This document shows, piece by piece, positions 1 to 64,000 of a stretch of 64,000 nucleotides of DNA. The translations under genes were made by a program, and so were the position numbers. Source of the DNA: Dissulfuribacter thermophilus (lineage in GTDB: Bacteria > Desulfobacterota > Dissulfuribacteria > Dissulfuribacterales > Dissulfuribacteraceae); NCBI RefSeq assembly GCF_001687335.1, contig NZ_MAGO01000010.1:1-64000 (forward strand). Reading direction: 5' to 3'. Each line of letters starts with the position of its first letter. The stretch's first letter is position 1. The notes beneath the pieces were generated by a model. The model saw only the letters and a list, made by a program, of their open reading frames with translations. It ran no database searches and was not told the origin of the DNA.

Positions 1-387
1 ACCATACAGATGTACTGGAATAATCGCCTTGGTCTTGGATGTAATTGCAGACTCAACTTCGATAGGATCTATACACCAAGTAATAGGATCAACGTCTACA
101 ATAATAGGTCTGGCACCGACATATAGTACCGCATTTACCGTGGCTATAAAGGTAAGTGAAGGTACAATTACCTCATCTCCAGGTCCAATACCTAATGCAT
201 GTAAGGCAAGATGAAGCGCTGCAGTTCCGCTTTGAACAGCAACAGCCCTTTTAGCATTTAAACGTGCTGCCATGGCCGCTTCAAACTCTGGCACTAGAGG
301 ACCAACGGACGAAACAAAACCTGACCGCAGGGCCTCAACTACGGCCTTTTCTTCATCAATTCCTATGTATGGTGCATCAAGTTCCAT
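1..387 (-). CDS. legC: DegT/DnrJ/EryC1/StrS aminotransferase, LegC-like (partial)
   Basis: PLP-dependent sugar aminotransferase of the DegT/DnrJ/EryC1/StrS family. Only the first 129 codons lie in the window; the gene runs off the left edge. The translation starts MELDAPYIGIDEEKAVVEAL, followed by SGFVSSVGPLVPEFE, the AVAVQSGTAALHLALHALG block and GPGDEVIVPSLTFIATVNAV, which are hallmark N-terminal motifs of this fold, including the cofactor phosphate-binding SGTAAL region. The catalytic Lys lies outside the window. The ATG at 387 is 17 bp after the stop of the upstream gene on the same strand, a LegB-like dehydratase, so the pair matches the legB-legC order of nonulosonic (legionaminic-type) acid synthesis. 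Family membership is clear. The specific LegC role rests on the neighbour and the VSSVGP motif. Confidence 0.85.
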   Translation of the reverse strand, partial: MELDAPYIGIDEEKAVVEALRSGFVSSVGPLVPEFEAAMAARLNAKRAVAVQSGTAALHLALHALGIGPGDEVIVPSLTFIATVNAVLYVGARPIIVDVDPITWCIDPIEVESAITSKTKAIIPVHLYG

Positions 388-404
388 CAACCCATAGCAG
401 TACT

Positions 405-1388
405 TTATATGTGATATCTTGATGAATCATAAATGTGAAAATTTTTCTGAAACCACGATATAGTAATAGCAAGGCCCTCCTCTAAAGAAAATTTTGGTTT
501 CCAGCCAGTAATATTTTTAAATAGCGAACTGTCGCATAGGAGTCTCTCTACTTCACTTCCAGTTTTTCTTTTTCTTTCGTCTTCCTGAATTATTTGTAAT
601 TTTTTTCCCATCAATCTCGCAATGAGGTGTGCCAAATCATATATGGAAATTTCTCTGCCGCTTCCAATATTAAACACTTTTCCTGCCACATCAGAAAGAT
701 GTGCTTCTATTAATGAGACATAAGCACTCACTGTGTCCTTGACGAAATTTAAATCTCTCGTGGGTGTCAAATTTCCGAGCTTGATAATGGCATCAGAACC
801 TTGGTCCATTAATTGAGCAATTATAGTTGGAATAACTGCTCTAGTTGACTGTCTAGGTCCATAAGTATTAAAGGGGCGTGCAATGACCACTGGAAGATCA
901 AAGCTATAATAGTAGCTAAGACACAATTGATCTGCGGCTATCTTTGAGGCAGAGTAAGGGGATTGTGGCTGTAAAGGATGATTCTCTTTTATTGGTACCT
1001 GCCGCGCAGTACCATAGACTTCACTTGTGGAAGTATGAATAATTCTTTCCACTCCCAGCTCTAGGCAGGCTTGAAGTACATTATAGGTACCTTGCACATT
1101 AGTTTTAATATAGGCTAGTGGCGACTTATAGGAATATGGAATCCCGATCAGGGCTGCCAGATGACAAACTGCATCGACATTTTTTACGGCTGATCTTACA
1201 CTGTCATAGTCTCTGATATCACCAGAGACGACCTCTATATCTGCTTTATATTTGGATGTATTTAACCAACCCCATGAACCAAAAGAATTATAATGGACGA
1301 ACGCTTTTACTGAATATCCATGTTCGAATAATGTTTCACATAAGTGAGACCCTATAAATCCCCCTGCACCTGTGATAAGTATCTTCAT
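405..1388 (-). CDS. legB: NAD-dependent 4,6-dehydratase, LegB-like (SDR family)
   Basis: Extended short-chain dehydrogenase of 327 aa, the usual length for the family. The Rossmann motif GAGGFIGSH is at residues 7-15, HLAALIG at about residue 76, the active-site Ser/Thr in HTSTSEVYGTA and the catalytic YSASK at about residues 145-149. The stretch AFVHYNSFGSWGWLNTS after the first beta-alpha unit is typical of LegB-type nucleotide-GlcNAc 4,6-dehydratases, which make the 4-keto-6-deoxy sugar that LegC aminates. The product would go to surface glycan or flagellin sugar in the cytosolic nucleotide-sugar pool. ATG start at 1388; the legC-like gene follows 17 bp after the stop. The region upstream holds a MITE-like repeat and no other biosynthesis gene, so this may be the 5' end of the operon. 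Confidence 0.85.
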   Translation of the reverse strand: MKILITGAGGFIGSHLCETLFEHGYSVKAFVHYNSFGSWGWLNTSKYKADIEVVSGDIRDYDSVRSAVKNVDAVCHLAALIGIPYSYKSPLAYIKTNVQGTYNVLQACLELGVERIIHTSTSEVYGTARQVPIKENHPLQPQSPYSASKIAADQLCLSYYYSFDLPVVIARPFNTYGPRQSTRAVIPTIIAQLMDQGSDAIIKLGNLTPTRDLNFVKDTVSAYVSLIEAHLSDVAGKVFNIGSGREISIYDLAHLIARLMGKKLQIIQEDERKRKTGSEVERLLCDSSLFKNITGWKPKFSLEEGLAITISWFQKNFHIYDSSRYHI

Positions 1389-1476
1389 AACTAGTTTCTT
1401 TCCTTATATTTTTCGCACTTATCTGTTCCCGTTAAAAAGCTCCATAACGGAACACGATCGGTTATTTTTTTATATC

Positions 1477-1735
1477 ATCCCGAATTATGCAGCTCGCAAG
1501 TTTGCCGAAGATGCGAGGCAGAGGGCACGCAGACGTACTTTGGTACTTCAAGTGCCCTACAACAAAAAGACCTCGGTAAAATTGCGAGCCCCTTGCGGCT
1601 TCAAATGCCTGAAGATTTATCACGGATTGAACTTCACCTTTTGGGTGAAGGCACAACGGGAAAAGATGCATGCTAACTATGCAATAACTCATAAAAATTA
1701 CTTTCCTCAGGCATTTGAAGTGCATAATCTGGGGT
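1477..1735. mobile_element. Family A MITE-like repeat, full-length copy A1
   Basis: Non-coding element of about 260 bp. It begins ATCCCGAATTATGCAGCTCG and ends with GCATAATCTGGGGT, so its ends form imperfect terminal inverted repeats (ATCCCGAATTATGC against ACCCCAGATTATGC). The body carries AGTTTGCCGAAGATGCGAGG, a short block ACTTCAAGTGCC, GCGAGCCCCTTG and an inner inverted pair TTCAAATGCCTGA / TCAGGCATTTGAA. Closely similar sequence recurs near 59122-59381 and as derivatives at 15781-15880, 23240-23325, 39603-39626, 48665-48722, 54313-54335 and 58168-58265. The open frames inside it (87-127 codons) are not credible genes. It encodes no transposase, so any mobility would need a helper in trans. 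The origin as a MITE is inferred from ends and copy number. Confidence 0.75.
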
Positions 1736-1987
1736 CATATAGCCGAAATAAATAATCCTAATATGTAAACAAATCATTTTTTATAGGTAAAGTCATATCA
1801 TTAATATTAATTTTCATTAATCTTAACATAAAAAGCTAACATGAGGTACAACCTTTAGGTACACCATAACACGTCCTACCCTATAGATGTTATCATATCA
1901 CCGCCTCCGTCTCTTATCTGGGAACCAACCAGAAATTATTATTACCGTCTTTCCTAAGACGACGGCTATCACTCTGTCTTTTAACAG

Positions 1988-2635
1988 TCATTCACTTTGC
2001 CTCCACCGCATGACATCCTCATAGTGATCAACGTCGTATAACATTTCTAAGACATGAATTTTATAGCCCATTTTTTGTGCCTTATAAATCGTACGCTCAA
2101 ATACCTCGCTGGTTCCCCACGGAATTTCGTGAAACAACTCTTGCCAATCTCTAAGCCCACTCCTTACGCCTATTAGATAATAGCCACCATCCTCGCATGG
2201 TCCCAACACGATATCCTGATAGAGGAGCCTTTTAAATGCCTGTTCAATGTGATATGCCCTTAAATCTGGCACATCTGTCCCCACAATGACCCCTATTTCA
2301 AAACCCATTTTAAATATTTCTAATAGGGCATTTTTCATACGCTGGCCAAGATCATCGCCAACTTGGGCCTTTACACTAAAGTTATTTACTAATGGCCAAC
2401 TCCCGGTAAAAGTTGAAAAATCCTCAGGGTATGGGGTTAAAAACAAAAATCGGCTCGCGTTTACTTTCAAAACCTCTTGTAATGAATCAATATATAGTCG
2501 TTTAAAGCACGAAAAGGCCTCCTTTTCTCCAATTTCTCTTGCAAGACGCCTTTTTACAGCTCCCCTTACAGGTAATCTAGAAAAAACTATTACCGAACAC
2601 CTATTAAACAATGACTCCACCTTGACATAGATCAA
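1988..2635 (-). CDS. TIGR04282/DUF2064-family glycosyltransferase-like protein
   Basis: Protein of 215 aa of the DUF2064/TIGR04282 group, nucleotide-sugar-transferase-fold proteins once described as rSAM/selenodomain-associated transferase 1. Visible motifs are VIVFSRLPVRGAVKRRLA near the N-terminus (the phosphate-binding P-x-x-G-x-x-K-x-R-L type loop), GTDVPDLRAYHIEQAF at about residues 118-133 (metal-binding Asp region) and LGPCEDGGYYLIGVR at about residues 143-157. The substrate is not known from sequence. The usual TIGR04283 partner transferase and radical-SAM gene are not adjacent. It is divergent from the Fe-S protein gene at 2696, with about 60 bp between. An internal Met or Val could serve as start, since the conserved domain begins at about residue 12. 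Confidence 0.75.
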   Translation of the reverse strand: MIYVKVESLFNRCSVIVFSRLPVRGAVKRRLAREIGEKEAFSCFKRLYIDSLQEVLKVNASRFLFLTPYPEDFSTFTGSWPLVNNFSVKAQVGDDLGQRMKNALLEIFKMGFEIGVIVGTDVPDLRAYHIEQAFKRLLYQDIVLGPCEDGGYYLIGVRSGLRDWQELFHEIPWGTSEVFERTIYKAQKMGYKIHVLEMLYDVDHYEDVMRWRQSE

Positions 2636-2695
2636 TGGATTCTAGTTCAAAACAACATATCATAAAAATAAAATTCCAAAATCAGGAGATTAGCC

Positions 2696-3418
2696 ATGAA
2701 AATCCTAAGAAAAATTATTGAAATAGATGAAGAGCTCTGTAATGGCTGCGGCCAGTGTGTCCCAGCCTGTGAAGAAGGAGCAATTGAGATCATAAATGGT
2801 AAGGCAAAACTAGTTGCCGAACGATACTGCGACGGACTTGGGGCATGTCTTGGAGAATGTCCTCAAGGGGCACTTAAGATAGTTGAAAGAGTTGCCGAAG
2901 ATTTTGACGAGGAGGCTGTTGAAGAGCGGCTCAAGACAATGAAGGAGCAAAAGCCAATGGCCTGCGGATGTCCTTCGACCATGACTCAGTCCTGGGACGC
3001 ACCTAAAAAGACCTGTGAAGACTTTTCACGGCCAACAATACTTGAAGAATCTGCCCTGAGCCACTGGCCAATCCAACTTCGCCTCGTCAATCCAGAGGCT
3101 CCATTTTTAAAGGATGCAGAACTACTCATTGCTTCTGACTGTACAGTAGCAGCATATCCGGCCTTTCATCAGGAGATGCTACCGGGAAAAGTCCTGCTAA
3201 TGGGCTGCCCGAAGTTTGACGATATCTCTTTTTATAAAGAAAAGCTTATAGAAATATTTAAAAGGAATTCTATTCGATCCGTTACGAACGTCATCATGGA
3301 GGTACCTTGCTGCTCTGGTATGCCAAGACTGGTGGAGATGGCCATGGAGGAGGCAGGCGTAAGCATACCTACTAACACAGTAGTAATCGGCATCAAAGGC
3401 CAAAAACTTAGTACCTAA
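2696..3418 (+). CDS. 4Fe-4S dicluster ferredoxin-domain protein
   Basis: Cytoplasmic 240-aa protein with no signal peptide. The N-terminal 70 residues carry two [4Fe-4S] motifs: CNGCGQCVPACEEGA (residues 17-31) and, degenerate in spacing, CDGLGACLGECPQGA (about residues 47-61). A C-terminal domain of about 150 residues contains further Cys (CGCP, SDCTVAAYPAFH, GCPKFDD, PCCSGM) and probably binds another cofactor or interacts with a redox partner. Such proteins occur in anaerobes as electron-transfer adaptors, and the exact partner is unknown. ATG 2696 is preceded by AGGAG at a good distance. It is followed by a structured spacer and then the octahaem cytochrome gene, possibly one transcription unit. 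Confidence 0.75.
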   Translation: MKILRKIIEIDEELCNGCGQCVPACEEGAIEIINGKAKLVAERYCDGLGACLGECPQGALKIVERVAEDFDEEAVEERLKTMKEQKPMACGCPSTMTQSWDAPKKTCEDFSRPTILEESALSHWPIQLRLVNPEAPFLKDAELLIASDCTVAAYPAFHQEMLPGKVLLMGCPKFDDISFYKEKLIEIFKRNSIRSVTNVIMEVPCCSGMPRLVEMAMEEAGVSIPTNTVVIGIKGQKLST

Positions 3419-3496
3419 ATCCTGCGTGGCAAAGGAGCGTGACTACGCTCCTTCTGCCATGCATGTTGGGCAAACTTTGCCATTGCAGGATTTAGG
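3414..3496. repeat. Cloverleaf-like inverted-repeat spacer
   Basis: A 12-bp perfect inverted repeat, CCTAAATCCTGC (3414-3425) and GCAGGATTTAGG (3485-3496), encloses two smaller hairpins: TGGCAAAGGAGCG..CGCTCCTTCTGCCA with one bulge, and GGCAAACTTTGCC. The left outer arm overlaps the stop codon of the ferredoxin-domain gene, and the right arm ends about 30 bp before the cytochrome start. It has no U-run, so it is not a standard terminator. It may be an mRNA processing or stability element, or a small palindromic repeat. The sequence CCTAAATCCTG occurs again near 48720. Confidence 0.55.
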
Positions 3497-3526
3497 CAAA
3501 TAAAAATAAAAAAGGGAGGATTTTGT

Positions 3527-4774
3527 ATGAGGAAGTTTATGGGATTTGTAGGGGTTTTTCTGGCTATCATCCTACTTAATCCGCCAACGTCAATGGCGAG
3601 GCCATCTAAATGCGAGGAGTGCCACGTCAAAATCACTCCTGGCATAGTTAAGGACTTTAACCGGGGCAAGATGTCAAAGACTCTCACTTGTAAAAGCTGC
3701 CATGGCAGCTCTCATATGAGCGCTGCAGATGCTGACAAGGCAAAACTTCCAACAATCGCCACCTGTAAAAAGTGCCACAAAAAACAGGCAGATCAGTATC
3801 TATCAGGCAAACATGCCCTTGGAAGGATTGCCATGAACGCCATGCCAACTACCCACATGCAACCAAAGGCATTTATTGCTGGGCAGAAAGGATGCGGTGG
3901 CTGCCACACCTTGGGTCTTCTCGATGAAAAGGCCCGGGAAGATAAGGATAGACAGTACTACAAATACGGCATGGACTGCCAGAACTGTCATACAAGGCAC
4001 ACCTTTTCCAAGAAAGAGGCCCTCGAACCTGAGGCTTGTCAGACCTGCCATATGGGATTCGACCATCCACAGTGGGAGATGTGGTCCAGCTCCAAACATG
4101 GTGTGACCTATCTCATGCTAAGAGACATTGACCCCAAAAACAGGTCTAGAGTGCCAAAATGCCAGGACTGCCACATGCCTGAAGGTGACCACAGGGTCTT
4201 TACTGCATGGGGATTCCTCGGTGTAAGACTCCCTGAAGAGGACAAGGAATGGCTCAACTACAGGCTCACTATTTTGAAAGGGCTCGGTGTGCTCGATCCA
4301 GATGGCAATCCCACTGGTAGGCTGGATATTGTAAAGGCAGGCAAGGTTGCAAGACTCACTAAGGAAGAATTTGACAAAGAACGGGCTCGCATCAAGACTG
4401 TGTGCCTTAAGTGTCATGACAAAAACTTTGTCGATGCAAACTTCAAGAACGCCGATGCCATGTTAAAGGAAGCTGATAAGCTATTTGCCGAAGCCATCGA
4501 GACAGTAGCCGGTCTCTATAAAGACGGCATTATTAAAAAGAAACCCGGACAGGCATATGCCTATCCAGACCTCTTGGCCTTCTACGAAGTTGATACCAAG
4601 ATTGAACAAATCCTCTACGAGATGTTCATGGATCACAGGATGAAGGCATTTCAGGCAACATTCCACATGAACCCCGACTATGCTACCTGGTATGGTTATG
4701 CAAAGTTAAAGAAGGATCTCGCCGAAATAAAGGAATTGGCAAAGGAGATGAGAGAGAGTCACGCTAAAAAATAG
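3527..4774 (+). CDS. Octahaem cytochrome c, hydroxylamine-oxidoreductase (HAO) family
   Basis: Exported multihaem cytochrome, 415 aa with a Sec signal peptide (residues 1-24, ending PTSMA). Eight CXXCH motifs are visible: CEECH at 29-33, then CKSCH, CKKCH, CGGCH, CQNCH, CQTCH, CQDCH and CLKCH at about residue 290. The segment DHPQWEMWSSSKHG after the sixth motif and the C-terminal FHMNPDYATWYGYAKL are typical of HAO-type octahaem proteins, and a long helical C-terminal domain follows the last haem. Family members oxidise hydroxylamine or, in many anaerobes, reduce nitrite or hydroxylamine to ammonium; direction cannot be read here. Periplasmic. RBS AAAGGGAGG precedes ATG 3527. The preceding ferredoxin-domain gene is cytosolic, so a direct partnership is uncertain. 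A strong terminator follows. Confidence 0.82.
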   Translation: MRKFMGFVGVFLAIILLNPPTSMARPSKCEECHVKITPGIVKDFNRGKMSKTLTCKSCHGSSHMSAADADKAKLPTIATCKKCHKKQADQYLSGKHALGRIAMNAMPTTHMQPKAFIAGQKGCGGCHTLGLLDEKAREDKDRQYYKYGMDCQNCHTRHTFSKKEALEPEACQTCHMGFDHPQWEMWSSSKHGVTYLMLRDIDPKNRSRVPKCQDCHMPEGDHRVFTAWGFLGVRLPEEDKEWLNYRLTILKGLGVLDPDGNPTGRLDIVKAGKVARLTKEEFDKERARIKTVCLKCHDKNFVDANFKNADAMLKEADKLFAEAIETVAGLYKDGIIKKKPGQAYAYPDLLAFYEVDTKIEQILYEMFMDHRMKAFQATFHMNPDYATWYGYAKLKKDLAEIKELAKEMRESHAKK

Positions 4775-4804
4775 GCTGTAGGACATTGGTTAAACTATTG
4801 AGCG

Positions 4805-4831
4805 GAGGGGGCTTAGGCCCCCTCTTTTTTT
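4805..4831 (+). terminator. Rho-independent terminator after the octahaem cytochrome
   Basis: Perfect 8-bp stem GAGGGGGC / GCCCCCTC with loop TTAG, followed by seven T residues. It lies about 30 bp after the cytochrome stop codon and closes that transcription unit. Confidence 0.9.
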
Positions 4832-5131
4832 GACCTACCTTAAATACAACAGTTCCATGCCTATCCAATTGGATTGGGATCATTTCCGGTTTGTACCGAA
4901 CACAGGCGTTAGCCGTATATCACAAGGACCTTCAAGATAAGACAACAGTCTAGTATAGGCCGAATCAGGCTGCGATCCACTAAGATAAGGGCAGATGACT
5001 ATTCATATAGAAATTAGTGTAATTTGTTTACTTTCTATGCACTAAATCCCCACCACAAATTTTGTTGCACAACTTATGAGTTTTGGGTTAAAAAGTATGC
5101 ACTTTTTGCACTTTCCTTCCAGGAGAAACTT

Positions 5132-7078
5132 GTGAATGGTCGTTTTTTAATTGTCAAATTGTTGTTGACAACACTCATTTTTCTCAATTCCCAAAGGGCA
5201 CTTGCCTATAGTCAAGCTAAAGAGTTTTTATTATTTCAAGAAATTCCAAAGGTAACAAGTGCTTCACGACAAGTAGTAAATATCCTGGAATCTCCCGCCA
5301 CATCCTCAATTATTACAAGAGAAGACATAATTCACAGCGGATACAATTCAATTTCGGAATTGCTACGATACGTTACAGGAGTCAATTTTTTTAAAAACAC
5401 TGAATCACATTTCAGCATTGGAATAAGAGGCGTTAATGGCCTACAGGCAAGCAACGTACTCGTTTTGGTAGATGGAAGGCCTATTTTTTCGCCTACTAGA
5501 AATACCAATCAATGTTCACTAATACCGGAAATTCCAGACGACATAGAACGTATAGAAATAATAAGAGGGCCAGGATCTGTCCTCTATGGTTCAAATGCCT
5601 TTTCAGGAATCATCAACATAATAAGCCGCCCCCCAGAAGCCTATAATGACACAACTGTTTCTATATCACAGGGCACCTTTGGCGATGAAATGTACAATAT
5701 TAGCACTGGAAAAACAAATGGACAATTTGCCTACAAACTTCTTGGTTCTTGGAGGAGAAAAAATTTCAGTGCAGATCACGAAAAACCAGTTGAAGAACTC
5801 CTCATATTATCTGGAGAGGCCACATACGATTTTAGCCCAAATTCTGACCTCGATTTCTCATTTGGATTTTCCAATGGAAAGATCTTGTTCTTTCCTTCCT
5901 CCTCACTGTCTCCATATTATCAAAAGGGATTCGATGGCTTTTTTAGAACAAAACTCAATCACAATGATTTAACAATCGATGCATGGTGGCGACACTTTGA
6001 TACATCTGGAGACTTTAACTTCTTTGACAGAATCAACTGGTATTTTGATAACTTAAATCTACTCGTACAACACAGTTCAACCCTTAATGTACATAAATTT
6101 GTCTACGGTTTTGAAACAAGATTTGCAAATCTCCAAGCCACTTCCTATGACAGGTGGCACAAACAGCTGCTTTTTAGCATCTTCGCCGAAGATAAGTGGA
6201 AAATCGATAATAAAACCAATTTTTTTACTGGGCTCAGGATTGACCATCATAGCGAAGCAGGTTTCGCTATATCCCCCAGATTTAGTCTAGTCTTTGCCAT
6301 AACCCCATCACAATCCTTGAGGTTTACCATATCAAGGGCATTCAAGTACCCCTCATATCTACAAAATTATATAGATTCAAAATTGCAATTCATGAGCCAA
6401 ACAGGCAACAGGGAATTGGATCCTGAAGTACTAACAAGTGCTGAAATTGCGTACCAAATATACAATCCGTCCGTGTCCTCACTTACAGTCGCGGCATTCT
6501 TCAACAAGTACAGAGAGTTAATAGATACGAATGTTTTTTTGAAGAACAATAGGTTAAATGTTTCATTTAGCAATCAGTATGACATGTATCAATATGGCTT
6601 TGAGCTTGAATGGAACTATAGGATTAACGCTAATATACTCTTTAAGACCAACTACAGCTATGTTTGGAAGCAAAAAAAAGATCTTTTGACCTTTGGTCCT
6701 GTCCCTACAAATCAACTAAACGGAGAAATCAGATATGAATTTACCAATGATTTCTGGATAGATTTACGAGTCCATTGGCAGGATAAATCTGACTATACAG
6801 ACTCAGTAAAGCCATTTGAAATTTTAAACGCCCTATCGCACTCCCTCCTGCCGTCAAATGATTTAAACTACATCTATGGTCTACTGGCCCCCTCCCCTAG
6901 TTGGCAAAAACTAGAAAGTTTTACTTTGGCAGACCTTTCCTTTGGATATAAACCAATAGATAAAGAATGGAGTTTGGTAGGAGCTATTCACAATCTATTT
7001 CATAGCACCCACTCAGAGAACCCAACTGGTTATACTGCTTCGACTGCGGTAACTGTTCAAATAAAATATAGCTTTTAA
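5132..7078 (+). CDS. TonB-dependent outer-membrane receptor
   Basis: Outer-membrane beta-barrel receptor, 648 aa from this start. A GTG at 5132 with AGGAG 6 bp upstream gives a normal signal peptide (NGRFLIVKLLLTTLIF..ALAYS). The frame is open back to an ATG at 5024, but those 36 residues look unlike a leader and lack an RBS. The plug domain has PATSSIITREDI, SISELLRYVTGVNF, IGIRGVNGLQASNVLVLVDG and RIEIIRGPGSVLYGSNAFSGIINII. The rest is alternating barrel strands ending in VTVQIKYSF, with the C-terminal Phe expected for Bam assembly. The ligand is unknown. No classical TonB box could be assigned with confidence. It is 2 bp from the next gene, a periplasmic binding protein, and part of a signalling-type cluster rather than an uptake operon with an ABC permease. 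Confidence 0.9.
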   Translation: MNGRFLIVKLLLTTLIFLNSQRALAYSQAKEFLLFQEIPKVTSASRQVVNILESPATSSIITREDIIHSGYNSISELLRYVTGVNFFKNTESHFSIGIRGVNGLQASNVLVLVDGRPIFSPTRNTNQCSLIPEIPDDIERIEIIRGPGSVLYGSNAFSGIINIISRPPEAYNDTTVSISQGTFGDEMYNISTGKTNGQFAYKLLGSWRRKNFSADHEKPVEELLILSGEATYDFSPNSDLDFSFGFSNGKILFFPSSSLSPYYQKGFDGFFRTKLNHNDLTIDAWWRHFDTSGDFNFFDRINWYFDNLNLLVQHSSTLNVHKFVYGFETRFANLQATSYDRWHKQLLFSIFAEDKWKIDNKTNFFTGLRIDHHSEAGFAISPRFSLVFAITPSQSLRFTISRAFKYPSYLQNYIDSKLQFMSQTGNRELDPEVLTSAEIAYQIYNPSVSSLTVAAFFNKYRELIDTNVFLKNNRLNVSFSNQYDMYQYGFELEWNYRINANILFKTNYSYVWKQKKDLLTFGPVPTNQLNGEIRYEFTNDFWIDLRVHWQDKSDYTDSVKPFEILNALSHSLLPSNDLNYIYGLLAPSPSWQKLESFTLADLSFGYKPIDKEWSLVGAIHNLFHSTHSENPTGYTASTAVTVQIKYSF

Positions 7079-7080
7079 AT

Positions 7081-8031
7081 ATGACAAATTTTAATCTAAA
7101 AAAGATACTTTTTATATTAATAACACTCACGTCTTTGCTGATTACCAGTAAGGCATATCCTCAGGCAAACAAGCCAGATAGTGATTTAAAGATACTCATA
7201 ATAATATCCAGCAACCATAAATCATATTTAGAGGCATATCATGCATTAGTAGAAGAAATCATTAAAAGATATTCAAAAGCAAAAATAATGCATATTATTA
7301 TAGACGAAGAATATTTACTGATTTTAAAAAAATTAAAAAAGACTTTTTTACCTTCATTAATAATTTCCATTGGAACAGAGGCTACAATTAAAGCTATAAA
7401 TCTATTCCCCAACACATTAAAAGTATTTACTATGGTATTAGATCCTAATGAAAAAATTCTAAATGCGCAAAAAACATATGGAGTAGCCTTAGATGTTCCA
7501 TATAAAAAAATATTAAAAGAATTGACACGCATTTGTCCTGAAACAAGACTTGTAGGGACAATATATACCAATGAAGGACTACATCATGCAGACAGACTCC
7601 ATCGAATTTCAAATGAAATGGGATTTGACTTTCTTGGATTAAAACTTAATACTGAAAAAGATATAGAACGACAATTCAAGCCATTTATCAAAAAAGTCCA
7701 GGCAATAATAGCAATTCCAGATCCAAATGTCTTTAATAGCATTATTACTCCAAGAATAATCTATTTTAGCATAAAATTTAAAAGACCTTTTGTTGGATTA
7801 TCCAAGAATTTTACCGCTTCTGGTGCACTTTTTTCTCTAGATTCTAGTTTTAGTTCAATTGGCAGACAGACTGCTCTATTGAGTTTAAAGTTGCTTAGAA
7901 AAGAGCATATAGATCATAAGATAGAATATCCTAATTTTTATACTGTATATCTAAATATTAGAACTGCTAAAGTCATTGGTTTGAATATAAAAAGAGATAT
8001 TCTACATCAATTTAAAGTCATTGAATATTAA
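7081..8031 (+). CDS. ABC_sub_bind-family (PF04392-like) periplasmic protein
   Basis: Exported protein of 316 aa with a signal peptide (NLKKILFILITLTSLLITSKAYPQA). The body resembles the PF04392 ABC_sub_bind type I periplasmic fold: LKILIIISSNHKSYLEAYHAL, PSLIISIGTEATIKAI, FTMVLDPNEKI, YGVALDVPYKKILKEL, and a C-terminal KRPFVGLSKNFTASGALFSL with GRQTALLSLKLL. There is no ABC permease or ATPase nearby. Instead it lies between a TonB receptor (2 bp upstream) and a membrane histidine kinase (3 bp downstream), so it may present a ligand to the kinase. This coupling is inference. The coding sequence is very AT-rich and Lys/Ile-rich compared with the neighbouring cytochrome and cyd genes. Confidence 0.75.
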   Translation: MTNFNLKKILFILITLTSLLITSKAYPQANKPDSDLKILIIISSNHKSYLEAYHALVEEIIKRYSKAKIMHIIIDEEYLLILKKLKKTFLPSLIISIGTEATIKAINLFPNTLKVFTMVLDPNEKILNAQKTYGVALDVPYKKILKELTRICPETRLVGTIYTNEGLHHADRLHRISNEMGFDFLGLKLNTEKDIERQFKPFIKKVQAIIAIPDPNVFNSIITPRIIYFSIKFKRPFVGLSKNFTASGALFSLDSSFSSIGRQTALLSLKLLRKEHIDHKIEYPNFYTVYLNIRTAKVIGLNIKRDILHQFKVIEY

Positions 8032-8034
8032 AGT

Positions 8035-9684
8035 ATGGCTCCAATCAAGTCCAAATTAACTTCAAAATTTATTCTACTTATTTCATCTATTATCAGTGTT
8101 GGTTTTATAAGCCTTGGCATTTTTTTCTTACATAATCAAAAAGTTCTTCTTTTGAGCGATGCAGAGGAACTTGCTACAGCTCTTACAACAAATCTTGCAG
8201 CCAATAGTGTTTATGGACTTATAACACACGATAAAAAAGAACTCAAAAAGCTCATTGACTCCCTTGGCCATGTAAGAGATATTAAATTTTCATGGATAGA
8301 GGACAATAAAGGGAATATATTGGTATACTCAGGTGAGTTATCAAATAAAAAAATACAAAAATTACACAAAAAAATTGAGGAATATTCAAAAAACTTTTAT
8401 ATGGGCAATAAGCTCTTCCTAAAAAATCCAATTATAATAGATAATATCTCTAACTTTTCCAATTTACTAATATCCATGAGTCCGGTAGTTGAACAACCTC
8501 TTCCTGATAAGGAAGCATTATTTTTTGACACACCTATAATCAAAGATCAAAATTTTTATCTTGGAAAAGTAGTCATAGGTATATCCTTAAATAGGATAAA
8601 TAAAAATCTCAAATATGCTACGATTCAATCGTTATTTATAATAATGACCATTGCAATAATATCTTTATTTATAACAATTCTAATGTTAATAATGATTACC
8701 CGTCCCCTTTCTAAATTAAAGAATGCTACAGTTCAGGTTATGCAAGGCAAAATTCCAGACTCAGTAAATGTTTCAACACGAGATGAAATTGGAGAATTGG
8801 CAGAGGCGTTTAACAAAATGATTCATCAAGTGTTGAGTAGCAAGAAGGCCCTAGAGCTGGCCAATCGAGAACTTGAACAAGTAAATTTAAGTCTTGAAGA
8901 AAAAGTAAGAGAAAGGACCGAGGCGTTGAGAAACACAGTAGCTGAGCTTACCGCTGCCAGAGATGAAATAGAAAAAGCATATCATGAAATGAAATTAATG
9001 CATGATGCAAAAACTACTTTTCTACGTACTGCCTCTCACGAATTACGTACCCCTCTAACAGCGATAAAAGCCAATCTCGACTATATGTACACCTATCTTA
9101 GACATAACATGTCTGGAGAAATGCAAGAAATAATTGAAGCAGCTAGAAAAAACTGTAAAAACATGCAGAAAATAGTCGAAGATATGCTAAAGATTGTAAG
9201 GATTGATTCTAATAATTTACCACTGGAAGTAAATACGATTAAACTAAAAGATATAATCTTACAGGTAATAAGCGAACTAAAAAGTTTACAAAAAAATCGA
9301 ATAATTTCTGTAGATATTCCCGATGATTTGGAACTTGAATGTGACGCTGCAAAAATCCACGATCTTTGTTTTAATTTATTGAGTAATGCCTTAAAATTCA
9401 CTGACGACCACGGGAAAATATTTATTAAAGGAAATGTGGAAAAGGAAAATGTTGTTTTTTCGATTGAAGACAATGGAATCGGCATCTCATCAAAAGATAT
9501 CGTTCATATCTTTGAACCATTTTATCAGGCCCATCAAAGCAAGCAAGGTACTGGACTCGGTCTAGCCATTGTAAACGCAATAATCCAAAACCACCATGGA
9601 AATATAAGAGTGGAATCGAATCTAGGGGTAGGTACAAAATTTACTGTAAAAATCCCCTTAAAATTTAGATATGAGTACATATAA
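8035..9684 (+). CDS. Membrane sensor histidine kinase (HAMP-HisKA-HATPase)
   Basis: Sensor kinase of 549 aa. TM1 is at about residues 11-32, a periplasmic sensor region of about 165 residues follows, and TM2 is at about 198-221. Then come a HAMP domain (TRPLSKLKNATVQVMQGK..TRDEIGELAEAFNKMI) and a coiled coil. The HisKA box SHELRTPLTAIKANLDYM has its phospho-acceptor His at about residue 334. The HATPase domain shows NLLSNALKFT (N box), IEDNGIGIS (G1), FEPFYQ (F box) and GTGLGLAIV (G2). It starts 3 bp after the ABC_sub_bind-type gene and is followed after 65 bp by a REC-kinase hybrid, its likely phosphorelay partner. No SD is seen before ATG 8035, so translation may be coupled to the gene before. 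Confidence 0.9.
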   Translation: MAPIKSKLTSKFILLISSIISVGFISLGIFFLHNQKVLLLSDAEELATALTTNLAANSVYGLITHDKKELKKLIDSLGHVRDIKFSWIEDNKGNILVYSGELSNKKIQKLHKKIEEYSKNFYMGNKLFLKNPIIIDNISNFSNLLISMSPVVEQPLPDKEALFFDTPIIKDQNFYLGKVVIGISLNRINKNLKYATIQSLFIIMTIAIISLFITILMLIMITRPLSKLKNATVQVMQGKIPDSVNVSTRDEIGELAEAFNKMIHQVLSSKKALELANRELEQVNLSLEEKVRERTEALRNTVAELTAARDEIEKAYHEMKLMHDAKTTFLRTASHELRTPLTAIKANLDYMYTYLRHNMSGEMQEIIEAARKNCKNMQKIVEDMLKIVRIDSNNLPLEVNTIKLKDIILQVISELKSLQKNRIISVDIPDDLELECDAAKIHDLCFNLLSNALKFTDDHGKIFIKGNVEKENVVFSIEDNGIGISSKDIVHIFEPFYQAHQSKQGTGLGLAIVNAIIQNHHGNIRVESNLGVGTKFTVKIPLKFRYEYI

Positions 9685-9749
9685 TATATTGAGAAAAATT
9701 TTTAATAAAAACACAACGTTTAAAAAGAATGGAGTTTGGAGGCCCATCA

Positions 9750-10829
9750 TTGGGAATCAAAGATCGCGTACTCTTGATTGAAGACTTTGAAGATACAGTC
9801 AAGATACTCAAAAAACTCTTGGAAATAAACGGCTTTGAGGTCGATACTGCTCTCACCTTGGCAGAGGCCTATCAAAAACTCCATTCCACCACCCCTGATG
9901 TAATCTTACTAGACATCAATCTTCCTGACGGAAGCGGTTTAGATTTTTTAACAGAGCTTAGAAGCATCTATCCGGACATACCGGTTATAATGCTGACAGC
10001 CTACACTGAGATCGAAAATGCCATTAGATCTTTACAACACGGCGTAGATGACTTTATCCCCAAGCCCTTTGACAGCTCCTATCTACTGCACTCTATAGCA
10101 AAGGCAGTTGAAAAGCACAAACTCAAGGACCGACTCAAAAAATCGGAGAAGTTTCGAATAATAGGTGAACTGGCTTCTGGGGTAGCCCACGACTTTAACA
10201 ATCTCCTCCAGTCCATGAATGTCCACTTAATGCTTTTAAAAGACAGTCTCTCATCTCCTGAAAAGGCCATGGAATACATCAACGCACTTGAAGATGTCCT
10301 AGAAAATGCAATCTCCGTTTGTAATCGCCTAAATTCTATGGGGAGAAAACAGGACATAGACCTAACGGTCGTTGAACTGGCACAACTTGTCCGGGAAACT
10401 GTACTGTTGACCAAGGCAAAATGGTATCATGAACCCAAAAAAAGGGGAAAACATATATCTATAGAAACAGATCTAAAAAAAGACGTCTACGTAAAAGTAA
10501 ACCCTGCAGAACTAAGAGAAGTATTTACAAATCTTATTTTTAATGCGGTAGATGCCATGGATTCCAGTGGAGAAATAAAGATTTCAGTAAAAAAAGACAA
10601 AAACCTCGCTATTTGCTCTGTAGAGGACAACGGAACAGGTATATCGCAGGACGTGATTGACAAGATATTTGATCCTTTTTTTACCACAAAAGAAAATGGT
10701 TCAGGCCTCGGCCTCTCAATTTCATTTTCCATTATACAGCGTTTTAATGGGGATATCTCAGTAAAAAGCATACCTGGCAAAGGCACGACCTTTATGATAA
10801 CCCTTCCCTGTTCAAAACCTGCCAAATAA
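9750..10829 (+). CDS. Hybrid response regulator-histidine kinase (REC-HisKA-HATPase)
   Basis: Soluble hybrid protein, 359 aa from a TTG at 9750 that has TTTGGAGG 7 bp upstream. The ATG at 9729 in the same frame adds seven residues but has no comparable RBS. The REC domain (residues 1-120) shows the acidic pair in IEDFED, the phospho-acceptor in VILLDINLPDGSGLDFL and the Lys in FIPKPF. The kinase half has the H box GVAHDFNNLLQSM, NLIFNAVDAMDSSG (N box), VEDNGTGIS, FDPFFTTK and GSGLGLSIS. There is no DNA-binding output, so it probably receives phosphate from the membrane kinase and passes it on or modulates another regulator. It lies between that kinase and the sigma54 activator gene at 10860. 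Confidence 0.88.
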   Translation: MGIKDRVLLIEDFEDTVKILKKLLEINGFEVDTALTLAEAYQKLHSTTPDVILLDINLPDGSGLDFLTELRSIYPDIPVIMLTAYTEIENAIRSLQHGVDDFIPKPFDSSYLLHSIAKAVEKHKLKDRLKKSEKFRIIGELASGVAHDFNNLLQSMNVHLMLLKDSLSSPEKAMEYINALEDVLENAISVCNRLNSMGRKQDIDLTVVELAQLVRETVLLTKAKWYHEPKKRGKHISIETDLKKDVYVKVNPAELREVFTNLIFNAVDAMDSSGEIKISVKKDKNLAICSVEDNGTGISQDVIDKIFDPFFTTKENGSGLGLSISFSIIQRFNGDISVKSIPGKGTTFMITLPCSKPAK

Positions 10830-10859
10830 CTTATTGTTTAAAGACAACCTTTAGGAACT

Positions 10860-12608
10860 ATGAATCCAAAAAACATAAAAATACTTTTTGCATCAAAAAA
10901 AATACCAGAGGCCTCATTAGTAGCGGCTGCAAAGGCGCTTTCCGTTTCAGGTGGAGAGGTGAATGCCATTGCCGCCTCCGGGAATTCATCATTTGATGTC
11001 CAAAAACTGAAAAGCTTTTTTAAAGAGCATTCACTAGGTGAAATCCCCCAGTTGCACTCCATGGAACAAGTTGATTTTCACACCTTTGATCTCGTAGTGT
11101 ATCTCTCAGACACAGACGAATTAGATATCTATCCCAGGCTTCCAGGCAATCCACCCATGCTCACTTGGAAACTAGACGGAAAAGGGGATTCCAGAGAAGA
11201 AGACCTTAGACAGATCCTAGAGAGGACCCATGACCTCTTTTCTCACGGCTACCTAGATGCATTGGTAACATATAAAAGACATGGAGACCTAGTCCTCGAA
11301 AGCCTTAATGAAGGTATAATCGCCCACGATCTCAAAAGACGAATCTTTTTGTTCAACAGGGCAGCAGAAAGGATTACGGGTTTTAACAAAGAAGAAGTGT
11401 TGGGCAAAGACTGTCATGAAGTCTTTCCAGGGAAATTCTGTGGAGAAAAATGTTCATTCTGCAGGCTTGGTACCCCTGGCCTTGATGAACTGGACAAGGA
11501 GTATTCCGTATCTTTAGTATCCAAGGATGGCAAAAAACGCACCATAACCATGAATCTCTTCCCTATAGAGGGGCCAAATAAGAAACCCCTTGGAGTTGTA
11601 GCAGCCTTTAGAGACATCACCGAAGAACTCAGGCTTAGAAGGCTGCTCACGCCCTCCACCTCGTTCCATGGCATGATAGGGAAGGACCCCAGGATGCAAG
11701 ACCTTTTTGCCCTCATAGAGGATGTGGCAAAAAGCAATGTGCCAGTATTGATCTTAGGGGAATCAGGCACTGGTAAGGAACTCGTGGCCTCACTTATCCA
11801 TCACCTCAGTCCCAGAAAAGATCACCTTTTCGTACCTGTAAACTGTGGAGCCATCCCAGAAAATCTCTTGGAGAGTGAACTCTTTGGACATGAAAAAGGG
11901 GCATTTACAGGGGCTATCAGGGAAAAAAGGGGAAGATTTGAACTGGCTCACAAGGGCACCCTTTTCCTCGACGAGATAGGTGATCTCCCTCTACCCATGC
12001 AGGTAAAACTACTTAGGGTGTTACAAAACGGTACTTTTGAGCGGGTTGGTGGTGAAAAGACCATTAACGTCGATGTGAGAATTATAGCCGCTACCAACAA
12101 AGATCTGAAAGAAGCGGTTCGGAAAGGGGAATTTCGCGAAGACCTTTATTACAGGATTTGCGTATTGCCCATAACCATCCCTCCTCTAAGGGAAAGAAAG
12201 GAAGACATTCCCCTCCTTGCCATACATTTTCTTAAGGATGCCTTGAAAACCACAGGTAAAAGGCCTGAAGACATGGTTATCAGTCCAGAGGCAATGGCAA
12301 TACTAAGGGACTATGACTGGCCTGGCAATGTACGAGAACTTCAAAATGCCATACAATACGCATTGGTCCGCTGTAAGACACGGGTCATTGCGCCAGAGCA
12401 TCTTCCAGCAAGCATCTTGAAGTCCAAGAGCCGAGTAATAGAGATTGATCGCACTCCAAGGACTAGAGGAAGAAGGCCTCTCAATCTTTCGCCAGAGGCA
12501 GTAAAAGAAGCACTCATTAAAACAGGGGGAAATAAAAAACAGGCAGCTTCTCTACTTGGTATATCTAGGGCATCGCTCTATAGATACCTACAAAAGAATA
12601 TGCATTGA
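10860..12608 (+). CDS. PAS-domain sigma54-dependent activator with LMW-phosphatase-like N-terminus
   Basis: Enhancer-binding protein of 582 aa. Residues 1-135 resemble a low-molecular-weight phosphatase/ArsC fold (start KILFASKKIPEASLVAAA) but lack the CX5R catalytic loop, so a sensory or dead domain is likely. A PAS domain (about 138-255) contains a Cys pattern C-x8-C-x3-C-x2-C within CHEVFPGKFCGEKCSFC, which could bind metal or Fe-S or respond to redox; that is inference. The AAA+ domain has Walker A GESGTGKE (about 299), the sigma54-contact loop GAFTGA (about 346), Walker B FLDEIGDL and the arginine region. A Fis-type HTH (KQAASLLGISRASLYRYLQ) ends the protein. There is no REC domain. Palindromes and a sigma54 promoter stand directly downstream, before cydA, and are the obvious target. 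Confidence 0.88.
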   Translation: MNPKNIKILFASKKIPEASLVAAAKALSVSGGEVNAIAASGNSSFDVQKLKSFFKEHSLGEIPQLHSMEQVDFHTFDLVVYLSDTDELDIYPRLPGNPPMLTWKLDGKGDSREEDLRQILERTHDLFSHGYLDALVTYKRHGDLVLESLNEGIIAHDLKRRIFLFNRAAERITGFNKEEVLGKDCHEVFPGKFCGEKCSFCRLGTPGLDELDKEYSVSLVSKDGKKRTITMNLFPIEGPNKKPLGVVAAFRDITEELRLRRLLTPSTSFHGMIGKDPRMQDLFALIEDVAKSNVPVLILGESGTGKELVASLIHHLSPRKDHLFVPVNCGAIPENLLESELFGHEKGAFTGAIREKRGRFELAHKGTLFLDEIGDLPLPMQVKLLRVLQNGTFERVGGEKTINVDVRIIAATNKDLKEAVRKGEFREDLYYRICVLPITIPPLRERKEDIPLLAIHFLKDALKTTGKRPEDMVISPEAMAILRDYDWPGNVRELQNAIQYALVRCKTRVIAPEHLPASILKSKSRVIEIDRTPRTRGRRPLNLSPEAVKEALIKTGGNKKQAASLLGISRASLYRYLQKNMH

Positions 12609-12620
12609 CCCAAACTTTCA

Positions 12621-12638
12621 TGACGAACGAATTCGTCA
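12621..12638. repeat. Palindrome TGACGAACGAATTCGTCA
   Basis: Inverted repeat of 7 bp arms (TGACGAA / TTCGTCA) 12 bp after the sigma54-activator stop codon. A near copy, TGACGAACGAATTAGTCA, stands at 25282-25299. Both are followed by family B and family C repeats in the same order, so this palindrome is probably the leading part of a composite element. It may also act as a weak transcript-end structure. Confidence 0.55.
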
Positions 12639-12649
12639 CCCCCCATATA

Positions 12650-12745
12650 AAAGTTTTGAGTGTTGAGTGTTGAGTTTTGAGTTGAAGGAAAAGAGCTTTA
12701 AAAGTTTTGAGTTTTGAGTTTTAAGTGTTGAGTTGAAGGAAGAAA
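12650..12745. repeat. Family B tandem repeat (GTTTTGAG/GTGTTGAG units), copy 1
   Basis: Two arrays of 8-bp units GTTTTGAG or GTGTTGAG, each ending in TTGAAGGAA and separated by a short AAGAGCTTTAAA-like linker. Similar arrays stand at 25345-25400, 46141-46222, 50574-50690, 51062-51160 and, inverted, 51739-51815. Units are not identical and there are no unique spacers, so this is not CRISPR. Confidence 0.8.
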
Positions 12746-12783
12746 ACTTTGATTCTTGAACTTTTTTTTGACAACTTCGCTCT

Positions 12784-12842
12784 CCTGCCTCTGGCTTTTG
12801 TACTGGCAGGGCTTCCTTCTACCTTCTACCTTCTTCCTACTA
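12784..12842. repeat. Family C repeat (GCCTCTGGCTTTTGTAC + CTTCCTTCTACC units), copy 1
   Basis: Contains GCCTCTGGCTTTTGTACTGG, GCAGGGCTTCC and then the short pyrimidine units CTTCTACC / CTTCTTCC. Related copies are at 25412-25473 and 54368-54427. Function unknown. Confidence 0.65.
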
Positions 12843-12876
12843 TACAAAACGAATTGTTTTCCCTAATAGTGTATCA

Positions 12877-12927
12877 ATGTCTCAAAATAATGTATCAAAA
12901 ATGTGTTTTTGATACATTTTAAGACAT
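12877..12927. promoter_or_regulatory. Large palindrome, proposed upstream activator site 1 for cyd
   Basis: The arms ATGTCTCAAAATAATGTATCAAAAA (12877-12901) and TTTTTGATACATTTTAAGACAT (12906-12927) are inverted copies around TGTG; the inner 11 bp TGTATCAAAAA are perfect. An extra half site GTGTATCAA lies at 12870-12878. It is about 180-240 bp upstream of the sigma54 promoter, the usual range for activator sites, and directly downstream of a sigma54-activator gene. Binding by that protein is inferred. Confidence 0.6.
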
Positions 12928-13000
12928 TTTTAAACTATCCTATTGGAATTATTTATTTTTTCCGTATTTTTCAAAAATCCAACCTTCATTTTACTCTAAA

Positions 13001-13033
13001 TGTGTCTCAATTTTTTGCCTTTTTGATACACAC
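13001..13033. promoter_or_regulatory. Second palindrome, proposed upstream activator site 2 for cyd
   Basis: TGTGTCTCAA (13001-13010) and TTTTGATACACA (13021-13032) form an inverted pair of the same half-site type as the 12877-12927 palindrome. It lies about 75-105 bp upstream of the -24/-12 promoter. Confidence 0.55.
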
Positions 13034-13104
13034 AACTTTGTCCCTAGTGGTTCCTCACCCACACCTAAACACAATTTTATCAATAATTACAGAAAATTAT
13101 TCTC

Positions 13105-13121
13105 TTGGCACAAAATATGCT
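13105..13121 (+). promoter_or_regulatory. Sigma54 (-24/-12) promoter for the cyd region
   Basis: TTGGCACAAAATATGCT matches the sigma54 consensus (TTGGCACG-N4-TTGCW) with GG and GC exactly 12 bp apart. The expected start of transcription is near 13131, only about 6 nt before the ATG of the small ORF at 13137 and about 300 nt before cydA. Confidence 0.72.
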
Positions 13122-13136
13122 CAATAAATTTGTACC

Positions 13137-13358
13137 ATGAATAACAAAAAAAACTATGCAAATAAAATCACAATCGACCGATTAATTATGAAAGCTATGA
13201 GTTTGTCAGAGTCGCTGCTGACAATCTCAGAAATAGGAGAAGCAGTGAGCCAAACTGATAGGGAGAGGCTTCTGTTCAGTGTCATAAGGGACTGCGCCTT
13301 TAAGATTAGAAAAGAACTTGCAAAGGAAACAGGCATTGATGAGCTGTTTTCCATATAA
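13137..13358 (+). CDS. Small hypothetical protein upstream of cydA
   Basis: Unrecognised 73-aa soluble protein with no signal peptide or TM segment. It is helix-rich and charged (RERLLFSVIRDCAFKIRKEL), with a single Cys. The ATG at 13137 would leave only a leader of about six nucleotides if transcription starts from the sigma54 promoter, so it would be translated leaderless. A downstream ATG at 13188 or 13197 is the alternative but has no good SD either. It ends 70 bp before cydA. Its position between a regulated promoter and the oxidase genes suggests a regulatory or accessory role, but nothing in the sequence shows one. It may be non-coding leader. Confidence 0.5.
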   Translation: MNNKKNYANKITIDRLIMKAMSLSESLLTISEIGEAVSQTDRERLLFSVIRDCAFKIRKELAKETGIDELFSI

Positions 13359-13427
13359 AAACAAAACGTTCTGACATGAATCAACCCAGTAAGGGAAACA
13401 AAACCTGTAAAAAAGGAGGTATGTACT

Positions 13428-14735
13428 ATGGATGTTTTGATGCTTTCGCGGTTACAATTTGCCGCAGCCTCGATGTTTCACTTCCTATTCGTCCCGCTCA
13501 CACTTGGTCTGTCGATTCTCACGGCAATATACGAGACCAAGTACGTGAACACGGGCGATGAGGACTACAAAAGGGCTGCGAAGTTTTGGGGAAAGCTATT
13601 TTTAATCAACTTTGCCCTTGGTGTGGTAACAGGTATAACCCTAGAATTCCAGTTTGGTACAAACTGGTCTGCCTACTCCAAATATGTTGGAGACGTATTT
13701 GGCTCACTCCTGGCAATAGAGGCCACCCTTGCCTTCTATCTGGAAAGCACCTTTATAGGTGTTTGGGTCTTTACATGGAATAAAGTAAAACCCAAGACCC
13801 ACGCACTCTTTATCTGGCTTGTAGCCATAGCATCCAATGTTTCAGCCCTGTGGATCTTGATCGCAAATGGATGGATGCAACATCCTGTAGGCTACGTGCT
13901 TAGAAACGGAAGAGCCGAACTCGATGATTTCATTGCTGTTGTTACCAACAAATTTGGACTCCTTGAATTCTTACACACAGTAAGCGGTGCCTACATACTT
14001 AGTGGCTTTTTCGTAATGGGTGTATGCGCCTGGCACCTCCTTAGAAAAAATGAGGTGGAGTTTTTCAAAAAATCCTTTCGAGTGGCTGCAACCTTCACTC
14101 TCATCTTTGCGATTTTTGAGATTTTCAACGGCCACATCCATGGTTCAGAGGTAGCGGAAACTCAGCCCACAAAGCTTGCAGCAATGGAATCAATTTGGGA
14201 GACCCAAAAGAGTGCTCCAATGTATCTTTTTGTTGTACCTGATGCTGAGAATGAGAGAAATTCCGTTGAACTCTTCCCTATTCCAGGCCTACTGAGTCTA
14301 CTTTCACACCACTCCACTTCTGCTGAAGTAAAAGGACTAAAGGACTTCCCAAAGGAAGAGCGTCCTCCAGTGGGACTGACCTTCTTCAATTTTAGAATAA
14401 TGGTAGGGCTAGGCTTTTTCTTTGGACTTATTGCCATCTTGGCCTGGCTCAAGAGGAATGCGCCTGAAACTGCCCCTGGGCTATTGAAGACGCTAATATA
14501 TACTATCCCATTACCTTACCTTGCCATTGAGGCAGGTTGGGTTGTGGCTGAGGTTGGAAGGCAGCCTTGGATAGTCTATGGACTCATGAAAACAAAGGAT
14601 GCAGTAAGCATACTTGCAAGTTCTCAAGTTTTTATCTCGTTTATAGCATTTGTTGCCTTTTATGCCTTCTTGGGAATCATAGACTTTTATCTGCTTGCAA
14701 AGTATGCCCGCAAAGGCCCTGAGGCCGCTAAATAA
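13428..14735 (+). CDS. cydA: Cytochrome bd quinol oxidase subunit I
   Basis: Catalytic subunit of the terminal quinol:oxygen oxidoreductase, 435 aa, at the short end of the family and consistent with a short Q-loop. Haem-ligand His residues are in MFHFLFVPLTLG (about residue 18) and FLHTVSGAY (about 184), and the haem b558 Met is in FRIMVGLG. Q-loop residues TKLAAMES and the GRQPW motif are present. About nine membrane helices. AAAAGGAGGT at 13411-13420 sits 7 bp before ATG 13428. cydB follows after about 18 bp. Oxygen removal at high affinity fits an anaerobe. The sigma54 promoter at 13105 is the probable driver, with the activator encoded upstream. No cydX- or cydDC-like gene is seen here. 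Confidence 0.95.
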   Translation: MDVLMLSRLQFAAASMFHFLFVPLTLGLSILTAIYETKYVNTGDEDYKRAAKFWGKLFLINFALGVVTGITLEFQFGTNWSAYSKYVGDVFGSLLAIEATLAFYLESTFIGVWVFTWNKVKPKTHALFIWLVAIASNVSALWILIANGWMQHPVGYVLRNGRAELDDFIAVVTNKFGLLEFLHTVSGAYILSGFFVMGVCAWHLLRKNEVEFFKKSFRVAATFTLIFAIFEIFNGHIHGSEVAETQPTKLAAMESIWETQKSAPMYLFVVPDAENERNSVELFPIPGLLSLLSHHSTSAEVKGLKDFPKEERPPVGLTFFNFRIMVGLGFFFGLIAILAWLKRNAPETAPGLLKTLIYTIPLPYLAIEAGWVVAEVGRQPWIVYGLMKTKDAVSILASSQVFISFIAFVAFYAFLGIIDFYLLAKYARKGPEAAK

Positions 14736-14753
14736 AAAAGGGAGGTGACAACA

Positions 14754-15779
14754 ATGCTAGAAACTATATGGTTCGTTCTTTGGGGAGTCCTTTGGGCAGC
14801 GTATTTTATGTTGGACGGCTTTGACCTGGGCATAGGCACCCTTATGCCCTTTCTTGCAAAATCTGAAGAAGACAAAAGATATATGTACAATGCCATGGGT
14901 CCGTTCTGGGACGGCAACGAAGTATGGCTCATTACTGCAGGAGGGGCCACCTTTGCAGCCTTTCCAACTGCCTATGCCGTCATGTTTAATGGTCTTTACT
15001 CAGCCCTACTCCTCCTCCTCTTTGCACTTATTGCAAGGGGAGTAACCTTCGAATTTAGAGGAAAGCTAGAGGGGAGTTCATGGAAATCTCTCTGGGATCT
15101 ATTTCATTTTGTTGGAAGCTTTCTCCCTGCGCTTCTACTGGGCGTAGCCTTTGCCAACATATTTGCAGGCATTCCAATAGATAAAAATGGAGTATATCAA
15201 GGTACTTTCTTTAGTCTCCTCAATCCCTATGGCTTACTTGGAGGAATTTTATTTGTCCTAATGTTTGTCACCCATGGTGCCTTGTGGCTTGCCATCAAAA
15301 CCAAGGGAGACCTTTACCAACGTGCCCTTAGTACTGCACAAAAGACCTGGGTGGCACAGCTCATCGTGGCAGTGGTGTTTCTTGCATTCACCTTTGTAAA
15401 GACCGACCTATTCAAAAACTACTTTACCTATCCATTCCTGTTGATAATTCCACTTATTGCAGTTAGCTCCCTATTAGTGATGAGAAAATTCATGGTTGAT
15501 GGATCAGAAATAAAGGCTTGGATAGCATCTGCCCTCCACATAGTTGGAGTAACCCTGTTTGGGATAGGCGGCCTTTATCCAAGACTCTTACCCAGTTCTA
15601 TAAACCCAGAATTTAATGTCACTATTTGGAACGCATCCTCTAGCCCACTTACCCTAAAAATCATGCTTGGGGTGGCCCTGATTATGGTTCCAATAGTAAT
15701 AGCTTACCAGACTTGGGTATATCTATTCCTGGGCCATAAGCTGACAGAAGAGGATCTTGAATACGAAGAGGCATATTAG
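14754..15779 (+). CDS. cydB: Cytochrome bd quinol oxidase subunit II
   Basis: Integral-membrane partner of CydA, 341 aa from the ATG at 14754. GGGAGG lies about 8 bp upstream, so the GTG at 14745, which overlaps that RBS, is unlikely to be the start. The family signature WFVLWGVLWAAYFMLDGFDLG is at the N-terminus, followed by GPFWDGNEVWLITAGGATFAAFP, which stabilises the subunit interface, and RGVTFEFRGK. About eight to nine TM helices; the tail LTEEDLEYEEAY is acidic. Stops 2 bp before a deletion derivative of repeat family A that forms a hairpin, then a U-rich terminator about 125 bp later. Confidence 0.95.
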   Translation: MLETIWFVLWGVLWAAYFMLDGFDLGIGTLMPFLAKSEEDKRYMYNAMGPFWDGNEVWLITAGGATFAAFPTAYAVMFNGLYSALLLLLFALIARGVTFEFRGKLEGSSWKSLWDLFHFVGSFLPALLLGVAFANIFAGIPIDKNGVYQGTFFSLLNPYGLLGGILFVLMFVTHGALWLAIKTKGDLYQRALSTAQKTWVAQLIVAVVFLAFTFVKTDLFKNYFTYPFLLIIPLIAVSSLLVMRKFMVDGSEIKAWIASALHIVGVTLFGIGGLYPRLLPSSINPEFNVTIWNASSSPLTLKIMLGVALIMVPIVIAYQTWVYLFLGHKLTEEDLEYEEAY

Positions 15780-15780
15780 C

Positions 15781-15880
15781 TCGGATTATGCAGCTCGCAA
15801 GTTTGCCGAAGATGCGTGGCGGAGGGCACGCAGTGCATAATCTGGGATTAGGAGATTGGGCAAACCTTACGAGCTGCATA
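15781..15880. repeat. Family A deletion derivative A2 with inverted end
   Basis: It begins TCGGATTATGCAGCTCGCAA and continues AGTTTGCCGAAGATGCGTGG, jumps after GGAGGGCACGCAG straight to the right end TGCATAATCTGGGATT, and is followed by GGGCAAACCTTACGAGCTGCATA (15858-15880), an inverted copy of the left end. The two left ends can pair into a large hairpin directly after cydB. Confidence 0.7.
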
Positions 15881-15905
15881 CACTGAGATTAGAACAGCTA
15901 CCAAT

Positions 15906-15938
15906 GGGGCACTTTTTTTCTATGTGCCCCATTTTTTT
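15906..15938 (+). terminator. Rho-independent terminator after cydB
   Basis: GGGGCAC (15906-15912) and GTGCCCC (15924-15930) form a perfect stem with an 11-nt loop, followed by a run of T. It closes the cyd transcription unit and lies immediately before the PAS kinase gene. Confidence 0.8.
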
Positions 15939-15959
15939 TATGCTATAATATTTTTATAC

Positions 15960-18236
15960 ATGATGTCTAACACGGCACTATCAGCTTTTATAAACAAGGT
16001 CTCAAGGACACTAGATCTCCTTTTTGATCCAATCTTTATAATAGATCCAGATCTAAAGATAGTTTGGGCAAACAAGGCCACAAAAAATTTAGTGGTTACA
16101 GAAGATGATGCCCTGTACGGCACCTTTTGTCATGAAGCAATTCATGGAAAAGAGACCCCAATAGATACATGTCTTGCCAAGACCTGTATTGAGAAAAAGG
16201 AGCATAGGGCCTTTACAATATATGAGCCGAAATTGGGAGGTTGGTTCAATATAAATATTTCTCCTATTTTTGACGACCACGATAATATTATTGGAGCTAT
16301 TCACATTGCCCACGATATTAATGCTCTAAAACGCTATCAAGAGGAACTCAAAGAGACACGAGAAATCCTTTCTACAATAATAGAATCTTCACCAGACCTT
16401 ATATGTTTTAAGGACAGAAACGGTAGACTCATAGAGGCCAACAAGGCATATCTAGATGCATTTGAGCTAAGTCACATCCATTATAAAGGCAAAAAAACTA
16501 CAGAATTGGCTCAATTGAGTCCATTACCCAAGATTATTTTCGACCGATGCGAACAATTGGACCAAGAGGCCCTGTCAATGGAAACCCCACTGCACACCGT
16601 AGAACGCTTTGATCCTCCAGGAAGAGCTGAAAGGGTATTAGACGTTTTAAAGATTCCGTTATTCAACCCTGATGGATCGCCAAAAGGCCTCATAGTGATT
16701 GGGAGGGATATCACAGAGCTTGAATCTGAACATCGGGCTATAAAAGAGCTTTCAAAAAGGCAGCAGGCAATCCTGGACCATGCACCAGTTGGAATTGTAT
16801 TCTTGAGTCCAGATAAAGATACTATCTTCGTCAACAAAAAGGTAATAGAGCTCTTCTTCATCAATGAAGGCAATTTAGAAGATCTCCACGGCCTTGAAGG
16901 ACAATTATATCCTGTCCCAGAAATCGGACAGACTGTAGTAAGAGAAAAAATTATTCAAAGGCCGGATGGAAGTAGGTTTTGGGCCAGAATAACGGGCGCC
17001 CTAGTGGATCCAAAAGAACCTCAAAAGGGAACCATATGGATAATCGAGGACATCGAGCGAGAAAAGGCCCTTCTGGAAGAACTCAAGAGAAATGAATATA
17101 CTTTTAGGTCAATCACCGAATTGGCATCAGATGCCATTGTGCTCATCGATAGTTTCGGGAAAATCACCTTTTGGAACACTGCGGCTCAAAAAATCTTTGG
17201 CTATTCCAAAGAGGAGGCCATCGGAAAAGATCTCCACCTCCTTCTTGGCCCAGTCAAAGTCCATAAAAATATTAAAGATGCCCCTATAAATTTCAAAATC
17301 AATTACGATACAAAATTAATAAAACGACTATCACAGTTTTCTGTCCAGACCAAGGAAGGCAAAAAAATCACAGTAGAACTCTCGCTATCTATAATAAACC
17401 TCGGAGGAAATCGTTATGCCCTGGGATTGATTAGAGACGTTACTGAAAGACTCAAAGCAGAAGAGGAAAAAAGGCGTCTCAATGAAAAGGCCCAAAAAAT
17501 GCAATTCCTAGATAGCCTCAGCATACTGGCACGAGGCATTGCCCATGATTTCAACAATCTACTCATGGGGATCTCGGGCTTTGCAGATTTAATACTCATG
17601 GATAGCTGCGTTCCCGAAAAGATCAAGGGATATGCAAAAAAGATCCATGAAGCAGTCAAGACGGCCTCTAGCCTTACTCAAACCATGCTGGCCTACACAG
17701 GCGAACAATGCTTCATCAGAAGGCCTGTAGATGTTCGAAAACTCATAATGGACATGGGGCCTACCATTAGGACGCAGATCCCAAAGACCGCAGACTTTAA
17801 AATAGATTTACCAGACAAATTACCAATGATAGAGGGAGATCCTATCCAGTTAACTCGAGCTGTTAACAACCTTGTGATAAATGCCGCAGAATCCTTGGAT
17901 AACGGTAAAGGCTCTGTAGAGCTTAAGGTCTATGTTACAAGATTGACTCAAAAAGATATCATGGCCCATGACTGTATTGCCTCAAGCGAAGCTGAACCAG
18001 GGTGGTATCTATGCATTTCCTGTACAGATACTGGTAAGGGAATGGATGAACAAACCATTAAAAGGATCTTCGAACCCTTCTATACAACTAAGTTCTTTGG
18101 ACGAGGACTTGGCCTCACTTTAGTCCTTGGAGTAGTAAAGGCACACAAAGGAGCTATCCAGATAAAATCCAGGCCAAAATACGGCTCTTGTTTCAGATTA
18201 TTTTTCCCATTTTCTTCAAAGATCTTTTACAGTTGA
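15960..18236 (+). CDS. Soluble multi-PAS sensor histidine kinase
   Basis: Cytoplasmic kinase of 758 aa with no TM segments, starting at ATG 15960. The frame is open to a GTG at 15924, but that lies inside the terminator stem. Several PAS-type modules follow one another: FDPIFIIDPDLKIVWANKA, then a Cys-containing CHEAIHGKETPIDTCLAKTC segment, then ESSPDLICFKDRNGRLIEAN, LDHAPVGIVFLSPDKDTIFV and ELASDAIVLIDSFGKITFWN. The H box is GIAHDFNNLLMGIS at about residue 526, and the HATPase has NLVINAAESL, DTGKGMDEQ, FEPFYTTK and GRGLGLTLV. There is no receiver or output domain, and the partner is not adjacent. TATAAT at 15944-15949 is only about 10 bp from the ATG, so the mRNA may be nearly leaderless. 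Confidence 0.87.
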   Translation: MMSNTALSAFINKVSRTLDLLFDPIFIIDPDLKIVWANKATKNLVVTEDDALYGTFCHEAIHGKETPIDTCLAKTCIEKKEHRAFTIYEPKLGGWFNINISPIFDDHDNIIGAIHIAHDINALKRYQEELKETREILSTIIESSPDLICFKDRNGRLIEANKAYLDAFELSHIHYKGKKTTELAQLSPLPKIIFDRCEQLDQEALSMETPLHTVERFDPPGRAERVLDVLKIPLFNPDGSPKGLIVIGRDITELESEHRAIKELSKRQQAILDHAPVGIVFLSPDKDTIFVNKKVIELFFINEGNLEDLHGLEGQLYPVPEIGQTVVREKIIQRPDGSRFWARITGALVDPKEPQKGTIWIIEDIEREKALLEELKRNEYTFRSITELASDAIVLIDSFGKITFWNTAAQKIFGYSKEEAIGKDLHLLLGPVKVHKNIKDAPINFKINYDTKLIKRLSQFSVQTKEGKKITVELSLSIINLGGNRYALGLIRDVTERLKAEEEKRRLNEKAQKMQFLDSLSILARGIAHDFNNLLMGISGFADLILMDSCVPEKIKGYAKKIHEAVKTASSLTQTMLAYTGEQCFIRRPVDVRKLIMDMGPTIRTQIPKTADFKIDLPDKLPMIEGDPIQLTRAVNNLVINAAESLDNGKGSVELKVYVTRLTQKDIMAHDCIASSEAEPGWYLCISCTDTGKGMDEQTIKRIFEPFYTTKFFGRGLGLTLVLGVVKAHKGAIQIKSRPKYGSCFRLFFPFSSKIFYS

Positions 18237-18473
18237 GTCAATCTTGTAACATAGACCTCAAGCTCTGATGAAAAAATCATAAATAAAGAAAACAAACAGT
18301 TAGTTGTTCTAGTAGCGAAATTTTACTGTTTTTTTAAACAGTTATTTTAAATCAAGCCCTTCCAAAATCGGTATACCTCTAAATTCCAATTGAAATATTC
18401 AATATCTACATCTCCATTCATAAAAAGAATCTATTTCTAGAGCACCTCTAGTTTTGGTATATTGATTCCGGCT
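18237..18473. other. Intergenic region without a gene
   Basis: AT-rich spacer between the PAS kinase and the GT2 gene. It contains ACTGTTTTTTTAAACAGT near 18327-18344, a short palindrome that could be an operator, and no credible ORF. A TTG at 18462 in frame with the next gene is possible but has no SD. Confidence 0.4.
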
Positions 18474-19985
18474 ATGAAAGTATTTCTCTATTTCCATTTC
18501 GGTGCCCTATTTCTGATGTCTTTATATGGATTATATCGCCTCAAGCTCATATACCTCTGGAAGGCAGAAAGGGATTCGGCCAAGAGACAGGTTATAAAAA
18601 CTCCTAGCCTAAAAAGATATGCCCCTGTAACGATTCAGCTTCCCATTTACAATGAGCGTTTTGTGGCCCAGAGGCTTATAAACTCGGTCTGCAGACTCAG
18701 CTGGCCCAAAACGCATTTAGAGATTCAGGTCCTTGACGACTCCGACGACGATACCAAGTTCATAGTAGATAGCGAGGTGAAGAAATGGCGAAAGATGGGG
18801 TTTAATATCAATGTGATAAGGCGGAAGACAAGGACCGGCTATAAAGCTGGAGCTCTGGCCCACGGGCTAGAGAGAGCGACTGGAGATTTTATTGCCATCT
18901 TTGATGCCGATTTTGTTCCGCCTAGAGACTTTCTGAAGAGGACCATGCCTCATTTCCAAGACAATAGGGTGGGACTAGTCCAGGCCCGATGGGGATTTTT
19001 AAATGAAGATACCTCTTGGTTTACAAAAATCCAGGCAGTTTTCCTATCTGCCCATTTCGGAATTGAGCAGTTTATCCGTTTCAGAAGGGGATGGTTCATC
19101 AACTTTAACGGCACAGCCGGCATATGGAGAAAAGAGGTCATTGTTTCAGCAGGAGGTTGGCAGGCCGATACCGTAACCGAAGACCTAGATCTCAGCTTTA
19201 GGGCACAACTAAAGGGCTGGAAGGCCGTCTATCTAGATGATCTTGAAGTCCCTTCTGAGCTACCAGTTACATTGACTGCTTTGAGGAGTCAACAGAAACG
19301 CTGGGCAAAGGGATCTATCCAAACAGCCAGGAAAATCCTACCTTTTCTTTGGGCATCAAAGGCCACCCTGTCCCAGAAGATAGAAGGGACCATCCATCTC
19401 ACCTCCAACCTAGGCTGGCTCATGGGGGCCATTATATTCCTCAGTCTCTATCCAACCCTTATTCATAGGGTGGACATCGGCCCCTCCCAAATTCTAAGGA
19501 TCGATCTTCCCTTTTTTATTTTGGCAACTGGCGCCACCCTTTACTACTTCTGTTTTCACGAAAGATACGGCCGAGGCAAAAGATATAGGGATATGGCCAA
19601 ACTGTTTATCTTTTTGCCTGCCTTTGGGCTTGGTCTCGCTCCGACTGTAGCCATTGGGGTTCTAGAAGGACTTATGAGATACGGTGGGGAATTTGTCAGA
19701 ACGCCAAAGTATGGAATCACGGCCTCAAAAATGAGTTGGAAAAGACTCTTGAACTATCACCAGGGCAGTTGGTTCAATCTTGCAGTTGATTTTGGATTTT
19801 TTATCTACAGCTTTTTCCCCATAGTCTTTGCCATAAAAAAAGGTACTTACCTAGCTCTGCCATTCTTAGGGGTCTTTTGCCTAGGCACTATCTTAATGCT
19901 TTACAGGGACCTTTTCGACCTTCTTAGCCGCCCCTCGCCTCCATCCACGAAGTCTATCACTGAGCTCAGTTCAAAGACTCAATAA
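18474..19985 (+). CDS. GT2 processive glycosyltransferase, cellulose-synthase-like
   Basis: Membrane glycosyltransferase family 2, 503 aa. TM1 is at the N-terminus (YFHFGALFLMSLYGLYRL). The GT-A domain has APVTIQLPIYNE, VLDDSDD (first Asp region), IFDADFVPP (DxD), VTEDLDLSFRAQLKG (TED) and QQKRW (Q-x-x-R-W), the set needed for processive beta-glycan synthesis. At least five TM helices follow. No PilZ domain or BcsB-like partner is nearby, so the product is unknown; an exported beta-glucan, mannan or lipid-linked sugar are options. ATG 18474 is preferred to the TTG at 18462. Monocistronic as far as can be seen. Confidence 0.88.
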   Translation: MKVFLYFHFGALFLMSLYGLYRLKLIYLWKAERDSAKRQVIKTPSLKRYAPVTIQLPIYNERFVAQRLINSVCRLSWPKTHLEIQVLDDSDDDTKFIVDSEVKKWRKMGFNINVIRRKTRTGYKAGALAHGLERATGDFIAIFDADFVPPRDFLKRTMPHFQDNRVGLVQARWGFLNEDTSWFTKIQAVFLSAHFGIEQFIRFRRGWFINFNGTAGIWRKEVIVSAGGWQADTVTEDLDLSFRAQLKGWKAVYLDDLEVPSELPVTLTALRSQQKRWAKGSIQTARKILPFLWASKATLSQKIEGTIHLTSNLGWLMGAIIFLSLYPTLIHRVDIGPSQILRIDLPFFILATGATLYYFCFHERYGRGKRYRDMAKLFIFLPAFGLGLAPTVAIGVLEGLMRYGGEFVRTPKYGITASKMSWKRLLNYHQGSWFNLAVDFGFFIYSFFPIVFAIKKGTYLALPFLGVFCLGTILMLYRDLFDLLSRPSPPSTKSITELSSKTQ

Positions 19986-20193
19986 AATTACGCCATAATT
20001 CGAGGGATAGTATGATAAGTTCGTTTTTTTTTAATCAGCAAGAAAAAAGGGGAGTTGTTTTTTCAAAGGCATTGATTCTGACTTTTGACTTAAAGGCGAA
20101 AGAGAAATGTTTTTATGGGAAATCGTTTGTAGAGAATTGAAAGTCTAATTTAAAAAACGTTTTTTATGATTGTAGGAATTTATTGGATATTTA

Positions 20194-20270
20194 TGGCGGG
20201 GCCGACGAGACTCGAACTCGCGACCTCTGGCGTGACAGGCCAGCGTTCTAACCAACTGAACTACGACCCC
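20194..20270 (-). tRNA. tRNA-Asp (GTC)
   Basis: On the minus strand the 77-nt cloverleaf begins GGGGTCGTAGTTCAGTTGG, carries anticodon stem CTGGC/GCCAG with loop CTGTCAC (anticodon GTC), a T arm with TTCGAGT, pairs the acceptor GGGGTCG with CGGCCCC, has discriminator G and an encoded CCA. Confidence 0.95.
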
Positions 20271-20295
20271 GCCGAGTTATCATTTTTTCCTATCT

Positions 20296-20370
20296 TGGTA
20301 GGCGGAACAGGATTTGAACCTGTGACCCCCGGCTTGTAAGGCCGGTGCTCTCCCACTGAGCTATCCGCCC
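20296..20370 (-). tRNA. tRNA-Val (TAC)
   Basis: On the minus strand the 75-nt cloverleaf begins GGGCGGATAGCTCAGTGGGA, carries anticodon loop CTTACAA between CCGGC and GCCGG (anticodon TAC), a T arm with TTCAAAT, acceptor pairing GGGCGGA with TCCGCCT, discriminator A and an encoded CCA. It is 25 bp upstream of tRNA-Asp and probably co-transcribed with it. Confidence 0.95.
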
Positions 20371-20573
20371 GAAGTGCGTTGGTTACATACCATAGCACCC
20401 AGGCATTTGTCAAGTTCTATTGTCACTAAAATTTTTCATCGCCTACGTAGCAAAAAAATTTCCTAGTATTAATATTAACATACTGACTCTTGTTTGCTAG
20501 AGGGGAAAAATAATTATTTTCATGGGGCGAATAAAACAGAAAAAATTCCCCACATCTATTGAAAATCGTTGAA

Positions 20574-20957
20574 TTAAATTCCTCTAGGATTTAGATATAA
20601 TCTTAAATAACCATCTGGCCTTACTTCTGCTAGTAGTTTTCTCGCCTTCAAGGCAATATCCATCATATGTTTCGCACCCTTGGATTCACCATCCCAAAAA
20701 CATATCACATAGTCTGCTGATTTTAAAAGCACTTCATTCCTCATCATGGTGGCCTTGAAACCATGAGGTTCCCATTCAGAGGGGATGATCTTCACTTCAA
20801 TGCCATTTTCATGGCCAAACCGCTCTCCGAGTCTATCTGCACCAGGGGCGTTACCTGAAAGGATTGTATCTCCTTCCTTTAATAGACACTTTAAGACATT
20901 CTTTATAATATCATAAGACTCGATGGATCTTGAGCCCCCAACAGCTATCTTTGCCAT
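20574..20957 (-). CDS. DUF2493/SLOG-family protein
   Basis: Small cytosolic protein of 127 aa related to the SLOG superfamily (DUF2493/YspA-like), Rossmann-like proteins thought to sense or process nucleotide derivatives. Seen in the sequence: KIAVGGSRSIESYDII (first strand and loop), TILSGNAPGADRLGERFG (the GG-x-GAD-type nucleotide loop) and YVICFWDGESKGAKHMMDIA (third loop). ATG start at 20957 with GGGAGGG upstream. It stands alone between the tRNAs and feoA. Some relatives belong to phage-defence or stress modules, but no such neighbours exist here. Role unknown. Confidence 0.7.
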   Translation of the reverse strand: MAKIAVGGSRSIESYDIIKNVLKCLLKEGDTILSGNAPGADRLGERFGHENGIEVKIIPSEWEPHGFKATMMRNEVLLKSADYVICFWDGESKGAKHMMDIALKARKLLAEVRPDGYLRLYLNPRGI

Positions 20958-21123
20958 TAATAGCCCTCCCTATTTTTTAATCATCTTGAAAAAATATTGT
21001 GATCCTTATAAATTCTATTACCTAAGTACTGCAATTGCCGGGTATCAAAGATAAATCCCATGATCACTCACCTACGGCTTGCAGTCTCAGGTACAATTCA
21101 AAATTGCAAAAGGGGTAAACATT

Positions 21124-21372
21124 ATGGATGAAGCGCAAAAAAATCATTGCACTCTCGATGACCTTTCCACAAAAGAAAAGGCGAAAGTCATACGCATAGA
21201 TGCAAAAGGTCCCTTTAAAAAACGCCTGTTGGAAATGGGTTTCGTACAAGGCACCATAGTAGAAGTAATCAAATATGCCCCCCTCAAGGACCCAGTAGAA
21301 TACCTAGTAAAAGGTTACCATGTAAGCCTGAGGCATGAGGAGGCACAAAAAATAATCGTCGAAAGGATTTAA
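21124..21372 (+). CDS. feoA: FeoA-domain protein
   Basis: Cytosolic SH3-like FeoA protein, 82 aa from ATG 21124, which has AAAAGGGG about 8 bp upstream; a TTG at 21079 extends the frame but lacks an RBS. The conserved block KGPFKKRLLEMGFVQGTIVEVI, then APLKDPVEYLVKGYHVSLRHEEAQKI, is standard for FeoA, which modulates the FeoB ferrous-iron channel. No feoB is next to it, so it is either an orphan FeoA-like regulator or works with a distant FeoB. Convergent with the hypothetical gene at 21384, with 11 bp between stops. Confidence 0.82.
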   Translation: MDEAQKNHCTLDDLSTKEKAKVIRIDAKGPFKKRLLEMGFVQGTIVEVIKYAPLKDPVEYLVKGYHVSLRHEEAQKIIVERI

Positions 21373-21383
21373 ATCCAAGGAGA

Positions 21384-21701
21384 TCACTCATCAATCTCCC
21401 CAGTCGTACTGTTATCCTTAATAATGTCCTTTACGTTTTCAAGAGTATAGAGCACGTCATGTACGGTTACACTAGGATGCTCCTCACAGAAGGCATCTAT
21501 GGTTGTGAGAATCCTTTCTGTAAGATCTTCGAATTCATCTATGGTAAGGGTAGATGCAGGTTCGGAGGCAAGGAGGCTATCTAAATCAATGCCGTGAAAC
21601 CGTAAAAGCTCATCCTTTATCTTCTCAAGTCTTCTAACTCTTCCTCTTCCTGACCTTTTGTGTCTTTTTAAGGGTACTACCTTGCCCATAGACCTCTCCA
21701 T
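21384..21701 (-). CDS. Hypothetical protein
   Basis: Unrecognised 105-aa soluble protein. The N-terminus is very basic (KRHKRSGRGRVRRLEKIKDE), which could bind nucleic acid, and the C-terminal two thirds are acidic and helical (TIDEFEDLTERILTTIDAFCEEHPS). It is convergent to feoA and divergent from the creatininase-family gene. Coding potential rests on the full-length frame and normal composition only. Confidence 0.55.
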   Translation of the reverse strand: MERSMGKVVPLKRHKRSGRGRVRRLEKIKDELLRFHGIDLDSLLASEPASTLTIDEFEDLTERILTTIDAFCEEHPSVTVHDVLYTLENVKDIIKDNSTTGEIDE

Positions 21702-21777
21702 GAATTTATTTTTTCATTATAATAACTCCAATATTCCAATTTGACAAACAAAACTCTTATCTTTACAGTTCTAGTCT

Positions 21778-22494
21778 ATGGACATCACAAGAATCACCAT
21801 GAATGAGTTTGAAGAAGGGCTTGAAAAGACCCAGACTGTCATTATTCCTTTTGGCTCTGTTGAAGAGCATGGGGCGCATCTACCATTAGGCACGGACACA
21901 ATGCATGCCCACGAAATTGCCCTTAGAACTTCCCAATTACGTCCGGTTTTTGTTGCCCCGCCCATATGGTACGGCCTTTGCCGTAGCACCAGCGAACATC
22001 CAGGCACCATTTCCATTAAAGGGCTTACACTAAGACGCCTTGCCTTAGATATTATAAAGGCATTTTATCATAAGGGCCTTATAAATCAGGTACTATTATC
22101 AGGACATGCAGGTGGGACTCATATGTGTTACCTGGTGGATGCTGCCGAAGAGGCTGTGAACTCACTAGATGGACTTAAATGCATGGTTTTGTCTATTATA
22201 GATCTTGTTAAGGATTCATGTGGTGATATCGTGGAAACGCCAAATGATTCTCATGCTGGAGAAGTGGAAACCTCTATCATTCAAGCCATGTCACCTGAGC
22301 TTGTCAGAGGAACGGCTCCAAAGGAATTCCCAAGTTTTCCCAAGTACTTGATAACAAGAGAAAAACGCATATATTGGCAAGGTGGAGTATGGGGAGACCC
22401 AAGTAAAGCAACTCCTGAAAAGGGCAAAAACATACTTGATAGGGAATCCAGACACCTTTCTTCGTTAATCGACCTATTGGAGGGTGATCCCTAA
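21778..22494 (+). CDS. Creatininase-family amidohydrolase
   Basis: 238-aa protein of the creatininase/MftE family, metal-dependent amidohydrolases. Metal-binding and active-site motifs are VIIPFGSVEEHGAHLPLGTD near residues 20-39 (Glu and His ligands plus Asp), SGHAGGTH at about 106-113 and a late Glu in SHAGEVETS. Some family members cleave creatinine, others process cofactors such as mycofactocin or riboflavin intermediates. No mycofactocin genes are nearby, so the substrate is unknown. ATG 21778, with no strong SD. Monocistronic. Confidence 0.82.
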   Translation: MDITRITMNEFEEGLEKTQTVIIPFGSVEEHGAHLPLGTDTMHAHEIALRTSQLRPVFVAPPIWYGLCRSTSEHPGTISIKGLTLRRLALDIIKAFYHKGLINQVLLSGHAGGTHMCYLVDAAEEAVNSLDGLKCMVLSIIDLVKDSCGDIVETPNDSHAGEVETSIIQAMSPELVRGTAPKEFPSFPKYLITREKRIYWQGGVWGDPSKATPEKGKNILDRESRHLSSLIDLLEGDP

Positions 22495-22723
22495 ATTCCT
22501 TTATAATTGGCGAAAAGGGGTTTTTGTCTTTTATTTAGAGATGTTAGTGTATTCACACAAGAGAAAAAAATCACTTTTTTGATAGGTTCAAGCATGGTAG
22601 ATTTTTTGCACCAACTATGCGAATTTTAGGTCTTAGCAAATCTAAGACCTTGGCAACAGCCATGTAAGACTTAAAATGCTTTTCTGTAGGCATTAATTTA
22701 AAATTCTTAGACGAGGTGTTCCT

Positions 22724-23227
22724 ATGAAAAAAATTGTCAGTTACGTATGCATGTTTGTAATGACCTTTCTGTTTTTGTCATCCTGTAATAGCAATGCGAA
22801 TTCCTATAAGGCCCCTAACTTCACTCTACTAAATCTGGAGGGCGATGTAGTAAAACTCTCCAACTTCAAGGGTAAAGTTGTACTATTGAATTTCTTCGCC
22901 ACATATTGTCCGCCCTGTAGGTATGAAATTCCAGACTTTGTAAAGCTTCAACAGGAACTTGGCCCAAAGGGATTCCAGGTGATCGGCGTATCCGTTGATG
23001 AAAATGGCGAAAAGATCCTTCCATACTTTGTTGAAAAACTTCAGATAAACTACCCAGTGCTTTTAGCCACTACAAAGGTCTTGAGAGACTATGGAAATAT
23101 TTACGCCCTGCCCCAAAGCTTTTTGATTGGAAAGGATCAAACAATTATCAAACACTACATAGGCATGGTGACAGAACATGAATTGAGGCCTTTAATAGAA
23201 AAAGCGCTCGACAAAAACGGCAATTAA
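22724..23227 (+). CDS. TlpA-like thioredoxin-fold lipoprotein
   Basis: Exported thiol-disulfide protein, 167 aa. The signal peptide ends in a lipobox (FLFLSSC), so it is probably anchored in the membrane facing the periplasm. The thioredoxin domain begins YKAPNFTLLNLEGDVVKLSNF and has the active site FATYCPPCRYEIP, a CPPC redox pair, then VIGVSVDENGEKILPY and the cis-Pro region YALPQSFLIG. This fits TlpA/ResA proteins that keep apocytochrome c cysteines reduced or resolve periplasmic thiols, sensible in a genome with many CXXCH proteins. It is followed by a family A repeat hairpin and then convergent selD. Confidence 0.88.
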   Translation: MKKIVSYVCMFVMTFLFLSSCNSNANSYKAPNFTLLNLEGDVVKLSNFKGKVVLLNFFATYCPPCRYEIPDFVKLQQELGPKGFQVIGVSVDENGEKILPYFVEKLQINYPVLLATTKVLRDYGNIYALPQSFLIGKDQTIIKHYIGMVTEHELRPLIEKALDKNGN

Positions 23228-23239
23228 TTGCACCGTGAT

Positions 23240-23325
23240 CAATCCCAAAATAGGCGCTTCAAATGCCTGAGAAAAGGATCGTTATATCTCAGGCATTTGA
23301 AGCGCATAATCTGGAGTTATAGAAT
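23240..23325. repeat. Family A short derivative A3 (perfect 18-bp hairpin)
   Basis: GCGCTTCAAATGCCTGAG and CTCAGGCATTTGAAGCGC form a perfect 18-bp stem around AAAAGGATCGTTATAT; the outer parts AATCCCAAAATAG and CATAATCTGGAGT are weaker repeats of the family A ends. It lies between the convergent tlpA-like gene and selD and overlaps the selD stop, so it could act as a two-way transcript end. Confidence 0.65.
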
Positions 23326-24357
23326 TCTGACCTTAGGGGCGCCGCTCTTAACGCGGCCGATCATGGCGCTACCTTCAACCCCTTTGTTTGAAAGGCAGTC
23401 CAATAGATCCTGGGCCTTTTCCTCTGGAATTGATATTAAAAGACCACCTGAAGTCTGGGCATCAAAGAGAATATCTAACCTTGCTCTAGGTAAATTGGCT
23501 GTGATCTCAACACTTTCTTCACAAAAATTACGATTGGCATAATCTCCTTCTGGAATCATGCCCATCTCTATAAATTCTAGTGCTTCTTCAATAACAGGGA
23601 CATTTGAAGACTCTATTTCAATTACGACATCACTTGCCTGGGCCATTTCAAGGGCATGTCCTACCAGACCAAACCCAGTTATATCTGTAGCTCCATTTGC
23701 GCCAATCTCCATCATTGCCTCACTAGCCCATTTATTCAACTGGGTCATGATCTCAACCATCTTTTGCTTTATCTCGTCTGTCAGTAGCCCTCCCTTATAG
23801 GCCGTAGCTAGAACACCTGTACCGATTGGTTTAGTAAGTACCAAGACATCTCCCGGCCTTGCACCTCTATTGGTTACAAACCTCTTGGGATCCACTATAC
23901 CCGTTACAGATAGACCATATTTAGGCTCAGGGTCTTCAACACTATGGCCACCAACAACCAGGGCACCCGCCTCAGTGACTTTGTCAATGCCGCCTCGTAG
24001 AATATCCTTTAGCATTGACATTGGCAATTCCTTCACTGGAAAACACACTATATTCAACGCAGTAATCGGCCTTCCGCCTATTGCGTAGATGTCACTCAGG
24101 GAATTTGCTGCTGCAATCTGGCCAAATTCGTATGGATCGTCGACTATAGGAGTAAAAAAATCTACAGACTGAACAATGGCCAAATCCTCATTTAATCTAT
24201 ACACAGAGGCATCAGATGAGGATTCCAGCCCCATTAAAAGGTCTGGATGTGTCTTTAATGGTAGATCCCTCAATATTGCATCCAGGTCCCCCGGACCGAT
24301 TTTAGCTGCTCACCCAGATGCCTTTACCCTTTGAGTTAACAATTCCTTTTCTTTCAT
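23317..24357 (-). CDS. selD: Selenide, water dikinase; selenoprotein with in-frame UGA
   Basis: Makes selenophosphate from selenide and ATP, the Se donor for Sec-tRNA. 346 aa when the UGA at 24310-24312 is read as selenocysteine 16, in the active-site motif ASG[12 protein letters not shown]. A gene caller treating UGA as stop would start at 24273 and lose the catalytic N-terminus. The start ATG at 24357 overlaps the stop of the preceding HAD gene as ATGA. Other motifs are [38 protein letters not shown] and [18 protein letters not shown]. About 13 nt after the UGA, GGTCC-GGG-GGACC forms a hairpin at the place expected of a bacterial SECIS. Implies selA/selB/selC elsewhere. Confidence 0.93.
24286..24312 (-). 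promoter_or_regulatory. Sec codon and proposed bacterial SECIS in selD
   Basis: On the minus strand the UGA codon is followed by GCAGCTAAAATC and then the hairpin GGTCCGGGGGACC (5-bp stem, G-rich loop). Position and size fit SelB-binding SECIS elements, which lie inside the coding sequence just after the UGA. Confidence 0.65.
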
Positions 24358-24851
24358 TTTCTTAGCGTAGCAATCAATCTACTGGGCTTTAAAAAGATGT
24401 CCAACGCATCACAAATATGGGGAAAAACTGCGTTACTTGCAAGAAGGGCCTCTATAGAAGCCCCTTCCCTCCCCATGATACAAAGCCCCAAGGCCGCTTC
24501 CTTCAACATCAATGCATCATTGCACCCATTGCCTATGGCTGCAGTATGCTCCCTCCCAATAGACTCTATATATTCGAGTTTCTGTAAATCCCCACGCCCA
24601 GATTTCAATGAATGAAAGACAATATCAGGAATAGAGGCCAGCTGTTCCCTTACAGAGTCCACCGTTTGATTTGTATCAGCTGTAATTATATGGATATTCA
24701 ATACCTCAGATATTGCCTTAAGGCGCTCGAGTACCCCTTCGATCAGCTCTCCGTCAACGGTAATGGTGCCATTTAAATCCATGACAAGGTGGGCCAAATC
24801 ATAAAATGCCCCGCAAGGCAGGTCTACTTCTATCTGGCGGATTGCAGTCAT
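24354..24851 (-). CDS. HAD-superfamily phosphatase-like protein
   Basis: 165-aa soluble HAD-fold protein resembling the P domain of P-type ATPases. Motif I is DLNGTIT, with Asn where the second Asp of DxDGT normally lies; motif II is HIITADTN, motif III around KSGRGDLQKL, and motif IV AAIGNGCNDALMLKEA. The first nucleophile Asp is kept, so phosphatase activity is plausible but altered. The stop overlaps the selD start (ATGA), meaning translation is coupled, and the DUF1232 gene ends just before it. The link to selenium use is by position only. Confidence 0.78.
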   Translation of the reverse strand: MTAIRQIEVDLPCGAFYDLAHLVMDLNGTITVDGELIEGVLERLKAISEVLNIHIITADTNQTVDSVREQLASIPDIVFHSLKSGRGDLQKLEYIESIGREHTAAIGNGCNDALMLKEAALGLCIMGREGASIEALLASNAVFPHICDALDIFLKPSRLIATLRK

Positions 24852-24852
24852 A

Positions 24853-25239
24853 TTATTCCTCCTTTTCTACATTTGCTATAAGTGCCCTCCGGAGCTTTGG
24901 TGGTAGAAAATGACTGGCTGCATCTAATGCCTTTTTTATTAGGACTATGACATCTTCAGGCCCTTGCCAATACTCCCTCAACACTTCTTCATCAACACGG
25001 GCTAAAAGCCTAAACAGGGCGAGCGCTATTAGGTACAAATCGTCAACTAATCCAAAAAAGGGGATCCAGTCGGGCACTAAATCCATGGGATTTAGGGCGT
25101 AGGCGACGACCGTGGCCAAAATGGCCTTATCAGTCGAAGAGACTCTGCTGTCTTTTAACAGATTAACCAACAGTGCCAAAAACTTTGGAATCAGTTTCAA
25201 AAAACCTTTAATATCCATTTGAATGAAGGATACATGCAC
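24853..25239 (-). CDS. DUF1232 (YkvA-like) membrane protein
   Basis: 128-aa protein with the DUF1232 core SSTDKAILATVVAYALNPMDLVPDWIPFFGLVDDLYLIALAL, which is two hydrophobic helices around a P-x-D-x-x-P motif. Function of the family is unknown. The GTG start at 25239 is the longest; an ATG at 25218 (MDIKGFLKL) is equally likely, and neither has a clear SD. First gene of the DUF1232-HAD-selD unit; one base separates its stop from the next start. Confidence 0.75.
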   Translation of the reverse strand: MHVSFIQMDIKGFLKLIPKFLALLVNLLKDSRVSSTDKAILATVVAYALNPMDLVPDWIPFFGLVDDLYLIALALFRLLARVDEEVLREYWQGPEDVIVLIKKALDAASHFLPPKLRRALIANVEKEE

Positions 25240-25344
25240 AATAAATTCATTGCAACACCAAATTCCTTTGGTAAACTCTCGTGACGAACGAATTAGTCAT
25301 CCTCGCAGGTGAAAATAAGAATAGGGAGAAGGGAGAAGCTTTTT

Positions 25345-25400
25345 AAAAGTGTTGAGTGTTGAGCATTTCAGAAGTGTTGAGTTTTGAGTTTTGAGTTGAA
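25345..25400. repeat. Family B tandem repeat, copy 2
   Basis: GTGTTGAGTGTTGAG, a spacer GCATTTCAGAA, then GTGTTGAGTTTTGAGTTTTG and AGTTGAAG. Same unit as at 12650. Confidence 0.75.
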
Positions 25401-25411
25401 GCTAGAAGGGA

Positions 25412-25473
25412 GGGCCTCTGGCTATTGTACGAGCAGGGCTTGCTTCTTCCTTCTACCTTCTGCCTTCTACCTG
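25412..25473. repeat. Family C repeat, copy 2
   Basis: GGCCTCTGGCTATTGTACGA, GCAGGGCTTGCTTC, then TTCCTTCTACCTTCTGCC units. Confidence 0.65.
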
Positions 25474-25506
25474 TTATAATTAACGGTAAAATTCTGAGGG
25501 AGAGAT

Positions 25507-26616
25507 ATGAAGGTCATACTGTTTCCTACGTCATATTGCAAGGACCTCGTTAGAACAGCCCTATTCCCCTTTATTGATTCAATTATTACAGTCATTCCCA
25601 CTGAAAAGACACCGATAATAAACAAAGATGAAAATTCACTCCTACCAAACAATAACAATTCCCAATCGTCGGTTACTGTGAAGGAATTATGCCCGAGTCC
25701 AATCGGTAGCAATATAGAGACCTTTGAAGGCCTGATTCGTTCCTATTTAGCATGGGCAGAACATCTCGGTCTCGGCCATGCCATTCAGGCAAAGGAATTT
25801 ATGAAACATTCGGTGGAAGACCCCGAATCTATCACACAATTGATCAAAGAACTCAAGGGCAATACGGACAATGAGGACCTACTACAATCTAGGGTCTTCT
25901 TAGAATTATCATACATATTAGACAAAGAAGAAGACAATCTCAGACGTGAACTAAATTCTCTCGAAAAAAAGGAAAAATCACTTAAACAACTCATGGGCGG
26001 CCCCGAGGAAGATAATTCAGAATCTTTGGATATAAACACTCTATTGTCATGGGAACTACCGCCAATTTCCCAGTTAAAAAGGCGATTATGCGCATGGTAC
26101 GAAATCCTAAGCGGGCTTAAAGAACCAATTGCTGAAGCAATACCCCTGGGAGAAGGCAGGGAGACTAGGGATCTTCTAGATGGAATATACGAAGGAAGAT
26201 GTAAATGCGGCCCTCGAGAACTGTTGACTCTGTGGCTTCACCCAGACACAAAAAACGATCCACAGGCCATTGAAAATATAAAAAAAGGGCTGTCTGAACT
26301 CATTGAAAAGGTGAGATCGATTGATTCACAAACAAAATCTTCGCAGGAACACAGAAATTGTCAGGCAAGACATCCAGTGGACGGACACCCAGAAAATGAC
26401 GAAGATAGCCCTCTCCAAGACTCTATCCAAACGATATCAAAGCAAATTAAAGACACATGGAAACGCCTTCAACCAGAAGAAAATACCCCGCTTTGTCTAC
26501 AATTGGTGTGGTATCAGGAGGCAACTATTTGGGAACTGATACAGGAGGCCTGCAAAAAAGACCTCCTCTACAGTGATGGTCCACTTTCTCAAAGGCTGGC
26601 ACTATTTCTCATATAA
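25507..26616 (+). CDS. Hypothetical protein
   Basis: Unrecognised soluble protein of 369 aa. Residues 1-30 contain hydrophobic VILFPTSY and LVRTALFPFIDSIITVIP, then a linker rich in Asn and Ser (LLPNNNNSQSS). A helical, charged region follows with coiled-coil tendency (DKEEDNLRRELNSLEKKEKSLKQL), then RDLLDGIYEGRCKCGPRELLTLWLHPD with a Cys pair, and a C-terminal helix block. No catalytic motif is recognisable. ATG 25507 has GGGAGAGAT upstream. It stands alone, flanked by repeats. The N-terminal FPTSYCKD..ALFPFIDSII could be a nucleotide-binding or scaffold start, but this is speculation. Confidence 0.7.
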   Translation: MKVILFPTSYCKDLVRTALFPFIDSIITVIPTEKTPIINKDENSLLPNNNNSQSSVTVKELCPSPIGSNIETFEGLIRSYLAWAEHLGLGHAIQAKEFMKHSVEDPESITQLIKELKGNTDNEDLLQSRVFLELSYILDKEEDNLRRELNSLEKKEKSLKQLMGGPEEDNSESLDINTLLSWELPPISQLKRRLCAWYEILSGLKEPIAEAIPLGEGRETRDLLDGIYEGRCKCGPRELLTLWLHPDTKNDPQAIENIKKGLSELIEKVRSIDSQTKSSQEHRNCQARHPVDGHPENDEDSPLQDSIQTISKQIKDTWKRLQPEENTPLCLQLVWYQEATIWELIQEACKKDLLYSDGPLSQRLALFLI

Positions 26617-26738
26617 GAATTAAATATGAGAAAAAGCTGCCTCAGTAATCACCAAATTTTCCCACTGTCTGCCTCAGTCAACCCCATCATCATAATGAGA
26701 ATCCCGAAATAGCCAGATACAAATCCCCGGGAAATATC

Positions 26739-26872
26739 AACTCTGAAAAAGAAAAAAGGTACACGGTTTTTTAGAGTTAAATGAAGGGAGGATCGGATAT
26801 CAGGCACTTATTTTGAAATAAGTAATGGTGAAATAAAAAAACCGTGTACCTCTGCCTCGGACTTTTTCAGTC
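26739..26872. repeat. 134-bp element with GGTACACGGTTTTTT inverted ends
   Basis: A perfect 15-bp inverted repeat GGTACACGGTTTTTT (26758-26772) and AAAAAACCGTGTACC (26836-26850), with further outer similarity (CTGAAAAAG against CTTTTTCAG), surrounds an inner hairpin ACTTATTT-TG-AAATAAGT (26806-26823). It has the architecture of a small MITE or a long cruciform. Unrelated to families A-C. Confidence 0.6.
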
Positions 26873-26910
26873 TATAGGATTGCTTCAATAAAAAAAATCG
26901 AAACAACCTA

Positions 26911-26967
26911 AAAAAATATAATGGGCAGGCCAACAAACTTTGCCTTTAGGCTTTCCGGCCCGCCCAT
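26911..26967 (-). terminator. Terminator of the nuo operon
   Basis: On the minus strand ATGGGCGGGCC (26967-26957) pairs with GGCCTGCCCAT (26931-26921) with one G.T pair; an A/T-rich stretch ending in six T follows. It is 34 bp after the nuoN stop. Confidence 0.75.
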
Positions 26968-27001
26968 CTCAAAATATTGTCAATCTATATGTATTCGAGC
27001 G

Positions 27002-28540
27002 CTAAAATACTAAACTCAAAGTCCTTTGTGCAGCGTCTGCAATGTCAGCTAGTCCCTGTGGAAGGACTCCCAGATATATAACTCCGATGGCAGCAAAGAT
27101 GAGTACTACTGCAGTTGGAAAGCTGACTGCCGGAATCTCAACCTCGCGTACAGGATCCTTCATGTAGAGCATATAGATGACCCGGAGGTAATAGTATGCA
27201 CCAATCACGCTGGTTAGGATACCGAGTGCAGCGAGTACAATGTATCCACTCCTTATGGCAGCAGCAAAGACATAGAATTTACCAATAAACCCTGCTGTTG
27301 GCGGCAGTCCTGCCATGGCTACAAGGAAAAGGCTTATTAGAAAACTGAGACCAGGATATTTGTATCCTAATCCTCTATAGTCTTCCAGGGTCTGGGCATT
27401 TCTCTCTTTTCCGTCGAGGCAGTAAATGACTCCGAATGCTCCGAGATTCATGAGTGTATAGGAAAAGAGGTAAAATAACACTCCCATACGCCCCATGTCA
27501 TTTTCAGCGAGGATACCGAGGGCCATGTAACCAGCATGGGCAATAGATGAATATGCAAGCATCCTTTTTACATTCTTCTGAGAGACCGCAACAAGGTTTC
27601 CAAAGAACATAGTGAGTAAAGCAATCCACCACAATACCGGCTTCCAATAAGAACCGAGGGCGCTTAAAATGGCGTTATTTGCAAATTCAGGCTGGCCACT
27701 GAGGCTCAACATCGGACCAAAACCAATCATCATAATTTTTATAAATACTCCTATGGCTGCGGCCTTTACTGCAGTGGCCATAAATCCTGTCACCACAGAG
27801 GGGCTGCCCTCGTAGACATCTGGTGCCCACATGTGGAATGGGACCATAGAGATCTTGAATAGAAGTCCTACCATGATCATAGCCAAGGCTACGAGCACCA
27901 AAGGATCAGTAAACGGTCCATGAGAAAGTATCACAGACAACTTGGTGAGATTGATGGTCCCAGTAAATCCATATAAAAGGGCCATTCCAAAGAGATAGAA
28001 ACACGACCCAAAGCTTCCAATCAAAAAGTACTTCATTGCACCTTCCGCCGACCGCCTATCATCTCTAAGGAAGGCAGCCAAGCAATAGACGCCGATTGAC
28101 ATGATCTCCAGCGTAATGAAGATCATGAGAAGGTCTATTGATTGCAGAAAGGCAATGGTTCCGTACACTGAGAAGAGTAGTAGAACAAAGTATTCACTCC
28201 TGAACACCTCGTTGTTCTTCAAATAGCCTATGCTCAGTATACTAGCCATGATGCCTGCCATTAGGACAATGGCCGACAAAAATGCAGTGAATTTTTCCAT
28301 GGAAAATATGCCCATGAACACAACTTCATGGAGATTCCATTCTCTATAGACTATGTGCCCCAAGGCAAGCACCAGGACTACAGTGGTGAGCCACCCCATT
28401 ATGCTCAATTTCTTCTGGGGCGTCTTTGCCTTGAATCCAATTTCTATCAATAGGAACAGTAGTCCGGCGATCAGTAATATAAGTTGCCCTCCACAGATCT
28501 GCCAAAGCTTTTCTAGGCTAAAGCCGTATTCAAAATCCAT
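27002..28540 (-). CDS. nuoN: Complex I subunit N
   Basis: Antiporter-like membrane subunit of respiratory complex I, 512 aa with about 14 TM helices. Conserved features are LEIMSIGVYCLAAFLRDDRRSAEGAMKYFLIGSFGS with the membrane Lys/Glu used for proton transfer, FKISMVPFHMWAPDVYEGSP, and MLAYSSIAHAGYMALG. Last gene of the nuo operon, 4 bp after nuoM, followed by a terminator. Carries protons across the membrane when quinone is reduced. Confidence 0.95.
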   Translation of the reverse strand: MDFEYGFSLEKLWQICGGQLILLIAGLLFLLIEIGFKAKTPQKKLSIMGWLTTVVLVLALGHIVYREWNLHEVVFMGIFSMEKFTAFLSAIVLMAGIMASILSIGYLKNNEVFRSEYFVLLLFSVYGTIAFLQSIDLLMIFITLEIMSIGVYCLAAFLRDDRRSAEGAMKYFLIGSFGSCFYLFGMALLYGFTGTINLTKLSVILSHGPFTDPLVLVALAMIMVGLLFKISMVPFHMWAPDVYEGSPSVVTGFMATAVKAAAIGVFIKIMMIGFGPMLSLSGQPEFANNAILSALGSYWKPVLWWIALLTMFFGNLVAVSQKNVKRMLAYSSIAHAGYMALGILAENDMGRMGVLFYLFSYTLMNLGAFGVIYCLDGKERNAQTLEDYRGLGYKYPGLSFLISLFLVAMAGLPPTAGFIGKFYVFAAAIRSGYIVLAALGILTSVIGAYYYLRVIYMLYMKDPVREVEIPAVSFPTAVVLIFAAIGVIYLGVLPQGLADIADAAQRTLSLVF

Positions 28541-28544
28541 GGTC

Positions 28545-30149
28545 TTACTCCCCGTGTTCCCTGTTATTTATTTTGTGTTGTGGTGCATGTGATCCTTCTG
28601 TGACAGTATAATGATGAACGCACTTAGGCTGAGCCAAGTGGGCTTCATACCCAGTATTCGCTACCTTCACCCGAGATATGAAAGCATCCACAGACTTGTG
28701 CATCTTGCTCAAGAAGAAATTCGGGAAAAGTCCTATCCAGAATATTAGGACAATTAGTGGAGCCAGATAGGCAATTTCCCTCAAGTTCATGTCTGGTAGA
28801 TTGATATTCTTTGGATTGGTCACCTTTCCATAGAACACCCGCTGGACCATCCACAACATGTATACAGCGCCTAATATTACGCCTGTAGCGGCAAGTACTG
28901 CGGCGGCCTTATTGGCCTTGAATGTCCCCAAGAGTATCAGGAATTCCCCTACGAATCCATTAGTTGTGGGAAATCCTATGGATGACATGGTGACTATCAA
29001 GAATATAGTGGCGTAGATAGGCATTACCTTTGCTATTCCACCATATTCACTGATGAGCCTGGTGTGCCTTCTCTCATATATAACACCCACTAGGAGGAAG
29101 AGTGCTCCGGTTGAAACACCGTGGTTGATCATCTGGAGGATACTACCCTCAACTCCCTGCTTTGTGAGGACGTAGAGTCCTAGCATACAGTAACCGAGGT
29201 GAGATACCGACGAGTATGCCACGAGCTTCTTGATATCTGGCTGCACCATTGCTACCAGTGCCCCATAGATTATCCCAATGACTGAGAGTGCGATAATCGT
29301 TGGGGTGAAAAACATTGACCCTTCAGGGAAGAGAGGCATAGCGAATCTCAAGAAACCGTAAGTACCCATTTTCAACAAGATACCAGCAAGGATCACTGAT
29401 CCAGCAGTGGGTGCCTCAACGTGTGCATCTGGTAGCCATGTATGCAGTGGGAACATGGGTACCTTTATTGCAAAGGCCAAGGCAAAAGCTGCAAAGAAGA
29501 TAATTTCATAAAATCTCGGGAGATTTGTGTGATACAGATCAAGTAGATTGAATGTGAGCACTCCTGTCTGGTCATAATGGAACCAAACCAGGCCGATTAT
29601 ACACACGAGCATCAACAGGGAACCAACTGCAGTATAGAGAAAGAATTTGATTGCAGCATAGATTCTGCGCTCACCACCCCAGACACCTATTATAAGGTAC
29701 ATTGGGATGAGCATGAGTTCCCAGAAGACATAGAAGAGAAATACGTCGAGTGCCACAAAGGTACCCAACATAGCGGTCTCGAGTACCAATATGGCGACCA
29801 TGAACTCTTTGACCCTGTTTTCAATGGCCCGCCATGTAGAGACAATTGTTATAGGTGTTATAAATGTCGTGAGCAGGACAAGCCAGAAGGAGAGTCCGTC
29901 CAGGCCTAGGAAGTAGCTGACTCCCAGACCCTTTATCCAGGGCTTGTGCTCAACGAACTGAAAACCAGGATTGTCCGGATCAAATCCAGCATAGATTCTC
30001 AGCGACACTAAGAAAACGATAACACTGGTAATAAATGCTATCCAACGAATTACATCTTTCCCATTTTCACCCTTTTGAGGGATGAAAAGTATCGGTAATA
30101 CGCCAAGTAGTGGAAGAAAGACCGTATATGTTAGTATTAGACTCTCCAT
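28545..30149 (-). CDS. nuoM: Complex I subunit M
   Basis: Antiporter-like proton-pumping subunit, 534 aa with about 14 TM helices. Motifs are [21 protein letters not shown] with the key Glu, [23 protein letters not shown] and [18 protein letters not shown]. The C-terminal hydrophilic tail ([15 protein letters not shown]) is somewhat longer than usual. It lies 14 bp after nuoL and 4 bp before nuoN. Confidence 0.95.
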
Positions 30150-30163
30150 ATCCTACCTCACCC

Positions 30164-32140
30164 TTATGGCATTAAGAAATACCACAGTATCCCAACCAGT
30201 CCTAAGAGCATGAATGCACCATAGGTCTGGAGGTGACCATTATGAACTCTACTGAAGATGTAGGAGCCCCTTTGTGTCAACCAAGCTGGCCCGTTTACAC
30301 CGATTCCGTCAATTATAAGGACATCTATTATCTTCCATAGGAATATGGCCAGATAATAGAGTGGGTATACAAACACAGTAAAGTAGATCTCATCTATATA
30401 GTACTTGTTATAGATGAGGTCATGGTACATGGCATAACGTTCCTTGAGCTTGGCAGGCAGCTCTGGGTATTTCCTAATGTATATGTTGTAGGCAAAACAG
30501 ATTCCAATTAAGGCGACCACTACTGAAGTAGTCATAAGGGCTATTTCTACACCGTGGCCGTATTCTGGTCCTGGAATCTTTTCAAGTACCTCGGCTGAGT
30601 GTTCAAATACGGGTTCAAGGAAGTGTTCTAGCACATTTGGCACACCCCCAAGGGCATGTCCAATTAAAGGCGATATTCCAAGCCATCCGCCTGTGAATGA
30701 AAGGACTGCAAGGATCATCAATGGAATTGTCATGACATATGGAGATTCGTGCAGATGATGCTTCTGTTCTTCAGTCCCTCTGAATTCACCGTGAAAGGTC
30801 ATGAAGATCAGCCTGAACATGTAAAAGGCGGTGATGGCTGCACCAAGCGTGCCCATAAACCATATTATTTTACCCATAGTTGGGAAGTATGGGTAATTAA
30901 ATGCCTTCCAAAGGATCTCATCCTTACTGAAGAAGCCTGCAAACGGTGGGATACCAGCGATTGCGATGGTAGCCACTAGCATGGTGATATAGGTAATCGG
31001 CATCTTCTTTGCTAGGCCGCCCATATGCCTCATGTCCTGATCTCCGCCCATGGCGTGAATGACAGAACCAGAGCAGAGGAAGAGACATGCCTTGAAAAAT
31101 GCGTGGGTCATTAGGTGGAATACTCCAGCCCAATAGGCTGTGACGCCAACACCGATGAACATGTAGCCAAGCTGACTGACTGTTGAGTATGCCAAGACCT
31201 TTTTTATGTCGTTTTGAAGTATTCCTATTGTAGCTGCAAATAGAGCGGTTGTAGCTGCCACAAGTGCTACCACCAATGTAGCAGTTGGTGCCAGGGTATA
31301 GAGGATGTTGGACCTGGCTACCATGTAAACACCTGCCGTGACCATGGTTGCAGCGTGGATAAGGGCTGAAACAGGAGTGGGACCAGCCATTGCATCGGGC
31401 AACCACACATAAAGTGGAATCTGAGCAGATTTACCTGTGGCCCCAAGGAACAGCAGCAGACATGCTGCAACCAACAATGGTGAGTTCAAGGCGAGATGAC
31501 CTTCCTCATACATTTCAAAGGCCTTTGGAAAGACATCGAGATAGGACAATGAGCCAAACAACATGAAGATCAAGAACATCCCCAATACGAAGCCAAAGTC
31601 ACCTATCCTGTTGACTATAAAGGCCTTCTTTCCAGCATCGGCATTTTCATTACCTTCATACCAGAATCCTATGAGGAGATAGGATGCCAGACCAACGCCT
31701 TCCCAACCGACGAACATCACAAGGTAATTTGCTCCTAGCACGAGGAGAGACATGAAGAACACGAACATATTGAGATAGGCAAAGTATCTCCAGTATGACT
31801 CGTCCTCATGCATATATCCAATGCTGTAGATGTGGATGAGGAAGCCAACTCCCGTGACGATCATGATCATGAGTCCTGAGAGTTGGTCAACCATAAAGGC
31901 CAGATCTACCTTAAACCCTCCAACCGCCATCCATGACCACAGAACGTTTACTAATGTTCTCTCCTCAGGATGCCTGCCAAGGAGATCCCAGAACACGGTA
32001 GCTGCGGTTATGAAGGCAAATCCAATACTAGCGCACCCAACACAGGATACGAAGTTTTTCCCTAGGCGCTTTCCTAGGAGGCCGTTTAAAACAAACCCTA
32101 GGAACGGAAAAAGCGGTATGAGAAATATGTAGTGTTCCAT
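30164..32140 (-). CDS. nuoL: Complex I subunit L
   Basis: Largest antiporter-like subunit, 658 aa, with about 16 TM helices and the long lateral helix expected in the C-terminal third (LKERYAMYHDLIYNKYYIDE and following). Motifs include FVGWEGVGLASYLLIGFWY, KSAQIPLYVWLPDAMAGPTPVSALIHAATMVTAGVYM and KKVLAYSTVSQLGYMFIG. Spaced 17 bp after nuoK and 14 bp before nuoM. Confidence 0.95.
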   Translation of the reverse strand: MEHYIFLIPLFPFLGFVLNGLLGKRLGKNFVSCVGCASIGFAFITAATVFWDLLGRHPEERTLVNVLWSWMAVGGFKVDLAFMVDQLSGLMIMIVTGVGFLIHIYSIGYMHEDESYWRYFAYLNMFVFFMSLLVLGANYLVMFVGWEGVGLASYLLIGFWYEGNENADAGKKAFIVNRIGDFGFVLGMFLIFMLFGSLSYLDVFPKAFEMYEEGHLALNSPLLVAACLLLFLGATGKSAQIPLYVWLPDAMAGPTPVSALIHAATMVTAGVYMVARSNILYTLAPTATLVVALVAATTALFAATIGILQNDIKKVLAYSTVSQLGYMFIGVGVTAYWAGVFHLMTHAFFKACLFLCSGSVIHAMGGDQDMRHMGGLAKKMPITYITMLVATIAIAGIPPFAGFFSKDEILWKAFNYPYFPTMGKIIWFMGTLGAAITAFYMFRLIFMTFHGEFRGTEEQKHHLHESPYVMTIPLMILAVLSFTGGWLGISPLIGHALGGVPNVLEHFLEPVFEHSAEVLEKIPGPEYGHGVEIALMTTSVVVALIGICFAYNIYIRKYPELPAKLKERYAMYHDLIYNKYYIDEIYFTVFVYPLYYLAIFLWKIIDVLIIDGIGVNGPAWLTQRGSYIFSRVHNGHLQTYGAFMLLGLVGILWYFLMP

Positions 32141-32157
32141 GGCTTCTCCCTGTTACT

Positions 32158-32460
32158 TTACCAGCGTAATAGATGAAATTTTGTAATGTCTACGTCTTTC
32201 ACGTGCCTAAACAATGCTATCAAGATAGCAAGACCAACAGCAACTTCTGCTGCTGCCACGGCATATATGAAAAGCACCATGACCTGACCTGCCATATCCG
32301 CCCTGAAATGCGAAAATGCCACTAACATCAAATTCACTGAATTCAACATCATTTCCACACACATAAAGAGTATCAGGGCATTTCGCCTCGTCAGAAACCC
32401 TATGGCACCTATCCCAAAGAGGACAGATGCAAGTATTATGTACTCTGTAAGACCAGCCAT
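32158..32460 (-). CDS. nuoK: Complex I subunit K
   Basis: Three-helix membrane subunit of 100 aa, the normal length. It contains RRNALILFMCVEMMLNSVNL, with the conserved membrane Glu needed for proton movement, and AAAEVAVGLAILIALFR. It starts 9 bp after nuoJ. Confidence 0.95.
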   Translation of the reverse strand: MAGLTEYIILASVLFGIGAIGFLTRRNALILFMCVEMMLNSVNLMLVAFSHFRADMAGQVMVLFIYAVAAAEVAVGLAILIALFRHVKDVDITKFHLLRW

Positions 32461-32469
32461 TGGTTCACC

Positions 32470-32967
32470 TCATGCCTTTCTTTTTGCAAGGTAAATTGCA
32501 CCGATTAAGGCCACGAGCAATAGAATTGATGCTACCTCAAAGTGCATCAAATAGTCCTTGAAGAACAGATCGCCAAACTGTGAGGGATGCCCAAAGCCTT
32601 GCGGTAGCTCCCTCGGCCTACTCATATCACTGAGACCCTTCAGCCCTATGACTAGGAGCGCAATCATAGATGCTCCCAATATTCCCCCCATTATCCTATA
32701 GGATAGGTTTTTCTGAAGGTGTCGAAGTGTTTGTCCCGGACTCATCAAGAGCATTATGACGAACACAATGAGCACCAATATCGCCCCTGCATAAATGGTT
32801 ACCTGAAATATCGCTATAAGCGGCGCATGGAGATGCAGGTATAAGGCCGACAGCGCTATGAATACCGTGAGTAGTCCAAGAGCGCTGGGTAGTGCATCCC
32901 TTGCACTGATCGTAAACACTCCGGCCCCCAGGGCCATTATTGCGAATACCAGGAAATATGGATCCAT
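32470..32967 (-). CDS. nuoJ: Complex I subunit J
   Basis: Five-helix membrane subunit of 165 aa. It shows SALYLHLHAPLIAIFQVTIYAGAILVLIVFVIMLL, the characteristic J core with the pi-bulge helix. Starts directly at the nuoI stop (no intergenic base) and ends 9 bp before nuoK. Confidence 0.94.
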   Translation of the reverse strand: MDPYFLVFAIMALGAGVFTISARDALPSALGLLTVFIALSALYLHLHAPLIAIFQVTIYAGAILVLIVFVIMLLMSPGQTLRHLQKNLSYRIMGGILGASMIALLVIGLKGLSDMSRPRELPQGFGHPSQFGDLFFKDYLMHFEVASILLLVALIGAIYLAKRKA

Positions 32968-33612
32968 TTATTCTGTCTCCTTTTTGGTGGTCTTTTTGGG
33001 AGCTTTTGCCTCTCCAGCCTGCTTCTTTACAGGCCCTTTCTTTTCCACCTTAACTACTGGTACGGGTTTTCTTGGGGGCTTAAGCTTCCCCTCCTCCTTT
33101 GCCTTGAAGAAGTTGGCCATCAGCCTATCCTTGTTTGCAAGGCATGCCTCCCTGGAATAATCAGCCAACTCGTACCCCTGACCCAATTTAATTGCATCTT
33201 TGGGGCAGGTCTCTTCGCAGAATCCACAGAATATGCACCTCAGGAGATCAATCTCGAACTCTTCACAGTAAGTCTTTCCTGCGTACTTGTGCTCTTCACC
33301 TTCCTTCACCTTACCCCTTTTGACCGTAATACACTGGGCAGGGCAGATCCTCGCGCACATCCCGCAACCAATACACTTTTCCCTTCCCTCTTCATCGAGG
33401 GTGAGCATGTGTTCCCCTCTGAAGATTGGGGAGATCTCGCGCTTATCCCAGGGATACTGCCAGCACGTTGGGACCGTATGCGGCCCCTTTCTAAAGGATG
33501 CACGCACGTTGAACGTGAAGTGCTTCCAAGTAATCTTTAATCCCTTGAGAATCTCCCAGAGGTAAATCCTCTCTCCAAACGTATATTCTCTTTTTACAAC
33601 TGGCTTTGCCAT
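32968..33612 (-). CDS. nuoI: Complex I subunit I (2x[4Fe-4S])
   Basis: Peripheral-arm ferredoxin-like subunit, 214 aa. Clusters N6a and N6b are bound by CIGCGMCARICPAQC and CIFCGFCEETCPKDA. The first half has the expected membrane-associated RGEHMLTLDEEGREKC run. It has a Lys-rich and Pro-rich C-terminal tail of about 40 residues (PPRKPVPVVKVEKKGPVKK), longer than typical; this could dock a soluble electron donor in place of the missing NuoEFG, which is inference. Between nuoH (9 bp) and nuoJ (0 bp). Confidence 0.94.
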   Translation of the reverse strand: MAKPVVKREYTFGERIYLWEILKGLKITWKHFTFNVRASFRKGPHTVPTCWQYPWDKREISPIFRGEHMLTLDEEGREKCIGCGMCARICPAQCITVKRGKVKEGEEHKYAGKTYCEEFEIDLLRCIFCGFCEETCPKDAIKLGQGYELADYSREACLANKDRLMANFFKAKEEGKLKPPRKPVPVVKVEKKGPVKKQAGEAKAPKKTTKKETE

Positions 33613-33621
33613 CTCTAGCTC

Positions 33622-34662
33622 CTATATAGAAAGCTGAACAAAGAGAGCGGTTATGAAAAGGTTTAACAATGCCAATGGAATCAGTGACTTCCAACCAAGT
33701 CCCATGACCTGGTCGTATCTGAACCTAGGTACTGTCCAGCGTACCCACACAAACAGCCACAGAAAGAAACATACCTTTAGGAAAAACACCAGAAAAGACG
33801 CTATCCCATAGGCAACAGGTCCCAAAAACTGGCTCATGTCAATATAGGGTAGATGCCATGCACCAAAGTAGAGGGTAACCATTAGGGCTGATAGGGTATA
33901 CATGTTTACATATTCGCCGAACAGATATAGACCGAGGCGCATTGAGCCGTACTCAGTATGATAACCGGCTACAATTTCACTTTCTGCCTCTGGTAAGTCG
34001 AAGGGCACCCTATTTGCCTCACAATATGCAGTAACGATAAAGAGGATAAAGCCTAATGGCTGCTTGAAAACACCCCAATTGGGGAGAAAACCTAGGAACG
34101 TTCCCTGCTGCATCAATGAGATCTCTCTCAGGCTAAAAGTCCCGTATACCAAGACTGCAGCCAGTAGAGCCAGGCCAAAGGGCACCTCGTAGGATATGAG
34201 CTGAGCTGTTGAACGGAGTCCACCCAGGATGGAGTATTTATTGTTTGAACCCCATCCACCAACGACGATTCCGTAAACAGCCATTGATCCCAGGGCAATT
34301 ATGTATAGAAAACCTATGTTTACGTCCGAAACCTGGAGAATTATCTCTTTACCGCCAATGATGATCTTGTCGCCAAAGGGAATTACTGCGTAGGCAGAAA
34401 AGGCTGGCAAGGCAAAGAGAACTGGTCCCAGGGCAAACAATATCTTCTTCGCCTTTTCTGGGACGATGTCCTCCTTGGTGAAGAGCTTGATACCGTCAGC
34501 AAGGGGCTGAAACAGACCAAACGGACCTGCTATGTTTGGACCCAGCCTGTCCTGAATCATAGCAGAACCCCTTCTTTCAACCCACGTCATAACAGTTGCT
34601 ATGATTAGAGTCCACGTCCATATAAAAACTACTTTTATTAGTGCAATACCCCAACCTTCCAT
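33622..34662 (-). CDS. nuoH: Complex I subunit H
   Basis: Membrane subunit of 346 aa forming part of the quinone chamber. Typical motifs are WVERRGSAMIQDRLGPNIAGPFGLFQPLADGIKLFTKEDIVP and RVPFDLPEAESEIVAGYHTEYGSM, the latter holding the acidic residues that couple quinone reduction to protons. About eight TM helices. 12 bp after nuoD. Confidence 0.95.
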   Translation of the reverse strand: MEGWGIALIKVVFIWTWTLIIATVMTWVERRGSAMIQDRLGPNIAGPFGLFQPLADGIKLFTKEDIVPEKAKKILFALGPVLFALPAFSAYAVIPFGDKIIIGGKEIILQVSDVNIGFLYIIALGSMAVYGIVVGGWGSNNKYSILGGLRSTAQLISYEVPFGLALLAAVLVYGTFSLREISLMQQGTFLGFLPNWGVFKQPLGFILFIVTAYCEANRVPFDLPEAESEIVAGYHTEYGSMRLGLYLFGEYVNMYTLSALMVTLYFGAWHLPYIDMSQFLGPVAYGIASFLVFFLKVCFFLWLFVWVRWTVPRFRYDQVMGLGWKSLIPLALLNLFITALFVQLSI

Positions 34663-34674
34663 GTCTATATCTCC

Positions 34675-35796
34675 CTACCGGTCCAATTCTCCGGCAATGA
34701 TGTTTAGACTACTCAAACATGCTATAAGGTCTGCGATCATCTCCCCTTTTACCAGTTCTGGAAACGCCTGATAGACCATGTAGCATGGTGGTCTGATCTT
34801 GATTCTATAGGGCTTGTCAGAACCATCGCCCTTTATATAAAATCCGAGCTCTCCGTTTGGAGACTCTATTGCAGAATAGATCTCTTGCTCTGGTGCCTTC
34901 ATGACTTTGGGGACCTTTGCCATCAATGGCGCGTCTTCTGGCATTTCCTTGTACATCTCGATGGCCTGGTCGATGATCTTGATGGACTCGTACATCTCGA
35001 GCATACGCACCCAGTACCTATCAAAGACGTCACCGTTTTTTCCAACAGGAATGTCAAATTCAAACCTATCATAAAGGCAATAGGGTTCGTCTTTTCTCAG
35101 ATCCCGTTTCACTCCACAGGCCCTGAGGCACGGTCCGGTGAATCCCCAATTTAAAGCATCTTCAGGAGAAAATGCTGTAGTTCCGATGGTACGGTCCATC
35201 CAGATACGATTGTGAGTGAGGAGCTTGTCTGTTTCGTCAATGGCCTTCAGCAGATTTGGCTTGAGTTCGTTCCAGCGGGCCTCGAAATCTTCCGGAAGGT
35301 CTGCCTCGACCCCACCAATTCTACCAAAGGTGTTCGTAAGCCTTGCTCCGTTATACCACTCAAAAATTTCATATATTTCTTCACGCTGTATGAACAGATA
35401 GAAAAATGGGGTGAAGGCCCCTAAATCCACTCCAAGGATCCCAATACAGACAATGTGGTCTGCGATCCTTGCCAGCTCCATCATGATGAGCCTAATGAGC
35501 TGGGCCTTTTCAGGGACCTCTAGCCCCATGAGCTTTTCAACTGCCATCTCATAGGAGACATTATTTGCTATTGCTGAACAGTAATTCAATCTGTCAGTAA
35601 TAGGTATGAACTGATGGTAGGTTAAATGTTCTCCTAACTTCTCAACACCCCTGTGCAGATAGCCTATCTCTGGGTCAGCATTTATTATGGTCTCACCATC
35701 CGTCTCAGCAATGACACGAAGCGTTCCGTGCATTGCCGGGTGTGAGGGGCCAATATTTATCTTTACATAATCATCCCTAGCCACGATATCCTCCAT
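34675..35796 (-). CDS. nuoD: Complex I subunit D (49-kDa)
   Basis: Peripheral quinone-site subunit, 373 aa, related to the large subunit of NiFe hydrogenases but without the metal-ligand Cys pairs. GPSHPAMHGTLRVI and IGYLHRGVEKLGEHLTYHQFIPITDRLNYCS carry the His and Tyr that contact quinone; the C-terminus ends IIAGELDR, as usual. It is separate from nuoC, which is 6 bp upstream, so there is no CD fusion. Confidence 0.95.
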   Translation of the reverse strand: MEDIVARDDYVKINIGPSHPAMHGTLRVIAETDGETIINADPEIGYLHRGVEKLGEHLTYHQFIPITDRLNYCSAIANNVSYEMAVEKLMGLEVPEKAQLIRLIMMELARIADHIVCIGILGVDLGAFTPFFYLFIQREEIYEIFEWYNGARLTNTFGRIGGVEADLPEDFEARWNELKPNLLKAIDETDKLLTHNRIWMDRTIGTTAFSPEDALNWGFTGPCLRACGVKRDLRKDEPYCLYDRFEFDIPVGKNGDVFDRYWVRMLEMYESIKIIDQAIEMYKEMPEDAPLMAKVPKVMKAPEQEIYSAIESPNGELGFYIKGDGSDKPYRIKIRPPCYMVYQAFPELVKGEMIADLIACLSSLNIIAGELDR

Positions 35797-35802
35797 GACT
35801 CA

Positions 35803-36357
35803 TTATGCATCATATATTAGAATTCTTTCTTCACCCTGACCCTCTAATGGATAATCCTTTCTCAATGGATAGGCAGGGAACTCATCCCACATCAAGAGCC
35901 TTCTAAGGTCCGGATGCCCCTTGAACCTTATTCCAAACATGTCGTAGGCTTCGCGTTCTGGCCAGGTTGCTGCCTTCCACAGATCAGTCACAGTCGGGAC
36001 CTCAAGGTCATCTTCAGGGACCCTGACCTTCACCATCATACGCTCATTGGATTTCAGAGACAGCAAGAGATATACCACCTCAAACCTTGGTGGCGGTGGC
36101 CCCTTGGGTTCTTCTGCTTCGGCTTCATCCTTTTTCTTGGCCTTTTTCTTGGCCTTTTCATAGAGGGCCTTATTATCTACACCTAGGACGTCACTCAAGA
36201 AGTCCATACTGAGATCCGGGTCATTCTTGAGCTTTTCCATCACTGTGCGAATGCGGTTTTTGCCAACCTCCACAACTATGTCGCCCTGATATTCGGTAAT
36301 GGCCAAAACGTCTGATCCCAGACAGCGCATTATCCTTTCTTTTAACTGCATGCGCAC
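35803..36357 (-). CDS. nuoC: Complex I subunit C (30-kDa)
   Basis: Peripheral-arm scaffold subunit, 184 aa. Family signature is [64 protein letters not shown] Lys/Glu-rich linker with Pro ([20 protein letters not shown]) separates the N-terminal portion. The start lies 16 bp inside the end of nuoB. Confidence 0.93.
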
Positions 36358-36884
36358 CCCCTCTCAGACCGTTCAAATTCCTTGGCCTTATTATATAAAG
36401 GATGATCCTTTTCAATCTTCTCAATTATCTTCATGAGGGCATAGATAAGACCTTCTGGCCGGGGCGGACACCCGGGCACATACACATCCACGGGTATCAC
36501 CTGATCTATCCCCTGGAGGGTTGAATAGGTCCTGAACACACCTCCAGTACAGGCACAGGCACCCATGGCAATCACCCATTTGGGCTCGGCCATCTGGTCA
36601 TAGATGCGCCTAAGTATTGGGACCATCTTCTTTGTAATAGTTCCGGCCTCAATGAGCACATCAGCCTGCCTTGGAGAAAAACTCGGACGCTCAGCACCAA
36701 AACGCGCCATATCATAGCCAGATGCCAAGGCTGCCATCATCTCGATACCACAACATGCGGTTCCATACGGAAGCGGCCATGGTGAACGCTTCCTACCCCA
36801 ATTGATCAACCATTCAAGCTTTGTGAGAATCCAACCTGGACCTTTAATAATTTCGTTACTCATATCGCACGCTCCTATTCCCAA
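36342..36884 (-). CDS. nuoB: Complex I subunit B (PSST)
   Basis: 180-aa subunit carrying cluster N2, the last Fe-S centre before quinone. Ligands are visible as [17 protein letters not shown] and [11 protein letters not shown]. The start overlaps nuoA by 10 bp and the end overlaps nuoC by 16 bp, so the three are translationally linked. A Cys pair at the C-terminus (GCACS) is unusual. Confidence 0.95.
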
Positions 36885-37240
36885 TCAATGGCCCTCTTCT
36901 TCAATGCATACACTAGGCCCACTAACAGGACTGCGACAAAGACAAATATTTCGAAAAAGACGCCCCAGCCATACTGAGCCAGGCTCTTATACCGTAGGGC
37001 CAACGGATAAATCAGAACGGTCTCCAAATCGAAGACCAAAAATAGCACGCCAACCAAAAAATATTTGACGGAATAACGCTTCTCACTGGGATGCAATAAG
37101 GGAACACCACATTCATAGGTGGTAGCCTTCCTTGGTTTTGGCCGAAACGGCCCAAGAAGATGAGATATAAGGAGCATGCCGATGATCGCAAGGAGTGACA
37201 TGCCCAAATACATTACTATTGTCTCAAAGCCGCTCATCAT
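36875..37240 (-). CDS. nuoA: Complex I subunit A
   Basis: Three-helix membrane subunit, 121 aa, first gene of the operon. Motifs are [12 protein letters not shown], with the loop Cys near the quinone site, and [23 protein letters not shown]. The order A-B-C-D-H-I-J-K-L-M-N is complete except for E, F and G, which are absent here. Confidence 0.94.
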
Positions 37241-37284
37241 GCTCTACCCTCCCCTGTAGTCGCCACAACCGGCTACTCGACATT

Positions 37285-37308
37285 CAAAATGAATTACGAT
37301 TCATTTTG
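37285..37308. promoter_or_regulatory. Palindrome upstream of nuoA
   Basis: CAAAATGAAT-TACG-ATTCATTTTG is a perfect 10-bp inverted repeat about 45 bp before the nuoA start. An operator or a small hairpin is possible. A second hairpin, TCGGGCCT-CGCA-AGGCCCGA, lies at 37355-37374. Both would be in the nuo leader if transcription starts near 37385. Confidence 0.4.
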
Positions 37309-37390
37309 TCAATCAAAAAAAAGTCGGCCCATGCCAACATTTTCGCAAATTCCCTCGGGCCTCGCAAGGCCCGAAATATTGCAAAGCTTC

Positions 37391-37426
37391 TAATATAAAA
37401 GAAATATTATGTCAAGGGTCAAAAAC
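37391..37426 (-). promoter_or_regulatory. Possible nuo promoter
   Basis: On the minus strand TTGACC and an overlapping TTGACA (37415-37410) precede TATATT (37397-37392). No pair has an ideal 17-bp spacing, so this is a weak call made because of position. Confidence 0.3.
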
Positions 37427-37450
37427 CATAATAATTTACGAAAAAACTAC

Positions 37451-37496
37451 TTGACAATTTTAAAATTTTCCCTAAGTTAAATGATAATCATTCGCA
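37451..37496 (+). promoter_or_regulatory. Promoter with Fur-type box before the Fur-family gene
   Basis: TTGACA (37451-37456) and TAAGTT 16 bp later form a plausible sigma70 promoter. TGATAATCATTCGCA (37482-37496) matches a 7-1-7 Fur/PerR operator in 13 of 15 positions and overlaps the start of transcription, suggesting autoregulation. Confidence 0.65.
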
Positions 37497-37517
37497 TAAA
37501 AGAAAGAGGTGCAGTAA

Positions 37518-37958
37518 ATGAAAAAGATGATGCGCATGACCCATCAAAGGGAAATCATTCTAGAGGAACTAAAACGGCTGAAGACTCATCCGACAGCAGA
37601 CGAGCTCTATGAAATTGTCAAAAAAAGGCTTCCACGGATAAGTCTTGCCACTGTGTACCGCAATTTAGACGTACTAGCCGAGCTAGGCATAATACAAAGG
37701 ATAGAGGTATCTGGGAGGCAAAAACGCTTCGATGGAAATCCAGAGGCGCATCACCATGTGAGATGTCTTGTATGCGGTAGGGTGGCAGATGCGGAATTAT
37801 CTCAGGAACCACAGGTGAATTTTGACTCAGTGAAGGCAAATGGCTTCAAAATCATCGGATTCAATCTGGAGTTTGAAGGAATCTGCCCTGAATGTGTTTC
37901 TAAAGGAAAATTTAAATTTTTTAACAATAAAGCCGACACAATCTTTAATGAAACGTAG
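37518..37958 (+). CDS. Fur/PerR-family metal-dependent regulator
   Basis: 146-aa winged-helix repressor. The DNA-binding half is MTHQREIILEELKRLKTHPTADELYEIVKKRLPRISLATVYRNLDVLAELG; the metal site includes EAHHHVRCLVCGRVAD, and a second Cys pair, CPEC, near the C-terminus forms the structural zinc site. It lacks the longer C-terminus of classical Fur. PerR is favoured because rubrerythrin, peroxiredoxin, desulfoferrodoxin and ferritin genes follow, but Fur cannot be ruled out. RBS AAAGAGGTG precedes ATG 37518. A Fur-type box overlaps its promoter. Confidence 0.9.
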   Translation: MKKMMRMTHQREIILEELKRLKTHPTADELYEIVKKRLPRISLATVYRNLDVLAELGIIQRIEVSGRQKRFDGNPEAHHHVRCLVCGRVADAELSQEPQVNFDSVKANGFKIIGFNLEFEGICPECVSKGKFKFFNNKADTIFNET

Positions 37959-38027
37959 TCCAGGCCTTTTTTTAAAATGAACAATATTTGATATCTATAT
38001 TTTTTCATGACAAGGAGGTATAATGTT

Positions 38028-38270
38028 ATGGGTTGTTGCAAGAAATCAAACTGTGGACCATCTCTAACTGACGAACAAAAAAAGATTTTAGAAGCTCTTA
38101 GCCAATCTGACGACCCCCTGGCTTGTAAAGAGATTGCAGAGAAGGTGGGCCTTACTGGCAACCAGGTAAGTTGCAGAATCAGAAGTCTAAAGTCAAAAGG
38201 CCTAGTAGACAGCCCAGTTAGGTGCAAATACACCATCACCAATGAAGGCAGGGCGGCAATTGGTTCTTAA
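38028..38270 (+). CDS. Small winged-helix regulator with Cys-rich N-terminus
   Basis: 80-aa DNA-binding protein starting at ATG 38028, with AAGGAGG 9 bp upstream; an ATG at 38007 lies upstream of the RBS and is not used. Helix-turn-helix ACKEIAEKVGLTGNQVSCRIRSLKSKGLV and a wing (VRCKYTITNEGRAAI) are seen. Cys at residues 3, 4 and 9 (CCKKSNC) plus three more Cys (LACK, VSCR, VRCK) suggest metal or redox sensing; this is inference. It lies between the Fur-family gene and rubrerythrin. Confidence 0.8.
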   Translation: MGCCKKSNCGPSLTDEQKKILEALSQSDDPLACKEIAEKVGLTGNQVSCRIRSLKSKGLVDSPVRCKYTITNEGRAAIGS

Positions 38271-38322
38271 CATGTCAATTTAATGGCTTCGTCCATATAT
38301 ACATTATCCAAGGAGAAATAAC

Positions 38323-38898
38323 ATGAAAAGCTTAAAAGGCACTCAGACTGAAAAAAATCTACTTACTGCCTTTGCCGGTGAATCCCAGGCAAGAAACAGG
38401 TACGACTTTTTTGCAAAACAAGCCAAAAAAGAAGGTTATGTTCAAATCTCAAAGATATTTGAAGAGACCGCCCTCCAGGAAAAAGAACACGCCAAAAGGA
38501 TATTTAAGTTCCTGGAGGGAGGCGATGCTGAAATAAGTGCAAGCTTCCCTGCTGGCAAGATAGGAACAACCCTTGAAAACCTCATAGAGGCTGCAAAGGG
38601 CGAACACTATGAATACTCCAGTATGTATCCAGAATTTGCCAAGGTTGCAAGACAAGAAGGGTTCGACGAAATAGCAGACTGCCTCGAGTCCATAGCTGTG
38701 GCTGAAAAACAACATGAAAAACGCTACTTAGCGCTAGTAGCCAATATCAAGAACGACACTGTATTCAAAAAGGATAAGACAGTCACCTGGAGATGTCTGA
38801 ATTGTGGCTATGTGCATGAAGGACCGGAGCCACCCCAAGAGTGTCCTGCATGCGCCCACAAAAAGGAATATTTCGAGCTTTTATGTGAAAATTGGTAG
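38323..38898 (+). CDS. Rubrerythrin
   Basis: Peroxide reductase of 191 aa. The N-terminal four-helix bundle carries the diiron ligands in FAGESQARNRYDFFA, EETALQEKEHAKRIF, and the later EGFDEIADCLESIAVAEKQHEKRY. The C-terminal rubredoxin domain has CLNCGYVHEGPEPPQECPACAHKKEYF for the FeS4 site. Takes electrons from a rubredoxin such as the one at 42051. Start at ATG 38323, with AAGGAG upstream; 33 bp before the peroxiredoxin gene. Confidence 0.95.
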   Translation: MKSLKGTQTEKNLLTAFAGESQARNRYDFFAKQAKKEGYVQISKIFEETALQEKEHAKRIFKFLEGGDAEISASFPAGKIGTTLENLIEAAKGEHYEYSSMYPEFAKVARQEGFDEIADCLESIAVAEKQHEKRYLALVANIKNDTVFKKDKTVTWRCLNCGYVHEGPEPPQECPACAHKKEYFELLCENW

Positions 38899-38931
38899 GC
38901 AAAAAAAACACAAGACTTAAGGAGGAAAAAA

Positions 38932-39528
38932 ATGTGTAATTTAGTAACTAATCCAGCCCCAGACTTTACAGCCACTGCAGTTATGCCTGATAACAGCTTC
39001 AAGGAAGACTTTACCCTCTCTTCTTACAAGGGAAAGTATGTCTGTCTCTTCTTTTATCCCCTAGATTTTACCTTTGTTTGTCCGTCTGAGATCCTTGCCT
39101 TCAACAAAAGGCTACAGGAGTTCAAAGACAGAAACTGCGAAGTAATTGGCGTCTCTGTAGATTCCCATTATACCCATCTTGCATGGAAAAAGACCCCTGT
39201 GGAACAAGGTGGGATTGGAGACATTCAGTACCCACTAGTCTCAGACCTATCTAAAAAGATTTCCTTAGCCTATGGCGTCCTCCTGGGAGACGTTGGAGTG
39301 TCCTTGAGAGGCCTTTTCCTCATCGACAAAGAGGGGATTGTCCGTCATCAGTTGGTCAACGATCTCCCACTAGGAAGGAGTGTTGACGAGGCCTTGAGGA
39401 TCCTTGATGCATTACAATTTTTTGAACAACATGGAGAGGTTTGTCCTGCTAACTGGCGTCCTGGCGAGGAAGCCATGAAGCCAACCCCAGAAGGTGTTGC
39501 TGAGTACCTCAAAAAGCATGCATCGTAG
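38932..39528 (+). CDS. 2-Cys peroxiredoxin
   Basis: AhpC/Prx1-type thiol peroxidase, 198 aa. Peroxidatic Cys in [17 protein letters not shown] (about residue 49), resolving Cys in [18 protein letters not shown] near the C-terminus, as in typical 2-Cys enzymes. The C-terminal extension ([12 protein letters not shown]) is like that of over-oxidation-sensitive forms. RBS AAGGAGG precedes the start. Reductant unknown; no AhpF is adjacent. Confidence 0.95.
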
Positions 39529-39569
39529 ATCCTTATAGTCAAATTGGGTTCAGATTGTACCAAAATCGT

Positions 39570-39602
39570 GAAAGGAGACAAAAAATCATTTTGTCTCCTT
39601 TC
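39570..39602 (+). terminator. Hairpin after peroxiredoxin gene
   Basis: A perfect 14-bp stem, GAAAGGAGACAAAA / TTTTGTCTCCTTTC, with a five-base loop. The run of T is inside the arm, so it may be either a terminator or a processing hairpin. A family A right-end fragment follows directly. Confidence 0.5.
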
Positions 39603-39626
39603 GTAATGCATGATTTGGGATCATAA
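39603..39626. repeat. Family A right-end fragment A4
   Basis: GTAATGCATGATTTGGGATCATAA resembles the right end GTGCATAATCTGGGATCATG of the copy near 59122. No left part could be recognised. Confidence 0.45.
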
Positions 39627-39785
39627 GAGCGCTCTGTGAAATGCCATTTCAGCCGTTTTTCAGAAATAGGGCGGGGCGGACCTGACCTTTCGAGGACAAA
39701 CTGGCTCTAGGACGCAAGCTCTGGTCTACCTCGCCTTTTAATATGCATTTTTATCTCACCACTTTCCAAAAAAGGAGGGAGTATA

Positions 39786-41126
39786 ATGGGAAAGAACCTT
39801 TTTTTGTTAATCATAGCACAGTTCATGTTTGTCCATACTGTGTTAGCGGCTGAAATGGGCGCGTTTAAGGAAACGCAGTTTAAAACGCCGGAGTCATGTT
39901 CAGGATGTCATAAAGATATCTATCAAGAATGGAATGAAAGCATGATGTCCAAGTCTTTCACCCACGCATGGGATGAAGTTGAATACTTCAAACTCGCACT
40001 TCCCCAATCAGAACAGGTGAAGGAAGTTGCCGGAGTCAAGGCCGGATGTATAGGTTGTCATAGCCCCCTTGCCTTTTTAACCGGAGACATCCCACCTAAA
40101 GCCGTAAAGGAAAACACCAGGGCAAATGAGGGAGTAAGCTGTGAGATCTGCCATTATATAATCGGTTCAACAGAAGACGAGCCCTTCAATTTTAGTTATA
40201 TCATCAAGGCAGGAAGAGAAAAATATGGAAATAGATCCGATGCAAAGAGTCCTGCCCATAAAACTGCCTTCTCTGAGTTCATGAGGAGCCCAGAGTTTTG
40301 TGCAACCTGCCATGATGAACAATCCCCTTATGGTGCATGGGTGAAATCCACCTACAGGGAATGGAAACAAGGCCCTTATGCAAAAGAAGGCACCAGGTGT
40401 CAGGACTGCCATATGTACTATTCCGAAGGGAAAAGCGCCACTACAGGCAAAAAGAGAAGCGATATTGCCCACCACATATTCCATGGCTCCCATTCCAAAA
40501 GCAAGCTGAGAGGAGCTATCGACCTTGCTCTCTATACAAATCGAAAAGAACTTAGTCCTGGTTCAAAACTCAAACTTAGAGCAGTCCTATTTAATGGAAA
40601 GGCAGGGCACAAGGTGCCAAGCGGTTCCTCTGAAGAGAGGATGCTCTGGCTAGAGGTATGGGCCATCGACTCAAATGGAAAGAGCCATCTTTTGAAGGTG
40701 AACAAAAAGGGCTTCCCAGGAGAAGAATTCACCATTGCAGATCCAAATGCCCTCGCCTATCAGGCCATGGGTGAGATCATGAAGATTCAAGGCTTTAAAG
40801 GCATAGAAAGAGACGGCGATGTACCAGCGGGCTCCAGGATCTTTAGAAAGCCCTTTTTTGATCCAAAGGGCAGAATGACCATTTGTCAGTGGTATACCAA
40901 GGACAATACAAAGGTCGATTATAGAATAGGGCCTAGAGAGACCAAAATTGAGACCTATACATGGATAATTCCAGACGATATTCCCGAAGGTGAACTTGTT
41001 ATCAAGGCAAATCTCCTCTACAGCCAGGTGCCTTCGTCTGTTGGAAAATTTTTGAGCTTGCCAGAAGAAGAATATAGCCCCATACTCGTAAATACAGATA
41101 GTCTTTACATAAAGATCGTAAAATAA
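39786..41126 (+). CDS. Pentahaem cytochrome c (cytochrome c554-like)
   Basis: Exported 446-aa protein with signal peptide KNLFLLIIAQFMFVHTVLAA. Five CXXCH motifs: CSGCH, CIGCH, CEICH, CATCH and CQDCH, all in the first about 210 residues. The early part (CSGCHKDIYQEWNESMMSKSF) matches the cytochrome c554/PF13435 type. The C-terminal 230 residues lack Cys-type haem motifs and look beta-rich (LKLRAVLFNGKAGHKVPSGSSEERMLWLEVWAI), with HKVPSG typical of some c554-family proteins. Function unknown; periplasmic electron transfer. RBS AAAGGAGGG. It lies between the peroxiredoxin gene and the superoxide reductase gene, 15 bp before the latter, so it may supply electrons or belong to the stress response. 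Confidence 0.85.
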   Translation: MGKNLFLLIIAQFMFVHTVLAAEMGAFKETQFKTPESCSGCHKDIYQEWNESMMSKSFTHAWDEVEYFKLALPQSEQVKEVAGVKAGCIGCHSPLAFLTGDIPPKAVKENTRANEGVSCEICHYIIGSTEDEPFNFSYIIKAGREKYGNRSDAKSPAHKTAFSEFMRSPEFCATCHDEQSPYGAWVKSTYREWKQGPYAKEGTRCQDCHMYYSEGKSATTGKKRSDIAHHIFHGSHSKSKLRGAIDLALYTNRKELSPGSKLKLRAVLFNGKAGHKVPSGSSEERMLWLEVWAIDSNGKSHLLKVNKKGFPGEEFTIADPNALAYQAMGEIMKIQGFKGIERDGDVPAGSRIFRKPFFDPKGRMTICQWYTKDNTKVDYRIGPRETKIETYTWIIPDDIPEGELVIKANLLYSQVPSSVGKFLSLPEEEYSPILVNTDSLYIKIVK

Positions 41127-41141
41127 AAGGAGGAATCCCAA

Positions 41142-41516
41142 ATGGCAAAGAGACTAGAAGTCTATAAATGTAATAAATGTGGTAACATCATAGAAGTGCT
41201 CGTCGGCGGCGAAGGAGAACTTGTATGCTGCGGTGAGCCAATGGAATTATTGACGGAAAACACCGTGGATGCTGCAAAAGAAAAACACGTTCCTATTATA
41301 GAAAAAATTGACGGCGGTTATAAGGTCAAGGTCGGTAGCACTCCACATCCTATGGAGGAAAAACACTATATAGAGTGGATTGAACTCCTGGCAGACGACA
41401 GATCATACATTGCCTTTCTCAAACCAGGAATGGCACCTGAGGCCACTTTTAAGGTGGATGCTGCCACAGTCGCAGCAAGGGAACACTGTAATCTTCACGG
41501 ACTTTGGAGGGGATAA
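41142..41516 (+). CDS. dfx: Desulfoferrodoxin (superoxide reductase)
   Basis: Cytosolic non-haem iron protein of 124 aa with two centres. Center I (desulforedoxin-like) Cys ligands are in [10 protein letters not shown] and LVCCGEPM. Center II, the superoxide-reducing site, has His in [10 protein letters not shown] and [14 protein letters not shown], and the Cys/His pair in [10 protein letters not shown] at the end. Reduces superoxide to peroxide with electrons from rubredoxin. 15 bp after the cytochrome gene, 5 bp before ferritin. RBS AAAGGAGGA. Confidence 0.95.
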
Positions 41517-41521
41517 TTACT

Positions 41522-42040
41522 ATGATGAACGAACGCATTGAAAAGGCATTGAACGAACAGATGAATGCAGAACTTTATTCCGCGTACCTCTATCTTTCCA
41601 TGGCATCTTACTTCGAATCAAAAGGACTAGAGGGATGTGCCCATTGGATGAAGGCACAGACACAGGAAGAGTTGATGCACGCAATGAAATTCTACGAGTT
41701 CATTACTGAGCGCGGTGGACGCGCCATTATGAAGGCCATCGATGCTCCGCCATCTGACTGGGATTCGCCTTTAAATGTGTTTGAAAACGCGCTTCAACAC
41801 GAACAATATGTTACGTCCTTGATCAATAAATTGATGGACCTTGCCATTGAAGAAAAAGACCATGCAACCCAAATCTTTTTACAATGGTTTATAAGCGAAC
41901 AAGTGGAGGAAGAGGCAACTGCAGGGGCCGTTGTCGAGAAGATGCGTCTGGCAGGCGAGAGTCCAGGCGGAGTTTTCATGGTAGATCGGGAACTTGCCCA
42001 AAGGCAAATGCCTATTCCAATACCGCAGACAAAAGAATAG
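41522..42040 (+). CDS. Ferritin
   Basis: Iron-storage ferritin, 172 aa from ATG 41522; the frame is open further upstream into the dfx gene, but GGAGGGG about 10 bp before 41522 marks the start. Ferroxidase-site residues are in [38 protein letters not shown] and the later [22 protein letters not shown]. It stores iron as ferric oxide and limits Fenton chemistry, fitting the stress operon. 10 bp before rubredoxin. Confidence 0.94.
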
Positions 42041-42050
42041 GAGGTCAAAT

Positions 42051-42215
42051 ATGCAAAAATATAAATGTCAGGTCTGTGGTTATGTATACGATCCAGATAT
42101 AGGAGACGACTCCAGTGGGATTGAACCAGGAACAGCATTCGAGGACCTACCTGATGACTGGGTATGTCCTATTTGCGGAGCTGAAAAAGACCAATTCGAA
42201 CCAACAGATGACTAA
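42051..42215 (+). CDS. Rubredoxin
   Basis: 54-aa FeS4 electron carrier. Cys ligands are in [12 protein letters not shown] and [13 protein letters not shown], with the usual aromatic residues. ATG 42051 has AGGAGG about 7 bp upstream. It probably gives electrons to desulfoferrodoxin, rubrerythrin and the flavodiiron protein, whose gene follows after 18 bp. Confidence 0.97.
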
Positions 42216-42233
42216 AGGAGGAATCAGGCGGGT

Positions 42234-43436
42234 ATGCAGACATACGAAATAAAGAAAGATATTTATTGGGTTGGAGCTGTGGACTGGGGTATCCGTGACT
42301 TTCACGGCTACTCAACTTACGCAGGATCTACTTACAACGCATATTTGATGCTCGATGAAAAGGTAGTGCTCTTTGACACGGTTAAGAAGGAATTTAAATC
42401 TGATTTATTACACAGGATAAGGTCCATCATTGACCCTGAAAAAATTGATTACATCGTGGTAAATCACGTGGAAATGGACCATAGTGGCTCACTTCCTGAG
42501 ATCATAGACATAATCAAGCCTGAGAAGATCATCTGCTCCACAATGGGAGAAAAGAACCTCAAGGCCCATTTTCACAGGGAAGACTGGCCCTACCATGTAG
42601 TAAAGACAGGAGATAGTATCTCGTGCGGCAAGAGGACCATCCAATTTATAGAGACAAGGATGCTACACTGGCCAGACAGTATGTTTTCCTACATCCCTGA
42701 GGAAAAGCTCCTCATCTCCAGCGATGCCTTTGGCCAACATCTGGCCACGAGCCAACGGTTCGACGATGAGGTAAATGAAACTGTGCTCATGTACCAGGCT
42801 CAAAAATACTATGCCAATATCATCACTCTCTACTCCCCTCAAGTGCGGAAGCTCCTCAAGTCCGTAAAGGATATGGGCATAGAGATCGACATGATAGCCC
42901 CAGATCACGGGATCATCTGGCGTAAAGACCCAATGAAAATATTGAATGCCTATGAAGATTGGTCCCACCACAGGGGATGCAAGAAAGCTTTGGTCATCTA
43001 CGACACCATGTGGCACAGCACAGAGATGATGGCAAAGGCTGTGGCAGATGGGATAGAATCTCAGGGAGTGAACGTCCAGCTCATCGATCTTTCAGTAAAC
43101 CATAGAAGCGACGTCATGACAGAAGTAATCGATTCAAAAGGGATCTGCCTGGGCTCTCCAACCCTCAACAATGGGCTTTTGCCCAGAATGGCAGGTTTCC
43201 TTATGTACATGAAGGGACTAAGACCCACAAACAAGTACGGAGCAGCATTCGGCTCTTATGGATGGAGCGGTGAATCTGTAAAGCTCCTAAACAAGGCAAT
43301 GGAAGAGATGAAATTCGAGATCATCCATGAAGGAATAAGGGTCAAGTACGTCCCTGACCATGACACGCTTAAGCTATGCAACGAGCTCGGGAAAAAGATG
43401 GGCGAGATGGTGAAGGCAGGCTGTGAAAGGGAATAA
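42234..43436 (+). CDS. FprA-type flavodiiron protein (rubredoxin:oxygen oxidoreductase)
   Basis: Cytosolic enzyme of 400 aa that reduces O2 to water (or NO to N2O). The N-terminal beta-lactamase-like domain holds the diiron ligands in VVNHVEMDHSGSLPEII (H-x-E-x-D-H), HWPDSMFSYIPEEKLLISSDAFG and APDHGIIWRKDP. The C-terminal flavodoxin domain begins KALVIYDTMWHSTEMMAKAVADGI and has GSPTLNNGLLP and AAFGSYGWSGESVK for FMN. Adjacent to its electron donor rubredoxin. The next gene starts inside its last 14 bp. Confidence 0.95.
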   Translation: MQTYEIKKDIYWVGAVDWGIRDFHGYSTYAGSTYNAYLMLDEKVVLFDTVKKEFKSDLLHRIRSIIDPEKIDYIVVNHVEMDHSGSLPEIIDIIKPEKIICSTMGEKNLKAHFHREDWPYHVVKTGDSISCGKRTIQFIETRMLHWPDSMFSYIPEEKLLISSDAFGQHLATSQRFDDEVNETVLMYQAQKYYANIITLYSPQVRKLLKSVKDMGIEIDMIAPDHGIIWRKDPMKILNAYEDWSHHRGCKKALVIYDTMWHSTEMMAKAVADGIESQGVNVQLIDLSVNHRSDVMTEVIDSKGICLGSPTLNNGLLPRMAGFLMYMKGLRPTNKYGAAFGSYGWSGESVKLLNKAMEEMKFEIIHEGIRVKYVPDHDTLKLCNELGKKMGEMVKAGCERE

Positions 43437-44130
43437 AAACAAATCCGGAGGGCTTAGGGCCCTCCGGAAGACAATTGAAGAAATCCTCCTGCTCAACAAA
43501 GAGCACATCTTTCCAGCCCTGGACACACTTCCTCCGAAAGCGCTCATTTCCCCTCTCAGGACCTTATTCTTGAGTAAAAATGAACTCCTCAGGTGGCGCA
43601 GTATCACTGCCTTTGGTTATGTGATGTCAAAAATAGCCCAAAGGAACGTAGAAGATGCAAGGATAGTAATGCGTCAGCTCATGTGGACACTCAATGATGA
43701 ATCCGGCGGGATTGGATGGGGGAGTCCAGAGGCCATGGGAGAATCCATGGCCACCACGAGAATTCTCTGCGAAGAATATGGGCGCATTCTGCTTTCATAC
43801 ATTTGGGAAGAGGGAAATTATCTTGAATATCCACATCTTAGAACCGGTGCCCTTTGGGGGATAATGCGGGCAACACTTGCTCATCCAGACCTGATGACCG
43901 CCTTTTGTGCCAAAGACTATCTCGTAGCCTACCTAGATGAAGAGGAGGAAGAGGCCCTGGGCTTGACTCTCCTCACTCTAACTGCCTTAAAAGAACATGA
44001 ACTCGTGAACAAGACCATCGAGGAGAGGGATCTTCACCAAAAGAGATTTCGCATATACCTAAACGGAGAATTTACGGACGTAATCATTGGTTCCATTCCA
44101 ACGCTTCAGACCTTCAACCCTGATGCCTAA
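43423..44130 (+). CDS. DVU0298-like protein (HEAT-like)
   Basis: 235-aa soluble protein of a family found in sulfate reducers, named after Desulfovibrio DVU0298. It is helical and repeat-like: RKTIEEILLLNKEHIFPALDTLPPKALISPLRTLFL, LRWRSITAFGYVMSKIA, GGIGWGSPEAMGESMA and LRTGALWGIMRATLAHP. No catalytic motif. The GTG start overlaps the flavodiiron gene by 14 bp, so it is translated with it. The last 72 bp overlap the 3' end of ubiX on the other strand. Confidence 0.85.
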   Translation: MKGNKNKSGGLRALRKTIEEILLLNKEHIFPALDTLPPKALISPLRTLFLSKNELLRWRSITAFGYVMSKIAQRNVEDARIVMRQLMWTLNDESGGIGWGSPEAMGESMATTRILCEEYGRILLSYIWEEGNYLEYPHLRTGALWGIMRATLAHPDLMTAFCAKDYLVAYLDEEEEEALGLTLLTLTALKEHELVNKTIEERDLHQKRFRIYLNGEFTDVIIGSIPTLQTFNPDA

Positions 44131-44679
44131 AAACTCTATAATCCTCCCTGCCAAAAACTCTGCCATGTGGTCCAGAGTCTTTGGTCCATGATAAAAGCTC
44201 GGCATACATGGATATATCACTGCCCCTGCCTCTGCAGCCCTTGTCATATTCCTAAGATGAATGAGATTAAAAGGGGCCTCTCGCACAGCTAGTACAAGAG
44301 GGCGTCTTTCCTTTAAAAAGCAGTCGCAGGCCCTATGGATCAGATTCCTGGATGCACCATTGGCAACTGCAGAAAGGGTACCCATAGTACAAGGCAGTAC
44401 CACCATTGCATGCCAGAGACTTGAACCACTTGCAGGTGGAGCAGTGAGGTCGTCCTCCTGATAGACGGTATAGGACAGGTCCACGAGTTTATCATAGCCT
44501 TCATCACCGAGCTCATAGCGTACAACCTCTCTTCCTGCCCTGGAAATTATGACGTGGACCTCTAGGCCAAGGTCCAATGATAGCTCCATGAATTTCAGGG
44601 CATAGATGCTTCCGCTTGCCCCTGTAACACCAAGGAGAATAGGAAGCGGCTTAGAGCCCGAGCTTTGGCCAAAGTGCAT
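44059..44679 (-). CDS. ubiX: Flavin prenyltransferase
   Basis: Makes prenylated FMN, the cofactor for UbiD decarboxylases. 206 aa with the flavodoxin-like motif PILLGVTGASGSIYALKF, then SSLWHAMVVLPCTMGTLSAVANGASRNLIHRACDCFLKERRPLVLAVREAPFNLIHLRNM, and CMPSFYHGPKTLDHMAEFLAGRI. It starts inside the end of ubiD (29-bp overlap) and its 3' end is antisense to the DVU0298-like gene. The last 20 residues are extra compared with most UbiX proteins. Confidence 0.93.
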   Translation of the reverse strand: MHFGQSSGSKPLPILLGVTGASGSIYALKFMELSLDLGLEVHVIISRAGREVVRYELGDEGYDKLVDLSYTVYQEDDLTAPPASGSSLWHAMVVLPCTMGTLSAVANGASRNLIHRACDCFLKERRPLVLAVREAPFNLIHLRNMTRAAEAGAVIYPCMPSFYHGPKTLDHMAEFLAGRIIEFLGIRVEGLKRWNGTNDYVRKFSV

Positions 44680-46096
44680 CGATCTTCTTTTTCACCTCAG
44701 GGTCCATCTCAATGACATCAGGCCATGGCCTGGTAAAGCCCTCTTCAGGCCACTTTCTCGTACAGTCTATACCCATTTTGCTCCCATAGTGGGGCAAGGG
44801 GGCAGCATGATCCAGGGCATCCACAGGACCGTCTACAAACATGATGTCTCTTTTGGGATCAACATTGTTTCCCAGACGCCAAAGCACCTGACTGATGTCC
44901 TGAACATCTACTTCCTTGTCAAACACACAGATGATCTTTGCAAACATCATCTGTCCAAGGCCCCAAAGTGCACTCATCACCTTGCGTGCATGGCCAGGAT
45001 AGCGTTTGTCTATGGATACAAATGCAAGATTGTGAAACACTCCCTCAAGTGGGAGATTCATATCCTGGATCTCAGGAAGTGTCTTCTTGATCAAAGGCAA
45101 GAACAACCGTTCTGTTGCCTTTGCCATGTAGCAGTCCTCTTGAGGAGGCTGTCCCACGATAGTGGCAGGATAAATGGCATCCTTTCTCATGGTCATGCAG
45201 GTAACATGGAATACAGGGTATTCATCTTCCAGGGAATAATAACCTGTATGGTCCCCAAAAGGACCTTCAATCCTCCTTTCCCCTGGTTCCACATAGCCTT
45301 CCAAGACGATCTGAGAATTAGCCGGGACCTCCAACGGAACAGTAAGACACGGAACCAGTTCCACTGGACTCCCCCTTAGAAAACCGGCAAATACCACCTC
45401 GTCTATATCCGCAGGAAGGGGAGCAGTAGCAGCATAGGTCATTGCAGGATCCGGCCCTATGGCCACTGCCACAGGAAGCCTTTGGCCCAAGCTCTCTGCT
45501 ACTCGATAATGATAGGCTGCGTCTTTGTGTGTGTGCCAGTGCATTCCAGTGGTCTTCTTGTCAAAGACCTGCATCCTATACATGCCGACATTTCGTCTCC
45601 CTGTCTCTGGATGCTTGGTAAAGACCACCGGAAGGGTGATAAACGGGCCTCCGTCCTTTGGCCAGCAGTGGAGCACTGGAAGCATGCCAAGATCCACATC
45701 ATCGTCTTTGAGGACGATCTCCTGGCACCTGGCCCTCTTTACCTCCTTTGGAAAGGCATTTCTCAATCGATTGATCTTTGGAATGATCTTGAGCTTTTTA
45801 ATCAGGGTATTAGGTGCCTCTGCCTCGATAAAGTCCAGGACCTCTTGTCCCAGACTATCGAGCTCTGGCACCTCAAGGGCAAGGCACATACGCTTAATTG
45901 AACCAAAGGCATTCATGAGGACTGGAAGCGATGAGCCCTTTACTCTCTCGAAAAGAAGAGCAGGGCCATGGCGTTTACAGACCCTGTCCGTTATCTCAGT
46001 GATCTCAAGATAAGGACTTACCTCTTCTTTTATCCTTACAAGCTCACCCTTTTTTTCCAATAAACCAATAAACTCTTGCAGATTCCTGTATCCCAT
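44651..46096 (-). CDS. ubiD: UbiD-family decarboxylase
   Basis: 481-aa prenyl-FMN-dependent decarboxylase. The segment MGYRNLQEFIGLLEKKGELVRIKEEVSPYLEITEI at the start, MYRMQVFDKKTTGMHWHTHKDAA (metal/prFMN ligands), EGPFGDHTGYYSLEDEYPV (catalytic Glu/Arg region) and DHAAPLPHYGSKMGIDCTRKWPEEG are typical. Acts on an aromatic acid, probably in quinone (menaquinone or ubiquinone) synthesis, in line with the partner ubiX next door. Upstream lies the family B repeat that also touches the divergent U32 peptidase start. Confidence 0.92.
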   Translation of the reverse strand: MGYRNLQEFIGLLEKKGELVRIKEEVSPYLEITEITDRVCKRHGPALLFERVKGSSLPVLMNAFGSIKRMCLALEVPELDSLGQEVLDFIEAEAPNTLIKKLKIIPKINRLRNAFPKEVKRARCQEIVLKDDDVDLGMLPVLHCWPKDGGPFITLPVVFTKHPETGRRNVGMYRMQVFDKKTTGMHWHTHKDAAYHYRVAESLGQRLPVAVAIGPDPAMTYAATAPLPADIDEVVFAGFLRGSPVELVPCLTVPLEVPANSQIVLEGYVEPGERRIEGPFGDHTGYYSLEDEYPVFHVTCMTMRKDAIYPATIVGQPPQEDCYMAKATERLFLPLIKKTLPEIQDMNLPLEGVFHNLAFVSIDKRYPGHARKVMSALWGLGQMMFAKIICVFDKEVDVQDISQVLWRLGNNVDPKRDIMFVDGPVDALDHAAPLPHYGSKMGIDCTRKWPEEGFTRPWPDVIEMDPEVKKKIDALWPKLGL

Positions 46097-46140
46097 GGCA
46101 CAAACATGGTTTAAAATTGATGCTTAGTCAAGTACCTAAT

Positions 46141-46222
46141 AAAGTTTTGAGTGTTGAGTTTTGAGTTTTGAGTTGAAGGAACAATCCATTATTAGTTTTG
46201 AGTGTTGAGTTTTGAGTTGAAG
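46141..46222. repeat. Family B tandem repeat, copy 3
   Basis: GTTTTGAGTGTTGAGTTTTG, AGTTTTGAGTTGAAGGAA and, after a 20-bp linker, GTTTTGAGTGTTGAG, TTTTGAGTTGAAG. The second array overlaps the start of the U32 peptidase frame. Confidence 0.8.
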
Positions 46223-48256
46223 AAAGAAAAACTTGGTAGATGTGAAATTCTTGCCCCTGCCGGCACCAAAGAGGCCTTTTGTGCCGCAATAGAGGCAGGA
46301 GCAGACGCAGTGTACGTGGGTCTCAAGGCCTTCAATGCAAGGGCCTTTGCCCAAAATTTCTCCCTAGAAGAGCTAAACGCCCTTCGGGCTCTTTCAAGCC
46401 AAAGGGGTGTAAAACTCTTTGTCACCTTGAATTCCATCATAAAAGAAAATGAGTTAGGTAATCTCATCGATACCCTGGCCGCCCTCGAACACATAGGGAT
46501 TGATGCAATCATCATCCAGGATCTTGGCACTTGGCGGATTGCAAAGAAATTCTTCCCAAAACTCCGCATGCACGCAAGCACCCTCATGACCATACACAAC
46601 TGTCTGGGTGTTAAAACGGCCCATAAAATGGGATTCAAAAGGGTGGTCCTTGCAAGGGAGATGACTATTGAAGAGATAAGGGAATGCTCAAAGGCTGCTC
46701 CCATAGAGCTTGAGTGTTTCATATTTGGCGCCATGTGTTTTACCTACTCAGGCCTGTGTCTCTTTAGCAGCCTCTTTGGAGGCAAGGCCAGCACCCGTGG
46801 AAGGTGCGTACAGCCCTGCAGAAGGATATATAAGAGCCGGGGTTCTAAGAGCGGTGCCTATTTTTCAATGCTAGACCTAAACGCCCTCGAGCTTTTACAC
46901 GACTTAAAAGAGGCTGGAATCTCTTCTTTTAAAATCGAGGGAAGATTGAGGCCAGCCCACTACGTATACCATGCAGTAAAGGCAGCAAGAATAATCCTGG
47001 ATTCAAAACCTGGAGACTCAAAGGCCTTGGAAGAGGCCATGAGAGTGGCAGACAGCGCACTTGGAAGGAGTTCTTCTACGGGCTTCTTCTTATACGACAG
47101 GGCTTCTTCCCCTCCTGTTCGCCCTGAGCTGGCGCCAAACACAGGAAAGTTTATAGGAAAGATAAAGAACATAAATAAAGACAGTTTCTTATTGGAATCC
47201 AACTTCGAGATCTTGTCTGGAGACAGGCTCAGATTCCTGTCAAAAGATCGGACCAAACAGGCCATTATCAAGGCAAAAGACATAAAAAAGATCAATACCA
47301 GCCTCTGGGAGATCAGCGGTGCCCTTAGTAAAGAATTTGCAGGAGGCCTTTGTTTTCTAACCGACAGAAAAAAAAGTCCTTTCAAGAAAATAGACATCCG
47401 GCCTCTTCCCATCGACTATAAAAGGCCCAAAAACAAGGCTGCAAGGGTCAAAAAACAACTGGCTCAAACTCCTGCCAAACCCACTAAGTTCAAAGAGCCC
47501 AATATATGGGTGAGAGTTCGTAGTCTCAAGGACCTTGGCGCCCTATCCTCCTTTAAAGACATAAAGGGTTTTTATCTTCCAGTCTCTCTAGTCAAACATC
47601 ATAAAAAAGTACCCAACTTCTCCATTCCCATTACCTGGTATCTGCCCCCTGTTATCCTAGAAAAAGATGTTCCATGGTACAAAGAGGCCTTGCAAAGGCT
47701 GAAAAAGGCAGGTTTTCGTGGATTTCAGGTCTCAAACCTGGGAGCCCTTTCCCTATTTACAGACCTAAAGGGGGTAAAAATCAGTGCCTCCTACCATGTA
47801 AACTGCCTAAATTCGTTTTCAGTTGAGGCCTTAAACGATCTTGGACTAACCGGAGTTGAATTTTCAGTAGAGACAGATAAGGCAAATCTCGAGGCTGTTT
47901 TAAAGAAACAGCTTCCCATCCCTATAGATATCGTCATCTACGGCCATCTTCCCGTGTTCACAACCAGGCTCTCCAAACACCCATGGCTAAAGGCAACAGA
48001 TGTGATCGAGAGCCCAAAAGGGGAGGAATTTCTCTGGGAACAAAGATCCGATGTAGGTTTCCTCCTGTTTAAGCTACCATTTAGTTTGATCAATAAACTG
48101 GGTTATCTCAAAAGACTACCTGTGAGAAGGTGGGTAATAGACCTATCCTTTGGTACTCCAGCATGGGTCATCAGAAAGAAAGGCGGAGGAAAGAGTATCT
48201 TAAGGGGGATCAGGGGGCCACACAAGGGCTTCAATCTCGACACCGAACTACTCTAA
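46202..48256 (+). CDS. U32-family peptidase
   Basis: 684-aa protein of the U32 (collagenase-like, YegQ/RlhA) family; several members act in RNA modification rather than proteolysis. Seen: CEILAPAGTKEAFCAAIEAGADAVYVGLKAFNAR at the N-terminus and the signature ELECFIFGAMCFTYSGLCLFSS..GGKASTRGRCVQPCRRIY at about residues 163-203, with the Cys ligands expected for an Fe-S cluster. A second, more distant domain ends with the C-terminal 200 residues. The coordinate start is GTG 46202, which lies in a family B repeat; TTG 46217 (KKEKLGRCEIL) would give the more usual N-terminus. Neither has a good SD. Confidence 0.87.
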   Translation: MLSFELKKEKLGRCEILAPAGTKEAFCAAIEAGADAVYVGLKAFNARAFAQNFSLEELNALRALSSQRGVKLFVTLNSIIKENELGNLIDTLAALEHIGIDAIIIQDLGTWRIAKKFFPKLRMHASTLMTIHNCLGVKTAHKMGFKRVVLAREMTIEEIRECSKAAPIELECFIFGAMCFTYSGLCLFSSLFGGKASTRGRCVQPCRRIYKSRGSKSGAYFSMLDLNALELLHDLKEAGISSFKIEGRLRPAHYVYHAVKAARIILDSKPGDSKALEEAMRVADSALGRSSSTGFFLYDRASSPPVRPELAPNTGKFIGKIKNINKDSFLLESNFEILSGDRLRFLSKDRTKQAIIKAKDIKKINTSLWEISGALSKEFAGGLCFLTDRKKSPFKKIDIRPLPIDYKRPKNKAARVKKQLAQTPAKPTKFKEPNIWVRVRSLKDLGALSSFKDIKGFYLPVSLVKHHKKVPNFSIPITWYLPPVILEKDVPWYKEALQRLKKAGFRGFQVSNLGALSLFTDLKGVKISASYHVNCLNSFSVEALNDLGLTGVEFSVETDKANLEAVLKKQLPIPIDIVIYGHLPVFTTRLSKHPWLKATDVIESPKGEEFLWEQRSDVGFLLFKLPFSLINKLGYLKRLPVRRWVIDLSFGTPAWVIRKKGGGKSILRGIRGPHKGFNLDTELL

Positions 48257-48716
48257 GTGCCTTTATTACATATCCATAGGAACTTCCCTTCTTAATCTTT
48301 AGTACAATCCCATGGACCTCAATAGGTTCGCCACTTGCCTTCATGGGACTCAGGCCCTTTGGGGGCCTTCCCGTCACCATTATGCATCCGGTTTTGTCCT
48401 TTAGTGCCCAATCACTCCTGGTAAGAAGGGCTGAGTCTCTACCGCATCCTTGCCAGCCAAGGAACTCGCCTCTGACAACGACTAGAGTTTTTTCTGGAAC
48501 AATCCCTGAAATGATTTCCCTAATTGGAATAAATGCCCCCAATTGCCCCTGATCTTGTAACCGATCATCTGAAATGCCTTTGGCACATGCAGCCATTGAC
48601 GTTAGAAATAGAATCACGGCAAAAACGTATATTGGAAATGGCCTAGAAGGCCTTTTGTCCAAGATTCTGCAATTTACGAATTTCCCCAAGATACGAGGCG
48701 CTAGGGATGAAGACAT
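48231..48716 (-). CDS. Predicted OB-fold lipoprotein
   Basis: Predicted exported protein of 161 aa from the ATG at 48716. A signal-peptide-like stretch PIYVFAVILFLTSMAAC ends in a possible lipobox, MAAC, at about residue 44. The mature part contains EKTLVVVRGEFLGWQGCGRDSALLTRSDWALKD, GCIMVTGRPPKGLSPMKASGEPIEVHGIVLKI and a final strand, suggestive of a small OB-like fold. The N-terminal 18 residues before the hydrophobic stretch come from a degenerate family A repeat (48665-48722), so the native start may have been replaced. It overlaps or abuts the end of the C11 protease gene. Function unknown. Confidence 0.6.
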   Translation of the reverse strand: MSSSLAPRILGKFVNCRILDKRPSRPFPIYVFAVILFLTSMAACAKGISDDRLQDQGQLGAFIPIREIISGIVPEKTLVVVRGEFLGWQGCGRDSALLTRSDWALKDKTGCIMVTGRPPKGLSPMKASGEPIEVHGIVLKIKKGSSYGYVIKALRVVRCRD

Positions 48717-48722
48717 ACTACC
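48665..48722. repeat. Family A degenerate left-end copy A5
   Basis: CGAATTTCCCCAAGATACGA, GGCGCTAGGGATGAAGACATACT aligns with the left half of A1 (GCAAGTTTGCCGAAGATGCG and following). Reverse frames give similar peptides: APRILGKFVNCRI here, LPRIFGKLASCII in A1 and PPRIFGKLASCII in A2. Confidence 0.6.
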
Positions 48723-50694
48723 TAAATCCTGGATAGCCATTTTTTGCACTCGTTAAGTGGCTGTTTCTGAATGCGCTTTTTTCTATACACTGGTAATTGC
48801 CATGCCTTTGGGCAATTGCCTTTTCTTTCAATTCCCTGACTCGCATCCAAAAGGCCCTTTGGTATTCAATTGGAGCACGACTCAGTTTTTGTTCAAAGGA
48901 CGTAGGTATCCACCAATCTGAGTAAAAATTTATACTCAATAGATAAATGACGTGATCATCCCAGTAGGTTGGAGCAGGGTTCCAGAGTCCCATGGCCTGT
49001 GGGCCAAAAATCACTGGACTCGTAAGAGAGTCTTTAGGGAAATATAGCAAATAACAAAATGCCCCTTGGTAAAGGCTCATCCAAGAATCGTAAAAATTGA
49101 TTACAGGGATGTAGATACCCTTTGAGATCTCATCCCTTGCAATATAGATTTCGTAGTTTTTTCCAGAATCCTTTGAATCAGGGCTAAAAAATCCATTTGG
49201 AGTTGTCTGTCCCATCCAGGGGGCGAATACGTCTTGAGGTTCAACAATGTATAGATCGAGATCAGCTCCAGATGGGTTGCCAAATACATCTGTCCAGTAG
49301 GCCTGTATGACAAACCCACCTTTGGCAGTCTGGGGACTGATACCTTCGGTTTCATGTAAAAAGGCCTCCACAAAATCATTCCACTGACTGAGTCCCAGCT
49401 CCAATGAGATTTGTGCGTACTGGGCCCTCTCTTCACTAAGGAGATCTCCTGGAAGAGGTATATTTATGGCTATTCCCCTGGAACCTTCCACACTTTCAGC
49501 GCCAACCCCTGTACCAAATGAATAAGCTGAGCTATAGTGACGTTCTTTTACGATTACTTGTTCTCTTAGCCAGTCAGACAGTTCATTTGCCTCTTTGAAG
49601 CTAACCCCGTTCAATCTGAGTTTTTCTATGAAATCAATGCAATCACATGCTCCTGGCATTGCAGGAAAGCTCTGAGCCCTAGTCCTTGCCTCATAAATGG
49701 CATCGATGTAGTTCGCCATATTTTTCTTCAAGGCCCCTCCAAAACGATCAACCAGCACCAATAGTTGAGCTACTCCTTCGGTTCGCACAAGACTCTTTGT
49801 TACACTCGCGAGATTATTTGGGGGTCTGGAGTAATAATCCACAAAAGCATCTACGATAAGCCTTCCAAGGGCCTCTCCTCCCATTTCAGGATCGTGAACC
49901 AAGGCATAGAATATCACGTCGTAGGGGTTACCATCTCCTGGCTCTGTATTTTCAGAAAATGTTATGTAGTCGGCAAACTCATATACATAACCCAAGACCT
50001 CGATCTGCCCCATGAGGCATGCGTCAAATTCCAAGAGATCAAAATGAATTCCAGCCTCCTCAAGCGCTCTCCTCAACTCCTCCAATGACATAAAGCTATG
50101 GGAACCATCGTCTTGCAAAATTCCACGACCATTTCTGCTACCTTCAAAACCACCTAGCCACCCCAGTCCATGATCCCATAGGATCAGGGCATATCTTTGT
50201 GCAGGAAATGCGGACACCCCCCATCTAATGAACTCGGTGAGGGTAGCTGGGTCTGCCATGTCCTGATTTCGTTCCATAGGGTATAGCTGGACGTCATGAT
50301 TTAACACTTTAAACCTGTATGTGACGTTGTCTGAGATTTCAGGGGTATATATGGAGCTCACATCCGCCTGGACCAAGATGTTCACCTGGTCTGTGGAGCC
50401 CACTTCCAACATTTCAAGGACGTCGTCTACACAGGCTGCAGACAGATTATTCTGCCCAGCCATGTAAACCAACACAGTCCACGAGGCATCCTTTGCAAAG
50501 ACGCTAGTGGAAAAGAGACTGAAACAGGAAAACAAAACTATTACAAAGCCCAGCAAGCAGCGGGAGCAATAGAAGTTTTGGGTTTTGAGTTTTGAGTTTT
50601 GAGTTGAAGGAAAAGAGCTTTGGAAGTGTTGAGTTTTGAGTTTTGAGTTGAAGGAAAAAAACTTTAGAAGTGTTGAGTTTTGAGTTCGATTCAC
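48718..50694 (-). CDS. Clostripain-like (C11) cysteine peptidase
   Basis: 658-aa peptidase of the C11 family. The catalytic His is in ALILWDHGLGWLGGF and the Cys in FDLLEFDACLMGQIEVL, the usual pair; WTVLVYMAGQNNLSAACVDDVLEM opens the domain. Residues about 44-68 form a signal peptide ending SVFAKD, so it acts outside the cytoplasm. Residues 2-41 are encoded by two family B repeat arrays (RTQNSTL, NSKLKTQ, TQNSKLKTQN), which separate the GTG start from the signal peptide. The start overlaps the TAG stop of the GT2 gene. A TTG near residue 48 could be the real start but has no SD. C-terminal repeats of unknown fold extend the protein. Confidence 0.85.
   Translation of the reverse strand: MNRTQNSTLLKFFSFNSKLKTQHFQSSFPSTQNSKLKTQNFYCSRCLLGFVIVLFSCFSLFSTSVFAKDASWTVLVYMAGQNNLSAACVDDVLEMLEVGSTDQVNILVQADVSSIYTPEISDNVTYRFKVLNHDVQLYPMERNQDMADPATLTEFIRWGVSAFPAQRYALILWDHGLGWLGGFEGSRNGRGILQDDGSHSFMSLEELRRALEEAGIHFDLLEFDACLMGQIEVLGYVYEFADYITFSENTEPGDGNPYDVIFYALVHDPEMGGEALGRLIVDAFVDYYSRPPNNLASVTKSLVRTEGVAQLLVLVDRFGGALKKNMANYIDAIYEARTRAQSFPAMPGACDCIDFIEKLRLNGVSFKEANELSDWLREQVIVKERHYSSAYSFGTGVGAESVEGSRGIAINIPLPGDLLSEERAQYAQISLELGLSQWNDFVEAFLHETEGISPQTAKGGFVIQAYWTDVFGNPSGADLDLYIVEPQDVFAPWMGQTTPNGFFSPDSKDSGKNYEIYIARDEISKGIYIPVINFYDSWMSLYQGAFCYLLYFPKDSLTSPVIFGPQAMGLWNPAPTYWDDHVIYLLSINFYSDWWIPTSFEQKLSRAPIEYQRAFWMRVRELKEKAIAQRHGNYQCIEKSAFRNSHLTSAKNGYPGFR
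50574..50690. repeat. Family B tandem repeat, copy 4 (coding N-terminus of C11 protease)
   Basis: Two arrays of GTTTTGAG/GTGTTGAG units, each ending in TTGAAGGAAAA, plus a partial third. On the minus strand they read as Asn-Ser-Lys-Leu-Lys-Thr-Gln repeats. Confidence 0.8.
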
Positions 50695-51683
50695 TACTTG
50701 AGGCCTCTTACAAAAGACATCACAAAAAATCTCAATATTCCCCCTAAAAATGCCGTCGCCGTCCCAATCTTCATGACAGAAGTATCGTACTTGGCGTACA
50801 ATAAAAAAGCACTTCTGTGAAAGTGGTACATGGAAAAAAGGGGCCTCTTTGTACTAGAACCACCGACCTCATGCACCACATCCCCTAGACTCGGGACATA
50901 TACGACCCTCCACCCACTGTTTCTAAACCTTTTACACCAGTCGCAGTCTTCCCAGTAAATAAAAAAACGCTCATCCATTGGCCCGACCTCTTTAATGGCC
51001 TGGCTCCTTATGAGCATACATGCCCCAGATACCCAATCGACTATCACAGGTTCCTTATTTGGAAGTGTTGAGTTTTGAGTTTTGAGTTTTGAGTTGAAGG
51101 AATGGAGCTTTGGAAGTTTTGAATTTTGAGTTTTGAGTTTTGAGTTGAAGGAATGGAACTCTTGAGGATCAAGTATTACATCTTTCTTCACAAAACGACT
51201 TCTGGGAAAGAGTTTTGTAAGGGGGCCAGTCCTCCCAAAAAAGGCTGTAATGAGCCTGGGGTCCCATCTAGCAGAGCCCTGAAGCGCACCGTTTTCATCT
51301 AGAATGCGTGGACCTATTACTGCCACATCAGGATATCGATCAAAAATAGAGGCTGCGTCCTTTAAAAAGGGATTCTTTACATATGCGTCTGGATTTAGAA
51401 GCATTAAGAACTCTGAACTTGAATGGCTTATCCCCAAATTGACTGCCTTGGAAAAACCAAGGTTTTCTTGCTGGGGCAAGAAGTGAATTTTAGAGTGAGC
51501 CCTTGCCTCTTGTGGCAAACGCTCCATAAGGGCGGATATTGACTGCGAATCTGCTTCATTATCTATGACAAAGATATTCTTGATTAGATTTTGCTCATGC
51601 CTTAGTAGGGACTCTAGCGCCCTATAGAGACTTTCATAGGCCTTATAGTTTACAATTATTACATCGAAGCCAGCAGTGTCCAA
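50694..51683 (-). CDS. GT2 glycosyltransferase with in-frame repeat insertion
   Basis: Rhamnosyltransferase-like GT2 protein, 329 aa, cytosolic with a C-terminal hydrophobic helix. DVIIVNYKAYESLYRALESLL, ENLGFSKAVNLGISHSSSEFLMLLNPDAYV (DxD-type site) and GACMLIRSQAIKEVGPMDERFFIYWEDCDWCKRF (acceptor-side acidic motif) are all present. Residues about 175-208 (NSKLKTQNSKL..NSKLKTQNSTLPN) are family B repeat DNA at 51062-51160, inserted in frame between the two halves of the GT-A domain without a stop. Start is TTG 51683 with GAGGTG upstream. The effect on activity is unknown. Confidence 0.85.
   Translation of the reverse strand: MDTAGFDVIIVNYKAYESLYRALESLLRHEQNLIKNIFVIDNEADSQSISALMERLPQEARAHSKIHFLPQQENLGFSKAVNLGISHSSSEFLMLLNPDAYVKNPFLKDAASIFDRYPDVAVIGPRILDENGALQGSARWDPRLITAFFGRTGPLTKLFPRSRFVKKDVILDPQEFHSFNSKLKTQNSKLPKLHSFNSKLKTQNSTLPNKEPVIVDWVSGACMLIRSQAIKEVGPMDERFFIYWEDCDWCKRFRNSGWRVVYVPSLGDVVHEVGGSSTKRPLFSMYHFHRSAFLLYAKYDTSVMKIGTATAFLGGILRFFVMSFVRGLK
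51062..51160. repeat. Family B tandem repeat, copy 5 (inside the GT2 gene)
   Basis: Two arrays of GTGTTGAG/GTTTTGAG units, each ending TTGAAGGAATGGA, in the middle of a coding sequence. The net insert keeps the reading frame. The peptide on the minus strand is NSKLKTQNSKLP and NSKLKTQNSTLP. Confidence 0.85.
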
Positions 51684-51738
51684 GGACTCACCTCAGATTT
51701 CCGTCAACGTCGTATAAAAAGGCCATATTTTTCCTTCA

Positions 51739-51815
51739 ACTCAACACTCAAAACTCAACACTTCCAAAGCTCCATTCCTTCAACTCAAAACTCAACACTC
51801 AAAACTCAACACTTC
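51739..51815. repeat. Family B tandem repeat, copy 6 (opposite orientation)
   Basis: CTCAACACTCAAAACTCAAC arrays separated by CTTCCAAAGCTCCATTCCTT, inverted with respect to the copies at 50574 and 51062. They fill the space between the GT2 start and the stop codon of the NtrC-type regulator. Confidence 0.8.
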
Positions 51816-53197
51816 TATACCCCCCATCTTTTCAACTTTAGTCTCAGGGTCTTTCTATCGATCCCAAGTAACTGAGCTGCCATGGTCTTGTTGCCTCCCA
51901 CAGACTCGAGGACCTTTACCACGTAACGGCGCTCTAGTTCATCCAGCGATACAACTCCCTTCAAGAGGTCATCTTCCATATGAACAGGCTTTTCTTTTCC
52001 GCCAATCTTTGTCTGACGCCCCATGGGTAAACCAGAGAGCTCTATGTCGTCCACTGAAATCTCTCCAGAGGTTGTGAATATCACCAGGCGTTCCACATAA
52101 TTTTCAAGTTCCCTGACATTCCCAGGCCAATGATAGCCCTTGAGTATATCCAGGGCATCCTTGGCGATGGTGAGTCCGGGTCTTCCGTGTTTGAGGGAAA
52201 AACGTTTCAAAAAATAGTCTACCAACAAGGGAATGTCCTCTTTCCTATCCCTGAGAGGAGGTGTCTTGAAGGCCACCACGTTCAATCTAAAGAACAGATC
52301 CTCTCTAAAGCGCCCTTCCTCCACTGCCTGCCTCAGATCTTTGTTGGTAGCGGCAATAATACGCACATCTACCTTTGTAATCCTATGGCTACCAACCCTT
52401 GTGATCTCCTTTTCCTCTACGACCTTTAAGAGTTTTGCCTGGAGATCAAGGTTTATGTTTGCGATCTCGTCTAAAAAAACCGTCCCTCCATTGGCCAATT
52501 CAAATTTTCCAAGTTTATTCTCTGTAGCCCCTGTAAAGGCCCCTTTCACATGACCAAAGAGTTCGCTTTCAAACAGAGATGGAACAAGGGTTGAACAGTC
52601 TACCGAAATAAAGGGCGCATCTTTTCTAGGGCTCTGCTCGTGGATATACCTTGCCAAAAGCCCCTTACCAGTTCCACTCTCCCCAGTTATGAGCACAGTG
52701 CTGTCTGTTTGGGCCACACGTCTGGCTCGTGCCAGAAGATCCAGTAGGGCATTGCTATCACCTACAATCCTCACCTCACCCTCTTTTTTCCGCAGTTCCT
52801 CACGTAGATACAGGTTTTCAAGGGCGAGCATCTTTGTTTTCAGTGTCCTCTGAACCACCATTAATAGCTCTTCTGGATCAAAGGGCTTGGGCAGAAAATC
52901 GTTTGCACCCAGCCGCATGGCCTCCACTGCATTCTGGATGGTTCCGTATGCAGTGATCATGACAATGGGGATCAGGGTGTCCCTTTGCCTAATATTGGAG
53001 ATCAGGTCGAGTCCGTTTATATCCGGCATCTTGAGGTCCACCAATACAATGTCAAAATCCGACTCATCCAAGAGCTTAAGCGCCTCTTTACCGGTCTCTG
53101 CCTCCATGCACTCATAACCACGTCTACGCAACACCTGAGCGCACCCGTCCCTAATGGCAGGATCATCGTCAACAATAAGGATTCTCTGTGCTGGCAT
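51815..53197 (-). CDS. NtrC-type sigma54-dependent response regulator
   Basis: 460-aa two-component activator. REC domain: ILIVDDDPAIRDG, phospho-acceptor Asp in FDIVLVDLKMPDINGL (about residue 54), Lys in FLPKPF. AAA+ domain: GESGTGKGLLA, GAFTGATENKLGKFE, VFLDEIANINLD, DVRIIAATN. C-terminal Fis-type HTH NKTMAAQLLGIDRKTLRLKLKRWG. The Walker A last residue is Gly, where Glu is more common. Four bp after the PAS kinase gene, its likely cognate partner. Targets unknown. Confidence 0.92.
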   Translation of the reverse strand: MPAQRILIVDDDPAIRDGCAQVLRRRGYECMEAETGKEALKLLDESDFDIVLVDLKMPDINGLDLISNIRQRDTLIPIVMITAYGTIQNAVEAMRLGANDFLPKPFDPEELLMVVQRTLKTKMLALENLYLREELRKKEGEVRIVGDSNALLDLLARARRVAQTDSTVLITGESGTGKGLLARYIHEQSPRKDAPFISVDCSTLVPSLFESELFGHVKGAFTGATENKLGKFELANGGTVFLDEIANINLDLQAKLLKVVEEKEITRVGSHRITKVDVRIIAATNKDLRQAVEEGRFREDLFFRLNVVAFKTPPLRDRKEDIPLLVDYFLKRFSLKHGRPGLTIAKDALDILKGYHWPGNVRELENYVERLVIFTTSGEISVDDIELSGLPMGRQTKIGGKEKPVHMEDDLLKGVVSLDELERRYVVKVLESVGGNKTMAAQLLGIDRKTLRLKLKRWGV

Positions 53198-53201
53198 ACC
53201 T

Positions 53202-54275
53202 CTACACGCTTCCTGTCTTTGATAAATTTACCGGGATTTCAATGGTAAACTTGGTTCCTCTTCCCTCTTGGCTTTCACAAGAAATCTTTCCGCCGTGCCT
53301 CTGAACTATACCCCTGGTAATGGATAATCCAAGGCCAGTCCCTTTTCCTCTCTGTTTCGTGGTAAAAAACGGTTCAAATATCTTATTCTTCAAATCTTCA
53401 GGTATCCCATGCCCTGTATCCTCAACTGTAAATCTGATAAAACTGCGCCTGTCTCCCAAACTGAAAGGCCCCTCTTTATACTCTGTTGAAACTAAAATGG
53501 TGCCTGGCCCCTCTATGGCCTCAGCGGCATTTATCAAAAGATTCAGGACTATCTGCTCAATTTGCCCCTTATCTCCCATAAAATGTGGAAGTTCATTAGA
53601 GAGGTTGAACACCACGTTGATCTCTCTAAACATCCTGTGATCTTCTATCATTGAATACATCTCACGGATCACTTCATTTAGATCCACCGGTGAATAGGCC
53701 TTTGACGAAGATCTTCCAAAATTCAATAAGGCCTTCACTATTATCCTACAACGGGTAGCAAGCCTTATGATCTTATCCAGGTTCTCACGCGCTGAGCTAC
53801 CATCTTTTATGTCTTCCTTCAATAGGTTTGCATAGAGCAAGATACCACCCAGTGGATTATTGATCTCATGGGCTATTTCTCCTGCTATCTTACCCATGGC
53901 CGTAAGACGCTCTGATTCAATGAGCTTTATTTCCCAATTTTTTTCACTCGAAAGATCTTTTATAAGAGTCTGATACAGGATTCCCTCACAGGCCGCTACT
54001 GGGAGACAGATCACCTCTAACTCCATGCGGGTGCCGTCGGATCGCCTCCCTAGGTACTCTCTCCTTCCAAGTCTGACAGAACCTGAGGGCCACGGAGATA
54101 TGAAATCTCCCATGGAGCGTCCTACCACATCATCTGGCCTTGAGTATCCAAAGAGGTTCAAAAAGTCCTCATTTGCGAGTATTACACGATCTCCGTCGTG
54201 TATAACCCCTGGCTGGTTGATCCTTTTCCAACTCTCGAAGATGTCGTCCGAAAGAAAATCCTTACTCTCGATCAT
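53202..54275 (-). CDS. PAS-domain sensor histidine kinase (NtrB-type)
   Basis: 357-aa soluble kinase. PAS-like segment at residues about 17-115 (GVIHDGDRVILANEDFLNLFGYSRPDDVVGRSMGDFI). H box GEIAHEINNPLGGILLYANLL, N box QIVLNLLINAAEAIEG, then VEDTGHGIPEDL, FEPFFTTKQRGKGTGLGLSI. No TM helix. Probable partner of the sigma54 regulator 4 bp downstream. The region upstream of its ATG contains a family A fragment and family C repeat. Confidence 0.91.
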   Translation of the reverse strand: MIESKDFLSDDIFESWKRINQPGVIHDGDRVILANEDFLNLFGYSRPDDVVGRSMGDFISPWPSGSVRLGRREYLGRRSDGTRMELEVICLPVAACEGILYQTLIKDLSSEKNWEIKLIESERLTAMGKIAGEIAHEINNPLGGILLYANLLKEDIKDGSSARENLDKIIRLATRCRIIVKALLNFGRSSSKAYSPVDLNEVIREMYSMIEDHRMFREINVVFNLSNELPHFMGDKGQIEQIVLNLLINAAEAIEGPGTILVSTEYKEGPFSLGDRRSFIRFTVEDTGHGIPEDLKNKIFEPFFTTKQRGKGTGLGLSITRGIVQRHGGKISCESQEGRGTKFTIEIPVNLSKTGSV

Positions 54276-54312
54276 ATATTCAAATTATCTGTTATCATTT
54301 TATAAGTCAATT

Positions 54313-54335
54313 ATCCCGGATTATGCACTTCAATA
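54313..54335. repeat. Family A end fragment A6
   Basis: ATCCCGGATTATGCACTTC is close to the family A end; the element beyond it is missing. Confidence 0.5.
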
Positions 54336-54367
54336 CAGAGGGAGGACCTGAAGAAAGATAGAAGGTA

Positions 54368-54427
54368 CGCCTCTGACTTTTGTACAGGCAAGCCTTGCTT
54401 CTTCCTTCTACCTTCTTCCTTCTTCCT
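54368..54427. repeat. Family C repeat, copy 3
   Basis: CGCCTCTGACTTTTGTACAG, GCAAGCCTTGCTTC, then CTTCCTTCTACC and CTTCTTCC units, just before the stop of the EAL gene. Confidence 0.65.
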
Positions 54428-56444
54428 ATTTTTTCAGCCAGAACTCAAGCGGAGCAGGTCTGGAATAGTAATAACCCTGGCCCAGGAAATCCTCTCCTTT
54501 TCTATTTTGAGGGGTCTTTGCTCTCAAGCGTTCTGGAATGCTCCTAAGAAGGCTGATAAGCTCCTGATTTTCCACGAATTCATAAACAACTCCCAGCCCT
54601 AGATCCAGGGCCAGAAGCACCACCGAGTCAAGGACTGAACGAATGGACTCAGAACTGATTGCTCTTTTTACCAGAGAGCCATCTATCTTTACAAAAGAAA
54701 CGACCTTTTCTTCGGTTAGACGACCAATAAGTTCAAAATTGGCATAGCCCGAGCCAAAATCATCCACTGCAAACTCCATGTTATTTGATTTAAGCTTCTT
54801 CACAAAATCGGGCTTTGACAGTTCCTCGTACTCAGTCACTTCCACTACTAACCCCATATTCAATTCCTTGGCCCGAAGGGCAAGTTCCCTGAGCGCCTCC
54901 AATACATCCTCAGAACTAAAGGAGCGAGGATATAGGTTTATGAAGATCTTTTTTGCGAATTTCGCTAGATCTCTCAAGCGGGAAAGGAGAGTTTTGAGCA
55001 CAACGAGATCAAAAGGTTCCTGCAGGTTTTCGCGGGCCACAATAGGAATGAACTCTCCAGCGGAAATGATTTGATCCTTCTCGTCCTTAAGACGCACCAG
55101 GCACTCAAACCAGCCAGAGGCCTTGCCAGAGCTGAGCACATGAAGGGGTTGGAGATAGAGAATGACCTCCTGTGCCTCCAAGGCCTCCTGCACAAGCCTT
55201 TTGATCTTGAGGTAGCGGTGTACCCGCACGAAAAATTCCTCAAGGTGAGGAGTAAGGTCCTTCACCAGAAGTGGCTTTGGCTCATCCACTATAGCCAGAT
55301 GTTCCTCAGCAAGGCGAAGGAGTTCCTGAATCTCCTCTACTGAATAACTTTTCAACATCTCTGGATCAATAAGGCCCACGCTAAGGACTGGATTTTTGAT
55401 CCTTTCAGCGAACTTCTTGGCTAGGGCCTGTGCCGTCTCCTCCAACCAGGAACGGATCCTGGAAAAAGGAAACCTGCTGGTATCCACCAGAAGATATAGA
55501 TTGCCATCTGTTTCCACCAGACAGACGCCTTCACTATTACCAAAATTTTCCCTGGTACTATGAGACAATTCCAATTTCAGATTGGAAACTTCTTCATGAC
55601 TCTTTCTCAGTTGTAGGATCGCACGATTCAGAGTAATTACAAACAGTCCTCCCCGCAAAGACTCCTCTTTTATGTAATCCAGGAGGATTTTCACCTTCGA
55701 GCTTTCCCATCGGAAGATGAGTTCGCCTAAGAAACTACTGAGCAAAAATAGGTTCTCACATATCATCCGTACCAGTGGAAGGGCCTTTTCTTTGTTCCCA
55801 TTGAGGTAAAAGGTATAGGCCAGCTTGGCAGCCTCGTGAAGGTCTTTGTGGGTTGAGAGGATCTTGATTCTTAAGTCAGAGGCCCGATAACACATGACCT
55901 CAAAAGTAAGGCTGTTTAGCCACCTTCCCAACTTACATCTCTGAGGATTGAATTCCGGCGGCGATTCATTCTCAAACAGAGACCGATAAAAATCTTCAAG
56001 CCATAGGACATGGTCGTCTGTGAAAAATCCACTGCCACTACCCAAAACTGTAAGTGCGTCCTCTAGGATGCCCTGGATATAGGCCTCTGCATAAGCTTCT
56101 CTAATAATGCCAATAACCTCTGGGATACGCTCTCTGGCACTCGGAGGAAGTTTCTCTCTTATGTTCCAAAGCTCCTCGTGCAGAAACTCGATCATGTCAA
56201 AAATGGCCTTTTCGTGGATGCGCAAATTCCAGTGGACCTTAGCCGTGGCCAAATAGTGTCCAAAGATCTCTTCCTTGTCCACATTACTAGCAAGAGCACG
56301 CCCCAGAAAATCTGCCTGACGGGAAACAAGCCTTGCAATCATGGTATAAGACCTGAGAAAACTGGAAGCATAAAGGTCCTTAAGTATAGTGATGTAAAAT
56401 CGTTCGAAGACATCATTCAGTATATCTTTTATATGTTCCGACAT
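54426..56444 (-). CDS. EAL-domain c-di-GMP phosphodiesterase with CZB zinc-sensor domain
   Basis: 672-aa soluble protein. An N-terminal helical domain (1-135) could be globin-like, with His71 in AKVHWNLRI as a possible proximal His; uncertain. Then a CZB (zinc-binding) domain with H145, C170 (CKLGRW), H199 and H203. The central part resembles a degenerate GGDEF. The C-terminal EAL domain keeps catalytic residues: FECLVRL (Glu of EAL), INLYPRSF, VVEVTEYEEL, FAVDDFGSGYA, FVKIDGSLV, EFVENQEL and GQGYYYSRP. So phosphodiesterase activity is plausible and may be tuned by zinc or redox. ATG 56444. Monocistronic. Confidence 0.85.
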   Translation of the reverse strand: MSEHIKDILNDVFERFYITILKDLYASSFLRSYTMIARLVSRQADFLGRALASNVDKEEIFGHYLATAKVHWNLRIHEKAIFDMIEFLHEELWNIREKLPPSARERIPEVIGIIREAYAEAYIQGILEDALTVLGSGSGFFTDDHVLWLEDFYRSLFENESPPEFNPQRCKLGRWLNSLTFEVMCYRASDLRIKILSTHKDLHEAAKLAYTFYLNGNKEKALPLVRMICENLFLLSSFLGELIFRWESSKVKILLDYIKEESLRGGLFVITLNRAILQLRKSHEEVSNLKLELSHSTRENFGNSEGVCLVETDGNLYLLVDTSRFPFSRIRSWLEETAQALAKKFAERIKNPVLSVGLIDPEMLKSYSVEEIQELLRLAEEHLAIVDEPKPLLVKDLTPHLEEFFVRVHRYLKIKRLVQEALEAQEVILYLQPLHVLSSGKASGWFECLVRLKDEKDQIISAGEFIPIVARENLQEPFDLVVLKTLLSRLRDLAKFAKKIFINLYPRSFSSEDVLEALRELALRAKELNMGLVVEVTEYEELSKPDFVKKLKSNNMEFAVDDFGSGYANFELIGRLTEEKVVSFVKIDGSLVKRAISSESIRSVLDSVVLLALDLGLGVVYEFVENQELISLLRSIPERLRAKTPQNRKGEDFLGQGYYYSRPAPLEFWLKK

Positions 56445-56979
56445 TTTATTCTATTGCTACCCCTTTCAAATCACTTGTATCCTCGCACAAACCCGCTCAA
56501 CTCTGTAGTAACATCCTAATCGCCGTCACATCTCAATCTAGTTTATACTATGCTATTGTCCTCTATAAAAGAGTTGTAAACAACTTAGTTTTATTTTTTT
56601 AAATAATCATTTACCAATTCTAAAAAATTTTGCTTCTCTAACTGTGGCGAGTTTCACTTTTTCGACCAGACACGAAAATATCAAATAGAAAGACTCAGAG
56701 CCTACACATATTTCGTGCAAGGACTACAATGAAAAAAATGGAATCTCGTTAAGAGAAAAGAGAAAGTTAAATTGGGCTGGTTTAAGCTGGTAGGTTAGAT
56801 TTTGTGAGTGGAATGTTGGGAAAGATCAACCAATCGAATTGTGAAAATAATTCTTTGTATAAGGGTGTACATCCGCCCTACTAAAACCCTATCAGATCTC
56901 CTGACAATCAAATCAATTGAGACGAGCGGGGCATTTTTTACAATACATTTAAACGTGCCAAAATCCAGAGAGCGCTGGC
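56445..56979. other. Gene-free intergenic region
   Basis: About 535 bp, AT-rich, between the divergent EAL gene start and the end of the GDP-fucose synthase gene. Only poor short frames on either strand, no tRNA-like or repeat family sequence recognised. It presumably holds the EAL gene promoter near its start. Confidence 0.5.
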
Positions 56980-58134
56980 TCAAGGCCTATCCCCTTTATA
57001 CCATGAATACAATCTTCGTATCCCTTCTTCTAATGAAACTTTATGCCTCCATCCAAGGGAATGCAGTCTTGTTACATCAGTGACCTTGCGCGGGGTTCCA
57101 TCTGGTTTTGAGAAATTAAAATAGACATCTCCTCTAAATCCAACAATTTCTTTGATCAAATAAGCTAGCTCTTTTATTGATAAATCTTCCCCAGTGCCGA
57201 TATTTAAATGCGTATTTCTGATCTCCATCTCCCCCATGGCTTTTAGGGAGTCGACTTCTGGCCAGATAAACTTGACTATGTCCTGAAAATCTATCTCTTC
57301 CATCAGGAAAACACATGCGTCAGCCATGTCCTCTGACCACAAAAATTCCCGTTTTGGATTACCAGTGCCCCACACCTCTACTCTCGTGTCTTCTATCCCA
57401 TGCCTTTCAAGGATATTTAAAATCACCTCCTTGGAATCATTGCCGGTAATGCCCTCTATAGGTAACCTATTCAGGTCACTTCTTATTGTATCCCAATCAT
57501 CGTCTTCTAGGGCCTTTGCAAGATGCATTTTCCTGATTAGTGCTGGCAGTACATGGGACTTTTCCAGGTCAAAATTGTCATTATAGCCATAGAGATTAGT
57601 TGGCATGACAGAAATAAAATTTGTCCCATATTGGAGATTATAACTTTCGCACATTTTTATTCCTGCAATTTTTGCAATGGCATAAGGTTCATTCGTGTAC
57701 TCAAGTGGTGCAGTGAGAAGATATTCTTCCTTAATAGGCTGTGGACAATACCTGGGATAAATACATGTGCTTCCAAGAAAAAGGAGTTTTTTCACATCGT
57801 TTACATAGCTTTGATGTATAACATTGTTTTGAATCTGTAGATTTCTATAAATAAATTCCGCTCTATAGACGTTGTTTGCCAGAATTCCCCCGACCTTTGC
57901 AGCTGCCAAAAAGACGTATTCTGGTTTTATCTTCTTCAGGAAGTCAGCGACCTCCTGGTGATCTGTCAGATCAACCCTATGATATTCAATAGACGGTAAA
58001 TTGTGCTCAGAAGGCGATTTTGAATAGACTGTACCAATTACGTTTTTATACCCTTTTTCCAAAAGTTTTCTTACTATGGCGCTTCCAACTAGACCGCTTG
58101 CACCGGCCACCAAAATCTTACTGTCTGCGTTCAT
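56980..58134 (-). CDS. fcl: GDP-L-fucose synthase-like epimerase/reductase
   Basis: 384 aa from ATG 58134, with GGGGGG about 12 bp upstream; a longer frame from 58188 lacks support. The Rossmann motif KILVAGASGLVGSAIVRKLLEKG, AAAKVGGILANNVYRAEFIYRNLQIQNNVI, LFLGSTCIYP (Ser), PYAIAKIAG (Tyr-x-x-x-Lys) and GTGNPKREFLWSEDMADACVFLM are standard. An insert of about 40 residues after KALEDDD is longer than in E. coli Fcl and similar to long-form variants. Converts GDP-4-keto-6-deoxymannose to GDP-fucose; no gmd gene is in the window. Confidence 0.88.
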   Translation of the reverse strand: MNADSKILVAGASGLVGSAIVRKLLEKGYKNVIGTVYSKSPSEHNLPSIEYHRVDLTDHQEVADFLKKIKPEYVFLAAAKVGGILANNVYRAEFIYRNLQIQNNVIHQSYVNDVKKLLFLGSTCIYPRYCPQPIKEEYLLTAPLEYTNEPYAIAKIAGIKMCESYNLQYGTNFISVMPTNLYGYNDNFDLEKSHVLPALIRKMHLAKALEDDDWDTIRSDLNRLPIEGITGNDSKEVILNILERHGIEDTRVEVWGTGNPKREFLWSEDMADACVFLMEEIDFQDIVKFIWPEVDSLKAMGEMEIRNTHLNIGTGEDLSIKELAYLIKEIVGFRGDVYFNFSKPDGTPRKVTDVTRLHSLGWRHKVSLEEGIRRLYSWYKGDRP

Positions 58135-58167
58135 AAAAAGATGAACCCCCCTTTTAAAAATCCATTT

Positions 58168-58265
58168 CATAGATCGTTCTGCTCGCAAGTTTTTCGAAAA
58201 TGCAAGGAAAAAATTGGCGACTTGCTACTAAGATACTTCAACTCTGGGACAACGCAACCAATACC
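58168..58265. repeat. Family A degenerate left-half copy A7
   Basis: GCTCGCAAGTTTTTCGAAAA, then TGCAAGG, TACTTCAACTCTGGGACAACG resemble the left half of A1 and A8. Its right end is not recognisable. Confidence 0.5.
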
Positions 58266-58388
58266 TGTTACGAGCACAGGACTCCGTCAAAGTCGTTGGT
58301 AAGGTCCTCAAAAGAATTGCCTACAGTCTATTTTCTTTACACCCCCTATTTTGCAGACATTAGTATAAAGGGCATGATTCCATGATTT

Positions 58389-58712
58389 GTGGGGGATGAT
58401 ATGCAAATAAAAACAATAGGCAATAGTGGTCAGATCACTTTAGGCAAAAAATACTCTGGCAGGCAGGTCATCGTAGAAGAAATTGAACACGGTGTCTGGC
58501 TAATAAAAACTGGACGGTTTGTTCCCGATTCTGAGGCATGGTTATATAAAGGGGATATGCCGTCAAAATTGAACAGGGCAATAAAATGGGCAGAAGATAA
58601 TCCCCCGGCAGAAACTAATGAGGATTGCGTTGGGAAAGGATACTATCAATACAAGGACCTCACTCAAAACCCTTATATTCTATCAGAATCACAAAAAAAA
58701 TGCGTGCTGTAG
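58389..58712 (+). CDS. AbrB-like antitoxin-type protein
   Basis: 107-aa protein (or 103 aa from the ATG at 58401). MQIKTIGNSGQITLGKKYSGRQVIVEE resembles a SpoVT/AbrB swapped-hairpin DNA-binding start, followed by FVPDSEAWLYKGDMPSKLNRAIKWAEDNPP. This layout is typical of toxin-antitoxin antitoxins. A 25-codon frame (MRAVVYRDGDWIRFLT) overlaps its stop and may be what is left of a toxin gene. Identity is moderately supported. Confidence 0.55.
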   Translation: MGDDMQIKTIGNSGQITLGKKYSGRQVIVEEIEHGVWLIKTGRFVPDSEAWLYKGDMPSKLNRAIKWAEDNPPAETNEDCVGKGYYQYKDLTQNPYILSESQKKCVL

Positions 58713-59051
58713 TTTATAGAGATGGTGATTGGATACGTTTTTTGACTTTACATCCCGACCATGACTCCGCCTATTAAGCGTGGAGACTACCGAGGCTTCT
58801 ACTCAGTCGCCTGTCCCTTATTTTCTCTTATTTTCTTTCTTGGCATGATTTAAGTGGCTTTACTTATGAAGGTATTAGAATGTATTAATTCAAAGGATAG
58901 TTTACTTGCTCGTAACACCAGGGGGAAAATTCATTGGCAACGATCATAATTATGTCTGAGGACGGCAAAAACTCTTTTTGAGTATGCATAAGTATAGAAT
59001 TAAAAGCAAGGATAATCTTATTGAGCCCCTGGATATGCACTGGGATGTCAA
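58713..59051. other. Decayed toxin-antitoxin region
   Basis: No intact gene. A 25-codon frame from 58700 overlaps the end of the AbrB-like gene. A short frame ending EPLDMHWDVK overlaps the ATG of the PIN fragment with a TGATG junction, as antitoxin-toxin pairs do, but an in-frame stop lies about 25 codons upstream. It could be a broken antitoxin. Confidence 0.35.
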
Positions 59052-59123
59052 ATGATGCTTCTACTAGATACCCATGTCCTGGTCTGGTTGGATGAAGGCA
59101 GTCCAAGACTTGGGCATAATGCT
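59052..59123 (+). pseudogene. PIN-domain (VapC-like) toxin fragment cut by repeat A8
   Basis: The frame starts MMLLLDTHVLVWLDEGSPRLG, the N-terminus of a PIN-domain ribonuclease with its first catalytic Asp (LLLDTHV). After about 24 codons it runs into the left end of a family A repeat and ends in repeat-encoded residues. The remaining PIN motifs are not found after the repeat. Interpreted as insertion-disrupted toxin. Confidence 0.7.
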
Positions 59124-59381
59124 AGATTATGCAGCTCGAAAGCCTTGCCGAAGATGCAAGGCGGAGGGCAGGCGAGAAGTACTTTAGTACTTCAAGTGCC
59201 CGACAACAAAGCAGATTCGGTACAATTGCGAGCCCCTTGTGGGTTCAAGTGCCTGAGATTTAACAACTAAAAAAGGTGCACCTTTTGGGTGAAAGTATTT
59301 ATCCAAAAAGATGGGGATAACCATTTAATTATTTTGATAAAATCCTTTTCTCAGGCATTAGAAGTGCATAATCTGGGATCA
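59122..59381. mobile_element. Family A MITE-like repeat, full-length copy A8
   Basis: Starts CTAGATTATGCAGCTCG and ends GTGCATAATCTGGGATCATG, giving inverted ends ATTATGC / GCATAAT. The interior shares AGCCTTGCCGAAGATGCAAG, TACTTCAAGTGCCCGACAACA and GCGAGCCCCTTGTGGGTTCA with A1, and the inner inverted pair TTCAAGTGCCTGAGA / TCTCAGGCATTAGAA. Confidence 0.8.
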
Positions 59382-59404
59382 TGATCCCCTGTAACATTCG
59401 GTTC

Positions 59405-59620
59405 CTATCCCAATGCCCTTTTGGCAGCCCTCATCCCCTTCACATACCTAATCCCATGGCTTGAGCACCTGAATCTAAGCCTGCTTGTGTTACCCACCAG
59501 GTGACCAAATTCCCCTCCTCCTTCCCCTGAAAACGGCATAAGCCTCTTCGAAGGCTCTTCTCCCATCTGCCTTGCCTGCAAGCGTTCATGAATGGAGGTA
59601 AACTCTGATTCCTCTGGCAA
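59405..59620 (-). CDS. Doubtful small ORF
   Basis: 71-codon frame (TTG start) with sequence FSGEGGGEFGHLVGNTSRLR and RYVKGMRAAKRALG. No recognised family, no SD. It stands after vapC on the same strand. May be a remnant of a larger coding sequence or chance. Confidence 0.25.
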   Translation of the reverse strand: MPEESEFTSIHERLQARQMGEEPSKRLMPFSGEGGGEFGHLVGNTSRLRFRCSSHGIRYVKGMRAAKRALG

Positions 59621-59644
59621 ATTCGCTATCTCTGCCCTCAGAGG

Positions 59645-60046
59645 CTAAACCCAATTTTCAACTGATAGTCCCTCCACTCTCTCAAACTCTTTTACATTAT
59701 TGGTCACAAGAATAAGGCCATTTGCACGCGCATGCCCTGCTATCATCATGTCATATGGACCAATCGGTTGCCCTTTTTTATAGAGTTCGGCACGAATGCG
59801 TCCAAAATGCCAGGCGGCTTTCTCATCAAAATCTAACACATCGACCAGCGAGATAAATCCCTCAATGTCCACAAGATTACGTTCAACCTGGCTGGAATAT
59901 TCTGCCCCGAATATCAACTCACCAAGAGTTATAGAGGAAATGCACATCTGTCCTTGATGTTTTTTGAGCCGTGTCCTGACCCCTTCAGGACGTTTTTTCA
60001 TTATGTAAATAACAATGTTGGTATCAAGCATATATTTCAGCATCAT
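59645..60046 (-). CDS. vapC: VapC-family PIN-domain toxin
   Basis: 133-aa ribonuclease toxin. PIN motifs are YMLDTNIVIY (first Asp), ISSITLGELIFGAEYS (Glu), IGPYDMMIAGHARANGLILVTNNVKEFERV (Asp and TNN). Complete, unlike the fragment at 59052. Starts in ATGA overlap with the antitoxin gene stop, a usual arrangement. Confidence 0.93.
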   Translation of the reverse strand: MMLKYMLDTNIVIYIMKKRPEGVRTRLKKHQGQMCISSITLGELIFGAEYSSQVERNLVDIEGFISLVDVLDFDEKAAWHFGRIRAELYKKGQPIGPYDMMIAGHARANGLILVTNNVKEFERVEGLSVENWV

Positions 60047-60279
60047 AAAGGATTCCTAGACTGATCATCCTCCTGAGATCTCTGCTCCATAAAATCTTCA
60101 GACACACCTGGCGCATCGAACCATTCATCCCATGCCTGACCCTTTGGGACTATTATCCTTTTATTTCCCACTGCAATAATTTCCACTAACTTTACTCTTT
60201 CTGGAAAAGCCACAAGTTTAGGCAGGCGAACAGCCTGGCTCCTATTTGTTTTAAATATCTTTGTCTCAACTATTGGCAT
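60043..60279 (-). CDS. vapB: VapB-family antitoxin
   Basis: 78-aa antitoxin starting at ATG 60279, with GGAG upstream; the longer frame to 60369 has no RBS. AbrB-type N-terminus (ETKIFKTNRSQAVRLPKLVAFPE), the V-x-I-x-x-x-G-x-x-I-I-V-P segment and an acidic C-terminus that binds the toxin (DAPGVSEDFMEQRSQEDDQ). Neutralises VapC and represses its own operon. Confidence 0.9.
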   Translation of the reverse strand: MPIVETKIFKTNRSQAVRLPKLVAFPERVKLVEIIAVGNKRIIVPKGQAWDEWFDAPGVSEDFMEQRSQEDDQSRNPL

Positions 60280-60502
60280 TTTACTTTCTCCAGAGGATGG
60301 AATTATTGATTCTAACTTCTGATTTGAAAATAAAAATTCACAAGGGGATATGTCAAGCGTATATCCCAATATTTATATCACGTATCCCAAAACGTCAGTA
60401 AGCTACCCAGGATATTTCGCCTGTCTCCCTTTTTTTACTACTTTTTTTACAGGAACAGAGCCAGCTACCAGCAAAAACGATTCCACCCGTACCTTGAACA
60501 AC

Positions 60503-60551
60503 AAAAAAGCCCCGCAACAACTCCTCCATGAAGGAAGGAATCTTGCGGGGC
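60503..60551 (-). terminator. Terminator after rfbA
   Basis: On the minus strand GCCCCGCAA (60551-60543) and TTGCGGGGC (60517-60509) form a perfect 9-bp stem followed by six T. It closes the unit ending with rfbA. Confidence 0.85.
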
Positions 60552-60574
60552 AGATTTCGATAAAATCGCCTTTT

Positions 60575-61447
60575 CTATTCGACCAGTTCTAATAAATATC
60601 TGCCATATTGGGTCTTTTGCAGAGATGTGGCAAGCCTTTTTAGTTGTTCTCTATCTATCCATCCATTTCTATACGCTATTTCCTCAATACAGCCAATCAT
60701 GAGTCCGGTTTTATTCTCTATCGTAGCCACAAATTCTCCTGCCTCCAGGAAACTATCATGAGTTCCAGCATCAAACCAAGCAAAACCTCTTCCTAAAAGC
60801 TTAACCTTCAATTTATCTTGTTTTAAATACTCTTCGATAACAGATGTTATCTCTAGTTCTCCTCTAACTGATGGTTTTACTTTTTTGGCTATCTGCACGG
60901 CTTTATTATCAAAAAAATACATACCGACAACAGCATAGTTCGACTTTGGTCTCTTTGGTTTCTCTTCCAAAGATAAAACATTTCCATTGTCATCAAATTC
61001 AACAACCCCAAACCTTTCAGGATCTTTTACATAATAACCAAAAACATATGCCCCACCTCTTTTTTCAATTTCTATTTTTGCATCTGCCATATGTCTTACC
61101 AAGTCATGGCCAAAGAAAATATTGTCACCCAACATGTAACAGATACCATTTTCACTTACAAAATCTTCTGCCAATACTAATCCTTCAGCCAGACCGTTTG
61201 GCTCTTCTTGAATTCGATAATGGATATTCATCCCTAAATGCGATCCATCACCAAATAATTTTCTAAAATCCGTCAAATCACCAGGATTCACAATAAAAAT
61301 GACATCCTTCATACCAAGCAGCATTATTAGAGATAAAGGGTAGTAAATCATCGGTTTATTATAAATAGGAAGAAAATGCTTATTAATTGGAATTGTCACT
61401 GGATATAATCTAGTTCCATTGCCACCTGCTAATATGATTGCTTTCAT
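60575..61447 (-). CDS. rfbA: Glucose-1-phosphate thymidylyltransferase
   Basis: 290-aa nucleotidyltransferase, usual length. Motifs are [41 protein letters not shown] region [26 protein letters not shown] and [36 protein letters not shown] is also diagnostic. Makes dTDP-glucose, the first step of dTDP-sugar (rhamnose and others) synthesis. No rfbB/C/D is in the window. A cupin gene at 63773 might be a dTDP-sugar isomerase. Terminator follows. Confidence 0.95.
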
Positions 61448-61588
61448 TTTCTTTCCTCAATTTAAGTACTCTTTTAAACTGGCTTAACTCCGATAGAATA
61501 CTATTTTTTAATAAGTTCTATGCTCTTTATTTGGAACCTAAAATTTTCTCTTTTTCCAGATTGGGATGTTCATGGGAATGATTGAAAC

Positions 61589-63508
61589 TTAATGTTTCTT
61601 GTTTGAGGCCAGCCAAACGGGGTCTACAAAATCGCACTGAGGTTTATAACCGTCTATGATCTCAAACATTAAATTCCTTACAGCTTCAAGCTCAAAATTA
61701 CTGCAGGCTTTTTCTAGGGAATCAAGCTGTCTTTTTAGTTCTGGCCATGGGTAATATTTTTCCTCTGCTTTTTTTATCATGGGGTGCTCAGTAGCAACGG
61801 CGTTGTCACTAATTAAAAGTTCTTCATATAATTTTTCGCCAGGACGAAGTCCTGTAAATACAATTTCAATATCTCCGTCTGGATTGTCTTCATCTCGAAC
61901 AGTAAAGCCACTTAGACGAATCATCTTTTTAGCAAGGTCTAAAATTTTTACAGGCTCTCCCATGTCGAGCACAAAAACCTCTCCCCCCTCTCCCATAGCG
62001 CTGGCTTGCAACACCAGTTCCACTGCCTCTGGAATGGTCATAAAATAACGAGTAATTTCTGGATGAGTTACTGTTACAGGCCCACCTTTCAAAATCTGCT
62101 GCCGAAACAAAGGCACTACTGATCCTGAGGAGTTAAGCACATTTCCAAAACGTACCATGGTAAATTTGGTTCCATTCCCATCGGCTGCCAACCCCTGCAG
62201 CACCAACTCTGCCATTCGCTTGCTGGCCCCCATAATATTGGTAGGTCGTACTGCTTTATCTGTTGATATCAAAACGAATGTCTCCACATTACAATTTAAA
62301 GCAGCAAGTGCAGTTTTCATGGTGCCGAAAACATTGTTCCTAATTCCCTCTATTGGATTATATTCCACAAGAGGCACATGTTTATAAGCAGCAGCATGAT
62401 AAATCGTATTCACATCAAAAACTGAGAGTACCTTTTCTACCCTTTGTTCTCTGCACACAGAGCCGAGAATGGGTATTATTTCTACCTTTCCTTTGTATTT
62501 ATTTTGTAACTCTCTATCAATGTGATAAAGGGCATATTCTGATCTTTCAAAAAGAATAAGTCGCTTTGGTTCCAAACGGACAATCTGCCGACATAGTTCT
62601 GACCCAATAGAGCCTCCTGCACCAGTAACCATAACTGATTTTCCGGATATGCAGGAACGTAATAGATCAAACCTAGGAGGAATTGGATCTCGACCCAAAA
62701 GATCTTCAATTGCTACATCCTGAATATCACCAATCCCAACTTTATTCGAAACCAATTTATCCAGGAATGGAAGTCTCTTTACTTCAACAGGAAAAGGTTC
62801 AAGCCAATTCAATATTTCCTTCACTCTGCTTTTGCTAGCCGAGGGCATGGCAAGCAGGACCATTTCAGGAGAATGTTTACGAAGCAATTCCGGAAGCTTA
62901 TTGGGATTAAATATTTTAATGCCATTTAGCTGCCTACCATGTAATGTTGGGTTATCATCTATAAAGGCAACTGGAACGAATTCATTAGATAAATTGAAGG
63001 CGGTGCTTATCTGCGCCCCTGATGACCCAGCCCCATAAATGACTACTTTTTTAGCAGAATTGGATTTTGGCCTACAAACAGAACAATAACAATAACGAAT
63101 AAGTAAACGCGTACTGCATAGTAAAGGAAGCGCAAGAGTGAAAAATAAAAGAGGTACCGTACGCGGAAAACCTCCCCAGCCTCTGAACAAAACCAACCCG
63201 CACAAAATTAGGCTAGCAACAAAAGTGGCCTTAAAAATTGCCCATATCGTATCGAGACTGGCGTAACGAACGACCGCAGAATAAAGACCAATAACCATAA
63301 ACGCTGGGAAACATAAAACTGGCAACAAAAGAAAAAGCCATGAATATTCATTTAGCATAGGGGGCCATGGACTCCCCAAACGAATTGCAATTGCCCCCCA
63401 AAGAGAAAAATCTATCAAAATGAAATCCAACAATAATAAAATTATCCGCTTCTTATACGTTGAATAGTTAATAATCTGTTTGAAAACTCTTTTAAATAAT
63501 TCAAGCAT
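61589..63508 (-). CDS. CapD/PglF/WbpM-type membrane nucleotide-sugar 4,6-dehydratase
   Basis: 639-aa membrane protein. Four to five TM helices in the first 140 residues, then a Rossmann-like linker domain (KKVVIYGAGSSGAQIS) and a catalytic SDR domain (GKSVMVTGAGGSIGSELCRQI). AAYKHVPLVEYNPIEGIRNNVFGT, STDKAVRPTNIMGASKRMAELV (Met in the place of Tyr, as in this family) and GEPVKILDLAKKMIRL follow. Converts UDP-GlcNAc to a 4-keto-6-deoxy sugar for surface glycan (bacillosamine/QuiNAc/FucNAc type). The name pglF, capD or wbpM cannot be settled. Between it and rfbA is 141 bp. Confidence 0.9.
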   Translation of the reverse strand: MLELFKRVFKQIINYSTYKKRIILLLLDFILIDFSLWGAIAIRLGSPWPPMLNEYSWLFLLLPVLCFPAFMVIGLYSAVVRYASLDTIWAIFKATFVASLILCGLVLFRGWGGFPRTVPLLFFTLALPLLCSTRLLIRYCYCSVCRPKSNSAKKVVIYGAGSSGAQISTAFNLSNEFVPVAFIDDNPTLHGRQLNGIKIFNPNKLPELLRKHSPEMVLLAMPSASKSRVKEILNWLEPFPVEVKRLPFLDKLVSNKVGIGDIQDVAIEDLLGRDPIPPRFDLLRSCISGKSVMVTGAGGSIGSELCRQIVRLEPKRLILFERSEYALYHIDRELQNKYKGKVEIIPILGSVCREQRVEKVLSVFDVNTIYHAAAYKHVPLVEYNPIEGIRNNVFGTMKTALAALNCNVETFVLISTDKAVRPTNIMGASKRMAELVLQGLAADGNGTKFTMVRFGNVLNSSGSVVPLFRQQILKGGPVTVTHPEITRYFMTIPEAVELVLQASAMGEGGEVFVLDMGEPVKILDLAKKMIRLSGFTVRDEDNPDGDIEIVFTGLRPGEKLYEELLISDNAVATEHPMIKKAEEKYYPWPELKRQLDSLEKACSNFELEAVRNLMFEIIDGYKPQCDFVDPVWLASNKKH

Positions 63509-63772
63509 GATCTTTGTTTAAATAAAGGAATACTGTAGCTAGGTTTTGTTGTTCACGTGATTGGGAATCTATAAAAAGGAAGGGAGAAAAAGATGTACTA
63601 CAAAGTAAATCCCCATCTCCAATGACGACACAATAGATTTAATAAAATTCTATTAAACTCTTGTGGCTTTAAACGCCGTATTCTTTTCGAATTTAACTAA
63701 AATTTATAGGAATATTTTCTAATAATTTGCCAGCTATCGATACTTAAATAGGAAGCGTTTTCAAGGCCAATT

Positions 63773-64000
63773 TCATATTGTAAAACACACGAGGTAAAAA
63801 ACTCTATCGCCCTTATTTTTCACTGTATGCCTCACTCCACCGGGAACTTCAACAACTTTATAATCCTCCTCCACCACAAACTGTTCCCTATTTCTCAAGG
63901 TTTCCAGGGTAATTTCTGCTAAACCTCTTCCACCCAACACGCAGATTATTTCAGTTTCATCATGAACATGATCTCCTCTTTTAGCACCGGGATTCATGCT
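63773..64000 (-). CDS. Cupin-domain sugar isomerase-like protein (partial)
   Basis: At least 75 codons, running off the right edge of the window; the codon before Met 63997 is open (Ser). PGAKRGDHVHDETEIICVLGGRGLAEITL has the cupin H-x-H and later GGVRHTVKNKGDRVFYLVCF. This resembles the C-terminal half of WxcM/FdtA-like sugar 3,4-ketoisomerases. True start and length unknown. Confidence 0.7.
   Translation of the reverse strand, partial: SMNPGAKRGDHVHDETEIICVLGGRGLAEITLETLRNREQFVVEEDYKVVEVPGGVRHTVKNKGDRVFYLVCFTI

Follow-up and report, generated by a model that had tools for sequence, protein, structure and literature searches.

Repeats that lie in frame within protein-coding genes have been described in Rickettsia. 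The Rickettsia palindromic elements (RPE; Ogata et al.) are about 150 bp long, palindromic, and located in frame in unrelated genes; as recounted in a passage of PMC10969869, they occur 44 times in R. conorii. Heptameric repeats have been reported from other bacteria. The cyanobacterial STRR/trnL P6b heptanucleotide repeats comprise Class I (TDNGATT) and Class II (NNTGAGT) forms, and arrays of one class have been replaced as a block by arrays of another (PMC4476775). In marine Beggiatoaceae, direct repeats of the heptamer TAACTGA form 169 sets in one genome, most of them intergenic (PMC4679880). G-rich heptamers of the form GGGAATC are dispersed genome-wide in Xanthomonas and Nostoc and are under-represented in coding regions (PMC4692102). 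Among longer simple repeats, heptanucleotides are the most abundant class in many bacteria, and slippage has been proposed (Mrazek et al. 2007, as cited in a passage of PMC4679880).

The stretch of Dissulfuribacter thermophilus DNA analyzed here (the window; 64,000 nucleotides, positions 1 to 64,000 of NZ_MAGO01000010.1) contains a GT2 glycosyltransferase gene in which the original prediction had placed an in-frame insert of repeat DNA. The gene, the insert and the neighboring genes are as follows.

50694..51683, minus strand: GT2 glycosyltransferase gene, host of the insert (329 aa, TTG start; assigned by Pfam and fold match, with TIGR01556 below its cut-off)
51057..51158, minus strand: in-frame insert coding EFHSFNSKLKTQNSKLPKLHSFNSKLKTQNSTLP (102 bp, 34 aa; edges good to a few bases only)
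51058..51108, minus strand: repeat unit nearer the GT2 3' end (from TRF and copy comparison)
51109..51159, minus strand: repeat unit nearer the GT2 5' end (from TRF and copy comparison)
51815..53197, minus strand: sigma-54-type response regulator gene, adjoining GT2, with conserved synteny
48718..50694, minus strand: clostripain-family (Peptidase_C11) gene, downstream of GT2

The frame was found to be open throughout 50694-51683 on the minus strand, as predicted. Within it, TRF detected a 51-bp unit present 2.0 times at 51058-51157 with 95% matches. The two units are 94% alike, with 47 of 51 bases identical in codon register, and are composed of CAAAACT and CAACACT heptamers. The predicted position (51062-51160) and length (about 34 residues) of the insert were correct to a few bases, and the extra length amounts to 33 or 34 aa, depending on the choice of ancestral length.

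The host protein was matched by Pfam PF00535 (E 3.7e-16) and PF13641 over residues 6-267. The TIGR01556 rhamnosyltransferase model scored 70.9 bits, below its cut-off of 200.55, and by Pfam and NCBIfam the protein belongs to GT2, close to the rhamnosyltransferases although below their cut-off. Two motifs, N97-P98-D99 and W244-E245-D246, are invariant. An AlphaFold2 model built on 54 sequences has a mean pLDDT of 87, a pTM of 0.87 and a confident GT-A core, and Foldseek matched it to GT-A enzymes in the PDB (E 3e-14). Domain, fold, and the NPD/DxD-like and ED motifs all identify the host as a GT2 protein of GT-A fold.

The insert follows the NPD motif and precedes the half containing DWVSGAC...YWEDCDW, and lies between the donor-binding and catalytic halves. 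In the model, residues 191-195 and 197-206 have pLDDT values below 50, a result that fits a surface loop, for which structure prediction had been suggested as a check. The insert is probably a floppy surface loop, as judged from the model, although it is perhaps not wholly disordered, because AlphaFold draws residues 173-187 as a helix. No inverted repeats were found at the insert, and its folding z-score of -0.69 is nothing unusual; a palindromic element was rejected on these grounds.

The 80 closest GT2 homologues, drawn from named genome records, were compared with the host protein. The span from R151 to W217, between the FGR and VDW motifs, measures 31-34 aa in these relatives versus 67 aa here. 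The original prediction had named homologues with the same residues and no DNA repeat as evidence against an insert; extra residues at this site occurred in 0 of the 80 relatives and in 0 of 19 same-order orthologues. The remainder of the enzyme is well conserved, with 54 of 56 columns that are 95% conserved in the other homologues kept by this protein. The empty site is seen only in relatives at 57% identity or less, too distant for the reading of a target duplication such as a MITE or transposon would leave; inverted repeats, the other such feature, are absent at the insert.

In the two nearest genomes, both halves of the GT2 protein match one contiguous orthologue. The relatives keep the order histidine kinase, response regulator, GT2, and in several a clostripain gene also adjoins GT2. 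A chimera of two GT2 genes, or a false join, was therefore rejected, since the halves share a contiguous orthologue with the same neighbors. The clostripain ORF as listed begins in repeat-coded residues (window 50570-50694). Translation may instead start at a TTG close to the signal peptide, in which case the repeat reaches up to the start of the gene.

As had been claimed, similar DNA is found between genes, at 50570-50686, 51728-51814, 12651-12758, 25373-25397 and 46142-46228. The copies that lie closest to the insert, together with the sequence that links one of them to it, are listed below.

51091..51115, minus strand: 25-bp unit junction TTCCAAAGCTCCATTCCTTCAACTC, exact elsewhere in the 2.5-Mb genome only at 51762-51786
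51728..51814, plus strand: inverted intergenic element, nearest kin of the insert, between the response-regulator and GT2 genes with 44-bp spacing
50570..50686, minus strand: element between GT2 and the clostripain gene, oriented as the insert and overlapping the listed clostripain ORF in its N-terminal region

All other copies differ from the 25-bp junction at 2 or more bases. Because the exact junction is confined to these two sites, the insert and the inverted element 0.65 kb away are nearest kin. Local copying between them, in either direction, is likely, and is the simplest reading of this sequence identity.

The family as a whole is large. With at most 1 mismatch, TTCCTTCAACTCAA had 10 occurrences in the window, where shuffles predicted 0.06, and about 136 in the 2.5-Mb genome, where a reversed-pattern control gave 2. 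The genome-wide count used a pattern anchored on TTCCTTC, with its own reversed control; a reversed pure-heptamer pattern is no real control, since a reversed heptamer array is the array itself. The core 21-mer (1 mismatch) had 153 sites in this genome, and its tract was absent from 45 same-order genomes. Elements have the form 5'-TTCCTTC-(heptamers AACTCAA or AACACTC)n-ACTTCTAAA or similar-3' and are single or paired. Starts of paired units are mostly 51 or 44 bp apart, a difference of one heptamer (7 bp). TRF periods of 7 and 51 mark the family as a heptanucleotide tandem repeat. A 435-kb sample, selected for the presence of hits, contained 78 tracts of period 7, most of them AAAACTC, versus 13, 0 and 0 for periods 6, 8 and 9. 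Dispersal is STRR-like, in that most sampled elements lie outside long frames, the sample having been picked for hits and thus giving no rate. Intergenic copies are as intact as the GT2 insert.

Conserved sequence near TGACGAATTCGTTCGTCATGAAAGTTTGGG, part of it palindromic, follows several of the copies (window 12651-12758; L088, L089, L096, L087), and the heptamers may be carried by a larger composite repeat. In addition, facing pairs of elements about 35 bp apart were observed (L086:13222-13303, L098:3922-4010, L099:854-927 and L087:12921-12988); these could form large hairpins. Phage-borne spread was set aside, the exact 21-mer being present in only 19 of 2.9 million viral contigs.

The reading frames of the array differ sharply between its two strands. 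On the sense strand, a CAAAACT array encodes QNSKLKT (an NSKLKTQ cycle) in all three frames and is stop-free, whereas the antisense strand encodes SFEF-stop-VL and always meets TGA. Since 7 is not a multiple of 3, a single stop-free heptamer gives the same seven-residue peptide in any frame, and one orientation can always be read through a gene. All internal copies within genes are sense, and antisense copies occur at gene ends only, because the complement of the stop-free array hits a stop. Survival within genes would accordingly be limited to sense copies with lengths divisible by 3. An antisense copy at a gene end is found in isoleucyl-tRNA synthetase, where it closes the C-terminus (L090:4567-4614) and seems to supply the last residues of the enzyme.

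A search of the genome for the repeat peptide identified three genes with copies inside conserved sequence, namely GT2 and two others.

Contig C9, 53688-54698 (L062:943-1953): MurB (UDP-N-acetylmuramate dehydrogenase), above the NCBIfam cut-off
Contig C3, 197476-198579 (L028:1311-2414): OppF-type ABC ATPase, with two copies, an internal one near the C-terminus and another forming the N-terminus

In the case of MurB, which is normally essential for cell-wall synthesis, two repeat units lie in frame (C9:54246-54341) and add about 27-29 residues relative to the nearest relatives. These further cases, the inverted nearest kin of the insert, and the in-frame heptamers found across the phylum lay beyond the view of the original prediction.

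Across the phylum, the exact 21-mer was present in 20 of 395 sampled genomes. Of the 26 loci read, most had it within a long ORF and in the sense frame, and about 5 were intergenic; these loci were picked from among the matches listed and give no rate. A protein search for NSKLKTQ repeats was not used for counts, as it returned many low-complexity matches without a DNA tract. Conserved enzymes carrying the tract included UDP-GlcNAc 2-epimerase, NeuB, dihydroorotase, an RNA uracil methyltransferase and a glycoside hydrolase of family 3, along with an RND pump, a Mur ligase, the PheRS beta chain and a UvrD-like helicase. Comparisons within genera gave varied results. The site was empty in the sisters for MurQ, and the tract was common to the sisters for TrmA. 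For PyrC, MurD and PheT, a different heptamer array occupied the same place in the sister species, and in the case of the UvrD-like gene the sister sequence likewise seems to be heptameric.

The PyrC (dihydroorotase) site, in family f59 (L395-L409), was readable in 12 species and displayed eight different consensus units. Only two tract lengths were seen, 55 and 76 bp, which differ by 21 bp, and heptamers with a TCA core occur in nearly all of the species. Between species, the flanks are 89% identical and the units 71%. This pattern fits array turnover that is held to three-unit steps by the reading frame. A single heptamer "dialect" for each species was rejected: samples from genomes G382, G400 and G115 were mixed, and only the present genome (G000) was dominated by one heptamer. 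A second heptamer, GGAATGC, encoding NAECGMR-like peptides, was observed in or before conserved genes beside a CAAAACT tract (L227, L228).

The position and frame of the tract, its absence in the relatives, the conserved remainder of the protein, the size of the family and the further in-gene copies are all direct observations. The insert is very probably specific to this lineage and copied, in frame, from a dispersed repeat built on heptamers. This supports the central claim of the original prediction, that a dispersed repeat added a peptide to an otherwise typical enzyme. It is unlikely that the tract is instead ancestral, or that slippage expanded a short motif which the GT2 gene already had. 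Such an origin would be in keeping with the heptamer tracts that dominate the long tandem repeats of several genomes in the phylum, and with the PyrC arrays, which indicate that a heptamer array can occupy one site for long. However, none of the 80 orthologues has extra residues at this site. Moreover, slippage alone is insufficient, because the non-heptamer parts of the insert (the TTCCTTC start and the ACTTCCAAAGCTCCA junction) are common to the dispersed family, one of them being exact with the copy 0.65 kb away. An assembly or sequencing artefact, in which repeat misassembly joined the tract in, might be suspected in a 27-contig draft with a repetitive family, but is very improbable: the tract is short and lies inside a 121-kb contig, the halves belong to one orthologue with conserved neighbors, the frame is exact, and like inserts are present in independent genomes.

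Recruitment of the insert for a function, such as regulation of the glycosyltransferase or an interaction, is very unlikely. The in-gene units are intact and in frame, and a helix is modeled in part of the insert, which would favor such a role. However, the same peptide is found in unrelated enzymes (MurB and the OppF-type ATPase), its sequence is dictated by the DNA family, copies between genes are equally intact, and no relative has the insert.

As a lineage-specific copy of the dispersed repeat, the insert would have arisen from a family amplified to about 136 units in this one genome, with entry into a surface loop of an already established GT2 gene and the addition of 2 x 51 = 102 bp. Local copying would link it with the inverted element 0.65 kb upstream, either of the two being the source. 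Its persistence may reflect the lack of any frameshift or stop and the tolerance of the loop for extra chain. The peptide itself would have no required role, and copy number would shift by slippage in 7-bp steps.

As a single case, GT2 is a modest, clean example. The more interesting lead, only partly tested, is the presence in housekeeping enzymes of heptamer arrays with species-specific units. It can be proposed, tentatively and with more doubt than confidence, that such arrays are widespread, fast-changing in-frame inserts in these enzymes, with a site keeping its array for long while units are replaced as a block in each species and lengths change in steps of three units (21 bp, 7 residues), and that the GT2 insert is a young founding example. 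If true, some replacement or homogenizing process would be at work on heptamer arrays. The PyrC comparison provides a dated series with which tandem-array homogenization inside genes could be studied. The in-gene copies also provide a natural test of the tolerance of enzymes, including the essential MurB, for ready-made loops.

A search of the open-licence literature for the repeat peptides gave no match, and the described systems each share some features with this family. As with the RPE, a short dispersed repeat lies in frame in unrelated protein genes (GT2, MurB and the OppF-type ATPase). Unlike the RPE, the insert is 102 bp and heptameric, without inverted repeats or unusual folding. The reverse complement of the cyanobacterial Class II unit, ACTCANN, fits the ACTCAAA found here, a resemblance of sequence rather than a demonstration of descent. 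Block replacement, as at the PyrC site, is likewise shared with the P6b arrays. Those arrays sit in the stem-loop of a self-splicing RNA (PMC4476775), whereas the arrays described here are translated inside enzymes and, in this genome, have fixed non-heptamer flanks. Like TAACTGA in Beggiatoaceae, the repeats are direct heptamers dispersed in one genome. TAACTGA encodes LITDN-stop in the forward direction and so can overlap gene ends only, whereas CAAAACT, with its stop-free sense strand, can be accommodated within genes. The GGGAATC heptamers are similarly spread genome-wide but form G-quadruplexes (PMC4692102), whereas the present family has a G-poor strand. In-frame repeats were thus known from Rickettsia, and heptamer repeats, mostly intergenic, from cyanobacteria and others; the present heptamer family unites the two properties.
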